DNA of 55,120 nucleotides from Candidatus Epulonipiscium sp. (lineage in GTDB: Bacteria > Bacillota > Clostridia > Lachnospirales > JAAYNZ01), in contig JAAYSE010000081.1 of assembly GCA_012524135.1 (NCBI GenBank), positions 1-55,120 on the forward strand, read 5' to 3'. Each line of letters starts with the position of its first letter. Position 1 is the stretch's first letter. The notes under the pieces are model-generated. The model was not told the origin of the DNA. It did no database searches and saw only the letters and a program-made list of their open reading frames with translations. The translations under genes and the position numbers were made by a program. This document shows, piece by piece, positions 1 through 55,120 of this stretch.

Positions 1-150
1 GATTTTCATATTATTGTTGAATATGGAGTGAAAATCTCTGCTGTCGCAGATAATTTAATCAGTACTGTCAAATATAAAGTAGAAAAATTTATCGGACTTG
101 AAGTAGAGAAAATTAATATTTTTGTGGAAGGTGTACGTGTAGATAAATAA
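1..150 (+). CDS. yloU: Asp23/YloU family protein, C-terminal part (5' end outside window)
   Basis: An open frame from base 1 ends with TAA at 148-150 and encodes about 49 residues (DFHIIVEYGVKISAVADN...). The V-x-Y-G-x-x-I-x-x-V pattern and the ending NIFVEGVRV are typical of the Asp23 (DUF322) family, which is associated with the cell envelope and alkaline stress. The gene stops 15 bases before the fakA-like gene, matching the yloU-yloV-recG order of Bacillus and Clostridia. It was below the ORF-track length limit. The role is known only at family level. Confidence 0.8.
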   Translation, partial: DFHIIVEYGVKISAVADNLISTVKYKVEKFIGLEVEKINIFVEGVRVDK

Positions 151-165
151 TAAGGAGGTAACACG

Positions 166-1824
166 GTGAATAAGCAACATATAGACAGCAGTCTTTTAAA
201 ACGGATGATAATTTCTGGAGCAAAATACTTAGAAAGAAAAAAACAAGAAGTAGATGAATTAAATGTCTTTCCAGTTCCGGATGGTGATACAGGCACTAAT
301 ATGTCGTTAACAATATTAGCAGCAGCAAAGGAATTACAAAAAATGGATTTTGATCGAGTAGATGAAGTAGCAAAAGCAGCTTCTTCGGGATCATTAAGAG
401 GAGCAAGAGGAAATTCAGGAGTTATTTTATCTCAGCTTTTTCGCGGTTTTGCTAAAGGTTTACAGGGACAAGAAAATATTACTAGCAGTAGTTTAGCCCA
501 AGCTTTTCAATCTGGAGTAGAAACGGCTTATAAAGCTGTTATGAAACCTAAAGAAGGAACCATTTTAACAGTAGCAAAAGAATGTGCAGAAAAAGCGAAT
601 GAATTAGTAGAAACAAATACAGATCTAGAAATAGTTTGTAAAAAAGCATTAGAACATGCCTACGATACTTTACAAAAAACACCAGATATGCTTCCAGTCC
701 TTAAAGAAGCAGGTGTCGTGGATGCAGGTGGACAAGGATTATTATATATTTTAGAAGGAGCTTATCATGTTTTAATAGGAAAAGAAGAAGAAATAGAGTT
801 TTTTGTAGAAGAAGAGGATAAGGAAAAACATTCTTTTCGTCATTTAACAGGTATTGATCATGAAGATATTAAATTTGGTTATTGTACCGAATTGATTATT
901 AATAAACCAGACGGGATTTTTGACGAATCTGTTATTGAAGAGTTAAAAACATACCTAACTAAAATAGGTGATTCTATTGTAGTTGTTGGTGATGAAGAAT
1001 TAATAAAAATTCATGTACATACTAATCATCCGGGTCAAGTATTTGAAAAAGGTCTTACTTTAGGATTTTTAACAAATATGAAAGTAGATAATATGCGTAT
1101 TCAACATACCAGTAAAGTTATTACAGAGCAAACTAAAATAGCAAAAGAAAAACCAGCTACTAATAAAGCAATTGGATTTATTTCTATTGCAATTGGTCAT
1201 GGGATAAAAGAAGTTTTTAAAGGTCTAGGTGTGGATTATGTTATTGAAGGTGGACAAACGATGAATCCTAGTACAGAAGATATATTAAATGCCATTGACC
1301 AAACTCCTGCTGATACTATTATTATATTACCTAATAATAAAAACATTATTTTAGCGGCAGAACAAGCGGTAGATTTATGTAAAGATAAAAAAATTATTGT
1401 AATTCCTACTCGAACAATACCACAAGGTATTTCCGCTATGTTAGGTTATGAACCAGGACGTTCTTTAAAACAAAATATAGAAACGATGGAAGTTAATATT
1501 TCCATGGTTAAGACAGGACAAATTACGTATGCTATTCGTAATACTATGATTGAAGGACAAAAAATTAATCAAGGAGATATTTTAGGAATTATAGATGAAG
1601 AAATAAAAATAATTACTCAGGATTTACAACAAAATGCAAAACAGCTACTGGATAAGATGATCGATGAAGAAACAGATATTATTACTATTTATTATGGTCA
1701 AGATACAACTCAAGAACAAGCAGAAGATTTAGGACATTACATAGAAATACAATATCCTGAATGCGAAGTAGAAATCCATAATGGTGGGCAACCTCTTTAT
1801 TATTATATATTCTCTGTAGAATAA
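166..1824 (+). CDS. fakA: DAK/DhaL-domain fatty acid kinase, FakA-like (YloV)
   Basis: A 552-residue protein with a GTG start behind a strong AAGGAGG. The N-terminal DhaL nucleotide-binding domain carries DGDTGTNM (about residues 39-46) and the glycine-rich GSLRGARGNSGVILSQ. The C-terminal half has the DegV/FakB-like fold expected of YloV. In characterised Gram-positives FakA phosphorylates FakB-bound fatty acids to acyl-phosphate, feeding the PlsX/PlsY route; plsX and plsY are also in this window. Length and position between yloU and recG match the family. No fakB gene is visible here, so the partner must be elsewhere. Transcription ends at the hairpin that overlaps the stop codon. Confidence 0.88.
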   Translation: MNKQHIDSSLLKRMIISGAKYLERKKQEVDELNVFPVPDGDTGTNMSLTILAAAKELQKMDFDRVDEVAKAASSGSLRGARGNSGVILSQLFRGFAKGLQGQENITSSSLAQAFQSGVETAYKAVMKPKEGTILTVAKECAEKANELVETNTDLEIVCKKALEHAYDTLQKTPDMLPVLKEAGVVDAGGQGLLYILEGAYHVLIGKEEEIEFFVEEEDKEKHSFRHLTGIDHEDIKFGYCTELIINKPDGIFDESVIEELKTYLTKIGDSIVVVGDEELIKIHVHTNHPGQVFEKGLTLGFLTNMKVDNMRIQHTSKVITEQTKIAKEKPATNKAIGFISIAIGHGIKEVFKGLGVDYVIEGGQTMNPSTEDILNAIDQTPADTIIILPNNKNIILAAEQAVDLCKDKKIIVIPTRTIPQGISAMLGYEPGRSLKQNIETMEVNISMVKTGQITYAIRNTMIEGQKINQGDILGIIDEEIKIITQDLQQNAKQLLDKMIDEETDIITIYYGQDTTQEQAEDLGHYIEIQYPECEVEIHNGGQPLYYYIFSVE

Positions 1825-1857
1825 AGACTAAAGTAAATCTTTAGTCTTTATTCTATT
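1822..1857 (+). terminator. Rho-independent terminator after fakA
   Basis: A perfect 12-bp stem (TAAAGACTAAAG / CTTTAGTCTTTA) with a 5-nt loop is followed by a T-rich tract. The left arm begins inside the fakA stop codon. Confidence 0.85.
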
Positions 1858-1913
1858 ATAATGAATTTTATTTTATAATTATTTCAATATTCAAGATAGA
1901 AAGGAGAAATATC

Positions 1914-3974
1914 TTGATCAGTTTACAAGATTCGGTTACAAGTTTAAAAGGAATAGGAACTCAACGATTAAAACTTTTAGAACAAATACAAATATCTACC
2001 CTTGAAGATCTTATATACTATCTACCTAGAAACTATGAAGATTGGTCTCAAGTTACAAAAATCAAAGACATTATTATAGGTGAAAAACAAACTATTGAAG
2101 GTATAGTTAGCACAACACCTCAAAATATTCGAAAAGGAAAATTAATAATAACAAAATGTAAAATTGAAGATAGTACAGGATCAATATGGGCTGTATGGTA
2201 TGGACAACCGTATTTAAAGAATTATTTTAAACCCGGTGAGAGCTATGTTTTCACTGGGAAAATAAATCGATATTATGGATCTATACAATTAATTTCATCA
2301 GAATATGAAAAAATAGATATGAATGAAAAAAATAAAAATATAGGTATTTTACCTATATATACTCTTCCACAAAAATTATCTCAAAAATTATTTCGTAGTT
2401 GGATTCAACAAAGTTTTGAAAATGTAGGAACTAATCTTCAAGAATTTCTTCCTTTATGGATTCGTCAACAATATGAGTTAGCAGATATAGCGTATTCTAT
2501 TTATCATATCCATTTTCCAAAAGATAAAGAACATTTTTTAACAGCTCGGAAGCGATTAGTATTTGAAGAATTTTTTTTATTACAAATGGGATTATTACAG
2601 ATTAAACAAGGAATTGATAAAAAAACGAAAGGAATTCAGTATAAACCTAAAAAAGATGTGGAATACTTTATTAAAAGCCTACCTTATTCTTTGACTAGTG
2701 CACAAGAAAAAGTAGTAAAAGAAATTCAAAAGGATATGTTTTTACCTTATACAATGAATCGATTAGTACAAGGTGATGTAGGTTCAGGTAAAACAGTTGT
2801 AGCAGCTATAACTTTATTATTAGCTGTAAAAAATGGTTATCAAGGAAGTATGATGGCACCAACGGAGGTATTAGCAAGACAACATTATGAAACGCTTCGA
2901 ATGTTTTTAGAACCTTTTAATATTAAATGTGGTCTTTTGGTAGGATCTTTAACCAAAAAACAAAAGGAAAATATAAATGAAAAATTGAAAAATCATAGGA
3001 TTGATGTAGTGATAGGAACACATGCTTTAATTCAAGATTCTATTTCATTTGCTAATCTTGGTTTAGTAATTACTGATGAACAACATCGTTTTGGAGTAAG
3101 GCAAAGAATGACATTAACTCAAAAAGGAAAATCACCAGATGTTCTTGTGATGACTGCTACCCCTATTCCTAGGACATTAGCTCTTATTTTATATGGTGAT
3201 TTAGATATTTCTATTATTGATGAATTACCACCTGGGAGACAACAAATTAAAACGTATGCTGTACCTTCTTCGTATCGAAATAGAATTTATCATTTTATAA
3301 AAGAAGAAATTAATAAAGGAAGACAAATTTATATGATCTGTCCTATGGTAGAAGAATCGGAAACATTAGAATTACAATCTGTAATTGAATATACTAGTCA
3401 TTTACAAAATGAAATTTTTACTAATTATAAAATTGCTTATTTACATGGTAAAATGAAAGCAAAAGAAAAGCATGATATTATGGAACAGTTTTCTCAAGGT
3501 ATAATTCAAATTCTAGTTTCTACAACTGTCATAGAAGTAGGAGTCAATGTTCCTAATGCAACGATTATGGTTATTGAAAATGCAGAGCGTTTTGGTCTAT
3601 CTCAATTGCATCAATTACGTGGTCGTGTAGGACGAGGTAAATATCAATCTTATTGTATTTTAATTTCAGATGCTAAAAATAAAATAGCTTTAGAGCGAAT
3701 GAAAGTAATGACAGAAACTACAGACGGTTTTAAAATTTCAGAAATGGATTTGAAATTAAGAGGACCTGGTGATTTCTTTGGGACAAAACAACATGGATTG
3801 CCAGATTTAAAAATTGCAAATATTTATGAAGATATGGCTGTTTTAAAACAAGCTCAAGAAGCAGTTTTAACCTTACTACAAAAAGATCCTTTTTTACAAC
3901 ATGAAGAGCATTATTTTTTAAATCAAAAAATTAATGCTTTATTTCAAAATACAGATGAAGTTTTAGCATTATAA
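1914..3974 (+). CDS. recG: ATP-dependent DNA helicase RecG
   Basis: A 686-residue protein starting with TTG behind AAGGAG. The N-terminal wedge/OB domain (about 1-190) is followed by helicase motifs: Walker A GDVGSGKT, DEQHRFGVRQR (DExH box), MTATPIPRT (motif III), then the C-terminal helicase domain with QLHQLRGRVGRG. RecG remodels stalled replication forks and Holliday junctions. Length is normal for the family and no motif is missing. It follows the fakA terminator and has no obvious promoter of its own in the 60 bases between. Confidence 0.97.
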   Translation: MISLQDSVTSLKGIGTQRLKLLEQIQISTLEDLIYYLPRNYEDWSQVTKIKDIIIGEKQTIEGIVSTTPQNIRKGKLIITKCKIEDSTGSIWAVWYGQPYLKNYFKPGESYVFTGKINRYYGSIQLISSEYEKIDMNEKNKNIGILPIYTLPQKLSQKLFRSWIQQSFENVGTNLQEFLPLWIRQQYELADIAYSIYHIHFPKDKEHFLTARKRLVFEEFFLLQMGLLQIKQGIDKKTKGIQYKPKKDVEYFIKSLPYSLTSAQEKVVKEIQKDMFLPYTMNRLVQGDVGSGKTVVAAITLLLAVKNGYQGSMMAPTEVLARQHYETLRMFLEPFNIKCGLLVGSLTKKQKENINEKLKNHRIDVVIGTHALIQDSISFANLGLVITDEQHRFGVRQRMTLTQKGKSPDVLVMTATPIPRTLALILYGDLDISIIDELPPGRQQIKTYAVPSSYRNRIYHFIKEEINKGRQIYMICPMVEESETLELQSVIEYTSHLQNEIFTNYKIAYLHGKMKAKEKHDIMEQFSQGIIQILVSTTVIEVGVNVPNATIMVIENAERFGLSQLHQLRGRVGRGKYQSYCILISDAKNKIALERMKVMTETTDGFKISEMDLKLRGPGDFFGTKQHGLPDLKIANIYEDMAVLKQAQEAVLTLLQKDPFLQHEEHYFLNQKINALFQNTDEVLAL

Positions 3975-3990
3975 TTGCAATATTTCCCAT

Positions 3991-4019
3991 TCATAAAACT
4001 ATTTTATTTGTGCATAATA
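3991..4019 (+). promoter_or_regulatory. Candidate sigma-G promoter of the SASP gene
   Basis: CATAATA at 4013-4019 fits the sigma-G -10 consensus CATWHTA. TCATA lies 17 bases upstream and matches GHATR in four of five positions. The spacing and the ~45-nt leader suit an sspA-like gene expressed in the forespore. It is inferred from consensus only. Confidence 0.45.
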
Positions 4020-4070
4020 CTAATGCAACACATATTTATAATAGTTATATTTTAAAGGAGGTTTTTTCAA

Positions 4071-4283
4071 ATGGCAAGTAATAGACGTAAAGCAGTTCCA
4101 GAGGCTCGAGCAGCTTTAGATCAATTTAAGTATGAAGTCGCTAATGAACTTGGTGTTCCTTTGAAACAAGGATACAATGGTGATTTAACCTCCGCTCAAA
4201 ATGGTTCTGTGGGTGGATATATGGTTAAAAAAATGATCGAAGCACAACAAAGACAAATGGCTGATAAACATCCTATGCAATAA
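4071..4283 (+). CDS. Alpha/beta-type small acid-soluble spore protein
   Basis: A 70-residue protein with a strong AAAGGAGG. It shows both hallmark stretches of the alpha/beta SASP family: the helix ending in KYEVANELGV (about 20-29), which contains the GPR protease recognition motif (E-V-A here), and the DNA-contact helix GSVGGYMVKKMIEAQ (about 45-59). These proteins saturate spore DNA, hold it in an A-like form and protect it from UV and heat. It is monocistronic, with a strong terminator and a sigma-G-like promoter. It is direct evidence that the organism sporulates. Confidence 0.95.
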   Translation: MASNRRKAVPEARAALDQFKYEVANELGVPLKQGYNGDLTSAQNGSVGGYMVKKMIEAQQRQMADKHPMQ

Positions 4284-4296
4284 GTCTTTAAAGCAA

Positions 4297-4334
4297 ATAA
4301 AGTAGGGAATATATTATTCCCTACTTTATTTTTA
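4297..4334 (+). terminator. Rho-independent terminator after the SASP gene
   Basis: A perfect 14-bp stem (ATAAAGTAGGGAAT / ATTCCCTACTTTAT) with a 5-nt loop is followed by TTTTTA. It isolates the spore gene from the downstream region. Confidence 0.9.
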
Positions 4335-4340
4335 TACATA

Positions 4341-4376
4341 ATAAAATATACCTAATCTAGATTAGGTATATTTTAT
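4341..4376. repeat. 36-bp perfect palindrome without loop
   Basis: The sequence is self-complementary from 4341 to 4376 around a CTAG centre (ACCTAATCTAGATTAGGT in the core). It starts 7 bases after the SASP terminator. No T-tract follows, so it is not an ordinary terminator. The rest of 4377-4510 holds no convincing gene; an 11-codon ATG frame at 4390-4425 is too short to support. Confidence 0.8.
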
Positions 4377-4510
4377 AGGGAGAGGAGAAATGAAAAGAAG
4401 AGTATTATGGGGGATTCGATTATAGTATAGCCACAAAAATTGATTGATATACGTAGGATGATAAAATATAAATAAAAATTTAAAAAACAATTTTCTTTTT
4501 ATATTACTTA

Positions 4511-4538
4511 TTACAAAATAAGAAAATTATGATATACT
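4511..4538 (+). promoter_or_regulatory. Sigma-A-type promoter for rsmD-coaD
   Basis: TTACAA (4511-4516), a 16-base spacer and TATACT (4533-4538) preceded by the extended -10 TGA. The start codon of rsmD lies about 13 bases after the expected transcription start, with GAGGTGAT as ribosome-binding site. Confidence 0.6.
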
Positions 4539-4557
4539 GACATAGAGGTGATATTGT

Positions 4558-5118
4558 ATGAGAGTCATTGCTGGTTCCGCTAAAGGACATCGTTTACAAG
4601 TCCCTGTAGGGCTTAATACTCGTCCTACGGCAGCTCGAATTAAGGAATCTATTTTTAATATGATTGCACTTGACCTTCCTGGATGTCAATTTTTGGATTT
4701 GTTTAGTGGTTCAGGAAGTATGGGTATTGAAGCAATTAGCAGAGGGGCAGATCATGCTATTTTTGTCGAAAATAATCCGATGGCTATACAATCTATTCAA
4801 AGAAATTTACAACATACCAAATTTCAAAAATATGCAACGGTATATCAAAATGATGTTATAGAAACTTTATACGTATTAGCAAGACAAAAACAAAAGTTTG
4901 ATATTATATTTATGGATCCACCTTATAACAATCATAATATAGTATTAATTTTAAATACAATTAAAGAATATGATTTATTAAATCCGGATGGTTATATTAT
5001 TGTAGAACATGAAGTAAATTATTCTATTGAAGATATATCAACATTTAAACTATGGAAAGAAAAAAAATATAAGACAACAACAATGACCTTTTTAATATTA
5101 CAGGAGGCTAAAAGATGA
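4558..5118 (+). CDS. rsmD: 16S rRNA (guanine966-N2)-methyltransferase RsmD
   Basis: A 186-residue protein beginning [10 protein letters not shown], as RsmD does, with the SAM-binding [13 protein letters not shown] and the catalytic/substrate motif MDPPY (about residue 120). It methylates G966 of 16S rRNA during 30S assembly. Its end overlaps the coaD start by four bases (ATGA), so the two are translationally coupled; the rsmD-coaD pairing is widely conserved in Firmicutes. Length is typical. Confidence 0.95.
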
Positions 5119-5597
5119 AAATAGGTGTTTATCCAGGAAGTTTTGACCCTACTACGAATGGACATATTGATGTGATTACTCGCTCTTCTCATATTGTAGA
5201 TAAGTTAATCGTTGGAGTTTTACATAATACTCAAAAACAGCCTTTGTTTTCAGTGCAAGAACGTATTGAAATGTTAAAAGCCACTACATCACACTTACCA
5301 AATGTACAAGTAGAAACTTTTTCTGGATTATTAATTGATTTTGTTAAAAAACATAATGCTATTTTAATTATTCGTGGTTTGAGAGCGATTACTGATTTTG
5401 AATATGAATTACAAATGGCACAAACTAATTATAGTTTAGATCCTACTATTGAAACTATTTTCTTAGCAACAAATGTTCAGTATTCTTTTTTGAGCTCTAG
5501 TATGGTAAAAGAATTAGCAGAGTTTGGAGGTCATTTTGAACATTTTGTTCCTCCTATTGTTGCTGAATATTTAGTAGAAAAATTTAAAAAAGATTAA
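5115..5597 (+). CDS. coaD: Phosphopantetheine adenylyltransferase CoaD
   Basis: A 160-residue protein with the nucleotidyltransferase signature [10 protein letters not shown] near the N-terminus, [12 protein letters not shown] in the middle and the SSSMVKELA segment near the C-terminus, all in canonical order. It converts 4'-phosphopantetheine and ATP to dephospho-CoA, the penultimate step of CoA synthesis. It starts within rsmD (4-bp overlap) with AGGAGG inside the rsmD end. It is followed after 24 bases by a coiled-coil protein, probably in the same transcript. Confidence 0.97.
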
Positions 5598-5621
5598 AAG
5601 GATTAAAGGGAGGGGTAAATA

Positions 5622-6128
5622 ATGGATAATGTATTAGAACTTTTAGATATACTTGAAGATCTTTTAGATGATAGTAGTACTATGCCCTTTACAAACAAAG
5701 TTATGATTGACAAAGAAGAATTTATTGATATTATTACAGATATTCGTTTAAAGTTACCTAATGAATTAAAACAGTCCAAGTGGGTAATGGAAGAACGAAC
5801 ACAAATTTTAATTAATGCACAAAAAGAAGCAGAAAATCATTTAAAAGAAGCAGAGACTAAATTAAATGAATTGGTTAATGAACATGAAATTACAAAAAAA
5901 GCTTACGAACAAGCTGAAGAAATTACAGAAACAGCGAAAGAACATTCAAGGGAAATGCGTCTTGGTGCGAGAGAATATGCAGATGAGATATTAGCTAATG
6001 TAGAAGATGCACTGGTTTCTTTAATGGAGCAAGTGAATCAACAATTCTCATCTTTTGAACAATATATGCAACAAACTATTGCCATTATACATCAAAACCG
6101 TCAAGAATTACGGGGAGATAATAAATAA
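5622..6128 (+). CDS. Coiled-coil protein of unknown function downstream of coaD
   Basis: A 168-residue acidic protein with GGGAGGGG as ribosome-binding site. Residues 60-125 are rich in E, K, A and Q and look like a long helix (KEAENHLKEAETKLNEL, EEITETAKEHSREMRLG), similar in texture to V-type ATPase subunit E stalks or DivIVA-like proteins. No enzymatic motif or membrane segment is visible. The N-terminus (MDNVLELLDILEDLLDD) is strongly acidic. Proteins of this type follow coaD in many Clostridia and are often labelled 'ATPase', which nothing here supports. Its last 28 bases overlap the convergent ylbJ gene. Confidence 0.75.
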   Translation: MDNVLELLDILEDLLDDSSTMPFTNKVMIDKEEFIDIITDIRLKLPNELKQSKWVMEERTQILINAQKEAENHLKEAETKLNELVNEHEITKKAYEQAEEITETAKEHSREMRLGAREYADEILANVEDALVSLMEQVNQQFSSFEQYMQQTIAIIHQNRQELRGDNK

Positions 6129-7279
6129 TAATAGAGCAATCCAAGTATTACTAATATAATACATAATACTACAAATTGAAAAGTAGAATGTATAAAAATT
6201 GGATACCCAACATTTTCTTGCTGTAAAATAGTAGATGGAACGGAAAAAGTAGAGTTAAGAATGTTTTTTCGTATTAAGGGAAATAAAAGAAAAGTGTATA
6301 TAATGGCTAATACAGATTGAATAAGTTTACTTATTATGTAAATAGATGTTTTTAATGAAGTCCCTTGTAAAATACTAGCGGTTTGTGCATGAACAGAAAA
6401 ACCACTCCATGCAATACATCCATTGATACAAATTAATTTTTGTAATATGGGTGCAGAAGTTGTACTGATGATTTGAATTCCATTAGTGATTTCGAGAATT
6501 GAAAATAAAAATGCTGTTTTTAGTTCTTTATGTAAAGGAATCCACTTATCAATTAAAGTAAAAAAAGAATTAAATATACTAGATATAGGCCCATGTTTTA
6601 AAAGTTCTATAATAACTGAAAATAAAATAATAAATCCACCAATTTGTAATAAGAGTTCCATAGCATAAGTTACACTTTTTTTTAGTGTTTCTCCTAAAGA
6701 TGGAAATCCAGTCTTTGTCTTATTGTTTTTAGTTGTTATAATTTTTTTTGCTTGATCTGAATTTTTATAGAAGCGAAAAATTAGACCAGTAGAAAAAGCT
6801 GATAAATACTGAATAATTAATAAATAAAATCCAATAGATGGCTGTTTTAACATTCCTACAGAGACAACTCCTAATATAAAAAGAGGGCCTGATTGATTGC
6901 ATACGCTTAATAAGCGTTGTCCTTCAATAGAAGTTAAATCTCCTTTTTTAACTAAATTAGCAGTAATAGTAGCTCCCATAGGATATCCTGACATCATACC
7001 CATAATCAATGCAAAGGCACCAACACCAGGGATTTTAAAAAGTGGTTTCATAATAGGTTCAAATAAATAACCAATCCATTGTACCAGTCCAAAGTCAATC
7101 ATAAATTGAGTTCCAATAAAAAATGGGAAAAGAGAAGGAAGTACTGTATTAAACCATAATAATAGTCCTTTTTGAGCAGCACTTATTACTATTTTTGCGT
7201 AAAGTAAAATATTTATTACAAATATAAGGATGAATATTTGTAAGACTCGATTTTTAAAATTTTGTTTATTCAAGAACAT
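6101..7279 (-). CDS. ylbJ: Sporulation integral membrane protein YlbJ
   Basis: A 392-residue polytopic membrane protein of the nucleoside-recognition (Gate) family with roughly eight to ten hydrophobic segments. The stretch MMSGYPMGATITANLVKKGD (about 114-133) and the WSGFSVHAQ segment near the C-terminal third are typical of YlbJ. In B. subtilis ylbJ is sigma-E controlled and needed for late sporulation. Here it lies 65 bases after tmcAL in the same direction. The ATG start has an AAAGGA site. Its 3' end overlaps the opposite coaD-linked gene by 28 bases. Confidence 0.88.
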   Translation of the reverse strand: MFLNKQNFKNRVLQIFILIFVINILLYAKIVISAAQKGLLLWFNTVLPSLFPFFIGTQFMIDFGLVQWIGYLFEPIMKPLFKIPGVGAFALIMGMMSGYPMGATITANLVKKGDLTSIEGQRLLSVCNQSGPLFILGVVSVGMLKQPSIGFYLLIIQYLSAFSTGLIFRFYKNSDQAKKIITTKNNKTKTGFPSLGETLKKSVTYAMELLLQIGGFIILFSVIIELLKHGPISSIFNSFFTLIDKWIPLHKELKTAFLFSILEITNGIQIISTTSAPILQKLICINGCIAWSGFSVHAQTASILQGTSLKTSIYIISKLIQSVLAIIYTFLLFPLIRKNILNSTFSVPSTILQQENVGYPIFIHSTFQFVVLCIILVILGLLYYYLLSPRNS

Positions 7280-7344
7280 ATAATGATGTTCCTTTCTTTT
7301 TTATTCTTTATATATTATATATTTTAGAATAAGAAGGATATGCA

Positions 7345-8598
7345 TTATTCTTGAATAATAATTGGAATAGTATAATCATAACCTTTGATACGATAGGATG
7401 AATTAGGGTATCCTAAAGTATAAATATCAGTGGCTAAAATTTCTTGTTTTAACATCTTTTTTTGTAAAGGATTAGCTTGTTGCATAAATTTTTTTGTGTT
7501 CGAAATAATGGGTAAAGAACAGTGAGATTTTAACAGGGAGAGAGCTTGTTGACTTTCTTTGCGAAAACCTAAAATACGTATATATTGTGGTCCTCCTTGT
7601 TGCTTATATTTTAGTATATCAGAGGTTTTTATTTGTAAAATAATATGAAGTAATTCTCGACAAATACGTGTTTGGGTATATCTTTTGGTAGCCATATTTT
7701 CTATGATTTCAGAAATTGTGAAGTATTTACTTCCTGTTGTCATAATACGATTTTCTAATCCTTCAGAAATTTCCATAAACGATCTAAGATCTGTTGCAGA
7801 TAAAGTTCTAAGTATATATTGTAATATAGAAGAAAAAGTATCATAAATAATAGGGGCTTTTTTGTTTTCTATTTCTTCTTTTATGAGTTGATATGCAAAA
7901 GAAGGCATTGTTTGCTTCAATATAGAAAAATGATTTTTTAAAATTTTTTCTCGGATAGCTGTAGCAGAAGAGATAGGTCCTTTTGTATATGTAGAATGAT
8001 AAGAATTAGCTATGCGAGAAAAAGTATAGGGTATTATAGTACTATTTAATTTTAATAAAGCTTTTAAATATTCGATGCCTAAAATATTATTAGGAGAAGA
8101 TAGAATATCATTAATACACGATTGAGTTTTTATTCCTGTCATTTTAATATAATATTGGATAGCATTAGATCGTGCTTTGGGGAAATTAAGCCCTTGGTCT
8201 AAATTTTTTTTTAATTCTCTTTTAAATAGGAATGGTTCTTTATATAAAATTTCTGCTATTTTTTTTAAAGTATTTAAATTTCCATCTTCACTTCCAAAAC
8301 AAAGAGAATTTACAATACCCGTTTGTTGTAATATCTGTATTGCTCCCCAGGCAAATGTTTCAGCACTAGCAGTAGCATAAATAACTGGTAATTCAAGAAC
8401 GAGGTCTACTCCTGCTTGTAAAGCCATTTTTGTACGAGTCCATTTATTAATACATGCTGGTTCTCCTCGTTGAACAAAATTTCCGCTCATAACAGCAACA
8501 ATATAATCTGCTTTAGTTAGTTGTTTTGTTTTTTGTAAATGATAAAGGTGTCCATTGTGAAAAGGATTATATTCGACAATAATACCGGTTATTTTCAT
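7345..8598 (-). CDS. tmcAL: tRNA(Met) cytidine acetate ligase TmcAL (YlbM)
   Basis: A protein of 417 residues if it starts at the ATG at 8598. That start is preferred over the track's 8619 because GAGGAT sits just upstream and the family begins with MKITGIIVEYNPFHNGHLYH. That motif is the HxGH-type nucleotidyltransferase signature; VMSGNFVQRGEPA follows, as in TmcAL. The enzyme uses acetate and ATP to make N4-acetylcytidine at C34 of elongator tRNA-Met. The middle has TAIREKI and the length fits. It is transcribed away from pta from a strong divergent promoter and probably co-transcribed with ylbJ. Confidence 0.92.
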   Translation of the reverse strand: MKITGIIVEYNPFHNGHLYHLQKTKQLTKADYIVAVMSGNFVQRGEPACINKWTRTKMALQAGVDLVLELPVIYATASAETFAWGAIQILQQTGIVNSLCFGSEDGNLNTLKKIAEILYKEPFLFKRELKKNLDQGLNFPKARSNAIQYYIKMTGIKTQSCINDILSSPNNILGIEYLKALLKLNSTIIPYTFSRIANSYHSTYTKGPISSATAIREKILKNHFSILKQTMPSFAYQLIKEEIENKKAPIIYDTFSSILQYILRTLSATDLRSFMEISEGLENRIMTTGSKYFTISEIIENMATKRYTQTRICRELLHIILQIKTSDILKYKQQGGPQYIRILGFRKESQQALSLLKSHCSLPIISNTKKFMQQANPLQKKMLKQEILATDIYTLGYPNSSYRIKGYDYTIPIIIQE

Positions 8599-8699
8599 AA
8601 TTTTATCCTCACATTTCATTTTTTATAATATTAAACAGGAATGAAATTATTTTTTTATAATAACAAAAAAATAATCATAGAAAATTTAAGTTATATATC

Positions 8700-8728
8700 A
8701 TTATCCTATGTAGCAAATTTTATGTCAA
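8700..8728 (-). promoter_or_regulatory. Sigma-A promoter reading towards tmcAL-ylbJ
   Basis: On the minus strand TTGACA (8728-8723), a 17-base spacer and GATAAT (8705-8700). The tmcAL start codon is about 100 bases downstream. Confidence 0.7.
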
Positions 8729-8771
8729 TATAAAATACAAAACAGAAAAATGAGTAATTTTGAAGAAAGAC

Positions 8772-8785
8772 TATTGTATACAATA
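8772..8785. promoter_or_regulatory. 14-bp palindromic candidate operator on the pta promoter
   Basis: TATTGTATACAATA is perfectly self-complementary and covers the -35 hexamer of the pta promoter. Its core TTGTATACAA equals the core of the B. subtilis gluconate (GntR) operator ATACTTGTATACAAGTAT, so a GntR-family repressor is a reasonable guess. No such regulator gene is in the window. Confidence 0.45.
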
Positions 8786-8802
8786 AGCAATTTGTTTATA
8801 AT
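8774..8802 (+). promoter_or_regulatory. Sigma-A promoter of pta-ackA
   Basis: TTGTAT (8774-8779), 17 bases and TATAAT (8797-8802). The chosen GTG start of pta is about 27 bases after the predicted transcription start. Confidence 0.75.
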
Positions 8803-8835
8803 AAGAGAGAACATACTTTGAAAGGGGTTATAATT

Positions 8836-9831
8836 GTGAATTTTTTACAATCTATTAAAGAAAGAGCAAAGAAAGAAATTAAAACTATTGTTTTACCAGA
8901 ATCATTAGAACGCAGAACATTAGAAGCTGCAGAACAAATTTTAAAAGAAAAAATAGCCAATGTTATTTTAATTGGAAACAAAGATAATATTTTAAAAGCA
9001 GGAAAAGGTCTTCAATTAGAGGGTGTTTCTATTATTGATCCAACAACTTATGAAGCACTTGATGATTTTATAACTACATTAGTTGAATTAAGAAAACATA
9101 AAGGAATGACTGTTGAAAAAGCAAAAGAACTTTTAGAGGATCCTTTATACTTTGGTGTTATGATGGTAAAAAAAGCAAAAGCAGATGGAATGGTTGCAGG
9201 AGCAGTAAATTCTACAGCTAATGTTTTACGTCCTTCATTACAAATTCTAAAAACAGCTCCTGGAACTAAATTAGTTTCAGCATTCTTTATTATGGATGTT
9301 CCAGAATGTGAATATGGTGCAAATGGTACTTTTATTTTTGCTGATGCTGGTTTAGTACCTAATCCAAATGCAGAAGAATTAGCAGCTATTTCTATTAGTT
9401 CTGCAAAATCTTTTGAACAATTAGTAGAAGAAGAGCCTATTGTTGGAATGTTATCTTTTTCAACTAAAGGAAGTGCATCACATTCAGATGTAGATAAAGT
9501 TATTGAAGCTACTAAGCAAGCAAAAGAATTAGCACCTCAATTAAAATTAGATGGAGAATTCCAACTAGATGCAGCTATTGTTCCTAGTGTTGGACAAGCT
9601 AAAGCACCTAATAGTGAAATTGCTGGTCATGCTAATGTTTTAGTTTTCCCTGATTTAGACGCAGGTAATATAGGTTATAAATTAACTCAAAGATTAGCAA
9701 AAGCAGATGCTTATGGTCCTATCACACAAGGAATTGCTAAGCCTGTTAATGATTTATCTAGAGGATGTAGTGCAGAAGATATTGTGGGTGTTGTAGCGAT
9801 TACAGCTGTTCAAGCACAATTATCCAAATAA
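8836..9831 (+). CDS. pta: Phosphate acetyltransferase
   Basis: A 331-residue protein if started at GTG 8836, which has AAAGGGG eight bases upstream and gives the family-like MNFLQSIKERAKK; the track's TTG at 8818 lacks a ribosome-binding site. IVLPESLERR, the DGMVAGAVNSTANVLRP segment and the GSASHSDVDKV stretch mark a short (class I) Pta. It interconverts acetyl-CoA and acetyl-phosphate. ackA follows 51 bases later, forming the acetate/ATP-yielding pathway that is central to fermentative Clostridia. No N-terminal regulatory DRTGG domain is present. Confidence 0.96.
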   Translation: MNFLQSIKERAKKEIKTIVLPESLERRTLEAAEQILKEKIANVILIGNKDNILKAGKGLQLEGVSIIDPTTYEALDDFITTLVELRKHKGMTVEKAKELLEDPLYFGVMMVKKAKADGMVAGAVNSTANVLRPSLQILKTAPGTKLVSAFFIMDVPECEYGANGTFIFADAGLVPNPNAEELAAISISSAKSFEQLVEEEPIVGMLSFSTKGSASHSDVDKVIEATKQAKELAPQLKLDGEFQLDAAIVPSVGQAKAPNSEIAGHANVLVFPDLDAGNIGYKLTQRLAKADAYGPITQGIAKPVNDLSRGCSAEDIVGVVAITAVQAQLSK

Positions 9832-9882
9832 ATAATTAGTTATTATATAATAAATTGTAAGAAAAAATAAGGAGAGATAGAA

Positions 9883-11079
9883 ATGAAAGTTCTTGTTATT
9901 AATTGTGGAAGTTCTTCATTAAAGTATCAATTAATTGATATGACAAATGAGGTAGCTCTAGCAAAAGGTCTTTGTGAACGAATTGGAATTGAAGGGTCTA
10001 GAATAAAACATACTCCTCAAGATAAAGAGACTATTATTAAAGATATTCCTATGAAAAATCATACAGTTGCTGTACAACTAGTAATTGATGCTTTAACTAA
10101 TGAGGAACATGGAGTTATTAAAAACATGGATGAAATTGCAGCTGTAGGGCATCGAGTTGTACATGGTGGTGAATCTTTTAGTAGTTCTGTTCTTATTACT
10201 GATGAAGTTAAACAAGCGATTGAAGATTGTATAGAATTAGCTCCTTTACATAATCCAGCTAATTTAATTGGAATTAATGCATGTGAAGAGTTAATGCCCA
10301 ATACACCGATGGTTGCTGTATTTGATACGGCTTTTCATCAAACGATGCCTGTAAAATCTTATTTATATGCTATTCCTTATGAAATGTATAAAAAATATAA
10401 AGTTCGAAAATATGGATTTCATGGAACATCTCATAAATATGTAGCTTATCGTACAGCAGAAATTCTAGGAAAACCTGTTGAAGAATTAAAAACTATTGTT
10501 TGTCATTTGGGTAACGGTGCTAGTATTTGTGCTGTTAAGAATGGAAAATCTATGGATACTAGTATGGGTTTCACACCGTTAGAAGGTTTAGTAATGGGAA
10601 CAAGAAGTGGAGATATTGATCCTGCTGTTATTTCCTACTTATCAGAAAAGGAAAAGTTAAATATTGAAGAAATTATGGATATTTTAAATAAAAAATCTGG
10701 TATACTAGGATTATCACAAGTATCTAGTGACTTTAGAGATGTTGAAAGTGCTATGAAACAAGGAAATACTGAGGCTCAAGCAGCTATGGATGTTTTTGAA
10801 TATCGAGTAGCAAAATACATTGGTGCTTATGCGGCTTCTATGAATGGTGTTGATGCTATTGTTTTTACAGCTGGACTTGGTGAAAACAATGGAGAAGCTA
10901 GAAAAAATATTTGTTCTTATTTAGGATACTTAGGTGTTGAAGTAGATGATGAAAAAAATGATTGTCACGGAATTGAACGCGATTTTTCTAAGGACGGTGC
11001 AAAGGTTCGTTCGTTAGTAGTACCTACCAATGAAGAATTAATGATTGCAAGAGAAACAAAAGAATTATTGAAAAAATAA
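9883..11079 (+). CDS. ackA: Acetate kinase
   Basis: A 398-residue protein of the normal length. It starts [17 protein letters not shown] (ASKHA phosphate-1 motif), has [10 protein letters not shown], the [11 protein letters not shown]-type substrate loop, [27 protein letters not shown] and [10 protein letters not shown]. It transfers phosphate from acetyl-phosphate to ADP, giving the fermentation ATP. It sits in an operon with pta with a GGAGAG ribosome-binding site. A new consensus promoter for yceD begins 5 bases after its stop, so transcription units abut. Confidence 0.97.
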
Positions 11080-11083
11080 TTGG

Positions 11084-11112
11084 TTGACAAACTATAATCT
11101 CGTATGTATAAT
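11084..11112 (+). promoter_or_regulatory. Consensus sigma-A promoter of yceD-rpmF
   Basis: TTGACA (11084-11089), exactly 17 bases, TATAAT (11107-11112). Both hexamers are perfect, so strong expression is expected, as suits a ribosomal protein gene. Confidence 0.85.
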
Positions 11113-11142
11113 AACTAAAGTAGACCTTCAGGAGTGATTTAT

Positions 11143-11664
11143 ATGGTAATTGATATTACAGATATTCTTTATAAAGAAGGAGCATCCATGGAAATTGATT
11201 TATTGATTCCTATGGAACAAATTCGTTTATTAGATAAAAGGATACATGTAAGTGAACCAATAAAAATAAAAGGTACTTTGATAAATGAAAATATATCTAG
11301 GCTATATTTTGAAGGTCAAGCAATAATAACTATACAGGCACCCTGTGATAGGTGTCTTAGACTTACAAACAAGCAAATTAAAATTCCTATGAAAAAATTC
11401 TTTACTCAACAATTGATAGTTGAAAAAGAGAATGATGAAGAAATATATCCGATAAAAGAGCATACTATAGATTTATTACCTCCAATTATGGATGAGGTAT
11501 TGCTACATACTCCTATGAAAATAGTATGTAGTGAAAAATGTAAAGGGCTTTGTACACATTGTGGAAGTAATTTAAATATTACTCAATGTAATTGTAGTGA
11601 AAATGAAATCGATCCACGATTTGAAAGCTTAAAATCTCTTTTTTCGAAAGATAAGGAGGTGTAA
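11143..11664 (+). CDS. yceD: YceD (DUF177) family protein
   Basis: A 173-residue protein from ATG 11143, preceded by AGGAG; the track's GTG at 11134 lies inside that ribosome-binding site. The conserved CDRCL motif in mid-protein and the C-terminal CKGLCTHCGSNLN plus C-x-C pair are the DUF177 signature and look like a metal-binding pattern. The family is nearly always upstream of rpmF and is linked to 23S rRNA or ribosome biogenesis; in plants and E. coli it affects 23S accumulation. The gene ends two bases before the rpmF start codon. Confidence 0.9.
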   Translation: MVIDITDILYKEGASMEIDLLIPMEQIRLLDKRIHVSEPIKIKGTLINENISRLYFEGQAIITIQAPCDRCLRLTNKQIKIPMKKFFTQQLIVEKENDEEIYPIKEHTIDLLPPIMDEVLLHTPMKIVCSEKCKGLCTHCGSNLNITQCNCSENEIDPRFESLKSLFSKDKEV

Positions 11665-11666
11665 AA

Positions 11667-11844
11667 ATGGCAGTACCTAAGCGTAAAACTTCAAAAGCAA
11701 AAAGAAATCAACGAAGAGCAAATTGGAAACTAACAACTCCTAATTTATCCAAATGTAGCAAATGTGGAGAACTAATGATGCCTCATCGAGTTTGTAAATC
11801 TTGTGGCACTTATAATAAAAGAGTTGTGGTAGATGTAGATTAAT
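11667..11844 (+). CDS. rpmF: 50S ribosomal protein L32
   Basis: About 58 residues, below the ORF-track limit: MAVPKRKTSKAKRNQRRAN at the start and the zinc-ribbon CSKCGELMMPHRVCKSCGTY, both diagnostic of bL32 with all four cysteines (C+ type). AAGGAGGTG precedes the ATG and overlaps the yceD end. The expected ending is ...TYNKRVVVDVD-stop at 11842-11844. By my count the A-run at 11817-11821 has five As, which would put the last residues one base out of frame. The run-on ORF this would give is absent from the track, so either the run is shorter than I read it or the gene is frameshifted near its end. Confidence 0.88.
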
Positions 11845-11852
11845 AATGAATA

Positions 11853-11880
11853 AAAGGCAGCTATTAGCTGTCTTTTATTA
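11853..11880 (+). terminator. Terminator after rpmF
   Basis: An 11-bp stem AAAAGGCAGCT / AGCTGTCTTTT with one G-U pair and a 3-nt loop, ending in a T-rich stretch. Confidence 0.75.
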
Positions 11881-12066
11881 CGTTATGAAAATATTTTTCT
11901 GCTTTTCCTATCTTCATATTGAAACTTTTAGCAAATTCTAGTATATTATAGATATCCAATAAAATATACACTTATTACAAATTATATAAGAAATGAAACT
12001 ATATTTTATAATAATTTTATAGTATTAGATGGATATATTTAAAACAATGTACACGTTTATATATTC

Positions 12067-12094
12067 AAATATGTATTGAAAACGATACATATTT
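12067..12094. promoter_or_regulatory. 10+10 inverted repeat upstream of plsX, candidate operator
   Basis: AAATATGTAT and ATACATATTT form a perfect inverted repeat separated by 8 bases (TGAAAACG), ending 25 bases before the plsX start. The rest of the 270-base gap between rpmF and plsX is AT-rich, with no convincing consensus promoter. The site has the size and symmetry of a dimer-binding operator. It does not look like the B. subtilis FapR site. Confidence 0.45.
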
Positions 12095-12119
12095 TCTATT
12101 TAAAGATAGGATGATATGA

Positions 12120-13118
12120 ATGAATAAAAAAATAATTATTGCAGTAGACGGAATGGGTGGAGATTATGCACCAACAGAAATTGTAAAAGGTTGTGTACAA
12201 GCATTACAAGATTTCCCTCTCAAATTATTAATAGTAGGTCACCCTGAAGTTTTAAAAAAAGAGCTTTCTAAATATACTTTTAATGAAGAGCAATTAAAAG
12301 TAATTCCAGCATACGAAACAATTACAAATGAAGATTCGCCAGTTGCTGCTATTCGATCTAAAAAAGATTCTTCTATGGTTATAGGACTACGATTATTAAA
12401 AGAAAAAAAAGTAGACGCTTTTATATCTGCTGGAAATACAGGTGCTTTGTTAGCTGGTGGTACTTTTTTAGTAGGAAGAATTCCTAAAGTACAAAGACCT
12501 GCGTTAGCTCCTCTTATTCCACATAAAAATGGTTTTTCTTTATTAATTGATTGTGGTGCAAATGTTGATGCTAAACCTTCTTATTTGGCACAATTTGCTT
12601 ATATGGGTTCTATTTATATGGAAAATATATTAAATATACCTAATCCTAAAATAGGTCTTGTAAACATAGGTGTAGAAAAAGAAAAGGGAAATGAAGTGAC
12701 AAAGGCAGCGTATCAATTATTAGAAGATTCACCCCTTAATTTTATTGGTAATGTTGAAGCAAGAGATATTTCATATGGTGTAGCAGATGTTATTGTTTGT
12801 GATGCTTTTATAGGAAATATTATTCTTAAATATACAGAAGGCTTTGGACAATCTTTATTTGATATATTAAAAGAAGAACTGCTAAAAACTCCACTTTCTA
12901 AAATAGGAGCATTTATGTTAAAATCTTCTTTTAAGAATATTAAAAAACGCTTTGATTATACTGAATATGGAGGAGCACCTTTATTAGGCCTTCAAGGGTT
13001 AGTAGTTAAAGCACATGGAAGTTCTAATCATAAAGCAATTTATAGTGCTATTAAACAATGTATACGTTTTACAGAGCAAGATATTGTAAGTAAGATCCAA
13101 AATTCAATTATTGAATAA
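12120..13118 (+). CDS. plsX: Phosphate acyltransferase PlsX
   Basis: A 332-residue protein with the PlsX start IIIAVDGMGGDYAP, AFISAGNTGALLAGG in the first third, the LIDCGANVDAKP loop and GNVEARDI. It forms acyl-phosphate from acyl-ACP, the first committed step of the PlsX-PlsY phospholipid route; plsY (30217) and acpP (next gene) are in this window. The ribosome-binding site is weak (AGGAT). An overlapping ATG four bases upstream opens a two-codon frame. Length is typical. Confidence 0.96.
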   Translation: MNKKIIIAVDGMGGDYAPTEIVKGCVQALQDFPLKLLIVGHPEVLKKELSKYTFNEEQLKVIPAYETITNEDSPVAAIRSKKDSSMVIGLRLLKEKKVDAFISAGNTGALLAGGTFLVGRIPKVQRPALAPLIPHKNGFSLLIDCGANVDAKPSYLAQFAYMGSIYMENILNIPNPKIGLVNIGVEKEKGNEVTKAAYQLLEDSPLNFIGNVEARDISYGVADVIVCDAFIGNIILKYTEGFGQSLFDILKEELLKTPLSKIGAFMLKSSFKNIKKRFDYTEYGGAPLLGLQGLVVKAHGSSNHKAIYSAIKQCIRFTEQDIVSKIQNSIIE

Positions 13119-13126
13119 AGTTCATA

Positions 13127-13155
13127 TTGACGATTTAAAATGTATATACTATTAT
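13127..13155 (+). promoter_or_regulatory. Sigma-A promoter of acpP
   Basis: TTGACG (13127-13132), 17 bases, TATTAT (13150-13155), about 70 bases before the acpP start. It suggests acpP has its own strong promoter besides read-through from plsX. Confidence 0.6.
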
Positions 13156-13229
13156 CAAAATATCAATTTTATAATTCAATCAATTATACAATGTAATTTT
13201 AAAACATAAGTATGAAAGGAGATTTTTAA

Positions 13230-13460
13230 ATGGAATTTGAAACAATACGTCAAATTATTGCTGAACAACTAAATGTTCCTGAATCTGATATCACAGAAGA
13301 GACATCTTTTGAAGATGACTTAGGTGCAGATTCGTTAGATATTTTTCAAATTATTATGGCTTTAGAAGAAGAATTTGATTTGGAAATATCTAATGAAGAT
13401 GCTGAACAAATATCAACTGTATCAGATGTAGTAGAATATATTAAAAATGCAAATGCTTAA
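13230..13460 (+). CDS. acpP: Acyl carrier protein
   Basis: A 76-residue strongly acidic protein with the phosphopantetheine attachment motif LGADSLD (Ser about 35) and the usual helix pattern ending in VVEYI. It carries acyl chains as thioesters in fatty acid synthesis and supplies PlsX. It has a good AAAGGAG site and its own promoter. The stop codon lies within the left arm of a long hairpin that ends the transcript. Confidence 0.97.
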
Positions 13461-13501
13461 AATAAAAGTCCTGTTTAACGGGACTTTTATTTTAAGCATT
13501 T
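13451..13501. terminator. 21-bp perfect hairpin terminator overlapping the acpP stop
   Basis: 13451-13471 and 13481-13501 are perfectly complementary (GTCC/GGAC tips, 9-nt loop, AAAATAAAAG / CTTTTATTTT flanks). The T-rich right arm allows termination on the plus strand, and the symmetry allows it on the minus strand too. The left arm covers the last three acpP codons. Confidence 0.85.
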
Positions 13502-13520
13502 CATAGTCTAGGAGGTTCTT

Positions 13521-14216
13521 ATGAAAAGAACAGTAAACAATAGAGAAATCAAATCTTTTGAAAAAAAAATTAATTATTTTTTTAATAATAAAAGTTTATT
13601 AAAACAAGCCTTAACTCATCGTTCCTTTGTTAATGAAAAGAAAAATTATACGATAGGGCATAATGAACGTTTAGAATTTTTAGGAGATGCGGTGTTAGAA
13701 TTAATTGTTAGTGATTATTTATATAAAGAATATACAAATCTAAAAGAAGGAGAATTAACAAAATTAAGAGCTAGTATTGTGTGTGAACTTTCATTAGCAG
13801 AAGCTGCTCGTAGAATTAATATAGGCACTTACTTATATTTGGGAAAGGGAGAAGAATTAACCGGTGGTAGAGAGAGAGATTCTATTTTATGTGATGTTTT
13901 TGAAGCTATTATAGGTGCTATATATATAGATAGTAATATAGATAATGCAAGAACGTATGTTTATGATCATTTACTTTGTCATATAACTAAAACTCATCAT
14001 TCTTTTATTGATTATAAAACATCTTTACAAGAACAAATTCAAAAATATAGTACAATCCCTATAGAATATGAAGTGCTAGAAGAAATAGGTCCTGATCACA
14101 ATAAGCGTTTTGTTGTACAAGTTTCTCATAAAAATAAAGTGTTAGGTTTAGGAATGGGACGAAGTAAAAAAGAAGCGGAACAAAAAGCAGCATGGAAAGC
14201 TATGAAAAACATTTAA
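13521..14216 (+). CDS. rnc: Ribonuclease III
   Basis: A 231-residue protein with the RNase III signature NERLEFLGDAVLEL, the second metal-site region DVFEAIIGAIYID and a C-terminal double-stranded RNA-binding domain (FVVQVSHKNKVLG to KKEAEQKAAWKAM). It processes rRNA precursors and structured mRNAs. AGGAGG precedes the ATG. The gene is 19 bases upstream of smc, the conserved acpP-rnc-smc-ftsY order. Confidence 0.97.
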   Translation: MKRTVNNREIKSFEKKINYFFNNKSLLKQALTHRSFVNEKKNYTIGHNERLEFLGDAVLELIVSDYLYKEYTNLKEGELTKLRASIVCELSLAEAARRINIGTYLYLGKGEELTGGRERDSILCDVFEAIIGAIYIDSNIDNARTYVYDHLLCHITKTHHSFIDYKTSLQEQIQKYSTIPIEYEVLEEIGPDHNKRFVVQVSHKNKVLGLGMGRSKKEAEQKAAWKAMKNI

Positions 14217-14234
14217 ATATGGAAGTGAATCCTT

Positions 14235-17200
14235 ATGTATTTAAAAAAATTAGAAATTCAAGGATTTAAGTCATTTGCAGACAAATTAACCTTTGAATTT
14301 AATAATGGAATTACTGCAGTAGTAGGTCCTAATGGTAGTGGGAAAAGTAATGTAGCAGATGCGGTTCGTTGGGTTTTAGGAGAACAAAGTATCAAAACTT
14401 TACGAGGTTCTAAAATGGAAGATGTTATTTTTGCTGGCACTCAAAATCGTAAACCATTAGGCTTTGCCCAAGTTTCTCTTGTTATTGATAATAGTGCAAA
14501 TTTATTACCCATTGAATTTGAAGAAGTAACCGTTACACGAAGGGTATATCGTTCTGGAGAAAGTGAATATTTTATTAATCGATCATCTTGTCGTTTACGA
14601 GATATCCATGAATTATTTATGGACACTGGTATTGGTAAAGAAGGGTATTCTATTATAGGTCAGGGACAAATTGATAAAATTCTTAGTACAAAACCAGATG
14701 ATCGTAGACAACTTTTCGAAGAAGCTGTAGGAATTGTAAAGTATAAAACTAGAAAACAACAAGCGGAAAAAAAATTAGAAGAAGAAAAAAATAATTTATT
14801 ACGTGTAACAGATATTTTATATGAAATAGAAAAGCAGCTACTTCCTTTAAAAGAACAAGCTCAAAAAGCAAAGAAATATTTAGACAAACGTGAACAATTA
14901 AAAACTATTGAAGCCAATATTTTTTTAAAAGAAGCTTTAACAATTTCAAAACAAAATGAAAAATTATTAATGGATTTGCAAACGGTAGAAAATCAAATTG
15001 AACAATTATCTCAGAATCAAAGTATACTGAAAAAAAATCAAGCAGATCAGATCAAAGATACTGAAATTCTAGAAAAAAAATTACATTTCTGTAGGGAAGA
15101 GATTAAAAAAATACAATCTTTACTGGAAGAGAATATTTTACAAGAAAAAATTCAAGAGCAAAAAAAAGAATACCTATATCAAGAAATCAAACGATTAGAT
15201 AGAGAAGAAAAACAAATTAATTCTAAATTAATGTCAAAAAATAATGAGCAAAAACAGTATAAAAGTCAATATCAAGGTTTACAACTTCAATTTAAAAGCA
15301 AAGAAGAAATATTAAAAATAAATGAAAAAAAACAAAAACAAATGCTTGCTACTATGTCTAGTAATGCAGAACAAGTAGAACAATTAAAAGCGGATATGAT
15401 AGAAAATTTAAATCAACGTTCTGAAATTAAAAGTAAAATAGAACGATTAGAAACAATTTATGAACATATTCAACAAAGACATGAATATGTAGATAAAACA
15501 AAAAAATCATTACTGTATCAAATACATCTTAAAAATACTCAAAAAGATACTTTTGAAAATAAGCTAGATTCCTTAAGAGCAACTATTCAAGAACTAACAA
15601 TAACAAAAAGTTCTTTAGAACATGAAAAAAAGAACGAACTATCTCAATTACAACAATATCAAAATCAATATCATAGATTACAAGAAGAATTTCATAAACT
15701 ACAATCTCGTCAGAAATTATTAGAAGAGATGACAAAAGATTATGAGGGATTTTATCGAAGTGTAAAAAGCATTTTATCTTTAAAAAAGCAAAAACCTAAT
15801 GAATGGTGTGATATTCATGGTGTTGTTGCTGATTTAATTCATGTACCAAAAGGATATGAAATTGCATATGAGATTGCTTTAGGAAGTAATGTTCAAAATA
15901 TTATTACGGAAACAGAAAATATTGCTCAAATAGCTATAGAATATTTGAAAAAACATCAACTAGGTCGAGCTACCTTTTTACCATTAAACTCTATAAACGG
16001 AAGAAAAATAGGATCTGAAAAATCTAAAATTCTTCAATATCAGGGCGTGTTAGGTATTGCCTCAGATCTTATTACTTATAATCCTATATATGATTCTATT
16101 ATGACGTATTTATTAGGTCGAATTATCATTGTAGAAAACTTACAATATGGAATCATTCTTGCTAAAAAGTTAAGATACCGATATCGTATTGTAACGTTAG
16201 AAGGAGAGGTGTTAAATCCTGGTGGCTCTTTAACAGGTGGAAGTATATCTAATAAAAATACAAATGTTTTTTCTCGTGCTCGTCAACTTAAAGATACTAC
16301 CGAAAGAGTAATACTGTTAGAAAAGCAAGTACAACAAACACATCAAAAAATTTCTGATATAGAAGTAAGATTAAAAGAAAAAGATAATATATTAGAAGAA
16401 TTAATTCAACAACAACAAGAAAATATGGTAGAAAAGATCGAATTATCAGGACAAATTGATCATATTCAAAATCAAATTGAAACTTTAAAAGAAGAAAAAA
16501 ACAATATTCTTAATGAAGAACTTCAATTAAAAGAGCAGTCACAAGAAGCACAAGAGATGATACATAAAGAACAAAAACGACAAGCAGAAAATGAGCAGTG
16601 TTTACAAGATATTGAAACAAAGATTCAACAACAAGAAAGTACTTTGCAAATAGATCGTTCTTCTCAAGAAAAACTTGCTAAGGTAATAAATCAACTTCAT
16701 ATTGATATTTCTATTTTATGTGAAAATCAAAAAAATATAATGAATTATTTAGAACGATTAAAAGCAGAATTAAAACAATTAAAAGATGAAAAAGAACAAT
16801 GTTTACAGAATAAAGAAAATAAAATAAAAGAAAAACAATCTAAAGAGCACTTTATTCAAGAGCTTTTAAATAAAAGAATAAAAATACAAACGCAATTAAA
16901 AGATGAAGAAAAAAAAGAACAAGAATGGGAAATTCAAAAAAAAGATATAGAAAGTCAACGACAAAAACTACAAAAATTAATAGAAGAACAAGTAGAAGAA
17001 CATACGGTTTTACAAAAAGAATTATTTCATTTAGAACATCATATATCTAAATTAGAGATACAAAAAACGACTTTATATGATAGAATGTGGAATGAATATG
17101 AATTGACTTATTCCTCAGCTCAAAAATATAAAAAAGAAAATATTAGTTTATCATCACTAAAAGAAAAAGCTCAAGCATTAAAACAGTTTATTAAATCTTT

Positions 17201-17804
17201 AGGACCTGTTAATGTTCATGCTGTTGAAGAATTTACTACTTTGCAAGAACGATATAATTTTTTAATTAAACAAAAACAAGATATTATAGATGCAGAAAAA
17301 AGTTTAGATCAGATTATTGATAATTTAACAAAAGCAATGGAAGAACAATTCGCTCAAGAATTTAAAAAAATTTCTTTTTATTTCAATCAAGTTTTTAAAG
17401 AACTTTTTGGTGGAGGTACAGCTTATGTTGAACTTATAGATTCAAATAATATATTAGAATCAGGAATTCAAATTATTGCACAACCTCCAGGAAAGAAGCT
17501 ACAAAATATGATGTTATTATCTGGTGGCGAAAGAGCCTTAACAGCTATTGCTCTATTATTTGCTATTTTAAAAATTAGACCTTCGCCTTTTTGTATTTTA
17601 GATGAGATAGAAGCCGCTTTAGATGACTCTAACGTGGATCGATATGCTCGATATTTGAAAGAATTTACAAATGATACTCAATTTATTGTTATTACTCATC
17701 GTAAGGGTACAATGGAAGTAGCAGATACTTTATATGGAATTACAATGCAAGAACAAGGTGTTTCTACTTTAGTGTCTGTCAAATTAACTGAAGCAACTAA
17801 TTAA
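14235..17804 (+). CDS. smc: Chromosome segregation ATPase SMC
   Basis: A 1189-residue protein with Walker [10 protein letters not shown] at about residue 32, two long coiled-coil arms (about 170-500 and 680-1010) flanking a hinge domain (about 510-670), and a C-terminal head with the ABC signature LLSGGERAL and Walker [14 protein letters not shown]. It forms the condensin core with ScpA/ScpB, which are not in this window. All motifs are intact and the length is standard. It is part of the rnc-smc-ftsY group. Confidence 0.98.
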
Positions 17805-17906
17805 TTCATAGTAACTAATAAAACAATATTTAATTACGACTCTGGATTATTTAGTAAAACTATATTTAAAAATGATGTTAGAATATAAATAAAGGAGAAT
17901 TTATGT

Positions 17907-19142
17907 ATGAACTTTTTTAAAAAACTATTTAAAAAAGAACCTAAAAAAAGCATGGAAGGAAAAGAAGAAGTTTTAAAAAATGATGTAGAAGTTAATAATG
18001 ATCTAGAAAATAATACAGATTATAATGATTTTTCTAGTTTAGATAAATCATTATTTAACAATGAAGAAGTAATTTCTAAAAAAGAAACATCAGAAATGAA
18101 ACTTGAAGAATCTTTTGTTGAAATACAATCAGAAAGTAAAAAAACAGAAGAAAAACAATCTATAGAAAAAATAACAACAGAAAAAGAAAATGAGGAGCTA
18201 GAAGAACCCAAAAAGAAAGGTTTCTTTTCTACTTTAGTAAAAGGGTTGACCAAAACCAGAGAAAATATTCTAGGTGGTGTTGATCAAGTTTTAAAATCCT
18301 TTCAAAAAATTGATGAAGAATTATTTGAAGAACTGGAAGAAGCTCTTATAGTAGCAGATATTGGAGTATCAACTACTATGAAAATTATAGAAATATTACG
18401 TGAAGAAGTAAAAAAACAAAAAATTACGGAAGCAGAAGATTTAAAACAAATACTTGCTAAAATTATCGCTAATATGTTAGAAGACAAAGATACTGGAACA
18501 CTTAATTTAGACGATACTCCATTAATAATTTTAGTGATTGGAGTAAATGGTGTTGGTAAAACAACAACTATTGGTAAATTGGCATATCAAATTAAAAATA
18601 ATAATAAAAAAGTATTATTAGCAGCAGCTGATACTTTTCGTGCAGCGGCTATCGATCAATTAAAAATATGGGGAGATCGAACAGGTGTAGATGTTATCCA
18701 TCATCAAGAAGGATCAGATCCTGGTGCTGTTATTTATGATGCAATTCAAGCTGCAAAGTCTAGAAAAACAGATGTATTAATTTGTGATACAGCAGGTCGA
18801 TTGCATAATAAAAAGAATCTTATGGAAGAACTTAAAAAGCTATTTCGAATTATCAATCGTGAATATCCTGAAGCTAGAAAAGAAGTATTGTTAGTATTAG
18901 ATAGTACAACAGGACAAAATGCTTTACAACAAGCTAAATTATTTCAGGAAGTAGCGGATATTACAGGTATTATTTTAACAAAATTAGATGGTACAGCTAA
19001 AGGAGGTATTGTATTATCTATTAAGTCTGAATTAGATATTCCAGTTCGATATATTGGGGTAGGAGAAGGTATAGATGATTTACAACCTTTTAATCCAACA
19101 CAATTTTCACAAGCACTTTTCCAACATTTTAATAATCAATAA
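17907..19142 (+). CDS. ftsY: Signal recognition particle receptor FtsY
   Basis: A 411-residue protein. The first ~100 residues are a charged E/K-rich region, as in FtsY A-domains; an N-domain and SRP-GTPase G domain follow, with GVNGVGKTT, DTFRAAA, DTAGR and TKLDGTAKGG. It docks ribosome-SRP complexes at the membrane together with Ffh, which is two genes downstream. The start has AAAGGAG; the ATG four bases upstream is out of frame. About 100 non-coding bases separate it from smc. Confidence 0.97.
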   Translation: MNFFKKLFKKEPKKSMEGKEEVLKNDVEVNNDLENNTDYNDFSSLDKSLFNNEEVISKKETSEMKLEESFVEIQSESKKTEEKQSIEKITTEKENEELEEPKKKGFFSTLVKGLTKTRENILGGVDQVLKSFQKIDEELFEELEEALIVADIGVSTTMKIIEILREEVKKQKITEAEDLKQILAKIIANMLEDKDTGTLNLDDTPLIILVIGVNGVGKTTTIGKLAYQIKNNNKKVLLAAADTFRAAAIDQLKIWGDRTGVDVIHHQEGSDPGAVIYDAIQAAKSRKTDVLICDTAGRLHNKKNLMEELKKLFRIINREYPEARKEVLLVLDSTTGQNALQQAKLFQEVADITGIILTKLDGTAKGGIVLSIKSELDIPVRYIGVGEGIDDLQPFNPTQFSQALFQHFNNQ

Positions 19143-19150
19143 AATTAGTC

Positions 19151-19179
19151 TTGACAAAAAGATATTTTTCCTTTAAAAT
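19151..19179 (+). promoter_or_regulatory. Sigma-A promoter of the ylxM-ffh-rpsP unit
   Basis: TTGACA (19151-19156), 17 bases, TAAAAT (19174-19179). A small hairpin GTAAAG/CTTTAC lies in the leader before the ylxM ribosome-binding site. Confidence 0.75.
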
Positions 19180-19214
19180 CTATCTGTAAAGGGAAAATAC
19201 TTTACGGTGATACT

Positions 19215-19583
19215 ATGAATAAATTGTTAGAAATTACTTTGTTATATGATTTTTATGGAGAACTTTTGACTCCTCATCAACAAAATATTTATGAGTTATA
19301 CTATCAAAATGATTTATCATTGGGAGAAATTTCTAAAAATCTTAAAATTAGTCGTCAAGGTGTTTATGACACATTAAAACGTTGTGAAAAATCGCTTTAT
19401 GAATATGAAGAACGGTTACAATTATTACAACGATTTAGAACACAAAAAAAATTAGCAGAAAAAATTTTAATTAGTACAGAAAAAATTAAAAAACATCTTA
19501 TAAAAGAGGACCATTTCACTAATGAATATTTATTAGAAATTCAAAATATAGAAAAAATCATTAATCAAATTTTAGAACAATAG
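19215..19583 (+). CDS. ylxM: YlxM/p13-like helix-turn-helix protein
   Basis: A 122-residue protein with a sigma-70 region-4-like helix-turn-helix: LTPHQQNIYELYYQNDLSLGEI followed by ISRQGVYDTLKRCE. The family always precedes ffh. In Streptococcus YlxM stimulates SRP GTPase activity, so despite its DNA-binding look it is an SRP accessory protein. The C-terminal half is helical. ffh starts 16 bases later. Confidence 0.92.
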   Translation: MNKLLEITLLYDFYGELLTPHQQNIYELYYQNDLSLGEISKNLKISRQGVYDTLKRCEKSLYEYEERLQLLQRFRTQKKLAEKILISTEKIKKHLIKEDHFTNEYLLEIQNIEKIINQILEQ

Positions 19584-19598
19584 CTAGGAGGCTGATTC

Positions 19599-20930
19599 AT
19601 GGCTTTTGAAAGTTTATCAGATAAGCTGCAAGGCGTATTTAAACAATTAAAGAGTAAAGGAAAATTAACTGAAAAAGATGTCAAAACAGCTTTACGTGAA
19701 GTCAGATTAGCTCTTTTAGAAGCAGATGTTAATTTTAAAGTAGTTAAAACTTTTATTAAAAATATTGAATTACGAGCTGTTGGACAGGAGGTTATGGAAA
19801 GTCTCTCTCCTGGACAACAAGTAATAAAAATTGTAAATGAAGAATTAATTAATCTGATGGGAAGTACTAATAGTAAATTAACATTTACATCTACTCCTCC
19901 TACTGTTTATATGATGGTAGGGCTTCAAGGAGCTGGTAAAACAACAACTACAGCAAAACTAGGTGGCCTCCTTAAAAAACAAGGTAAGCGTCCTCTGCTT
20001 GTTGCTTGTGATGTTTATCGACCTGCTGCTATTAAACAACTTCAAATTGTAGGAGAACAATTAGGATTACCTGTATTTTCTATGGGAGATGCTCATCAAC
20101 CTGTAGATATTGCTAAGGCTGCTATTTCTCATGGAATTTCTAATAACAATGATGTTATTTTAATTGATACAGCCGGTCGTTTGCATATTGATGAAGCTAT
20201 GATGAATGAACTACAAGATATTAAAAAAGCTGTAAAACCTCAAGAAATATTATTAATTGTAGATGCGATGACAGGACAGGATGCTGTAAACGTAGCTGAA
20301 CATTTTAATAATTTATTAGAAATTGATGGCGTTATATTAACAAAATTAGATGGAGATTCAAGAGGTGGAGCTGCTTTATCAGTACGTTCTGTTACTCAAA
20401 AACCAATTAAATTTGTAGGTATGGGTGAAAAATTAACTGATTTACAACCTTTTCATCCTGATCGTATGGCTTCACGTATTTTAGGTATGGGTGATATTTT
20501 AACACTTATTGAAAAGGCACAAGATAATATAGATGAAAAAAAAGCTGCTGAATTAGAACAAAAAATACGTACTGCTGAATTTTCTTTTGAAGATTTTCTG
20601 GATCAAATGCAGCAAGTAAAAAAAATGGGACCTTTAAACCAATTAATTGGTATGATTCCTGGTATCAATCAACAAATGGCAGATATTGAAATTGATGAAA
20701 AAGAAATTGCAAGAGTAGAAGCTATTATATTATCGATGACTCCAGACGAAAGAAGAAATCCAGTACTTTTAAATAGTTCCAGAAAACGTCGCATTGCTGA
20801 AGGATGCGGATTAAATATACAAGAAGTAAATAAATTAGTTAAGCAATTTGAACAAACTCGTAAGATGATGAAACAGTTTTCTGGTATGATGAAAGGAAAA
20901 AGAGGGAAAGCTAAATTCCCTTTTTTCTAA
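19599..20930 (+). CDS. ffh: Signal recognition particle protein Ffh
   Basis: A 443-residue protein with N, G and M domains: GLQGAGKTTTTAKLGG, DVYRPAA, DTAGRLH, TKLDGDSRGG in the GTPase and a methionine-rich M domain ending MMKQFSGMMKGKRGKAK for 4.5S/6S RNA and signal-peptide binding. It acts with FtsY (upstream) and YlxM. The SRP RNA gene was not found in this window. The rpsP gene follows after 34 bases, probably in the same operon. Confidence 0.98.
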   Translation: MAFESLSDKLQGVFKQLKSKGKLTEKDVKTALREVRLALLEADVNFKVVKTFIKNIELRAVGQEVMESLSPGQQVIKIVNEELINLMGSTNSKLTFTSTPPTVYMMVGLQGAGKTTTTAKLGGLLKKQGKRPLLVACDVYRPAAIKQLQIVGEQLGLPVFSMGDAHQPVDIAKAAISHGISNNNDVILIDTAGRLHIDEAMMNELQDIKKAVKPQEILLIVDAMTGQDAVNVAEHFNNLLEIDGVILTKLDGDSRGGAALSVRSVTQKPIKFVGMGEKLTDLQPFHPDRMASRILGMGDILTLIEKAQDNIDEKKAAELEQKIRTAEFSFEDFLDQMQQVKKMGPLNQLIGMIPGINQQMADIEIDEKEIARVEAIILSMTPDERRNPVLLNSSRKRRIAEGCGLNIQEVNKLVKQFEQTRKMMKQFSGMMKGKRGKAKFPFF

Positions 20931-20964
20931 ATAATAGTATCTAAACAAAGGAGGTGAACATGTA

Positions 20965-21210
20965 ATGGCAGTGAAAATTAGATTAAAAAGAATGGGAGCT
21001 AAAAAATCCCCTTTTTATAGAATTATTGTAGCTGATTCTCGATCTCCTAGAAATGGGAAATTTATAGAAGAACTTGGATATTATAATCCTACTAAAGATC
21101 CAATTGAATTAAAGGTGAATGAAGAGTTAGCAAAAAAATGGATTCAAAATGGAGCTCAACCCTCTGATACCGTAAGAGCACTACTTAAAAAAGCAGGCGT
21201 GTTACAGTAA
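20965..21210 (+). CDS. rpsP: 30S ribosomal protein S16
   Basis: An 81-residue basic protein with the S16 start [27 protein letters not shown] and LGYYNP. AAAGGAGGTG precedes the ATG. It belongs to the conserved rpsP-khpA-rimM-trmD-rplS block. Confidence 0.98.
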
Positions 21211-21242
21211 TGTAAGACACAAAAGGTTAGGAGGTGTGGCTA

Positions 21243-21473
21243 TTGAAAGATTTAGTAGAAACGATCGCAAAAGCCTTAGTAGACCATCCTGAAGAAGTTC
21301 ATGTCAATGAAATCGAAGGAGAACGTTCTATTATTTTGGAGCTAAAAGTAGCTTCAGATGATATGGGAAAAGTAATTGGTAAACAAGGTCGAATTGCAAA
21401 AGCGATTCGTACGGTAGTTAAAGCAGCCGCAACTAAAGAAAATAAGCGAGTAGTAGTAGAAATTTTACAATAA
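21243..21473 (+). CDS. khpA: KH-domain RNA-binding protein KhpA (YlqC)
   Basis: A 76-residue protein if begun at TTG 21243, where TAGGAGGT sits eight bases upstream and the product starts MKDLVETIAKAL as in the family; the GTG used in the track lies in the ribosome-binding site. The KH motif GKVIGKQGRIAKAIRTVV is present. KhpA pairs with KhpB as an RNA chaperone affecting cell size and division in other Gram-positives. A perfect terminator follows its stop codon directly. Confidence 0.93.
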   Translation: MKDLVETIAKALVDHPEEVHVNEIEGERSIILELKVASDDMGKVIGKQGRIAKAIRTVVKAAATKENKRVVVEILQ

Positions 21474-21497
21474 AGGTTAGGATATCCTAACCTTTTT
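21472..21497 (+). terminator. Terminator/attenuator between khpA and rimM
   Basis: A perfect 24-bp palindrome (AAAGGTTAGG, ATAT loop, CCTAACCTTT) followed by TT. Because rimM-trmD continue in the same direction without a visible promoter, it may only partly end transcription. Confidence 0.75.
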
Positions 21498-21534
21498 CTG
21501 AATAAAAAAGGTGAGAAATAAGGAGTAAAAGTCA

Positions 21535-22056
21535 ATGGAAAAATATATAGAAATTGGAAATGTTGTGAATACTCATGGTATTCGAGGAGTTATAAAAATT
21601 ATTCCTACCACTGATGATCCTACTCGATATGAAAAATTAAATTCTGTCTTCCTTCGTCATAACGAAGATCGAAAAGAATATACTATTGAACAAATACAAT
21701 ATCATAAGCAATGTATCCTTTTAAAATTAAAAGAAATTTCATCTATGAATGAAGCAGAAATACTTAAAGGAGCGATCATAGAAATTCCTAGATCAAAAGC
21801 ACTTCCTTTAGAAGAAAATCAGTATTATATTGGAGATTTATATGGTTTACAAGTATTTACTGTAGAAAATGTATATTTAGGAGAAATTGTTGATATTATC
21901 TTTACTGGTAGTAATGATGTTTACGTAGTACAAGATCCTCAAAAACCTTCTAACAAACCTCTTTTGCTCCCTGCTATTCATCAATGTATTAAGAAAGTTG
22001 ATATTAACAATCAAAAAATAGTCGTTTCTTTACTAGAAGGGCTGGAAGAATTGTGA
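21535..22056 (+). CDS. rimM: Ribosome maturation factor RimM
   Basis: A 173-residue protein with the N-terminal RimM barrel ([16 protein letters not shown]) and a C-terminal PRC-barrel ([12 protein letters not shown] to LLLPAI). It assists 30S head assembly by binding S19. Its stop overlaps the trmD GTG start by 4 bases, so translation is coupled. Confidence 0.95.
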
Positions 22057-22784
22057 AATTCTATATTTTAACATTATTTCCTGAGATGATTCAAAGCACT
22101 CTTAGTTATAGTATTTTAGGGAAAGCTCAGGAAAAAAATATTATTCAAATAGAATGTATTAATATCCGTGATTTTTCTAAAAATAAACATGGACAAGTAG
22201 ATGACTACCCATATGGCGGAGGCCCTGGAATGGTGATGCAAGCGCCTCCTATTTTTGATGCTTATAATAGTATTGTAAGTAACATTCAAAAAAAACCAAG
22301 AGTTCTTTATATGAGCCCCCAAGGGAAAACTTTTAATCAAGAAATGGCTTTTTCTTTTTCAAAAGAAAAAGAATTAATTTTTTTATGTGGTCATTACGAA
22401 GGTGTTGATGAACGGATAATTGATACTATTGTCACAGATGAAGTCTCCATTGGAGATTTTGTATTAACAGGTGGAGAATTAGCTGCAATATGTATCATTG
22501 ATTCTATTGCTCGATTGATTCCTGGAGTTCTTGGAAAAGAAGCTTCTTTTCAACAAGAATCTTTTACTGATTCTTTATTAGAATATCCACAATATACGCG
22601 TCCATCTATTTTTCTTGATCAACCGGTTCCAGAAATATTACTTTCTGGTCATCATGAAAAAATTGAGAATTGGCGTCGTCAACAATCCTTACTTCGTACT
22701 ATGAAACGACGACCTGATTTATTAGAAAAAGCAAACTTGAGTAAACAAGATTGGGATTGGATAAAATCGATAAAAGAAAGTTAA
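22053..22784 (+). CDS. trmD: tRNA (guanine37-N1)-methyltransferase TrmD
   Basis: A 243-residue SPOUT methyltransferase starting at [27 protein letters not shown] and the trefoil-knot [14 protein letters not shown] are all present. It makes m1G37 in tRNAs, preventing +1 frameshifting. It overlaps rimM by four bases; about 200 non-coding bases with a promoter and leader separate it from rplS. Confidence 0.97.
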
Positions 22785-22882
22785 AAATATTTTTATAGTA
22801 CTTTTATAATAAAAAGATAAGCTCCTTATAAATATATTACGATTAGGTTTTATGAAAAAATTTTAAAATATTAATAAAAAGA

Positions 22883-22911
22883 TTGCTTTCTTGAAAAAAG
22901 TATGATAAACT
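22883..22911 (+). promoter_or_regulatory. Extended -10 promoter of rplS
   Basis: TTGCTT (22883-22888), 17 bases, TAAACT (22906-22911) preceded by the extended element TGA. It lies immediately upstream of the structured rplS leader. Confidence 0.6.
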
Positions 22912-22915
22912 TTAT

Positions 22916-22980
22916 TACTGTGAGTACGGCGGTCCTCTGATACTACTAAGTAATCAAGAACGTCTAAGATGGAAGGAGGG
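22916..22980 (+). promoter_or_regulatory. Candidate L19 (rplS) autoregulatory mRNA leader
   Basis: The ~65 bases before the rplS ribosome-binding site are much more G+C-rich than the surrounding spacer and contain GTACGGCGGTCC and AAGAACGTCTAAGATGG, which recall the L19 leader family known from low-GC Gram-positives. In that family the ribosomal protein represses its own synthesis. The match is from memory and position; a covariance-model search was not possible. Confidence 0.5.
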
Positions 22981-22986
22981 TAACTC

Positions 22987-23331
22987 ATGAACGAAATTAT
23001 TCAAAAAATAGAGCAAGAACAATTACGACAAGATATCGCTGATTTTAATGTAGGTGATACTGTTCGAGTATATGCAAAAGTACGAGAAGGAAACCGAGAA
23101 AGATTACAAATGTTTGAAGGTGTTGTTCTAAAAAAACAAAATGGCGGTGTTCGTGAAACTTTTACTGTAAGAAGAATTTCTTATGGTGTAGGTGTAGAAA
23201 GAACTTGGCCAGTTCATTCTCCAAATATTGATCGAATCGAAGTTGTGAGAAAAGGAAAAGTAAGAAGAGCAAAATTAAACTATATACGTAAACGTGTAGG
23301 TAAAGCTGCAAAAGTAAAAGAAGTACTATAA
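22987..23331 (+). CDS. rplS: 50S ribosomal protein L19
   Basis: A 114-residue protein with [22 protein letters not shown], the FEGVVL strand, [18 protein letters not shown] and the basic C-terminus [14 protein letters not shown], all typical of bL19. AAGGAGGG precedes the ATG. It has its own promoter and leader and is closed by a terminator. Confidence 0.98.
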
Positions 23332-23332
23332 T

Positions 23333-23358
23333 AAAAGGGACTGAAAAAGTCCCTTTTT
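23333..23358 (+). terminator. Terminator after rplS
   Basis: A perfect 10-bp stem AAAAGGGACT / AGTCCCTTTT with GAAAA loop, followed by a further T and then G. Confidence 0.85.
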
Positions 23359-23383
23359 GTGTACATAGAAAGTAGGTATATCA

Positions 23384-23938
23384 ATGACTAGATTATTAGA
23401 AGATACTAGTGAACCTTCTTTTATTTCACCCATTGCTACGTTAATATGGGAAGTTTTTATTGCATTTATAATATCATATTTAATTATTACCTTTATTATT
23501 CAAAATACAAAAATAGATGGTTACTCTATGGAACCTACTTTACGTCATAAAGATGCTATCATCATCAATAAATTTATTTATTATTTTAAAAATCCTCAAT
23601 ATGGAGATATTATCGTTTTTCCATATCAAAAAGATCCTAGTAAAAAATATATTAAAAGAATTATTGGTTTACCTGGAGAAGTTATTGATATAAAAGAAGG
23701 TGCAATTTATATTAATGGACATCCTCTACAAGAACCATATATTACAAAATCATGGAAGACAAAAGGAAATATTACTTATCCCTTTACAATTCCTAAAAAT
23801 CATTATTTTGTTCTAGGAGATAATCGTGATCATAGTTCGGATAGTCGATTTTACGATGTAGGAACTATAGAAAAGTCTAAAATTTTCGGTAAAGCATGGA
23901 TACGTATATGGCCTTTAAAAAGCATAAGAAAGTTATAA
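23384..23938 (+). CDS. lepB: Signal peptidase I
   Basis: A 184-residue membrane protease with a single N-terminal hydrophobic segment (about 21-40). The catalytic serine is in GYSMEP (Ser about 48) and the lysine in YIKRIIGLPGE (Lys about 91); GDNRDHSSDSR (box E) is near the C-terminus. It cleaves Sec and Tat signal peptides on the outer face of the membrane. Its position between rplS and rbgA matches Clostridia. Confidence 0.96.
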   Translation: MTRLLEDTSEPSFISPIATLIWEVFIAFIISYLIITFIIQNTKIDGYSMEPTLRHKDAIIINKFIYYFKNPQYGDIIVFPYQKDPSKKYIKRIIGLPGEVIDIKEGAIYINGHPLQEPYITKSWKTKGNITYPFTIPKNHYFVLGDNRDHSSDSRFYDVGTIEKSKIFGKAWIRIWPLKSIRKL

Positions 23939-23956
23939 AGAAAGTGGGTAAAAGAA

Positions 23957-24817
23957 ATGAATATACAGTGGTATCCTGGGCATATGACCAAAACAAAACG
24001 CATAATTATTGAAAATTTAAAACTAGTAGATATAATTATTGAATTAATTGATGCACGTATTCCAATGAGTAGTAAAAATCCTGATTTAGATCAACTAGCA
24101 AATAATAAACCGCGTATTATTGTGATGAATAAAAGTGATCTTGCAGATGAAAAAAGAAATAATGAATGGAAACAATATTTTGAACAACAAGGATACGGAG
24201 TAATTTTAGTTAATTCTATTACTGGTAAAGGAATTGGAGAAGTAGTAGAACAAGCTAGAAATATGCTTCAACATAAAATCGAAAAAGATCGTCAAAGAGG
24301 TCGTCTCTTTCGTCCTATTCGAGCTATGGTGGTTGGAATTCCTAATGTAGGAAAATCTACATTCATTAATAAGTTAGTTGGAAAAACAACAGCTAAAACA
24401 GGAGATCGTCCTGGAATAACACGTGGAAAACAATGGATTAAAATCAAAAAAGATTTTGAGTTATTAGATACTCCAGGTATTTTATGGCCTAAATTTGAAG
24501 ATCTTGATGTTGGGCTTAAATTAGCTTTTACAGGAGCAATAAAGGATGATATTTTAGATATTGAACAACTAGCCTTAGAATTTATTAGTTTTTTTAAAAT
24601 AGCTTATCCTAAAGCTTTATCACAACGATATTCTATAAATGAGAATCAACTATCTTCTAAACCTTTAGATATTTTCTTATATATAGGAAGAAATCGTGGT
24701 TTCTTACAAAGTGGTAATGAAATAGATACTCTGCGTACAGCACAGGTACTTTTTGATGAATTTCGTGGAGGGCGATTAGGTCGTTTTACTTTAGAGATTC
24801 CTTCTAATACTAAATAA
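23957..24817 (+). CDS. rbgA: Ribosome biogenesis GTPase RbgA (YlqF)
   Basis: A 286-residue circularly permuted GTPase: the G4 motif NKSD (about 55-58) precedes G1 GIPNVGKST (about 130-138) and G3 DTPGIL. It starts WYPGHMTK, as RbgA does. The enzyme is needed for late 50S assembly in Bacillus. The C-terminal ANTAR-like helical domain is present and length is typical. It ends just before a small terminator. Confidence 0.96.
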   Translation: MNIQWYPGHMTKTKRIIIENLKLVDIIIELIDARIPMSSKNPDLDQLANNKPRIIVMNKSDLADEKRNNEWKQYFEQQGYGVILVNSITGKGIGEVVEQARNMLQHKIEKDRQRGRLFRPIRAMVVGIPNVGKSTFINKLVGKTTAKTGDRPGITRGKQWIKIKKDFELLDTPGILWPKFEDLDVGLKLAFTGAIKDDILDIEQLALEFISFFKIAYPKALSQRYSINENQLSSKPLDIFLYIGRNRGFLQSGNEIDTLRTAQVLFDEFRGGRLGRFTLEIPSNTK

Positions 24818-24827
24818 AACGCAATTT

Positions 24828-24852
24828 AAATGCAGCTTAGCTGCATTTTTTC
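24828..24852 (+). terminator. Terminator after rbgA
   Basis: A 9-bp stem AAATGCAGC / GCTGCATTT, TTA loop, followed by TTT-C-T. Confidence 0.75.
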
Positions 24853-24903
24853 TATTGAAGAAAATAGATCGTTCTTCCGATATATATTATAAAGGAGAAT
24901 GAA

Positions 24904-25680
24904 ATGATGACGAAACAAAAAACGATAGCTATGATTGAAGAAGAATTAAAGAATACAACTTTGGATAATTTACCCAAGGTATTATATTATTTAGAAAAAG
25001 ACTCTAGAAAAGGAGTTAAACGATTAGTACAACAATATAAAAAACAATTAGAACAACAAAAAAAAGAACAACAACGATTAAAAGCACTTTGGAAATATGA
25101 AGAAAAATATTATTTAAAAAATCAATTCCTTATAGCGGGTATTGATGAAGCTGGAAGAGGTCCATTAGCTGGACCAGTAGTAGCTGCTGCTGTGATTTTA
25201 CCACCTAAAATTCATATCCCTCAATTAAATGATTCTAAAAAAATTTCTACTAGTATTCGTGAAAATTTATATAAAAAAATACAATCAGTGGCCATTGATA
25301 TAGGGGTAGGTATTGTTGATCCAGAAACTATTGATCAAATTAATATTTTGCAAGCTACAAAACAAGCGATGCAAGAAGCTGTTTTAAATTTAAAAACTAA
25401 ACCAGAGATTTTGTTAATTGATGCTCTTATACTTCCTAGTTTACCTATTCAACAAGAAAAAATTATTAAAGGTGATCAAAAAAGTGCTTCTATTGCTGCG
25501 TCTAGTATTATTGCAAAAGTAACACGAGATCATCTTATGGAACGATGGGATCAATTATATCCTGTATATGGTTTTGCTAATCATAAGGGCTATGGCACAA
25601 AAGAACATTTAGATGCTATTAAAGTACATGGTTTATCTCCTATTCATCGTAGAAGTTTTCATATTTCAAGAACATTTTGA
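24904..25680 (+). CDS. rnhB: Ribonuclease HII
   Basis: A 258-residue protein. The catalytic core begins IAGIDEAGRGPLAGPVVAAAV with the D-E pair; LNDSKKIS, LIDAL and SIIAKVTRD supply the remaining motifs. An N-terminal extension of about 70 lysine/glutamine-rich residues is usual in Firmicutes. It removes RNA from RNA/DNA hybrids and single ribonucleotides. AAAGGAG lies before the ATG. The ylqG-like gene starts 17 bases after its stop. Confidence 0.96.
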   Translation: MMTKQKTIAMIEEELKNTTLDNLPKVLYYLEKDSRKGVKRLVQQYKKQLEQQKKEQQRLKALWKYEEKYYLKNQFLIAGIDEAGRGPLAGPVVAAAVILPPKIHIPQLNDSKKISTSIRENLYKKIQSVAIDIGVGIVDPETIDQINILQATKQAMQEAVLNLKTKPEILLIDALILPSLPIQQEKIIKGDQKSASIAASSIIAKVTRDHLMERWDQLYPVYGFANHKGYGTKEHLDAIKVHGLSPIHRRSFHISRTF

Positions 25681-25697
25681 TAGGAAGGAGAACATAT

Positions 25698-27239
25698 ATG
25701 CGTATTGATCCAGATTCATGTATTGTATCTTTTATGGAATACAATACTTCTACTACTGAATCACATGAACCATTACCCTTTTATCATAAAGGTGATATTA
25801 TACAAGGAACCGTTTTAGAGATATTAGAAAATGAAATATTACTTCAATTGAATAGTGGACAAAAAATGAAGGCATATATTGATAATCTTTTAAATGCACA
25901 GATTGGAGAAAAATTATATTTTCAAATATGTTCTTTAGCTAATAATCAAATTGTTTTAAAACCATTGCAACAAGAATCTTCAAATACAACAAAATATAAT
26001 TTTATATTACAAGTTCTTGAAAGAGCTAATATAGTATCTAGTCAGAAAAATATACAGATCGTAGAGACTTTATTAGATTACCAATTACCTATTGATCGAA
26101 ATCATATTCAAAAAGCTTTATTTTATACACATATAACAGAACAACCTAAAATAGAACATTTTCTTTTTTTTATAAAAAATAATATTCCTTTTACAAAAGA
26201 AAATATTGTTGGATTTCAAAATTACATTATTACAAAAATACCATTAGGAAATGAATTAGAAACACTTTTTCAAAAAATAACTCAAAATACGGATTTATCT
26301 TTAAAAGAAAATTTAAGATTTGAATGGATACAATATCAACAACAACAAAGACAAAATATCATTTCAATATTTGAAAAATATATACAGCAGTATAATTTAT
26401 CCGAAAAAATAGGTTCCGAAAAAATTACTCTTGAAAACGTATCCTTGTCTACTCTCATTAGTAAATGTCAGTTGCTTAAAGATACACCTATAATAAAACT
26501 ATTACAAAAAGATGAAAATCTTATGTTATTTTATGAATTACTAAAGGAAACAAAAGAAAATTCAAAATTAGTAAGGGATTTCCTGAGAACCCCCAAAAAA
26601 GAATATAATTTAGAGTGGTACAATCATCCCCCTATAAAACCCAAAGATCTTATACAACCTAATAAATTACAGAACTATTATCAAGAATTATATCAAAAAA
26701 TTTCTATATTAGAAAAGGGTTTTTTAAAAATAGAAAATCAAGGATTAGGATCTCTAGAACCTAATTTAGAAAATATAAAAACAGAACTTCAACATTTTAG
26801 ACAGGGGATTGAATTTTTAAACACATTTAATCATTATGAACATTATTTTCTGATTCCGTTACAGTTTATAAATGACATATCTACAGGAGAACTATATTTG
26901 TTTAGAAATAAAAAGAAAGAAAAGGGAAAAAAACAAATAGTTACAGCCTTATTATCTCTTGACCTAAAAACTTTAGGCTCTATAGATATTTTTATTCAAA
27001 AAAATATAGATCAAGTATACTGTGAATTTAAAATTAAAAATAAAGATATAGAACCTTTATTAAAAGAAAAAATGAATATATTACAACAAGCATTGTATCA
27101 TAAAGGTTATATCTTACAAGGCAAAGTATCTATTGTTAATAAAGATTCATCATCCGTAATAGAATTAATAAATAAACAAAATATACAGGAAAAATCCATA
27201 GAAAATAATAATCCATATTCTTTTGATAAAAAGGTGTGA
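25698..27239 (+). CDS. ylqG: YlqG-like protein with FliK-type C-terminal domain
   Basis: A 513-residue protein from ATG 25698, behind AGGAAGGAG; the track's TTG overlaps rnhB. It has an N-terminal small beta-barrel-like region (KGDIIQGTVLEILENEILLQL), a long helical middle, and a C-terminal stretch (LLSLDLKTLGSIDIFI ... LQQALYHKGYILQGKVSIV) resembling the flagellar hook-length control (FliK/Flg_hook) domain. Position between rnhB and an FlhB-C-like gene equals ylqG/ylqH of Bacillus. No flagellar genes are nearby. The role is unknown; an export or surface function is only inference. Confidence 0.7.
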   Translation: MRIDPDSCIVSFMEYNTSTTESHEPLPFYHKGDIIQGTVLEILENEILLQLNSGQKMKAYIDNLLNAQIGEKLYFQICSLANNQIVLKPLQQESSNTTKYNFILQVLERANIVSSQKNIQIVETLLDYQLPIDRNHIQKALFYTHITEQPKIEHFLFFIKNNIPFTKENIVGFQNYIITKIPLGNELETLFQKITQNTDLSLKENLRFEWIQYQQQQRQNIISIFEKYIQQYNLSEKIGSEKITLENVSLSTLISKCQLLKDTPIIKLLQKDENLMLFYELLKETKENSKLVRDFLRTPKKEYNLEWYNHPPIKPKDLIQPNKLQNYYQELYQKISILEKGFLKIENQGLGSLEPNLENIKTELQHFRQGIEFLNTFNHYEHYFLIPLQFINDISTGELYLFRNKKKEKGKKQIVTALLSLDLKTLGSIDIFIQKNIDQVYCEFKIKNKDIEPLLKEKMNILQQALYHKGYILQGKVSIVNKDSSSVIELINKQNIQEKSIENNNPYSFDKKV

Positions 27240-27243
27240 TATA

Positions 27244-27522
27244 ATGAAAAAGGTCATTAAAAAAGTTGCTGCTTTAAAGTATAATCCTAAAGATACAGCA
27301 CCAAAAATTATTGCAAAAGGAAAAGGTGTCCTAGCCGATCATATTCTTGAAAAAGGTGCTACGCATAGTATTCCTACCTATGAAGATTCCTGTTTAGTAG
27401 AAACCTTATTACAATTAGATATTGGACAAGAAATTCCTCCTGAATTATATGAAATTATAGCAGAAATCTTGATTTTTATTCAAGATTTAGATACAATTAA
27501 AGGAAATAGGATGATAGGATGA
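27244..27522 (+). CDS. ylqH: FlhB C-terminal-domain-like protein (YlqH/FhlB type)
   Basis: A 92-residue protein from ATG 27244. It aligns by eye with the cytoplasmic domain of FlhB after the autocleavage site: ALKYNPKDTAPKIIAKGKG, then IPPELYEIIAEIL. The N-x-P-T-H cleavage loop and the four-helix membrane domain of full FlhB are absent. In flagellar systems this domain switches substrate specificity together with FliK, and the gene here directly follows a FliK-like one. The preferred start avoids the overlapping TTG of the track, and the start codon lies four bases after the ylqG stop. Confidence 0.85.
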   Translation: MKKVIKKVAALKYNPKDTAPKIIAKGKGVLADHILEKGATHSIPTYEDSCLVETLLQLDIGQEIPPELYEIIAEILIFIQDLDTIKGNRMIG

Positions 27523-27887
27523 ATATAATGAAAAATTATAGACTTATTGGCCAGTGTGGTGAAGAAATAGCAGCTTCTTATTTGCAATCATTAGGTTATA
27601 TTATACTTTCAAAAAATTTCAGATGTAAATTAGGAGAAATTGATTTAATTGCACGTGATCAAGAATATCTTGTATTTATAGAAGTAAAGTATAGACGTTC
27701 TTTAAATTATGGATATCCTAGGGAAGCTGTAAATAAGATCAAACAAAAAACTATTTCTAAAGTAGCACTTTATTATTTAAAACAACATTATTTATATAAT
27801 ACTAGTTGTCGTTTTGATGTAGTAGAAATTATTGAATATAATAATGAGAAAAAAATAAATCTTATTAAAAATGCCTTTATGTTATAA
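27519..27887 (+). CDS. yraN: YraN family (UPF0102) endonuclease-like protein
   Basis: A 122-residue protein with GQCGEEIAASYLQSLGY, GEIDLIARD and FIEVKYRR, the PD-(D/E)XK-type restriction-endonuclease fold of the YraN family. Biochemical function is not established. The ATG at 27519 overlaps the ylqH stop by four bases; a second in-frame ATG at 27528 is equally plausible. It is commonly adjacent to rnhB in bacteria, as here. Confidence 0.9.
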   Translation: MNIMKNYRLIGQCGEEIAASYLQSLGYIILSKNFRCKLGEIDLIARDQEYLVFIEVKYRRSLNYGYPREAVNKIKQKTISKVALYYLKQHYLYNTSCRFDVVEIIEYNNEKKINLIKNAFML

Positions 27888-27922
27888 TTTTTATTGTATT
27901 TATTTAGGGAAGGAAGAGGAGT

Positions 27923-28756
27923 TTGAACATACCTATTCAAAATGATAATTATATATTACATAAAAAAAATAATTTATATTATTTATCTTTTCCCGCTTTC
28001 GATCATACCAAAATGGTTTATCATGGATTTAGTACCCGACATGGTGGTGTAAGTCAAGGTATTTTTACATCATTAAATTTAGGTTTTTATTCTGGTGATT
28101 GTATAAATAATGTATATGATAATTATAAAAAGTTTTGTTCTGTTTTAAATGTTAATGAACAAAATTTAGTTTTTTCAGATCAAATTCATAAAACACATAT
28201 TTATTGTGCTACTAAAAAAGATTGTGGAAAGGGTTATATGAAAAAAAGCGATATAAAAGGTATTGATGGTTTAATTACGAATGAGCCTGAAGTGCCTTTA
28301 GTTACCTTGTATGCGGACTGTGTTCCGTTGTTCTTTTTAGATCCTATGCAAAAAGTTGTGGGTTTAGCTCATGCAGGTTGGAGAGGTACAGTAAATAGGA
28401 TAGCAAGTAAAATGGTACAAACATTTCAATCCGTATATCATTCAAATCCTGAAGATCTTTTAGTAGGCATTGGTCCTTCTATTGGTCCTTGTTGTTTTGA
28501 AGTAGATCAACCAGTTGCTCAAATTTTTCAACAACAAATTACAGGTGATAACTGGATACAATCATGGGAAAATGGAAAATATAATATTGATTTATGGAAA
28601 ACAAACCAACAAATTCTGCTAGAAGCAGGTATTGAAAAAACACATATTTCTATTATGAAGCTATGTACTCAATGTTATAAAGATCATTTTTTTTCTCATC
28701 GGGGACATCAAGGAAAAAGAGGAAGTTTAGCAGCTATTATAGAATTAAAGAAATGA
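27923..28756 (+). CDS. pgeF: PgeF/YfiH-type laccase-domain protein
   Basis: A 277-residue protein with a TTG start behind GAGGAG. Motifs of the multicopper-oxidase-like DUF152 family are present: STRHGGVS, YADCVPLFF, GLAHAGWRGTV, GPSIGPCCFEV and FFSHRG, including the conserved His and Cys ligands. E. coli YfiH/PgeF edits misincorporated residues in peptidoglycan precursors, and related proteins act on purine nucleosides, so the physiological substrate is uncertain. About 130 bases with no clear hairpin separate it from der. Confidence 0.9.
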   Translation: MNIPIQNDNYILHKKNNLYYLSFPAFDHTKMVYHGFSTRHGGVSQGIFTSLNLGFYSGDCINNVYDNYKKFCSVLNVNEQNLVFSDQIHKTHIYCATKKDCGKGYMKKSDIKGIDGLITNEPEVPLVTLYADCVPLFFLDPMQKVVGLAHAGWRGTVNRIASKMVQTFQSVYHSNPEDLLVGIGPSIGPCCFEVDQPVAQIFQQQITGDNWIQSWENGKYNIDLWKTNQQILLEAGIEKTHISIMKLCTQCYKDHFFSHRGHQGKRGSLAAIIELKK

Positions 28757-28888
28757 AAAACAATATTAAAATTTATTTTCTCATTTTGGCATTTTAAAAA
28801 ATACTTTATAGGTTTTTGTTGTTATTGTAAAATATCAATACGATGCGTTTTGATTTATATTATATTTTGAATACAAAGGAGAATACCA

Positions 28889-30211
28889 ATGCATAAACCA
28901 ATTGTAGCTGTCGTAGGACGACCAAATGTAGGTAAATCAACTTTATTTAATAAATTAGCTGGATCCCGAATTTCTATTGTAGAAGATACCCCAGGAGTAA
29001 CGAGGGATCGAATTTATACAGATGTGGAGTGGTTAAATTATCAATTTACTTTAATCGATACAGGGGGAATTGAACCAGAAACATCAGATTTAATATTACA
29101 GGAAATGCGTAAACAAGCTGAAATTGCTATTGATACAGCAGATGTTATTCTTTTTTTAGTAGATGCTAAACAAGGATTAACGGATTCAGATGCTCATGTT
29201 GCTCATCTGTTACGTAAAACTCAAAAGCCTGTTCTTCTTATTGTGAATAAAGTAGACAATATGCGGACAGAACCATTAGAAATTTATGAATTTTATAATT
29301 TGGGTCTAGGGGATCCTATTCCTATTTCTGCAGGACAGGGATTAGGATTAGGAGACATGTTAGATAAAGTCGTAAAACATTTTCCACCTGTTTCTATAGA
29401 AGAAAAAGAAGAGGCTATAAAAATTGCTGTAATTGGAAAACCCAATGTAGGTAAGTCTTCGTTAATTAATAAAATTTTAGGAGAAAAGAGAGTTATTGTA
29501 AGCGATATTCCAGGTACTACTCGAGATGCCATTGATACTCCTATTACTTTTAATGGAGAACCTTATATTTTTATTGATACAGCAGGACTTCGTAGAAAAA
29601 ATAAAATAAAAGAAGAAATTGAAAGATATAGTATTGTACGAACAGTTGCTGCTATTGAGCGAGCTGACATAACTGTTCTAGTGATTGATGCAGAAGAAGG
29701 AATTACAGATCAAGATACAAAGATTGCAGGTATTGCACATGAAAGAGGAAAAGCATCTATTATTGTTGTAAATAAATGGGATTTAATTGAAAAAGATGAT
29801 AAAACTATGCATCGATATTTGCAAGAAATTAATACTAAATTTGCTTATATGAGCTATGCTCCTAAACTTTTTGTATCTGCTTTAACAGGACAAAGAATAA
29901 ATAAGTTGTTTGAAACCATTCAAGTTGTAGCTCAAAATCAAACTTTAAGGATAAGTACAGGTTTATTAAATGAAGTATTATATGAAGCAATGACAATGAA
30001 TCAACCACCTTCTGACAAAGGTAAGTATTTAAAAATTTACTATATGACTCAAGTTTCTGTAAAACCTCCTACTTTTGTTCTTTTTGTAAATGATAAACAA
30101 CTTATGCATTTTTCTTATGAACGATACATTGAGAATCAAATGAGAGAAGCTTTTGGTTTTAAAGGAACTCCGATTCACTTTATTACTCGAGAAAAAAGAG
30201 GAAGGGATTAG
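28889..30211 (+). CDS. der: Ribosome-associated GTPase Der (EngA)
   Basis: A 440-residue protein with two tandem GTPase domains: GRPNVGKST / DTGG / NKVD in the first and GKPNVGKSS / DTAGLRRK / NKWD in the second, then a KH-like C-terminal domain. It is essential for 50S assembly in most bacteria. AAAGGAG precedes the ATG. plsY begins six bases after its stop; the der-plsY-gpsA order is conserved in Firmicutes. Confidence 0.98.
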
Positions 30212-30216
30212 CTATT

Positions 30217-30813
30217 ATGTTTCGTTTACTAAGTGTACTCATTGGATATTTTATTGGGTGTTTTCAAACAGCTTTTTTAGTGGGAAAGTTATCTCATAAA
30301 ATTGATATTAGAAATCATGGAAGCGGTAATGCAGGAACAACAAATGTAGTCCGGGTTTTAGGATGGAAAGCAGGATTTGCTACTTTTTTAGGAGATTTTT
30401 TAAAAGGTATTTTGGGAGTTTTAGTTTGTAAAATGATATGGCCTGAAACTAATTCTTTAGCTGGTCTTTATGCAGGGTTAGCTGTAGTTATAGGACATAA
30501 TTGGCCTATTTTTCTTGGGTTTAAAGGTGGGAAGGGCATTGCTTCTACAGTAGGAGCCTTATTAGCCTTTGATTGGCGTATAGGTATTATTTTGATTATT
30601 ATTATGATCTGTATTGTTGGAATAACTCGGTATGTATCTTTAGGTTCTATTGTATTGGCTATATCTATTCCTATTTTAATGATTATTTTTTATCCTAAAG
30701 AACATGAATTTATTTATATTGCTATTACTTTTATGTTATTTGCATTATGGCGACATCGTTCTAATATAAAACGTTTAATTAATAGAACGGAATCAAAACT
30801 AACTACAAAATAA
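30217..30813 (+). CDS. plsY: Glycerol-3-phosphate acyltransferase PlsY
   Basis: A 198-residue integral membrane protein with five to seven hydrophobic segments. The signature loops GSGNAGTTNV (about 37-46), GHNWPIFLGFKGGKG (about 93-107) and the C-terminal RHRSNIKRL are all present. It acylates glycerol-3-phosphate with acyl-phosphate from PlsX; its other substrate is produced by GpsA, encoded next. Confidence 0.97.
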   Translation: MFRLLSVLIGYFIGCFQTAFLVGKLSHKIDIRNHGSGNAGTTNVVRVLGWKAGFATFLGDFLKGILGVLVCKMIWPETNSLAGLYAGLAVVIGHNWPIFLGFKGGKGIASTVGALLAFDWRIGIILIIIMICIVGITRYVSLGSIVLAISIPILMIIFYPKEHEFIYIAITFMLFALWRHRSNIKRLINRTESKLTTK

Positions 30814-30840
30814 AAATATAAAATGGAGGAGAAATAATAT

Positions 30841-31848
30841 ATGAAACGCATTGCAGTCATGGGTTCAGGAAGTTGGGGTACTGCTCTAGCTATTTTATTA
30901 CATAAAAATGGGCATCAAGTTACATTATGGTCTTTTGATAAAAAAGAAAACGAGAAATTACAAGAAACGCGAGAAAACCTTCAATATCTACCAGGAATTT
31001 TAATTCCTCATCAGATTCAATTAACACATAATATTAAAAAAGCTCTTCAAGAGAATGAAATTATTGTTATTGCTATTCCTTCTCGTTTTATTAGAGAAAA
31101 CTTGATAAAATTTGCCCCATATATTAATAAACATCAAATTATTATTAATGTATCTAAAGGATTAGAAGAAAATACTTTACTTCGTATTTCTCAAATAATA
31201 AGAGAAATTTTTGTTGATAATCCTATTGCTGTTCTTTCTGGTCCTAGTCATGCTGAAGAAGTTGCTAAAGATCTTCCTACCACTTGTGTAGTAGCATCTG
31301 CTTCTTTGAATGTTAGTGAATTTGTTCAAGAAATTTTTATGAGTCCCAAATTTAGAATATATACAAATACAGATTTAATAGGGGTAGAATTAGGCGGAGC
31401 ATTAAAAAATGTAATGGCTCTTGCTGCAGGTATTTCGGATGGATTAGGTTTTGGTGATAATACAAAAGCAGCATTAATGACAAGAGGTATTGTTGAAATT
31501 ACTCGTCTTGGTGTTGCCATGGGTGCACAATTACAAACGTTTAGCGGACTATCCGGCATTGGAGATTTAATTGTAACTTGTACAAGTTCACATAGTCGTA
31601 ATTGGAAAGCAGGTTTTCTTATAGGACAAGGAAATTCTTTAGAAAATGCATTAAAAAAAGTACATATGGTGGTAGAAGGTGTGCATACTGCAAAATCAGC
31701 TTTAACACTTTCGAAAAAATATAACGTAGAAATGCCTATCATTCAAGAAGTAAATAACATACTTTTTAATAATAAGGATCCAAGGCAAGCAGTAGTTGAT
31801 TTAATGATGAGGGATAAAACAGAAGAACAATATATGGCATATATTTAG
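30841..31848 (+). CDS. gpsA: Glycerol-3-phosphate dehydrogenase (NAD(P)+)
   Basis: A 335-residue protein with the Rossmann motif GSGSWGTALA, LSGPSHAEEVA, GGALKNVMALAAG with the catalytic lysine, and GDLIVTCTSSHSRN. It makes sn-glycerol-3-phosphate for PlsY. It follows plsY by 27 bases with GGAGGAG, so phospholipid precursor genes are grouped. Confidence 0.97.
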   Translation: MKRIAVMGSGSWGTALAILLHKNGHQVTLWSFDKKENEKLQETRENLQYLPGILIPHQIQLTHNIKKALQENEIIVIAIPSRFIRENLIKFAPYINKHQIIINVSKGLEENTLLRISQIIREIFVDNPIAVLSGPSHAEEVAKDLPTTCVVASASLNVSEFVQEIFMSPKFRIYTNTDLIGVELGGALKNVMALAAGISDGLGFGDNTKAALMTRGIVEITRLGVAMGAQLQTFSGLSGIGDLIVTCTSSHSRNWKAGFLIGQGNSLENALKKVHMVVEGVHTAKSALTLSKKYNVEMPIIQEVNNILFNNKDPRQAVVDLMMRDKTEEQYMAYI

Positions 31849-31945
31849 GATTTATATTTTACTGTATTAATATATATTAAATAATTTTTATAAAATCTGA
31901 TTTACAGCAAAAATCTATAACTAAAAGCATAATTTTTCAAGGCTT

Positions 31946-31973
31946 TCATATATTTAAAGTGTATGGATACATT
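31946..31973 (+). promoter_or_regulatory. Candidate sigma-E promoter of spoIVA
   Basis: GATACATT (31966-31973) matches the sigma-E -10 consensus CATACAHT in seven of eight positions. TCATATA (31946-31952) resembles the -35 KMATATT, with a 13-base spacer. spoIVA is a mother-cell gene under sigma-E in B. subtilis, which supports the reading. Confidence 0.5.
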
Positions 31974-31996
31974 TTAAAATAAGGAGGTCTTTTGTT

Positions 31997-33475
31997 ATGG
32001 AAGATTTTAATATTTATCATGATATTTCTACACGAACAAATGGAGATATTTATTTAGGAGTAGTAGGGCCTGTGCGTACTGGAAAGTCAACTTTCATTAA
32101 ACGTTTTATGGATTTATTAGTATTACCTAATATGGATAATACATATAGTCGTGAAAGAGCTAAAGATGAAATGCCTCAAAGTGCAGCTGGAAAAACAATT
32201 ATGACAACGGAACCTAAATTTGTACCCAATGAAGCTGTTTCTATTGCATTAGAGGATAATATTGAACTTAAAGTTAGAATGATAGACTGTGTTGGTTATA
32301 TGATTCCTGGAGCTACCGGACATCTAGAAGGTGAAAATCCACGTATGGTAAATACACCTTGGTACGATCATCAAATTCCTTTTATTGAGGCAGCTGAAAT
32401 TGGAACTAAAAAAGTCATTAATGAACATTCGACTATAGGCATTGTAGTAACCACAGATGGATCGATTACAGATATTGAAAGGGAAAGTTATATTGAAGCA
32501 GAAGAAAGAGTGGTAAATGAATTAAAAGAACTCAAAAAACCTTTTGTAATGTTACTGAATACCACTCGCCCTTATGATAACAAAACAATAGAATTAAAAG
32601 AAGAATTAAGCGAAAAGTATAAAATACCTGTTTTAGCCGTAAATTGTGCACAATTAAAAGTAGAAGATATTAATCAAATGATGGAAAATGTTTTATATGA
32701 ATTTCCAATTCAAGAAATCAATATTAATACACCTAGTTGGCTAGAAACATTAGAAAATGATCATTGGTTAAAAAATCAATTTATTATTGCAGTAAAAGAA
32801 GTAGTAAAACCTATATATAAATTACGCGAAGTAAAAGAAAATCTTTTAGAATTAGAAAAGAATGAATTTGTACAAAAAATTCATTTTGAAAGAATGAATT
32901 TAGGCGAAGGTATTATTAAAATGTCTGTTGCATTAGAGGAAAAATGGTTTTATCAAATATTAAGCGAAACTACGGATATAGAAATTAAAGGTGAATACCA
33001 ATTAATATCGTTAATGAAAAAACTAGCAAATATAAAAAAAGAATATGATAAAGTAGCCTATGCATTACAAGAAGTTCGACAAAAAGGATATGGTATAGTT
33101 ACACCTGTTCTTGAAGAATTAAGTTTAGAAGAGCCTGAAATTGTAAAACAAGGGAATAGATTTGGTGTTAAATTACGCGCAAGTGCTCCAAGTATTCACT
33201 TAATAAGAGCAGATATTCAAACAGAAGTTTCACCCATTGTAGGAACAGAAAAACAAAGTGAAGAATTAGTAAATTATTTAATGAGTGAATTTGAGACAGA
33301 TCCAAAAAAAATTTGGGAATCTAATATTTTTGGTAAATCTCTTCACGAACTTGTAAATGAAGGTTTACAAAATAAATTATACCGCATGCCAGAAGATGCA
33401 CAAATGAAATTACAAGAAACATTACAAAAAATAATCAATGAAGGTAATGGTGGTTTAATTTGTATTATTTTATAA
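31997..33475 (+). CDS. spoIVA: Stage IV sporulation protein A
   Basis: A 492-residue protein starting MEDFNIYHDISTRTNGDIYLG, with Walker A GPVRTGKST near residue 24, IDCVGYMIPGA and a conserved hydrophobic C-terminus (GNGGLICIIL). It is a TRAFAC-class ATPase that polymerises around the forespore as the base of the spore coat. AAGGAGG precedes the ATG. It is monocistronic, flanked by a sigma-E-like promoter and a terminator. Confidence 0.98.
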   Translation: MEDFNIYHDISTRTNGDIYLGVVGPVRTGKSTFIKRFMDLLVLPNMDNTYSRERAKDEMPQSAAGKTIMTTEPKFVPNEAVSIALEDNIELKVRMIDCVGYMIPGATGHLEGENPRMVNTPWYDHQIPFIEAAEIGTKKVINEHSTIGIVVTTDGSITDIERESYIEAEERVVNELKELKKPFVMLLNTTRPYDNKTIELKEELSEKYKIPVLAVNCAQLKVEDINQMMENVLYEFPIQEININTPSWLETLENDHWLKNQFIIAVKEVVKPIYKLREVKENLLELEKNEFVQKIHFERMNLGEGIIKMSVALEEKWFYQILSETTDIEIKGEYQLISLMKKLANIKKEYDKVAYALQEVRQKGYGIVTPVLEELSLEEPEIVKQGNRFGVKLRASAPSIHLIRADIQTEVSPIVGTEKQSEELVNYLMSEFETDPKKIWESNIFGKSLHELVNEGLQNKLYRMPEDAQMKLQETLQKIINEGNGGLICIIL

Positions 33476-33486
33476 AAATAATATGT

Positions 33487-33516
33487 AAGGCATCTCGATT
33501 ATAGAGATGCTTTTAT
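33487..33516 (+). terminator. Terminator after spoIVA
   Basis: Stem AAGGCATCTC / GAGATGCTTT with one G-U pair and a 7-nt loop, then a T run. Confidence 0.8.
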
Positions 33517-33592
33517 ATTTTAAAATTGTAAAATACTTAAGGTATTTATTAGTATTAAAATAAAATGATATATTTTTATATTTTAAAGATCC

Positions 33593-33621
33593 TTGTATAT
33601 CCATTAAAAACATTGTATGAT
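33593..33621 (+). promoter_or_regulatory. Sigma-A promoter of the HlyD-like / sepF operon
   Basis: TTGTAT (33593-33598), 17 bases, TATGAT (33616-33621), with the first gene starting about 37 bases downstream. Confidence 0.65.
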
Positions 33622-33657
33622 AGTAAGAAGATTAAAAATATATGAGGTGTCTTTATA

Positions 33658-35127
33658 ATGGAGCCAAGTGCAAGAAAAAAACAAAAAAGAAAATTTAAAA
33701 AATCAAACAATCGTATTTATATTGGTTTTTTTGTTTTTATATCTTTATTATTTTACCTTTTAGGTTCTATTTGGACATTAGCAAAAAAACCTATTGTTCC
33801 TGTAGAAATTGCAAATAAGGGAATCATTGAAAAAAAATGTTCTACAGAAGGATTAATTATAAGAAACGAATATGTTCTTCCTAGTCCAACTAGTGGTATT
33901 ATAAAATATTTTTATACAGAAGGAGAAAAAGTAAGTAAAAATAGTCTTGTAGGTGCTACACAAGATGAAGAATTTTTTAATATTATAAAACAACAATTAG
34001 AACAAATTGAAAAAAATATACAAAAAATACAGGAAGAACGAAGAGATATTACATGGTTTCAAAAAGATATTCAACAATTAAACCATAAAATTATAACTAT
34101 TCTTTCTGAGCAAAATCAATGGTTGAAAGAAAAAGGTGATTTTTATGCAGTATATTCTGTAAAAGATCAGATCCAACACTATATTGATCAAAGAAATCAA
34201 TTATTTATTTTAGAACCTAAAGGACGTTTAAAGGATTTAGTAACTGAAAAAATGAATTATGAAAATCAACTACAAAAAAATAGTCATGTAATATCTACTC
34301 CTATTAGTGGTTTAGTTTCTTTTCAAATTGATGGTTTTGAAAACCTTACTATTGACAATATTGCACTGGAACATTTTGATAATAAAATAGATTCCTTACA
34401 ATTAGATAACGAAACAGATCAAAATATCTCTAATATCAAAATAGTAGAAGATACTTCTTGGTATATTGCAGCTTTATTTCCTAAAGAAACTATACAAGAT
34501 TGGGAAGTTGGAAAACAAATCTCCTTGTTTTTCCCTCAAAAAAATTATTTGGAAATTCCTTTTATTATTGATACAATAAAACAAGTAGAGGAAAAAATTA
34601 TTGTTATTTTTCGAGCGCATGAATATATGCACTTGTTCTTAAATGAACGTTTGATTGATGTAGAAGTATCTTTAGAACATTACGAAGGATTAAAAGTTTC
34701 TAATAGTGCTATTGTGGAAAAAAGTTTTTTAAAAATTCCTAGACAATGTTTAATTCAAAGCAATAAAGAACAAGGAGTTATTCGTATCATAGAAGATGAA
34801 TCTATATTTCTACCTATTACTATATCATATGAAGATGAACAATATGTCTATATACCTACTAACAATGAATTACGACAATATGATATAATTATAATACAAA
34901 AGGGTGAACAACAAGAAAAATATACTATTGATCAAGTAGATACATCGTATGGTGTATATATAGCGAATCAAGGTTTTGCAAAGTTTAAAAAAATAAAGAT
35001 ATTAGGTAAAAATCAAGATTACACTATTATTGATGATGGAACTTCTTATGGTGTGCAAATGTATGATCGTATTATATTAGATGCGAATCAAGTGAAAGAA
35101 GGACAATTTTTACATAAATCATTATAG
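33658..35127 (+). CDS. HlyD-like membrane adaptor protein at the head of the sepF cluster
   Basis: A 489-residue protein with a basic N-terminus (SARKKQKRKFKK) and one hydrophobic segment (about 20-45), then an extracytoplasmic part. GLIIRNEYVLPSPTSGIIKYFYTEGEKVS is the biotinyl/lipoyl-like half-motif of HlyD/RND adaptors. A short coiled-coil region (about 115-210) is followed by the second half-motif HVISTPISGLVSF and beta-rich domains. No ABC transporter or outer channel gene is next to it. It begins the operon with ylmE-sepF-yggT-ylmH-divIVA, suggesting a role at the envelope or division site rather than toxin export; this is inference. Confidence 0.75.
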   Translation: MEPSARKKQKRKFKKSNNRIYIGFFVFISLLFYLLGSIWTLAKKPIVPVEIANKGIIEKKCSTEGLIIRNEYVLPSPTSGIIKYFYTEGEKVSKNSLVGATQDEEFFNIIKQQLEQIEKNIQKIQEERRDITWFQKDIQQLNHKIITILSEQNQWLKEKGDFYAVYSVKDQIQHYIDQRNQLFILEPKGRLKDLVTEKMNYENQLQKNSHVISTPISGLVSFQIDGFENLTIDNIALEHFDNKIDSLQLDNETDQNISNIKIVEDTSWYIAALFPKETIQDWEVGKQISLFFPQKNYLEIPFIIDTIKQVEEKIIVIFRAHEYMHLFLNERLIDVEVSLEHYEGLKVSNSAIVEKSFLKIPRQCLIQSNKEQGVIRIIEDESIFLPITISYEDEQYVYIPTNNELRQYDIIIIQKGEQQEKYTIDQVDTSYGVYIANQGFAKFKKIKILGKNQDYTIIDDGTSYGVQMYDRIILDANQVKEGQFLHKSL

Positions 35128-35142
35128 TAGAAGGTGATATAA

Positions 35143-35853
35143 GTGGATCAATTAGAAAAGAATATTGCAATTATTCAAGAAAATATAAAAAAGGCTGCAA
35201 AAAAGTCGGGTAGAACAATAAAAGATATTAATATTGTAGGAGTAACTAAAACAGTTCCCGTTGAGCGTATTAAACAATCAGTACAATATGGTATTATAGA
35301 TATAGGTGAAAACAAAGCACAAGAATTAATGGCAAAATATGATGAATGTAAAGAATTAGTGAATTGGCATTTTATTGGACATCTTCAACGCAACAAAGTA
35401 AAATATATTATTGATAAAGTAAAACTAATACATTCTGTTGATAGCTACCGATTAGCTAAACAAATTAATAAAGAGGCCTATAAACATTCAAAAATTATGG
35501 ATATTTTATTACAGGTAAATATTGCTCAAGAAAAAAGCAAATATGGTATGAGTGAAGAAGAATTATATAATTCTCTTTCGTTATATGCCCAATTACCTTA
35601 TGTACGCATAAAAGGATTGATGGCTATTCCACCTCATTCGGATAATCCAGAATGTAACAGGAAATATTTTCGTAAAATGAATCAATTGTTTATTGACATA
35701 AAACAAAAAAACATTGATAATATACATATGGAATTTCTTTCTATGGGAATGACTAATGATTATTCAATAGCCATTGAAGAAGGAGCAACAATGGTTCGTA
35801 TTGGTTCTGGTATATATGGAAAACGTACCTATAATATTAAGGAGGGAAAGTAA
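35143..35853 (+). CDS. ylmE: PLP homeostasis protein YggS/YlmE
   Basis: A 236-residue alanine-racemase-fold protein starting at GTG: GVTKTVPVE with the PLP lysine at about 36, IGENKAQEL, WHFIGHLQRNKV, LLQVNIAQEKSKYGM and SMGMTNDYSIAIEEGATMVRIG. It buffers pyridoxal-5'-phosphate. Its stop codon is directly followed by the sepF start, as in many Gram-positives. Confidence 0.95.
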   Translation: MDQLEKNIAIIQENIKKAAKKSGRTIKDINIVGVTKTVPVERIKQSVQYGIIDIGENKAQELMAKYDECKELVNWHFIGHLQRNKVKYIIDKVKLIHSVDSYRLAKQINKEAYKHSKIMDILLQVNIAQEKSKYGMSEEELYNSLSLYAQLPYVRIKGLMAIPPHSDNPECNRKYFRKMNQLFIDIKQKNIDNIHMEFLSMGMTNDYSIAIEEGATMVRIGSGIYGKRTYNIKEGK

Positions 35854-36306
35854 TTGGCCAAGCTGTTTGATAAAGTAATGAATGCTATGGGACTAGGGGA
35901 TTTAGAAGAATATGAAGAGGAATTTGAGGAGGAAACAGTTGAGCCTGAAATTTCTCCTATTCGAACGGTTCGCCGTAATAACTCAAAAATTGTTAATATC
36001 CATACTAATGTTCAAATGGAGGTAATTGTAACAAATCCGGAATCATATGAAGAGGCACAAGAAGTTTGTGATCATATTCGTGCTAAAAAACCTGTTGTTA
36101 TTAATTTAGAAAATCTAGATCATGAAATAGCTCAAAGAATTATGGATTTTGCAAGTGGTGCCTGCTATGTATTAGATGGTAATATTCAAAGAATAACCCA
36201 TAATATTTTTATTATTGCACCTGAAAATGTAGATATTTCTAGTGATATTAGAGAAGAATTACAAACAAAAGGAATTATTTTGCCTTGGATGCATGATGTA
36301 AAATAA
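35854..36306 (+). CDS. sepF: Cell division protein SepF
   Basis: A 150-residue protein starting with TTG right after ylmE. The N-terminus (AKLFDKVMNAMGLG) fits the membrane-binding amphipathic helix; an acidic linker follows; the C-terminal SepF domain contains VCDHIRAKKPVVINLENLD and RIMDFASGACYVLDGNIQRI. SepF bundles FtsZ filaments and tethers them to the membrane. It lies in the ylmEFGH-divIVA cluster. Confidence 0.95.
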   Translation: MAKLFDKVMNAMGLGDLEEYEEEFEEETVEPEISPIRTVRRNNSKIVNIHTNVQMEVIVTNPESYEEAQEVCDHIRAKKPVVINLENLDHEIAQRIMDFASGACYVLDGNIQRITHNIFIIAPENVDISSDIREELQTKGIILPWMHDVK

Positions 36307-36321
36307 TAATGGAGGCATAGA

Positions 36322-36609
36322 ATGAATACTATTTTACTACAATCAATTGATTGGTTCTTTCAATTATTAAATATTTTAATTTTAATACGGGTGCTTTTAT
36401 CATGGTTCCCTATATCACCTAATAATCCTTTAGTAGCACTATTATACAATTTAACAGAACCTATCCTAGGTCCTATTAGATACTTACTTGAAAAGTCTAT
36501 TTTTGGCGGTAGAGGTATGATATTAGACTTTTCTCCTATTATTGCTATGTTTGTACTACAAGCAATAAGATCAATATTGATAATAATAGTTACTGGGTTG
36601 ATTATATAG
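36322..36609 (+). CDS. ylmG: YggT family membrane protein (YlmG)
   Basis: A 95-residue protein with two hydrophobic segments. The loop SWFPISPNNPLVALLYNLTEPILGPIR is the YggT signature. The family is linked to division and osmotic fitness, but its mechanism is unknown. Gene order (sepF before, ylmH after) is the conserved one. Confidence 0.93.
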   Translation: MNTILLQSIDWFFQLLNILILIRVLLSWFPISPNNPLVALLYNLTEPILGPIRYLLEKSIFGGRGMILDFSPIIAMFVLQAIRSILIIIVTGLII

Positions 36610-36620
36610 GAGGATTTATC

Positions 36621-37412
36621 TTGGATATAGAAAATATTTTAAAATCCTTTAAACAGCCTGAAGATAAGCTTTTTATTCAAAAAGTCTTAGATCAGGCTTA
36701 TTTATGTTTGAAAAATCATATATATACTTTTACAGACTTTATTGATATGCATCAATATGGACAAGTAATGAAAATTATCAATCAATTACCTTCTGATTTA
36801 TCATATCAATGTTTTGGTGGATATGATAATGCAGAAAGAAAAATGATAGGATTTTCTCCTTTTTATCTTTCTTTAGAAGTAAATGATTTTCCTATTCAAG
36901 CATTAGAATTTCAAAACCGCTCTGCAACACATTATAAAATGTCACATCGTGATTATTTAGGTGTAATAATTAAAACTGGTATTGATCGCAGCAAAATAGG
37001 AGATATATTAGTTAAAAATGATGGTGCTATTGTTTTCTTAAACCAAAGTATAAGTTCGTTTATTCAATTTAATGTTACTAAAGTTGGAAAATGCGCAGTA
37101 CAATTAAAGCCTCTTGACTTAGATAAGATATCCATTCCAAAACCAAAAGTAAAAGAAATTCATGCTTCTGTTGCATCATTACGGGTTGATGCTTTACTGA
37201 GTTCAGGATTTTCTATTTCTCGAGGAAAAGCTGTGCAATTTATTAAAAGACAAAAAGTATTTAAAAATTGGATACTTGTAGAAAATCCAGCAGAAAATGT
37301 ACAAATAAATGACATTCTTACTTTACGTGGTTTAGGACGAATTAAATTAGTTTACATAGGAAATAAAACAAGAAAAAATAGAATACATGTTACTATTTAT
37401 CGTTATGTATAG
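36621..37412 (+). CDS. ylmH: S4-domain RNA-binding protein YlmH
   Basis: A 263-residue protein with a TTG start behind AGGAGG. The N-terminal part (CFGGYDNAERKMIGF, HRDYLGVIIKTGIDRSKIGDI) and the C-terminal S4 domain (VASLRVDALLSSGFSISRGKAVQFI) mark YlmH. In B. subtilis it binds ribosomes and helps rescue stalled peptidyl-tRNA. It stands in the division cluster, its usual place. Confidence 0.93.
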   Translation: MDIENILKSFKQPEDKLFIQKVLDQAYLCLKNHIYTFTDFIDMHQYGQVMKIINQLPSDLSYQCFGGYDNAERKMIGFSPFYLSLEVNDFPIQALEFQNRSATHYKMSHRDYLGVIIKTGIDRSKIGDILVKNDGAIVFLNQSISSFIQFNVTKVGKCAVQLKPLDLDKISIPKPKVKEIHASVASLRVDALLSSGFSISRGKAVQFIKRQKVFKNWILVENPAENVQINDILTLRGLGRIKLVYIGNKTRKNRIHVTIYRYV

Positions 37413-37424
37413 GAGGTTTATACT

Positions 37425-37925
37425 ATGTTAACTCCATTAGATATTGAATCTAAAGAATTTAAGCGTGCTCCTTTAGGGTATTCAATGAATGAAGTAGATC
37501 GATTTTTAGATGAAGTTATTCTTCAATATGAAAAATTATATCGAGAAAATATCGATTTAAAAGATAAAATGGTTGTATTAAATGAAAGAATTCAAAATTA
37601 TAAAGCAATGGAACAAACATTAAAAAACACTTTATTATTAGCAGAAAAAACGTCAGAAGAACTAAAAAATTCTGCTTATCAAAAAAGTGAACATATTATA
37701 AAAGAGGCTGAATTAAAATCTTATGAATTAATTCAACAGGCACAAGATGAAGTTCTTGTTGTAGAACAACATATTGGGCAACTAAAAAAACAATATGAAT
37801 CTACAAAAATCCAATTTAAACATTTTTTACAAACTCAATTAGATCTTCTTAATCAAGATAATACTTTTAAAATAAATCTTCTTGATGAAAATATAAAAGC
37901 AACTCATTCACAAAAGGAGTCATGA
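37425..37925 (+). CDS. divIVA: DivIVA-family cell division/polarity protein
   Basis: A 166-residue protein beginning LTPLDIESKEFKRAPLGYSMNEVDRFLDEVI, the DivIVA membrane-binding N-domain, followed by a coiled coil to about residue 145. DivIVA senses negative membrane curvature at poles and septa. AGGAGG precedes the ATG. It ends the ylmEFGH-divIVA cluster and its stop overlaps a possible aroB start. Confidence 0.95.
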   Translation: MLTPLDIESKEFKRAPLGYSMNEVDRFLDEVILQYEKLYRENIDLKDKMVVLNERIQNYKAMEQTLKNTLLLAEKTSEELKNSAYQKSEHIIKEAELKSYELIQQAQDEVLVVEQHIGQLKKQYESTKIQFKHFLQTQLDLLNQDNTFKINLLDENIKATHSQKES

Positions 37926-37927
37926 TA

Positions 37928-39016
37928 ATGGATAAAATATATGTGAATGGTCAACAAGCATCTTATCCTATTTATTTTGCAAAAGACTTTAGTTTTCTTT
38001 TAGACATCTTAGAAAAAACAGGATTTTTTAATCAAAAAATATGTATTGTTACAGATAAAAATGTAGATCATTACTATGGAAATCAATTATTATCATTATT
38101 ACAAACAAAATATAATGTAGTCTATAAATATGTATTTGCTCCTGGTGAAGAGAATAAAAATTTGAAAACTATTTATAATATGTATGATTTTTTCTTAAAA
38201 AAGCAATTGGATCGACAATCATTAATTATCGCTCTAGGTGGTGGAGTGGTTGGAGATATGGCTGGTTATGCAGCTGCTACCTTTATGCGTGGTATTTCTT
38301 TTATACAAATTCCTACATCTCTTTTATCACAAGTAGATAGTAGTGTAGGCGGAAAAGTAGGAGTTGATTTTCAAAAGCACAAAAATATTATTGGTTCTTT
38401 TTATCAACCTTCTTTTGTCTATATTAATATTTCAACTTTACAAACTTTACCTAACCGTGAATTACATGCTGGAATGGCAGAAGTGATTAAACATGGTTTA
38501 ATTTTAGATCCTCGATATTATGAATATGTAAAACTACATACAAAGGATATTTTACAACTTCATTTAGATACTTTAACAAAAATAGTTCGTCGTTCTTGTG
38601 AATTAAAAACTTTTATTGTGAATCAGGATGAAAAGGAAACAGGAATACGGGAAATTTTAAATTTTGGTCATACTTTTGGTCATGCCATTGAAACTTTACT
38701 GAATTTTAAATTACTTCATGGTGAATGTATATCTATAGGTATACTAGGTGCTGCTTACTTATCGTATCAATTAGGAAATATATCTATCCAAAATGTTCAT
38801 GATATTAAAGAAACATTGCTTTCTTATTCATTGCCAATTTATATTAATAGTATGAATAAAGATCAATTATATCAACAACTTTTTTTAGATAAAAAGGTCA
38901 AACAAAGTCAGTTGCATTTTGTTTTATTATCAGAAATAGGGAAATCTTTTTCCACTCCTGATGTATCAAAATCAGCAATTTATTCGGCAATAAATTATAT
39001 ATGTAAAACAAATTAA
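37928..39016 (+). CDS. aroB: 3-dehydroquinate synthase
   Basis: A 362-residue protein from ATG 37928, eight bases after AAGGAG; the track's ATG at 37922 is too close to that site. NAD-binding ALGGGVVGDMAGYAAATFMRG, PTSLLSQVDSSVGGKVGVD, GMAEVIKHG, NFGHTFGHAIE and the metal-binding His residues are intact. It catalyses the second shikimate-pathway step. No other aromatic genes are in the window; it lies between divIVA and a TraR/DksA protein, which is unusual for aroB. Confidence 0.95.
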   Translation: MDKIYVNGQQASYPIYFAKDFSFLLDILEKTGFFNQKICIVTDKNVDHYYGNQLLSLLQTKYNVVYKYVFAPGEENKNLKTIYNMYDFFLKKQLDRQSLIIALGGGVVGDMAGYAAATFMRGISFIQIPTSLLSQVDSSVGGKVGVDFQKHKNIIGSFYQPSFVYINISTLQTLPNRELHAGMAEVIKHGLILDPRYYEYVKLHTKDILQLHLDTLTKIVRRSCELKTFIVNQDEKETGIREILNFGHTFGHAIETLLNFKLLHGECISIGILGAAYLSYQLGNISIQNVHDIKETLLSYSLPIYINSMNKDQLYQQLFLDKKVKQSQLHFVLLSEIGKSFSTPDVSKSAIYSAINYICKTN

Positions 39017-39111
39017 TCATTATATATTTTCATATTTTGCCTATAAACTATTGTCATGTTTCTATAATTTTTACATATCCTAAGAATATTATTATTTTTA
39101 GGAGGAGTACT

Positions 39112-39678
39112 ATGCAACAAAAACAGTTAAAATATTTAACTAAACTATTGCTAAAACAAAAAAAAGAAATAGAAAAACAAGTTCAGGAATTTTCTACTAC
39201 ATGGATAAATGAACTTTCTTTATATGATAATCATCCTGCTGATATTGCATCTGAAACATATGAAATGGATAAAGAACGAACTCTTTACAACCATCAAAAA
39301 CGTGTTTTAGAAAAAATAAGAGAAAGTATTAAACAAATTAATTGTGGAACCTATGGTATTTGTAAAGTCTGTAAACAAGAGATACCTTTTGAAAGATTAG
39401 AAATAATACCTTATACCAATCTATGTTTTTTTTGTGCAAAAGAAACTAAATTTAAAGGACCTATAGATATAAAAAGATATCCTAATAAACGTACTCTTAC
39501 AAACCCTGATTTGGAATTTGTACAAAAATTACAATCGTATGGTTCCTCTGATAATATGCAGGATGTTATAGGCATGGAAGATTATGAAGACTTTTATGAA
39601 CAATATGATTTACAACATGAAGAAGATCCTATTGAGAAAATTTCTAATGAGGATTATAAAAAACAATTATATGATTAA
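39112..39678 (+). CDS. yteA: TraR/DksA-type zinc-finger protein (YteA-like)
   Basis: A 188-residue protein from ATG 39112 behind GGAGGAG; the track start at 39037 has no ribosome-binding site and adds 25 unlikely residues. The helical N-terminus includes NHPADIASETYEMDKERTL, and the C4 zinc finger is CGTYGICKVC ... NLCFFCAKE. Such proteins act on RNA polymerase or are spore/stress associated in Bacillus. The C-terminal ~60 residues are acidic. lspA follows after 53 bases. Confidence 0.88.
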   Translation: MQQKQLKYLTKLLLKQKKEIEKQVQEFSTTWINELSLYDNHPADIASETYEMDKERTLYNHQKRVLEKIRESIKQINCGTYGICKVCKQEIPFERLEIIPYTNLCFFCAKETKFKGPIDIKRYPNKRTLTNPDLEFVQKLQSYGSSDNMQDVIGMEDYEDFYEQYDLQHEEDPIEKISNEDYKKQLYD

Positions 39679-39731
39679 TGTTTTAAATTTATAAAACAAA
39701 ACTATGCTAATAGCATTAAAGGGAGAGAAAT

Positions 39732-40205
39732 ATGATAGGAGTATTTACAATCATTATTGTTTTTCTAGTGGCTATTGATCAAATTACAAAGTATCTAGCC
39801 CGTATTTATTTAAAACCTTTGGGAACAATCCCTTGTATACCTGATATTTTTCATTTGACTTTTGTGGAAAACCGTGGAGCTGCATTTGGAATACTACAAA
39901 ATAAAACTTGGTTTTTTATTATTATAACTATATTTATTTTAATGGGTATGATTTATTATTATAATATGTTACCTTCTACACCAAAATATAAATGGATTCG
40001 TATATCTTTTATTTTAATTATTGCAGGAGCTATTGGTAATTTAATTGATAGGATAAAACAAGGATATGTAATTGATTTTTTTGACTTTCGTCTTATTCAA
40101 TTTCCTGTATTCAATGTAGCAGATTGTTATGTTGTTGTTGGAACCTTTTTATTGGCTTACTTATTATTATTTGTAATAGAAGAAATACCTATGGAAAAGG
40201 AATAA
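39732..40205 (+). CDS. lspA: Lipoprotein signal peptidase
   Basis: A 157-residue protein with four hydrophobic segments and both aspartyl-protease boxes: VENRGAAFG, GAIGNLIDR (first catalytic Asp) and FNVADCYVVVG (second). It cleaves prolipoprotein signal peptides. The rluD gene follows six bases after its stop, the near-universal lspA-rluD pairing of Firmicutes. Confidence 0.97.
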   Translation: MIGVFTIIIVFLVAIDQITKYLARIYLKPLGTIPCIPDIFHLTFVENRGAAFGILQNKTWFFIIITIFILMGMIYYYNMLPSTPKYKWIRISFILIIAGAIGNLIDRIKQGYVIDFFDFRLIQFPVFNVADCYVVVGTFLLAYLLLFVIEEIPMEKE

Positions 40206-40211
40206 AATAAT

Positions 40212-41138
40212 ATGAATATATATACTTTTACTGTTTCTGATCAATATATAAATATACGTTTAGATCTTTTTTTATCTCAGCAACTACCTCAATACTCGAG
40301 ATCCTTTTTACAAAAATTGATTACTGATAAAAATATCTTGGTTAATGATAAAAAAACTAAAAGTAATTATAAATTACGTATAAATGATTTTGTGAAAGTA
40401 ACTATACCTTGCCCACAAAAGCTTATACTTAAAAGTGAAAATATTGATTTAAATATTATTTATGAAGATAACGATATTATTATTATCAATAAACCTCAAA
40501 ATATGGTTGTACATCCATCTAAAGGTCATTCTGTTGGTACTTTAGTAAATGGATTATTATATCATTATGGTAATAATCTTTCAACATGGAATGAGGATCC
40601 TTTGCGACCGGGTATTGTACATCGCATTGATAAAAATACTTCAGGAATACTTGTTGTTGCTAAAAATAATATAGCACATCAAAAACTGATACAACAAATT
40701 CAAAATCACACCATGACACGTATTTATCATACTATTGTTCTTCACAATATTAAAAATGACGAAGGAACGATTGATACATTAATAGATAGGCATCCCATTA
40801 ATCGAAAAAAAAGAGCAGTAGTTTCAGCACAAGGTAGAAGGGCTATTACTCATTATAAAGTTCTAGAACGTTTTGGACAGTATACTTATGTACAGACTCG
40901 TTTAGAAACAGGACGAACTCATCAAATTCGTGTTCATATGGCTTATATAGGACATCCTATCTTAGGAGATGTGATATATGGCCCAGGATCCATGCACTTT
41001 AATTTACAGGGACAAGTGCTCCATGCTAAATCTTTAGGCTTTATACATCCTTCTACCAATCAATATATGGAATTTGAAACTCCATTACCTATTTATTTTC
41101 AGGAAGTCTTACAATGGTTACGAAAAACATCGAAATAA
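40212..41138 (+). CDS. rluD: RluD-type 23S rRNA pseudouridine synthase
   Basis: A 308-residue protein with an N-terminal S4-like domain (about 15-75) and the catalytic motif HRIDKNTSGILVVAKN (Asp about 140), plus TRLETGRTHQIRVHMAYIGHPI. It belongs to the RluA family. Target positions cannot be read from sequence; RluD-like (1911/1915/1917) is the usual assignment for the gene next to lspA. A second RluA-family gene is at 45268. Confidence 0.93.
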   Translation: MNIYTFTVSDQYINIRLDLFLSQQLPQYSRSFLQKLITDKNILVNDKKTKSNYKLRINDFVKVTIPCPQKLILKSENIDLNIIYEDNDIIIINKPQNMVVHPSKGHSVGTLVNGLLYHYGNNLSTWNEDPLRPGIVHRIDKNTSGILVVAKNNIAHQKLIQQIQNHTMTRIYHTIVLHNIKNDEGTIDTLIDRHPINRKKRAVVSAQGRRAITHYKVLERFGQYTYVQTRLETGRTHQIRVHMAYIGHPILGDVIYGPGSMHFNLQGQVLHAKSLGFIHPSTNQYMEFETPLPIYFQEVLQWLRKTSK

Positions 41139-41141
41139 ATC

Positions 41142-41170
41142 TAGACAAAGATTTCTTTTTATGATACAGT
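41142..41170 (+). promoter_or_regulatory. Extended -10 promoter of pyrR-uraA
   Basis: TAGACA (41142-41147), 17 bases, TACAGT (41165-41170) preceded by TGA. Transcription would start about 30 bases before the PyrR-binding loop. Confidence 0.6.
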
Positions 41171-41203
41171 ATTTACGGATTAATAAAATATAGTTCCTTT
41201 AAG

Positions 41204-41308
41204 TTAGTCCAGAGAGACTAGTAAGGAGAAAAATTACTTTGTATATGGGGATCTTTGGGTCTTTATGTATTAAAATATAAAACTTCTTACAGTCATGTAA
41301 GAAGTTTT
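41204..41308 (+). promoter_or_regulatory. PyrR-dependent attenuator in the pyrR leader
   Basis: TTAGTCCAGAGAGACTAG (41204-41221) fits the PyrR-binding hairpin consensus (ARUCCNGNGAGGYU in the loop). It is followed by ~50 bases that could form an antiterminator and then a perfect terminator hairpin just before pyrR. Known logic: UMP-loaded PyrR binds the loop and favours termination. Confidence 0.8.
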
Positions 41309-41312
41309 TATT
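41279..41312 (+). terminator. Attenuator terminator before pyrR
   Basis: A perfect 12-bp stem AAAACTTCTTAC / GTAAGAAGTTTT with AGTCAT loop, followed by TATTTT, 22 bases before the pyrR ATG. Confidence 0.85.
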
Positions 41313-41330
41313 TTGTAAAGGAGAATAAAA

Positions 41331-41867
41331 ATGGCAATAAAAAAAGAAATTATGGATGAAAAAGCAATTCAACGTGCATTAACTCGTATTTCTCATGAAA
41401 TAATTGAAAAGAATAAAGGAGTTGAAAATGTAGTATTATTAGGAATAAAAACACGTGGAGTACCTTTGGCTTATCGAATTGCTAATAAAATTCAAGAAGT
41501 CGAAAATATAAACGTTCCTGTTGATATTTTAGACATTACTTTTTACAGAGATGACTTAGAAAAACGCTCATCTCAACCTATTGTACATAACAAATTGGCA
41601 GTAAATATTCAAGGTAAAACAATTGTATTAGTAGATGATGTTATTTTCACAGGAAGAACCTGTCGAGCTGCTTTAGATGCAGTAATGGATGCTGGACGGC
41701 CTGAATATATTCAACTTGCAGTATTAATTGATCGTGGACATCGTGAACTACCTTTACGTCCCGATTTTGTAGGTAAAAATGTACCTACTTCTAAAAAAGA
41801 AATAGTACATGTTTTATTACAAGAACATGATGGTGAAGATTGTGTTGTACTAGAAAAATCTTTATAA
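41331..41867 (+). CDS. pyrR: Bifunctional pyr operon regulator / uracil phosphoribosyltransferase PyrR
   Basis: A 178-residue PRTase-fold protein: ITFYRDDL, the PRPP loop [19 protein letters not shown] and [10 protein letters not shown] are PyrR signatures. It binds pyr leader RNA in a UMP-dependent way and has weak uracil PRTase activity. It is preceded by its own attenuator and followed by the uracil permease gene. The biosynthetic pyr genes are not in the window. Confidence 0.96.
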
Positions 41868-41887
41868 AATTTAAGGAGGATGTACAA

Positions 41888-43162
41888 ATGACAAAAAATA
41901 ATCAAATCATAAATAATAATAATATAATAATTTCTCCAGCAAAAAAAATAATATTGGGTCTGCAACATGTATTAGCAATGTTTGGTGCCACAGTATTAGT
42001 ACCTTTTTTAACAGGATTAGATCCATCTATATCTATTTTATGTGCAGGTATTGGAACTCTTATTTTTCATTTGTGTACAAAAGGAAAAGTTCCCGTGTTT
42101 TTAGGTTCAAGTTTTGCTTTTATTGGAGCTATTGCTTTAACTTTATCTCAACATGGAATTGGCGTTGTTAAAGGTGGAATTATTGCAGCAGGACTTATTT
42201 ATGTTATTATGTCTTATATTATTAAAAAATTTGGAGTAAATACTGTTCATTCATTTTTTCCGCCCATTGTAACAGGACCTATTGTAATGGTTATCGGACT
42301 ACGTTTGAGTCCAACTGCTTTACAAATGAGTGGTTATTTTTATGATACTAAAGCTCAAGTAAGTGAAATAAACCCTAAATATTTATTAATTGCAGGTATT
42401 GTTGTTATCACAATGATCCTTGTATCTATTTTTGCTAAAGGTTTTTTTAAATTAGTTCCCATTTTAATTTCTGTTTTAGTAGGTTATTTTGTTTCTATTT
42501 TATTCGGATTAGTTGAATTTGAACCTATCAAAGAAGCGGCATGGTTTGGTTTTTCTCCTATTGCATGGGAACATATAAAAACTTTTCCCGTTTTCAATCT
42601 AACAGGAATTTTAGCGATCGCTCCAATTGCCCTAGTTGTATTTATTGAACATATAGGTGACATTACAACAAATGGAGCTGTTGTTGGAAAAGACTTTTTC
42701 ATTGATCCTGGTATTCATCGTACTATGCTAGGAGATGGATTGGCAACGATTGTAGCCGGATTCTTAGGTGGCCCTGCCAATACAACTTATAGTGAAAATA
42801 CAGGAGTTCTTGCTGTTACAAAAGTATATGACCCTAGTATTTTACGAATTGCTGCTATTTTTGCTATTATATTAAGTTTTATTGGAAAATTTGGAGCCAT
42901 TATTCGTTCTATTCCTAATCCTGTTATGGGGGGAATTAGTATTATTTTATTTGGTATGATTGCCAGTGTTGGTGTTCGAACCTTAATAGAATCAAAATTA
43001 GAATTTAGTTATAGCAGAAATCTTATTATTTCATCACTTATTTTGGTATTAGGTATAGCAATTCAAGAAGTTCCTATTGTTGAAGGAATTAGTATTTCTG
43101 GTTTGGCTATTGCAGCCCTTGTTGGAGTTATATTAAATAAAATTTTACCTGAAAATATTTAA
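41888..43162 (+). CDS. uraA: Uracil permease
   Basis: A 424-residue NCS2-family transporter from ATG 41888 behind AAGGAGG; the track start lies in pyrR. It has about 14 hydrophobic segments, with LGLQHVLAMFGATVLVP at the start, FLGSSFAFIGA, FIEHIGDITTNGAVVGKDFF and GGPANTTYSENTGVLAVT with the substrate-binding Glu residues. It imports uracil by proton symport and is co-regulated with pyrR by attenuation. Confidence 0.95.
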   Translation: MTKNNQIINNNNIIISPAKKIILGLQHVLAMFGATVLVPFLTGLDPSISILCAGIGTLIFHLCTKGKVPVFLGSSFAFIGAIALTLSQHGIGVVKGGIIAAGLIYVIMSYIIKKFGVNTVHSFFPPIVTGPIVMVIGLRLSPTALQMSGYFYDTKAQVSEINPKYLLIAGIVVITMILVSIFAKGFFKLVPILISVLVGYFVSILFGLVEFEPIKEAAWFGFSPIAWEHIKTFPVFNLTGILAIAPIALVVFIEHIGDITTNGAVVGKDFFIDPGIHRTMLGDGLATIVAGFLGGPANTTYSENTGVLAVTKVYDPSILRIAAIFAIILSFIGKFGAIIRSIPNPVMGGISIILFGMIASVGVRTLIESKLEFSYSRNLIISSLILVLGIAIQEVPIVEGISISGLAIAALVGVILNKILPENI

Positions 43163-43218
43163 TATAATTATATGATCACTCCTTTTGTAATAGAAAAGAT
43201 TTCACAATTTATAATTTG

Positions 43219-43246
43219 TGGACATACACTATATTACAAGTATAAT
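43219..43246 (+). promoter_or_regulatory. Probable promoter of the Cu/Zn SOD gene
   Basis: TGGACA (43219-43224), 16 bases, TATAAT (43241-43246), 31 bases before the ATG. No clear terminator was seen between uraA and this site. Confidence 0.55.
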
Positions 43247-43276
43247 TAGTTTCTATTATTTAGGAGGGATTAAATA

Positions 43277-43759
43277 ATGTTAGAATACAATACACAATTA
43301 TCTAAAGCTATTGCGTACATTCGTGGTGGCCCATTAGCACCTCAACTTCAGGGAATTATTGTTTTTAGAGATGTTCCTAATGGAGTAGAAATATATGTAC
43401 ACATACAGGGTTTACCAGCGTATCAACCTAGTCAATCTGGAAAGTCACCGATTGGACCTCATGGTTTTCATATTCATGAATTTGGGAATTGTAATATAGG
43501 TGATGTAGAAGAACCTTTTTTATCAGCGGGGGGACATTGGAATCCTGATCATCAACCCCATGGTAATCATGCTGGTGATTTTCCAGTATTATTTTCTAAT
43601 CATGGCACTGCAAAAATGTCATTTTTCACCAATCGGTTTACTGTTAATGATATTATTGGGAAAAGTATTATTATCCATGAGTCACCAGATGATTATCGCA
43701 CACAACCTGCAGGTAATTCAGGTAAAAGATTGGCTTGTGGCATTATACAACAACTATAA
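43277..43759 (+). CDS. sodC: Cu/Zn superoxide dismutase-family protein without signal peptide
   Basis: A 160-residue protein carrying every Cu/Zn-SOD ligand position by eye: GFHIHEFGNC (His 65, 67; Cys 72), GGHWNP (His 87), PHGNHAGD (His 95, 98; Asp 101), IIIHE (His 134), and KRLACG (Arg 151, Cys 154). So an active copper/zinc enzyme is plausible. It begins directly with the barrel and has no signal peptide or lipobox, unlike most bacterial SodC. AGGAGGG and a promoter precede it and a strong terminator follows, so it is a single-gene unit. A spore or cytosolic role is inference. Confidence 0.9.
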   Translation: MLEYNTQLSKAIAYIRGGPLAPQLQGIIVFRDVPNGVEIYVHIQGLPAYQPSQSGKSPIGPHGFHIHEFGNCNIGDVEEPFLSAGGHWNPDHQPHGNHAGDFPVLFSNHGTAKMSFFTNRFTVNDIIGKSIIIHESPDDYRTQPAGNSGKRLACGIIQQL

Positions 43760-43760
43760 T

Positions 43761-43798
43761 ATAAAAAACTCTCCTAGATTTCTAAGAGAGTTTTTTAT
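43761..43798. terminator. Long hairpin terminator after sodC
   Basis: An 18-bp stem ATAAAAAACTCTCCTAGA / TCTAAGAGAGTTTTTTAT with one mismatch and a 2-nt loop. It is A-rich before and T-rich after, so it could work in both directions. Confidence 0.85.
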
Positions 43799-43869
43799 AT
43801 TATTTCTTAAATGCCCTTTTCTTTCTTTCTATTTTTTGTTACACTTAATTACGAAGTGGAAATGGAGGA

Positions 43870-44637
43870 ATGAAAATGAACTATAAAAATAAAGTAATAC
43901 TTGTGACAGGTGGTGGGCAAGGGATTGGAGCATGTATTGCAAAATCCTATGCTCAAAAAGGTGCATTTGTGATTATCTGCGATGTAGATGAAGAAGCAGG
44001 AAAAGAAACAGAAGCCTATATATTAGACCAAAATCAATCGTGTTTATTTATTCATGTCGATTTAAGTAAGCCTAAGAGCATTGAAAAAATGATGGAAACG
44101 ATCTCTAATCGTTTTGAAAGAATTGATATTCTTATTAATAACGCAGCTATTTCTTGTGGTGGTACTTTATGTAGTAGGCCGATTGAAGAGTGGAATCATG
44201 TTATTGCAGTAAATTTAACAGGCCCTTACTTAGTAACCAAATCAATAATTCCTTTTATGTATAATGAAGGCGGAAATATTATTAATATTATATCTACTCG
44301 TGCACTAATGTCTGAACCACATACGGAACCCTATTCCGCATCTAAAGGAGGATTATTAGCACTTACGCATTCTTTAGCAGCTAGTTTAGGACCCAAAATA
44401 CGAGTTAATGCAATTAGTCCAGGTTGGATTGATGTATCGCAATGGAAAAAACAAAAAGATAGAAAGTTTATTCATTTATCAGAAAATGATCATGCACAAC
44501 ATTTAGTAGGAAGAGTAGGAGTTCCAGAAGATATTGCTCATGCTTGCCTTTTCCTTACATCAGAAGAAGCTAGCTTTATTACAGGTACTAATTTGATTAT
44601 TGATGGTGGTATGACCATTAAGATGATTTATGAATAA
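43870..44637 (+). CDS. SDR-family NAD(P)-dependent oxidoreductase
   Basis: A 255-residue classical short-chain dehydrogenase: TGGGQGIG cofactor motif (about 14-21), an Asp at the end of the second strand (CDVDE, suggesting NAD preference), NNAA, the catalytic Ser in IISTRA and YSASK (Tyr/Lys), plus the C-terminal GTNLIIDGG. The substrate cannot be told. Two in-frame ATGs (43870, 43876) follow GGAGGA. The small membrane protein gene starts 12 bases after its stop, probably in the same transcript. Confidence 0.92.
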   Translation: MKMNYKNKVILVTGGGQGIGACIAKSYAQKGAFVIICDVDEEAGKETEAYILDQNQSCLFIHVDLSKPKSIEKMMETISNRFERIDILINNAAISCGGTLCSRPIEEWNHVIAVNLTGPYLVTKSIIPFMYNEGGNIINIISTRALMSEPHTEPYSASKGGLLALTHSLAASLGPKIRVNAISPGWIDVSQWKKQKDRKFIHLSENDHAQHLVGRVGVPEDIAHACLFLTSEEASFITGTNLIIDGGMTIKMIYE

Positions 44638-44649
44638 GGAGTTTTTAAA

Positions 44650-45210
44650 ATGGCAATGATAAAACGAAATCCTCAATATTTAAAAGAACAGAAAAAAAAA
44701 TATATTTTTTATACATTCATTTTATTAGTATTAATGTTATCTAACTATGTTTTTGGTTTATGGTTAACCAAAACTTCAAAAAATATATTTACAATAGTTT
44801 CAGTATTTTTTATTTTAGGTGTGGCACAAATGAGTGCTCGACTTGTTGTTTATCTTCCTTATAAAGATCCTCAAAAAGATTGGTTAGATCAATTTAAAGA
44901 TTTACCTGAATCCTATATTTTATGGAATAGTGCATTGATTACCAATGGACAAAAAAATGCATATTTTGATAGTTTACTTATAAGTAATTCAAAAATATAC
45001 TGTCTCAAACAAATAATGCCTTCTAAAAGTGAACAGTTGGAAACTATTATAATTTCCATTTTTGAAAAAAGAGGACTGGAAGATTCTTTAGAATTTATTT
45101 ATGGAAATCAAAAAGTAAGTTCTCTAATTTCTCAACTAAAAAAGAAACAATGTACAAATATATCTCAGCAAAAAGAATTTATACGAATTATTCGTATGTA
45201 TTCTTTATAA
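44650..45210 (+). CDS. Membrane protein of unknown function, two N-terminal TM segments
   Basis: A 186-residue protein with a basic start, two hydrophobic segments (about 19-40 and 46-68) and a cytosolic domain of about 115 residues (LPYKDPQKDWLDQFKDLPES to the end). No known motif is recognised. AAGGAG precedes the ATG. It lies between the SDR gene and an RluA-family gene. Confidence 0.75.
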   Translation: MAMIKRNPQYLKEQKKKYIFYTFILLVLMLSNYVFGLWLTKTSKNIFTIVSVFFILGVAQMSARLVVYLPYKDPQKDWLDQFKDLPESYILWNSALITNGQKNAYFDSLLISNSKIYCLKQIMPSKSEQLETIIISIFEKRGLEDSLEFIYGNQKVSSLISQLKKKQCTNISQQKEFIRIIRMYSL

Positions 45211-45267
45211 ATATATAATTTTTTAGTATATAAATAGTTATTAATAATTAAAACAAAGGGAGAGTCT

Positions 45268-46230
45268 ATGAAAGAATTAATCATTCAGACTAATGATAAA
45301 GATCAACGATTAGATAAGTTTTTAATGAAATATATGCATTTAGCTCCAAAAAGTTTTATTTACAAAATGCTTAGGAAAAAAAGAATTAAATATAATAATA
45401 AAAAAGCTATAGGAAATGAAATAATAAATGCAGGAGATAAAATACAATTTTATCTCCATGAAGAAACGATAAAAAAATTTCAAGAAAATGTAGCCTCCAA
45501 AATTTACCCAATGAACCTAACATTTAAAGTTATTTACGAAGATGAAAATATTTTAATTTGTGATAAACCTGTTGGTTTGTTAGTTCATCCAGATCAAGTG
45601 AATCAAAAAAACACATTATTAAATCAAGTTTTATATTATTTATATAAAAATTCTGAATATAATCCAGAACAAGAACAAGGTTTTATTCCAGGATTATGTA
45701 ACCGCTTAGATAGAAATACAAGTGGTTTAGTTATCGTGGGAAAAAATTTAAGTACCCTACAAGAAATTAATAAATTATTTAAATATCAAAAAATAGATCG
45801 CTATTATATGACAGTAGTTAAAGGGAAAATTATAAAAAAAGGAGAATTAGTAGATTATTATTCTAAAGATTATAATCAAAATAAAGGAAAACTGCATAAG
45901 AATCCTATCAAACAAAGTAAATTAATGAAAACATTTTATTCTCCAATTAAATGTGGATCTCAGAATACGTTGTTAGAAGTCAAGCTTATTACGGGACGTA
46001 CTCATCAAATTCGGTTACATTTATCTTCTATAGGACATCCTATCGCAGGAGATCCAAAATATGGAGATCTAAAATGGAATCAACAATTATATATGCAGTA
46101 TAAAATAAATCATCAATTATTACATGCATATAAAATAAAATTTTCAATGATGTCTAATCATTTACAATATTTAAATGGAAAAGAATTTATTTCTTATCCA
46201 CCAAAAATATTTTATCAAATAATGGAGTAA
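45268..46230 (+). CDS. RluA-family pseudouridine synthase (second copy in window)
   Basis: A 320-residue protein with an S4-like N-terminus (DQRLDKFLMKYM ... MLRKKRIKYNNKKA) and the catalytic motif NRLDRNTSGLVIVGKN (Asp about 148), then VKLITGRTHQIRLHLSSIGHPIAGD. It differs clearly from the rluD product at 40212. RluC-like is likely but the target uridines are not predictable. AAAGGGAGAG precedes the ATG. It converges on the alpha-solenoid gene with only 29 bases between the two stops and no visible hairpin. Confidence 0.92.
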   Translation: MKELIIQTNDKDQRLDKFLMKYMHLAPKSFIYKMLRKKRIKYNNKKAIGNEIINAGDKIQFYLHEETIKKFQENVASKIYPMNLTFKVIYEDENILICDKPVGLLVHPDQVNQKNTLLNQVLYYLYKNSEYNPEQEQGFIPGLCNRLDRNTSGLVIVGKNLSTLQEINKLFKYQKIDRYYMTVVKGKIIKKGELVDYYSKDYNQNKGKLHKNPIKQSKLMKTFYSPIKCGSQNTLLEVKLITGRTHQIRLHLSSIGHPIAGDPKYGDLKWNQQLYMQYKINHQLLHAYKIKFSMMSNHLQYLNGKEFISYPPKIFYQIME

Positions 46231-46259
46231 GGAATTATTTGTATTTAAATTTTAATTTA

Positions 46260-47459
46260 TCATGAAGAAAAAGAATCTGGATATTTTTTAACCTGTATAA
46301 AATGTTGAATTTCTTTAGCAGTAAAACCGGCTTTTTTTAAGCAATGACTACATAAGTCTATATGATTAGATAATAAATAATAGTGTGCTGCTATTTCCCA
46401 CTTTTCTATTAGCTCTAAAAATTGTGCAGCTTTATAAGGATTTTCTATTTTTTTTATCCACTTTAAAGCTAGTTCTATTTTTTCTTGATTTATAAAATAA
46501 ATTACTGCTTTTTCAAAAAGCTGATATTTATCGTATAATTCTTCTAGTTTATTTATATTTTTTTGTTTCTCAAGATAATTGATAAAAATATGAGCCTGTT
46601 CATCTGTTTTAATCATTTTTTCAGCTGTTTCTACCATATGATGTTGAAGCAAAAGATGTATTGCTTCTTCGATTTTTTGTTCATGAACTAATAATTTAGT
46701 AGCTTCTTCGATATATCCTAATTCTTGATATAGGTGGATAGCTTTAGGAATATGAATATTTTCTAAATATTGAGCGGCTTGTAATAAATAACCTTCTTCT
46801 AATGCTTTATGAGCTAAATGCTCATAAATTCTTTGTACAATAATATCATTTTCTAAAATTTTTGCAGCGCTTATAGCTTTTTCCCAAATTTGCATACGAA
46901 TATAAAGTTTTAAAGCTTGTTCATAATTTTCTTTATCAAAAAAAGTATCTGCTTGTTTTTCAATAAATCGATATCCTCTTTTACGTTTTTCAGGATTATC
47001 TAATCGATCTATACAATCTAAAGCACGAAAGTGTTGTTCTAAATCCATATAACATTCTGCTGCTTTATCCCATAAATTTAATTTTTTATATAAAGAAGCA
47101 GCTTTTATTTTATCAAAATAAGAATACATATGAGCAGCTTTATTTAATAAGCCCTGTTTTTCACAAAAAGGAGCACCAAGCTCATATAACTCATACAATT
47201 CTACTGTATGAAGAGCTTTTTCACATTCTTTATTTTTAATATAGTAATAAAATACACTTTCATAATCTTTTAATATCTTACTTATTTCAATTACTTTAGA
47301 CCAATTTTCTAATTGAATGTATTTTTTTCGTGCTATTCTATAATAACCTTTGCGTTCTAAAAAAAGAGCTTGCTCTTTTATGGGTAAAGAAAAGTACTGT
47401 ACTTCTTTTTTTATCCATTTTTCGCATTTTTCAAACATATTCATGAAAAGATCCATCAT
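46260..47459 (-). CDS. Alpha-solenoid (TPR/clathrin-like repeat) protein
   Basis: A 399-residue protein made almost wholly of helical repeats of about 30-35 residues with the theme 'W-x-K-A-A-x-x-Y-x-x-L' (LNLWDKAAECYMDL, MQIWEKAISAAKIL, YQLFEKAVIYF, IEKWEIAAHYYLL). There is no signal peptide, membrane segment or enzymatic domain, so a cytosolic scaffold is likely. The repeat texture recalls TPR and eukaryotic trafficking solenoids; the family is not identified. AGGTGATG lies before the double ATG. It is the only minus-strand gene between 8.6 kb and the window end and has its own promoter. Confidence 0.8.
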   Translation of the reverse strand: MMDLFMNMFEKCEKWIKKEVQYFSLPIKEQALFLERKGYYRIARKKYIQLENWSKVIEISKILKDYESVFYYYIKNKECEKALHTVELYELYELGAPFCEKQGLLNKAAHMYSYFDKIKAASLYKKLNLWDKAAECYMDLEQHFRALDCIDRLDNPEKRKRGYRFIEKQADTFFDKENYEQALKLYIRMQIWEKAISAAKILENDIIVQRIYEHLAHKALEEGYLLQAAQYLENIHIPKAIHLYQELGYIEEATKLLVHEQKIEEAIHLLLQHHMVETAEKMIKTDEQAHIFINYLEKQKNINKLEELYDKYQLFEKAVIYFINQEKIELALKWIKKIENPYKAAQFLELIEKWEIAAHYYLLSNHIDLCSHCLKKAGFTAKEIQHFIQVKKYPDSFSS

Positions 47460-47477
47460 TTTACATCACCTAATTTA

Positions 47478-47506
47478 AGTATAATCGTTCCCCTTTATAA
47501 AATCAA
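47478..47506 (-). promoter_or_regulatory. Sigma-A promoter of the solenoid gene
   Basis: On the minus strand TTGATT (47506-47501), 17 bases, TATACT (47483-47478), about 18 bases before the start codon. Confidence 0.65.
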
Positions 47507-47628
47507 TAAACAAAAATAGATTAATTTTCTTATATCTTGTATAATAGAAAATTATATATGTGTTATTATTTTAAAAGAGACCTCTTTAGTTATAAGATAA
47601 AAAATTGCAAAAAAGTGAGGCGATCTTT

Positions 47629-48171
47629 ATGGGTTATTGGAATACAAGAGGACTACGTGGTAGTACATTAGAAGAATTAATTAATCTAACAAATGAATTA
47701 TATTATTCAAAAAAATTAGCTCTTGTTCAAAAAATACCTACACCAATTAAGCCAATTAAAATCAATAAAGAAAATCGTACTATTACACTTGCTTATTTTG
47801 AACAAAAAAGTACGGTAGATTATATAGGAGTAGTACAGGGAATTCCTATCTGCTTTGATGCTAAGGAAACAAGTCAAAAATATTTGCCACTTCAAAATAT
47901 TCATGATCATCAAATACAGTTTATGTCTTGTTTTGAAGAACAAGAAGGAGTTGCTTTTTTACTTGTTTATTTTTCTTATTATAATAAATATTTTTTTCTT
48001 CCTTTTTCCATATTAAAAAATTGGTGGAATCAGGCACAAAATGGTGGAAGAAAATCTATTCCTTATAGAGTTTTTCCTGAAAAATTTTGTATTGAAAATA
48101 AAAATGGAGCTTATGTTCATTATTTAGAAGCTTTAAATACATATTTACTATCTAAAACTAGAAATAGATAG
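47629..48171 (+). CDS. recU: Holliday junction resolvase RecU
   Basis: A 180-residue protein from ATG 47629 (GTGAGG upstream; the track's TTG at 47605 has no site). NTRGLRGSTLEELINLTNELY, QKIPTPIKPI and STVDYIGVVQGIPICFDAKET supply the PD-(D/E)XK catalytic residues (Asp about 64, Asp about 77, Lys about 79), then HDHQIQFM and a C-terminal YRVFP. RecU cleaves Holliday junctions in Firmicutes and is usually next to a class A penicillin-binding protein gene, which is missing here. Confidence 0.93.
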   Translation: MGYWNTRGLRGSTLEELINLTNELYYSKKLALVQKIPTPIKPIKINKENRTITLAYFEQKSTVDYIGVVQGIPICFDAKETSQKYLPLQNIHDHQIQFMSCFEEQEGVAFLLVYFSYYNKYFFLPFSILKNWWNQAQNGGRKSIPYRVFPEKFCIENKNGAYVHYLEALNTYLLSKTRNR

Positions 48172-48243
48172 TATAAAAATGCAAATAATGTATAAAACAA
48201 ATAAAAAATGTTGATACTCCTAGATGGTAAAAGGAGTGTTTCT

Positions 48244-49542
48244 ATGAAAAAAAAGTATTGGTCTATTATTTATGGAAGTATTATTATCATATTTTTTATT
48301 TGTTGTTTTATAAATCAATCTCATTCTAGTGTCTCTACTAATCCACATGATAAACAAACTATATCTTCAGAACAATTTTTAATAGAAATTCCTTATCAAT
48401 TATGGATAGAAGAAAATAATTATTGTTTGAATCTTTATGAACCAATAGAAGGATGTTACATAGGCGCTTATATTTTAGCTAATAAGTATGTTGATTTTGA
48501 TATTCAAGAATTTGAAAAGAAAGTTCAAAAACCCCATAGTACTTATATGTATAATCTTAAATTAGGAGAACCTTTTCCTTTGGACTGGGTCTTAGATTGT
48601 ACCAGTCAAATGAAAGTACCACATATTATTATTCATCCTCCTTCTCATTTATTTCCTTATCAAGAACATTTATTAGAACAAACATCTAAGGAATTTGGAG
48701 AATTTTTTATCCCTATGTTTGTACAATTATATCCTAATTTTACAGATTATATGGGTAGTCCTAGTGAATACAAAAATTTTTTTCAAACAGCTTCTCGTAT
48801 TTTTAAAAAAAATGCTCCCAATGTTAGTATAGTTTGGAGTTTACCTGTTGAAAACCTTTATCATAGTTTTTTATATGATCCTGGTGACGTATCTATGGAC
48901 TGGATTGGGATTCATGTGAATATTTCTACTAAAGAACAAGAAAAAAATAATAATAAAGATATTTTACAATCTATATATGATTTTTATATTACTTATCAAC
49001 ATAGAAAACCTTTAATGATTTCTCAATTAGAAATTGCTCACTATTCAACTAAAAATCATAGTTACTATATTAATGAGACCAAAACAATATTGAAAGAAAT
49101 TTATGATAAAATTAAAACTATGTATCCAAGAATTAAAGCTATTCAGTATATGAATACTTATCAAAAAGAAATAAATTCCTTAAATCATACCTATGAAAAC
49201 TTTAGTATAACAGAACAACCTGAAATATTAGATACGTATAAAAATCTGATTGCTTCTTCTCATTATTTAGAAAATATAGATGTACAATCTAATGGAGAAG
49301 TTTACCCTCAATGGATTTTACTTGATACTCCTATATATTATTTGAATGAGAAACTTTATGTATCAGATTATTTTTTTGCTCAACCCTATATACAAACAAA
49401 GTTTAATAATTTAGTAAAAAAACCTATCATTATAAAAAATCAAAAATTATATTCACTAGAAAGTATTTGTAAGGATATTGGATATAAACTAAAAATGAAT
49501 CAAAGAAAAAACTGTATTTATTTAACATTCGATAGGAGTTAG
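48244..49542 (+). CDS. Exported GH26-like protein with C-terminal stalk (copper amine oxidase N-like) domain
   Basis: A 432-residue protein from ATG 48244 behind AAGGAGTG (the track's TTG is upstream of that site). A hydrophobic N-terminal segment (about 5-24) is a signal anchor or signal peptide. Residues ~55-310 resemble a GH26 TIM barrel ([45 protein letters not shown]). The usual acid/base HEMN-type motif and the nucleophile Glu (SEFG) appear replaced (VQLYPN; SQLE), so catalysis is doubtful. The last ~80 residues fit the 'copper amine oxidase N-terminal'/stalk domain common on Clostridia surface proteins. Alignment is from memory. Confidence 0.65.
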
Positions 49543-49547
49543 ACAAA

Positions 49548-49843
49548 ATGTTATATGTTTATGATGAACAATGGCCTTGGGAATTAATACAATGGTATTT
49601 AAAAAACAAACGTGATTTACCTTGGAGAAATAAAAAAGATCCGTATAGTATTTGGATTTCAGAAATTATGTTACAACAAACTATTGGAAAATGAAAGTGT
49701 ATATTTGTGAATTATTATCACAAGATATTTTAGAAACAATGCAATGGGTTTCTTTTAAAATGATAAATAATCTAACCATTCCTACCGCATATCAAAATAT
49801 TAAAAAAAATATTTTTAATAATTCATATTATCAACAAAAATAA
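49548..49843 (+). pseudogene. mutY: MutY adenine glycosylase remnant with internal deletion and frameshift
   Basis: 49548-49694 encodes 48 residues ending in [28 protein letters not shown], the unmistakable MutY N-terminus. One frame over, from about 49680 to 49843, the text [10 protein letters not shown] ... TIPTAYQNI resembles the MutY C-terminal (NUDIX-like) end. The whole helix-hairpin-helix, catalytic Asp and 4Fe-4S cluster region (about 200-250 residues) is gone. The junction lies within CAAACTATTGG (49677-49687). It starts six bases after the GH26-like gene with TAGGAG upstream and is followed by a terminator. Family knowledge: MutY removes A opposite 8-oxoG. Confidence 0.85.
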
Positions 49844-49884
49844 TATTCTGATTTAACTCATTACTTGTTATAGTAATATTTTTT

Positions 49885-49934
49885 AAGACCAGATAGATTG
49901 AATCAATATTGATTGAATCTATCTGGTCTTATTT
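49885..49934 (+). terminator. 21-bp-stem terminator after the mutY remnant
   Basis: AAGACCAGATAGATTGAATCA and TGATTGAATCTATCTGGTCTT pair with a single mismatch around an ATAT loop (49885-49930), then ATTTT. It is the longest stem in the region and separates mutY from the his promoter. Confidence 0.85.
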
Positions 49935-49961
49935 TAAAGTTAACAAAATGTTTAAAAAAAG

Positions 49962-49990
49962 TTGACAAATAGGTTAATTCCTATTATAAT
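49962..49990 (+). promoter_or_regulatory. Consensus sigma-A promoter of the histidine operon
   Basis: TTGACA (49962-49967), exactly 17 bases, TATAAT (49985-49990): a perfect match. The leader to hisZ is only about 50 bases, too short for a T-box riboswitch. Confidence 0.9.
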
Positions 49991-50009
49991 AATTTAATAG
50001 GTTATTACT

Positions 50010-50026
50010 CTACTTTGTTAAAGTAG
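50010..50026 (+). promoter_or_regulatory. Small hairpin in the hisZ leader
   Basis: CTACTTT-GTT-AAAGTAG, a perfect 7-bp stem, about 13 bases after the predicted transcription start and just before the GAAGGTGA ribosome-binding site. There is no T-tract. It could be an operator in DNA or an mRNA structure near the start site. Confidence 0.4.
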
Positions 50027-50045
50027 GAAAGCGAAGGTGAATTAA

Positions 50046-51308
50046 ATGAACGAAAAACAGCTTCATACTCCAGAAGGTGTACGAGATATATTATTTATGG
50101 AATGTCATCAGAAAAATAGTATAGAACAAAAAATTCAAGCTATTTTTCATCATCACGGATTTTGGCAGATAGAAACACCAACTTTTGAATATTTTGAAGT
50201 ATTTTCAAATGGAAAAAATAATATGGATTCAAAACAAGTATATAAATTTTTTAATCGAGAAGGTAATATTCTTGCTCTACGTCCAGATATGACTCCTCCT
50301 ATTGCTAGAATTAGTACAACAAGTTATAAAGAAACAATAAAACCGTTACGTCTTTGTTATTTAGGAAATGTTTTTCGCTATAATGAAACTTATCAAGGTA
50401 AAATGCATGAATTTACTCAAGCTGGCGTTGAAATTATTGGAATTGACTCTATGGAAGTAGATGCAGAAGTATTAGCCCTAAGTGTTCAAAGTTTAATAGC
50501 TTCTGGACTCAATGAATTTCAAATTAATATAGGTAATGTAGATTTTTTCAAAGGAATAGTATTGGAAGCAGGTTTTGATGAAAAAACAGGTAAAAAAATT
50601 CGTAAATTTATTGATACAAAAGATTATATAGGAATAGAGGAAATTATTACTAGACATCCCTTATCACCTACTCTAAAGCAATTATTTTTAGAACTTCCTC
50701 AATTATTTGGAAATATTGATATATTAACTAAAGCGAAAACTATGATACAACATCCTAAAGCAATCCAGGCTTTAGAAAAACTACAAAATCTATATCATAT
50801 TTTATGTGATTATGAAATAGAGGATTATATTTCATTTGATCTAGGTATGGTAAGTGGGCTTGAATATTATACAGATATTTTCTTTCGTGGCTATACATCT
50901 GGAAGTGGATCACCTATTTTATATGGTGGGCGTTATGATGGATTATTAGAAAAATACGGGTCTTCACAACCAGCCGTAGGATTTGCCTTGATAACCAATC
51001 AATTGTTACATGTATTAAAACAAAAACAAATTAAGATTCCGATCAAAACAGCAGATACTTTATTAGTTTATTCAGAAATAGGACGTAAAAAAGCAATAAA
51101 GATAGGTAATGTTTTGCGTAATCAAGGTTTATTTGTAGAAAATAGCTTACTAGGAGATAATATTGAAAAAAATATACAGTATGCGAAATGCAAAAGTATT
51201 AATGGAATTATATATTTTAAAGATGAAAATGATATACAACTAATGAATCTAAAAACAGGACATATTTCTTACACTACTATATCAGATCTAATACATAATA
51301 TAGGATAG
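50046..51308 (+). CDS. hisZ: ATP phosphoribosyltransferase regulatory subunit HisZ
   Basis: A 420-residue class II aminoacyl-tRNA-synthetase-like protein: HTPEGVRDILF at the start, ALRPDMTPPIARI (motif 2-like), CYLGNVFRYNE, and YGGRYDGLLEKYG (motif 3-like). It lacks the tRNA-binding part of true HisRS. It forms the hetero-octamer with short HisG and provides histidine feedback. The short-form hisG comes next, which confirms the reading. Confidence 0.93.
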   Translation: MNEKQLHTPEGVRDILFMECHQKNSIEQKIQAIFHHHGFWQIETPTFEYFEVFSNGKNNMDSKQVYKFFNREGNILALRPDMTPPIARISTTSYKETIKPLRLCYLGNVFRYNETYQGKMHEFTQAGVEIIGIDSMEVDAEVLALSVQSLIASGLNEFQINIGNVDFFKGIVLEAGFDEKTGKKIRKFIDTKDYIGIEEIITRHPLSPTLKQLFLELPQLFGNIDILTKAKTMIQHPKAIQALEKLQNLYHILCDYEIEDYISFDLGMVSGLEYYTDIFFRGYTSGSGSPILYGGRYDGLLEKYGSSQPAVGFALITNQLLHVLKQKQIKIPIKTADTLLVYSEIGRKKAIKIGNVLRNQGLFVENSLLGDNIEKNIQYAKCKSINGIIYFKDENDIQLMNLKTGHISYTTISDLIHNIG

Positions 51309-51326
51309 AAAGGATGATTAAACTGT

Positions 51327-51959
51327 ATGGAATATTTAACCTTTGCTTTAACAAAAGGACGTTTAGTAGAACCAACGATGCAATTATTAGAAAATGCAGG
51401 ATTTACATGTAGTGAAATGAAGATAAAATCCAGAAAGTTGATTTTTATTAATGAAAAACAAAAATTAAAATTTTTTCTTGCTAAAGCTAGTGATGTCCCT
51501 ACATATGTAGAATATGGCGTTGCAGATATAGGAGTAGTAGGGAAAGATATTTTATTGGAAAAGAAGCGTAATCTTTACGAACTTCTAAATTTAAAATTAG
51601 GCATCTGTAAAATGGCTATAGCTGGACCTATTTCTATGAAAGAAAAACTAAATCAAGGTTTTCCTTTAAGAGTAGCTACAAAATATCCTAATATTGCTAC
51701 AGATTACTTTTATCATAAAAGGAAACAAAATGTTGAAATCATCAAACTAAATGGTTCTGTAGAACTAGCTCCTATTGTTGGGTTATCTGATGTAATTGTA
51801 GATATTGTAGAAACTGGAAAAACATTAGAAGAAAATGGTTTGGTTGTTTTAGATGAAATTATACCTATTTCTGCACGAATGGTTATTAACCGTGTAAGTA
51901 TGAAAATGGAACATGAACGTATCCAAGACCTTATAGATAAAGTTCGTCAACAATTATAA
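51327..51959 (+). CDS. hisG: ATP phosphoribosyltransferase, short form (HisG-S)
   Basis: A 210-residue protein: [36 protein letters not shown] and the PRPP loop [16 protein letters not shown]. It lacks the C-terminal regulatory domain of long HisG and so needs HisZ. It catalyses the first committed step of histidine synthesis. The hisD start follows 12 bases after its stop, with AAGGAGG. Confidence 0.97.
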
Positions 51960-51971
51960 GGAGGTTATAAA

Positions 51972-53270
51972 ATGATACCAATTATAAAATATAATGATAT
52001 GACTGCAAATGAAATTTTACAAAAATTTTTGGCTCGTTCTCAATTAGATTTGCAAAAAGAACAAGATCTCGTATTTAAAATTATACAAGATATTCAAACA
52101 AAAAAAGATCAAGCATTGTTTGAGTATACTAAACAATTTGATGGCGTTTCTTTAAATTCATCTACAGTTAGAGTAACAGAAAAAGAAATTCAAAATGCTT
52201 ACAAAAGAGTAGATCCGCAATATATTACAATTCTTCAAAAATCGATTCAAAGAATTCGAAGTTATCATCAAAAACAAAAGCAACTTAGTTGGTTTATAGA
52301 AGAAGAATATGGGGCAATGTTGGGACAAAAAATTATTCCTTTAAAAAACGTTGGTGTATATGTTCCTGGAGGAAAAGCTGCTTATCCCTCTTCTGTTTTA
52401 ATGAATGTTATTCCAGCTAAAGTAGCAGGAGTAGAAAGAATTGTTATGGTTACACCCGTTCAAGAGTTAAAAGGAATTCATCCAGCTACTATTGTAGCAG
52501 CTCATGAAGCTGGTATAAAAGAAATCTACAAAATAGGAGGAGCACAAGCTATTGCTTCCTTAGCATTTGGTACTGAAAGTATTCCTAAGGTAGATAAAAT
52601 TGTAGGTCCTGGCAATATTTTTGTTGCTCTAGCTAAACGTGCAGTTTATGGTTATGTCAATATTGATTCTATTGCAGGTCCTAGTGAAATTCTTATTATA
52701 GCAGATCAATATGCTAACTCTAAATATATTGCGGCAGATTTGTTATCTCAAGCAGAACATGATGAACTAGCATGTGCTATTTTAATAACAGATAATTTAG
52801 AATTAGCTCAAAAAGTACAAATAGAAGTATCAAAACAAACACAATATTTATCTAGACAAAAAATTATAAAAAAATCTCTTCAAAATTTTGGCGGAATTAT
52901 TATTGTAGAAAATCTTCAAGAGGCAGTTACTTTAAGTAATCAATTAGCTCCCGAACATTTAGAAATTTGTACTCAATCGCCTTTTGAACTTTTACCTTTT
53001 ATTAAAAATGCGGGGGCTATCTTTTTAGGAGAATATTCCCCTGAGCCATTAGGAGATTATATGGCAGGTCCTAATCATGTTCTTCCTACTAATGGTACAG
53101 CAAAGTTTTTTTCTCCTCTTTCCATAGATGATTTTACAAAAAAATCTAGTATTATTTCATTTAATAAAAAATCATTACAACAATTACATGAAGATATTGA
53201 ATACTTTGCTCGAGCAGAAGGGTTAACAGCTCATGAAAATGCAGTGAAAGTGAGGTTTCAAAATGATTAA
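51972..53270 (+). CDS. hisD: Histidinol dehydrogenase
   Basis: A 432-residue protein with VYVPGGKAAYPSSVLMNVIPA, IYKIGGAQAIASLAFGT, VGPGNIFVALAKR, SQAEHDELA (catalytic/zinc His) and APEHLEI, GDYMAGPNHVLPT. It carries out the last two oxidations to histidine. The hisC start lies within its last codons (8-bp overlap), indicating coupled translation. Confidence 0.97.
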   Translation: MIPIIKYNDMTANEILQKFLARSQLDLQKEQDLVFKIIQDIQTKKDQALFEYTKQFDGVSLNSSTVRVTEKEIQNAYKRVDPQYITILQKSIQRIRSYHQKQKQLSWFIEEEYGAMLGQKIIPLKNVGVYVPGGKAAYPSSVLMNVIPAKVAGVERIVMVTPVQELKGIHPATIVAAHEAGIKEIYKIGGAQAIASLAFGTESIPKVDKIVGPGNIFVALAKRAVYGYVNIDSIAGPSEILIIADQYANSKYIAADLLSQAEHDELACAILITDNLELAQKVQIEVSKQTQYLSRQKIIKKSLQNFGGIIIVENLQEAVTLSNQLAPEHLEICTQSPFELLPFIKNAGAIFLGEYSPEPLGDYMAGPNHVLPTNGTAKFFSPLSIDDFTKKSSIISFNKKSLQQLHEDIEYFARAEGLTAHENAVKVRFQND

Positions 53271-54360
53271 TAAATATATTCGAAAAGATCTTAAAGATTT
53301 TCAACCATATTATTCACCAACTGACCATTATAAAGTAAAACTAGATGCAAATGAAAACCCTTTTCCTTTACCTCAAAATCTTAAGCAAGAATTTATTAAA
53401 TGGTTTCAAAGCGAAAATAACCTAAATCGTTATCCTGATACAAATAGTACAGAATTAAGAAAAGAGTTAGGTAAACATTGGAATATTAATAAAGACAATG
53501 TAATTTGTGGAGTAGGTTCTGATCAACTTATTGATTGTATGATGAAAGCTTTTTTAGAACCAAAGGATAAAGTACTCATTCCGAATCCTTCTTTTTCTAT
53601 GTACACTTTAACAACTCAAATGAATCATGGAATTCCTGTGACAGTATCTTTAAAAAATAATTATGATTATGAAGTAGATGATATATTAACAGCATATTAC
53701 AAATATAAACCTAAAATTATTATTTTATGTACTCCTAATAACCCTACTGGTAATGAACTTTCCATACAAAATATTGAACAAATTATTTCTCAAGTTTCTT
53801 GTCCTGTATTAGTAGATGAAGCTTATGGAGAATTTACAAATATAAGTATGATCCCATTTATTAAAAAATATTCGCATTTATTTATAATACGTACTTTTTC
53901 AAAAGCTTTTGGATTGGCTGGTATAAGACTTGGTTATGGTGTTGGTTCACAAGAAATCATAAATGCCATTTCTATTACAAAACCTCCTTTTAATATTAAT
54001 ATATTATCAGAAAAAATGGCTTTATTTGCATTAAAACAAATACCAACTTATGATAAACAAATTAGAATTTTACAAAATGAAAAAAAATGGCTTGAAGAAC
54101 AATTAAAACTCATTGGATGCACCGTATATCCATCAAAAGCTAATTTTTTATTGGTACAAATAAAACATAAAGATCTTTATAAAAATCTTAAGGAAAGGAA
54201 TATACTTGTTAGAAATTTTTCTACACATCCTCATTTATCCTATTGCATTCGTATTACAGTAGGCACGAGAGAAGAAAATACATTTCTAATAAAGGCTATA
54301 AAAGATATTATAAATTCAAAGAAAGGAAATCTTTATGAACAAGAGAAAAGCAAAGATTGA
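53263..54360 (+). CDS. hisC: Histidinol-phosphate aminotransferase
   Basis: A 365-residue fold-type I PLP enzyme: KLDANENPFPLP, NRYPDTNSTELRKEL, TPNNPTGN, VDEAYGEF and the PLP lysine in RTFSKAFGLAGIRLGYG. It converts imidazole-acetol phosphate to histidinol phosphate. It overlaps hisD by 8 and hisB by 26 bases. Having hisC between hisD and hisB is one of several arrangements found in Clostridia. Confidence 0.95.
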   Translation: MINKYIRKDLKDFQPYYSPTDHYKVKLDANENPFPLPQNLKQEFIKWFQSENNLNRYPDTNSTELRKELGKHWNINKDNVICGVGSDQLIDCMMKAFLEPKDKVLIPNPSFSMYTLTTQMNHGIPVTVSLKNNYDYEVDDILTAYYKYKPKIIILCTPNNPTGNELSIQNIEQIISQVSCPVLVDEAYGEFTNISMIPFIKKYSHLFIIRTFSKAFGLAGIRLGYGVGSQEIINAISITKPPFNINILSEKMALFALKQIPTYDKQIRILQNEKKWLEEQLKLIGCTVYPSKANFLLVQIKHKDLYKNLKERNILVRNFSTHPHLSYCIRITVGTREENTFLIKAIKDIINSKKGNLYEQEKSKD

Positions 54361-54931
54361 ACGTAAAACAAAAGAAACAGATATTCAGTTAGAAATAATG
54401 ATTGATGGAACAGGAAATAGTTGTATTCAAACAGGGATTGGTTTTTTTGATCATATGTTAAATCATTTGAGTAAACATGGTTTTATGGACATCTACCTGA
54501 ATGCTCAAGGAGATCTAGAAGTAGATTCGCATCATACAATAGAAGATATAGGTATTGTTTTTGGACAAGCTCTTTCTAAAGCTTTAGGCAATAAGATCGG
54601 AATTAAACGATATGGTTCTTGTATTCTTCCTATGGAAGATGCATTAGTTTTATGTTCTATAGATATATCAGGTAGACCTTACTGTGCCATTGATGCTGTT
54701 TTTACTGTTCCTATGATTGGAACTATGCAAACAGAAATGATTGAAGAATTTTTCAGAGCTGTTTCTTTTTATGGTGGTATTAATCTTCATATTAAAGTAT
54801 TAGCTGGTAAAAATAATCACCATATTGCTGAAGCTATGTTTAAAGCATTTGCTAAAGCATTAGATGAAGCTGCCCAAATAGATACTAGAATCAAGGGTGT
54901 ATTATCTACTAAAGGAATATTAGAAACATAA
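54335..54931 (+). CDS. hisB: Imidazoleglycerol-phosphate dehydratase
   Basis: A 198-residue monofunctional IGPD, without the phosphatase domain seen in enterics: [27 protein letters not shown] and [17 protein letters not shown] with both metal-binding His clusters. AAAGGAAA precedes the ATG inside the hisC end. It is followed after 19 bases by hisA rather than by hisH. Confidence 0.97.
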
Positions 54932-54950
54932 TAAAAAGGAGAATCGTGAT

Positions 54951-55120
54951 ATGCAAATTTATCCTGCAATTGATATAAAAGATGGTAAATGTGTGCGATT
55001 AAAACAAGGTCAATTTGATCAAGTTACGATTTATGATGAAGACCCTTTAAAAGTTGCTATACAATGGGTCAAAGCAGGAGCTTCTTATTTACATCTTGTA
55101 GATTTAGATGGTGCACTAAC
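54951..55120 (+). CDS. hisA: HisA isomerase, N-terminal part (cut by window end)
   Basis: The frame from ATG 54951 runs to the window edge (56 codons) and reads [19 protein letters not shown] then HLVDLDGA, the HisA (phosphoribosyl-formimino AICAR-phosphate isomerase) N-terminus with the catalytic Asp in PAID. AAAGGAGAA precedes it. It was too short for the ORF track. Confidence 0.93.

Follow-up and report, generated by a model that had tools for sequence, protein, structure and literature searches.

A GH26-type protein family that has lost both catalytic glutamates, encoded beside recU and probably acting in the forespore in one order of spore-forming bacteria

A family of proteins with the barrel of glycoside hydrolase family 26 (GH26), almost certainly devoid of catalytic activity, is conserved in a single order of spore-formers from the gut and the environment, and a role for it in the forespore appears likely. 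The family was analysed starting from a 55,120-nucleotide window, namely contig JAAYSE010000081.1 (positions 1 to 55,120, forward strand) of Candidatus Epulonipiscium sp. (assembly GCA_012524135.1), in which one gene, here called the psi gene, encodes the pseudo-GH26 protein (Table 1). Its start was placed at the ATG at 48244, which has an AAGGAG ribosome site; an upstream ATG at 48208 is less likely. Literature searches combining GH26 with the forespore, and recU with GH26, returned no description of such a family, which thus appears to be new as far as the literature searched is concerned. Taking all evidence together, we lean towards a forespore-specific, membrane-anchored pseudoenzyme that would face the intermembrane space and bind a glycan there.

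Table 1. Features in and around the psi gene of the 55,120-nucleotide window
Feature	Position	Strand	Basis
recU (Holliday junction resolvase), directly upstream of the psi gene	47605..48171	+	PF03838, E 2.6e-66
Sigma-F-like promoter: -35 GTATA (48190-48194), 15-base spacer, -10 GTTGATACT (48210-48218)	48190..48218	+	Matrix score
Ribosome-binding site AAAAGGAGTG	48230..48239	+	Sequence
Pseudo-GH26 (psi) gene, 432 aa	48244..49542	+	ORF call, AlphaFold2 model, Foldseek
N-terminal hydrophobic segment, residues 4-24	48253..48315	+	Model, lipobox survey
GH26-type (beta/alpha)8 barrel, about residues 52-340	48397..49263	+	AlphaFold2 model, Foldseek
Former acid/base segment FVQLYPNFT, residues 159-167	48718..48744	+	Alignment with catalytic relatives
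Former nucleophile position, Q261	49024..49026	+	Alignment with catalytic relatives
C-terminal domain, residues 345-432, remotely Cu_amine_oxidN1-like	49276..49539	+	Pfam and profile comparison

The initial annotation had proposed a GH26-like barrel from a few matching segments. The window protein on its own gave no match to the Pfam GH26 profile (PF02156), and none in a phmmer search against PDB, but 18 of 25 aligned orthologues matched PF02156 at E <= 1 (best 2.8e-7), so that the profile check failed for the single sequence and succeeded for its family. The family profile matches GH26 enzymes in PDB, including AlXyn26A (7xjr, E 3.9e-11) and CtLic26A (2bv9, E 1.1e-9). An AlphaFold2 model built with 39 aligned sequences (mean pLDDT 89.4, pTM 0.85) has eight strands alternating with helices, after which comes a small C-terminal domain; the top Foldseek matches of this confident model are GH26 enzymes, and its best PDB match is CtLic26A (2bv9/2cip; E 1e-13, TM 0.70-0.73 by target length). 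Structure prediction thus returned the proposed fold and no different one. Because the orthologue Pfam matches, the PDB profile matches, the AlphaFold2 model and the Foldseek ranking agree, the assignment of a GH26-type barrel, although predicted, is solid.

The absence of both catalytic glutamates, also claimed earlier, was examined against a reference set of 31 catalytic relatives from Paenibacillus, Clostridia, Armatimonadota and others. When a profile of 18 of these was aligned with CtLic26A, RFASEMNGxW fell on RPLHEANGDW and KPIxISEYG on KPIIIAEFA of the latter, and the AlXyn26A mutant E243A in the PDB profile match marks the same nucleophile position. The acid/base and nucleophile glutamates are both invariant in all 31 catalytic relatives. 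In the window protein they align with N165, at the end of strand 4, and Q261, at the end of strand 7; the readings VQLYPN and SQLE given for these places in the initial annotation are exact. Where the catalytic relatives have F-L-R-F-A-S-E-M-N-G-x-W, the SEMNG-W loop has become a shorter YPN segment that lacks two positions of the loop; Arg, Met, Asn, Gly and Trp around the former glutamate have gone as well. The loss is common to the whole clade: none of the 44 aligned orthologues has both glutamates, with E at 165 in four and E at 261 in three, never together.

An active glycosidase might still operate with other carboxylates, such as E263 of the SQLE segment, two residues past the nucleophile slot, or the E261 kept in the three orthologues just mentioned. 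E263, however, is peculiar to the window species and is replaced by A or G in 42 of the 44 aligned members; the residues that surrounded the acid/base have been lost; and no new conserved acid pair has appeared in the 44. We therefore regard an active enzyme as very improbable and the pseudo-GH26 protein, judged from these alignments, as catalytically inactive with near certainty; the earlier reading as a pseudo-glycosidase stands, given the GH26 fold and the clade-wide loss. Certain residues are conserved only in the inactive family, namely P164 (95%), Y/F163, P126 (98%), Q252 (89%), S265 (93%) and Y274 (95%) among the 44 aligned members, which suggests that a different function has been retained.

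The C-terminal domain had been likened to the copper amine oxidase N-like stalk. This likeness survives only as a distant one at the level of profiles, since Cu_amine_oxidN1 (PF07833) scores below the Pfam cut-off in the window protein (12.3 bits versus 24.2, E=0.16) and also in the sister species (E 0.027), and the cut-off is just reached by a short catalytic relative, L040 (3.3e-5). The C-terminal profiles of the inactive family and of the short catalytic relatives align with an hhalign probability of 92 (E 7e-7). The domain is therefore homologous in both, and the ancestor of the family was probably a complete two-domain enzyme. A lipobox is present in 34 of the 44 aligned inactive members versus 2 of the 31 catalytic relatives. 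Most orthologues are thus predicted lipoproteins; in the window genus (window species and sister) the lipobox cysteine is absent and the hydrophobic segment is kept, leaving the window copy with a bare hydrophobic anchor.

A profile search of 196 genomes sampled from the same order matched 112, about 104 of them with the short inactive type and the remainder with longer proteins of the catalytic type. A scan of genome contigs with a single-sequence query found no relatives; an alignment query found them. The inactive family was not seen in the other orders of the class among 391 genomes sampled from it: beyond the order, matches were weak, and almost every one was a longer frame, mostly of 500-1000 aa and of the putative catalytic kind. 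In a quick tree from which the catalytic columns had been removed, a single branch with 100% SH-aLRT separated inactive from catalytic proteins. An Epulopiscium bin (L105) also carries the gene, in keeping with the order being probably Lachnospirales.

Very diverged forms of 269-367 aa, with most barrel motifs eroded, lie directly behind recU in L198, L200, L202, L205, L207, L208 and L209. In L057 (5986-7256) and in L015 (1197-2492; the same as L032) the gene is in two frames, and recent decay or an assembly error is possible there.

Split frames of this sort, the erosion of barrel motifs in families f11 and f17, and a broken mutY next door to the window copy are what would be expected if psi were a decaying gene with no function left. 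The persistence of an open frame in about 100 genomes, the family-specific conserved residues and the single branch separating the family argue otherwise, and we hold decay to be highly unlikely.

Most psi copies directly follow recU on the same strand (at least 66 of 104 by coordinates, and more among the fetched loci). Copies away from recU are divergent from spoIIP in family f17 and stand directly before dnaA in some f5 genomes (L178, L181, L182 and L188); prkA-yhbH-spoVR comes just after the recU-linked copy of family f2. Lineages without the gene often have hisZ directly after recU. No conserved downstream partner was found among the family loci, and so no operon partner can be named. Beside the window copy is a mutY remnant (49549-49843) in which about 48 N-terminal codons and a C-terminal part survive; the corresponding place in the sister genome holds an intact mutY of 350 aa (L002:440-1492, minus strand). 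A TPR-like protein (46260-47459, minus strand) is found beside recU in related families too (cluster C4).

Upstream regions were then considered for sigma-F, whose published consensus is GTATA / GGNAANAMTR (PMC3416734); C. difficile also has a conserved G ahead of the -10 box (PMC3789822). In these genomes the sporulation genes spoIIR and gpr carry the sigma-F consensus. A two-box matrix was trained on 30 spoIIR/gpr upstream sites only, and its motif agrees with both published descriptions. It was scored on the 102 bases before each start, with 545 other genes of the same loci as controls (99th percentile, 11.0). Scores above this percentile were obtained for 28 of 68 psi genes versus 6 of 545 controls (p 4.5e-24, a value inflated by kinship within families), and in 26 of the 28 the site begins 44-66 bases ahead of the start codon. 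The sites come from 8 of 15 psi families, and are therefore not a single inherited copy. Forty of the 68 copies lack a site above the threshold, including those of families f16 and f7 and most of f19, f5 and f11. The strict sigma-F pattern occurs in 5 of 73 psi genes versus 0 of 545 controls, and in 11 of 24 spoIIR genes. An earlier pattern scan with unrefined start codons had found few sites, the signal appearing after start refinement and with the independently trained matrix; since counting GTATA alone gives only a weak enrichment (p 0.04), the case for a promoter rests on the two-box matrix. The window promoter scores 13.5 bits, above the control percentile, and has one mismatch, in the -10, to the strict pattern after PMC3416734. 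These statistics give good grounds to infer that the psi gene is transcribed by sigma-F at an early stage of sporulation in the forespore, from a promoter of its own located where recU ends.

In Bacillus, recU is paired with ponA. The recU synteny over many families, strong as it is and joined by the relocated f5 copies that adjoin dnaA, resembles this pairing and would suit a cell-wall factor with a housekeeping role, linked to RecU and to DNA replication or segregation. Yet the forespore-type promoter belongs to psi itself, the same matrix finding a sigma-F-like site in 0 of 49 recU upstream regions; psi has left recU in several lineages, and recU-carrying lineages without psi exist. Coupling to RecU is thus quite improbable.

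The window contains spoIVA (31997-33475), and the organism is therefore a predicted spore-former; its genome also has spoIIR and gpr. Across the order, spoIVA is present in 96 of the 104 psi carriers, the other eight genomes being 68-94% complete, and no carrier that is at least 95% complete lacks it. The association gives a Fisher p of 3e-10, computed ignoring phylogeny and owing much to a few families. In the sample from the order, 49 genomes from several spore-forming lineages have spoIVA and no psi gene, so the gene is not essential to sporulation in general.

Such an association could reflect lineage inertia, and the lipoprotein form, the GH26 ancestry and the many members without a sigma-F-like site would equally fit a vegetative cell-surface lipoprotein, derived from GH26, that binds glycans for polysaccharide capture and has no tie to sporulation. 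Against this are the genes' own sigma-F-like promoters in eight families, the presence of spoIVA in every carrier of at least 95% completeness, and a neighbourhood of recU, spoIIP, prkA-yhbH-spoVR or dnaA, not of genes for transport or carbohydrate use. A capture lipoprotein is accordingly unlikely, while some vegetative role for the psi gene is possible given its adjacency to recU.

The surface named in the initial annotation, that of cell or spore, can be narrowed by the promoter and the co-occurrence with spoIVA to the forespore, most likely the outer face of its membrane, and away from the coat of the mature spore. In the forespore reading that we favour, sigma-F would switch on the psi gene inside the forming spore, as the sequence statistics suggest. 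The protein, to judge by its signal sequences, would be exported across the forespore membrane, stay anchored there and face the gap that separates the inner from the outer forespore membrane. By analogy with SpoIIQ, the old substrate cleft may then bind a glycan, nascent peptidoglycan strands being the likeliest, so that the bound protein could serve as a tether or scaffold for the engulfment, germ-cell wall or cortex machinery. The intermembrane location and the tethering role are put forward cautiously, and glycan binding itself is a reasonable guess that may well prove wrong. A broader idea, equally tentative, is that the order has its own sigma-F-controlled forespore pseudo-glycosidases, an ancient GH26 enzyme having become a glycan-reading tether that might replace or supplement SpoIIQ-type engulfment and cortex factors in Lachnospirales-like bacteria, among them Epulopiscium-like organisms that reproduce by sporulation.

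Sporulation genes beyond Bacillus and C. difficile are poorly known, although many spore-formers of the gut belong to this order. If real, a conserved pseudoenzyme family with a forespore promoter would add a new candidate to the sporulation factors; its promoter and synteny make its role directly testable in a culturable member. It also illustrates clearly how an enzyme fold can be put to new use once catalysis is lost, and automatic 'beta-mannanase / GH26' labels on psi genes would be wrong.

Among GH26 enzymes, CtLic26A (2bv9/2cip) and AlXyn26A (7xjr) have in common with the pseudo-GH26 protein the barrel, the YPGD-xx-VDW and KP-x-IS motifs and the strand order. The pseudo-GH26 protein differs from them in lacking both glutamates together with the Arg, Met, Asn and Trp around them, in its predicted lipid or membrane anchor, and in its occurrence in spore-formers behind a sigma-F-like promoter. 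Its nearest active-looking relatives are two-domain proteins of 435-490 aa from Paenibacillus and Clostridia (L040, L043, L044, L049 and L055), which belong to the same barrel subgroup and have a homologous C-terminal domain, but keep both glutamates and are not beside recU. In L049, two catalytic GH26-like genes (2649-4031 and 5884-7191) flank a gene of 636 aa, which also adjoins the catalytic gene in L048 and L056. In Paenibacillus, genes next to the catalytic relatives offered no hint of what substrate these act on.

A functional parallel may be drawn, by analogy, with SpoIIQ of B. subtilis, a forespore membrane protein whose LytM domain is without a critical metal-binding histidine and which serves as a binding partner in the intermembrane space (PMC4982068). 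SpoIIQ has a LytM fold and the pseudo-GH26 protein a GH26 fold, and the two are not homologous. In Clostridioides difficile, GerS is described as a spore lipoprotein and CspC as a spore pseudoprotease, both acting by binding (PMC8496864, PMC6636752). The pseudo-GH26 family would resemble the one as spore lipoproteins and the other as spore pseudoenzymes, the folds and lineages being different.

Follow-up and report, generated by a model that had tools for sequence, protein, structure and literature searches.

The segment at positions 49548-49843 of the window (the whole stretch of DNA analysed, the 55,120-nucleotide contig JAAYSE010000081.1) is very probably a pseudogene of mutY, the gene of the A/G-specific adenine glycosylase, from the interior of which a single deletion has removed some 770 bp and shifted the frame. 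It belongs, as contig C201, to a draft assembly of Candidatus Epulonipiscium sp. (G000; 1.95 Mb, 218 contigs, 93.2% complete and 0.3% contaminated). The sole genome of the same genus with which it was compared is that of Ca. Epulonipiscium sp. AS21ysBPME_3 (G001), whose contig C2 is the public record JAAYNZ010000132.1. A protein scan for close relatives gave no match with HisZ alone, and with a two-sequence alignment this contig of G001 was the sole close one; isolates sharing the AS21ysBPME_3 name prefix occur in a biogas-digester genome study (PMC7038595).

Both surviving pieces of the gene lie on the forward strand. The head (49548-49682) comprises codons 1-45 and ends with the SEIMLQQT-bearing start of the MutY catalytic domain, as supported by its 71% identity to residues 1-45 of the G001 MutY, by its conserved positions and by a match to the TIGR01084 mutY profile (E 2.3e-12, profile positions 5-41 of 277). 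It keeps Glu39 of SEIMLQQT, which we take to be the catalytic glutamate by analogy to Glu37 of E. coli MutY. The open reading frame (49548-49694) encodes 48 amino acids, and the first-pass annotation had regarded all of them as a perfect MutY N-terminus; the MutY head is real, but the likeness stops at LQQT (residue 45), and the remaining Ile-Gly-Lys are chance residues of an out-of-frame read-through (49683-49694) that runs to the TGA at 49692-49694. The tail (49683-49843), which reads (Y)...TIPTAYQNIKKNIFNNSYYQQK and terminates at the TAA at 49841-49843, consists of the last ~48 codons of mutY, out of frame with the head. The earlier impression that this second frame resembles the MutY C-terminal domain was borne out by its alignment with residues 298-349 of the G001 MutY (62% identity, E 5e-16), the identity reaching 71% over the first 45 residues from Trp304. 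Alone, the tail matches NUDIX_4 weakly (E 0.014) and at profile positions 70-111 of 113 only, so that of the NUDIX-like domain at the C-terminus the final third is present and the rest is missing. The ATG of the tail (49691-49693) overlaps the TGA of the head in an ATGA stop-start arrangement (49691-49694), from which coupled translation of a 50-aa tail piece is conceivable judging by the bases.

G001 carries the direct ortholog of the remnant at the corresponding locus (contig C2, locus L035 of 5947 bp, positions 2731-3783), there as an intact mutY encoding 350 aa, and the gene order recU / CuAO-N protein / mutY / hisZ / hisG is common to both genomes. In the window the flanking genes are intact, syntenic and on the forward strand: recU (47605-48171; PF03838, E 3e-66, 82% identity to G001), the gene immediately upstream with a weak Cu_amine_oxidN1 match (48208-49542; profile search and synteny with G001) and hisZ (50046-51308; 68% identity to G001), after which come hisG and other his genes. 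The DNA of both genomes is collinear all the way from the gene upstream of mutY into hisZ, with a single large gap that falls inside mutY; hence the remnants are collinear pieces at the orthologous site of an intact gene, which identifies them as a mutY pseudogene. Head and tail are each 71% identical to the G001 protein over 45 codons; the G001 protein is full length and carries the helix-hairpin-helix (HhH), the Asp and the Fe-S cysteines, which are absent from the remnant.

The junction (49681-49683) reads CAAAC|T|ATTGG in the alignment with L035, the T at 49682 being assignable to either side. Between the anchors ATGTTACAACAAAC and ATTGGAAAATGAAAG there are 773 bases in G001 and one in the window, a net loss of 772 bp (3 × 257 + 1), so the reading frame shifts across the junction. 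Locating the ends by alignment with an intact relative, as had been suggested, thus yielded one gap at 49682/49683. The deletion removed residues 46-302 (G001 numbering), and with them some two thirds of NUDIX. Within this interval lie the HhH motif LPGIGPYTAG (residues 116-125), the Asp-bearing PAVDGNV (residues 137-143) and the 4Fe-4S cysteines (residues 194-210), in agreement with the original observation that HhH, catalytic Asp and Fe-S cluster are missing; the catalytic Glu39 stays.

The way in which the ends were joined was considered by comparison with G001, which stands in for the ancestral junction bases and places the deletion no more finely than the split from G001. The junction in the window does fall within CAAACT / ACTATTGG, which had been put forward as short direct repeats at the deletion ends; we nevertheless consider a deletion between such repeats very improbable. 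In the G001 gene the ends are CAAAC|CAGAGTAG and CACCGTC|ATTGG, they share no word in register, and the proposed repeats have no counterpart there; the words occur in the window because the junction itself created them. Within 40 bp of the two ends the longest words in common in G001 have 7 bases and are offset. Microhomology could amount at most to the T at 49682, or to one or two bases more. At the junction there is no element, target-site duplication or footprint, only one unassigned base (T). We propose that the deletion would have arisen by illegitimate joining (slippage or end joining), with homology of at most a base or two, and without recombination between repeats or participation of a mobile element.

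The lack of an in-register repeat argues not only against repeat recombination but also against collapse by the assembler. A mis-join in the draft, the true chromosome carrying an intact mutY, is considered very improbable. The fragmentation of the assembly into 218 contigs speaks for it, and in a draft that is fragmented and 93% complete a mixed population, a mis-join or an unassembled mutY elsewhere is possible. Against it, the G001 ends hold no repeat long enough to collapse, the 7-base words being out of register, and the missing middle of mutY is on no other contig of G000. An assembly error at the junction is accordingly unlikely.

The state of the remnants bears on the age of the loss. 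Their pN/pS of 0.36 falls inside the 95% range of the flanking genes (0.10-0.50, median 0.28), and they are thus no less conserved than these. Judged by the positions conserved among 20 intact MutY sequences from the order, all 20 such residues survive in the head and 6 of 8 in the tail, where the two exceptions differ in G001 also, and no new stop codon has appeared in either piece. These 26 conserved codons offer ~65 nonsynonymous sites, none of them changed, and the neutral time since the loss is accordingly at most ~0.046 changes/site (0.086 when only the 14 invariant codons are used), on a branch of ~0.48 changes/site estimated from synonymous divergence. Had the remnants evolved neutrally over the full branch, the probability of their being free of stops would be ~3e-6. 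The first-pass annotation had inferred a recent loss from the absence of extra stops; the retained residues and the bound of ~10-18% of the branch sustain it, and mutY was probably lost in the final ~10-20% of the branch that leads from the G001 split to G000, a figure that is an upper bound from 26 codons under equal branch rates. The least credible reading is that the head (48 aa) and the tail (50 aa) are still made and functional, or that the gene is rejoined by frameshifting: although the ATGA overlap and the stop-free remnants with their conserved residues would fit it, with residues 46-302 gone there is no HhH-GPD, Asp or Fe-S cluster and only one third of NUDIX, a frameshift-rejoined product would miss the same domains, and the residues are conserved because the loss is recent.

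Between the pseudogene and hisZ, a near-perfect 48-bp hairpin on the forward strand followed by ATTTT (49884-49931; fold z −8.3) is likely, from its sequence, to be a terminator (bidirectional) after mutY. A pattern scan returned no terminator-like site here in G000 or in G001, and it missed the hairpin because the tail holds only four T. No recognisable counterpart exists in G001, and a mobile repeat was rejected since the hairpin is single-copy in the genome. A simple deletion rather than a mobile element had been argued from a retained terminator and promoter; the single collinear gap supports the simple deletion, but the terminator cannot be called retained when G001 has no such hairpin. 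The consensus promoter of hisZ, TTGACA-17-TATAAT (49962-49990, forward strand, found by pattern scan), is indeed intact in both genomes. Elsewhere in the window, the sole Rfam match is a PyrR binding site (RF00515) at 41192-41314, upstream of pyrR-like and uracil-permease-like genes.

No second mutY was found in the G000 assembly by searches with TIGR01084, HhH-GPD, NUDIX_4 and the G001 MutY, which matched only endonuclease III (nth, contig C19), MutT (contig C98, above the NCBIfam MutT cut-off) and the two mutY remnants; the whole-assembly search that had been recommended thus disclosed no intact copy. A second, distinct MutY is present in G001 (contig C134, locus L034, positions 211-1266, minus strand), beside an operon for a sugar ABC transporter. 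Its closest grouping is with a MutY of another family (G037; support 99/99), which points to recent acquisition by transfer or to contamination of the assembly by that contig; as G000 has no counterpart, it was rejected as a backup copy.

Regarding other 8-oxoG repair genes, mutM was found in neither G000 nor G001 and is rare in the order (56 genomes). An OGG-type glycosylase (OGG_N) occurs in 46 of these 56 genomes, G001 among them, and was not found in the G000 assembly. In G001 it lies in a groES / DUF554-like / OGG / 250-aa protein block (locus L104, contig C16, positions 1-3721), and its neighbours have no match in the G000 assembly either. Since a genome of this kind should carry groES, the block is probably an assembly gap; OGG loss is not claimed, and its interpretation as a second hit in G000 was dropped because the whole groES neighbourhood is missing from the assembly. 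That G000 is essentially devoid of 8-oxoG repair glycosylases, with mutM absent, OGG possibly lost, mutY recently lost and only MutT left, is a speculation to which we attach a low probability. If true, it would make G000 and G001 a natural before/after pair for the effect of MutY loss on the base composition of an anaerobe.

With the mutY pseudogene as its only trace of the enzyme, the cell would now be unable to remove adenine from 8-oxoG:A pairs, MutT and endonuclease III staying. A modest increase in G:C to T:A changes would be expected if the organism is an anaerobe, as its relatives suggest. The loss was evidently tolerated, as in most of the order. In G000, four flanking genes have a third-position G+C of 9-15%, and in G001 of 19-22%, a difference whose direction is not polarised. 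A loss of mutY this late can explain at most the smaller part of it, and the earlier proposal that it adds to the AT richness of the genome does not hold beyond, at most, a push in the same direction from now on. Most likely the neighbourhood was already low in G+C when the gene was lost.

Nor is the loss unusual. A full mutY scores above cut-off in 19 of 56 members of the order, about two thirds of the sampled genomes (37 of 56, some of them incomplete) having no full match. Among members at least 90% complete, genomes with a full mutY are larger (mean 3.3 versus 2.3 Mb, p 1e-4). The mutY-less members are lower in G+C in 8 of the 9 families with both states, a small sample (Wilcoxon p 0.012), while without family pairing the difference is not significant (p 0.17); for most genomes the G+C value comes from a single stretch surrounding nth, 20 kb at the longest. 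An association between mutY absence and low G+C exists, with no direction shown.

Loss of mutY has been described in other bacteria. The literature search found no paper reporting that Clostridia lack mutY, and none dealing with the gene in Epulonipiscium. In the Calyptogena clam symbionts (Ruthia magnifica, clade I) a mutY pseudogene and mutY deletions are known; the gene was recently inactivated in one lineage and deleted in others between the same flanks, while relatives keep it intact, as G001 does (PMC3202245). Those symbionts differ in being obligate intracellular with genomes of about 1 Mb, and the Ruthia mutY is split by a stop codon (PMC3202245), whereas that of G000 is interrupted by a 772-bp out-of-frame deletion. 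In the mutY-less Calyptogena symbionts the rRNA genes are lower in G+C, and Buchnera and Hodgkinia are counter-examples to the association of mutY loss with G+C (PMC3202245). In high-light Prochlorococcus, reduced AT-rich lineages, mutY is absent outright, which has been proposed to contribute to base composition; the passages on it describe no remnant (PMC551534, PMC2836286), whereas G000 keeps its remnants.

The mutY pseudogene of G000 is ordinary gene decay in an order where the gene is missing many times over. As a clean and datable loss of a repair gene, the remnant provides one data point on whether losing mutY is a cause of AT richness or comes after it.
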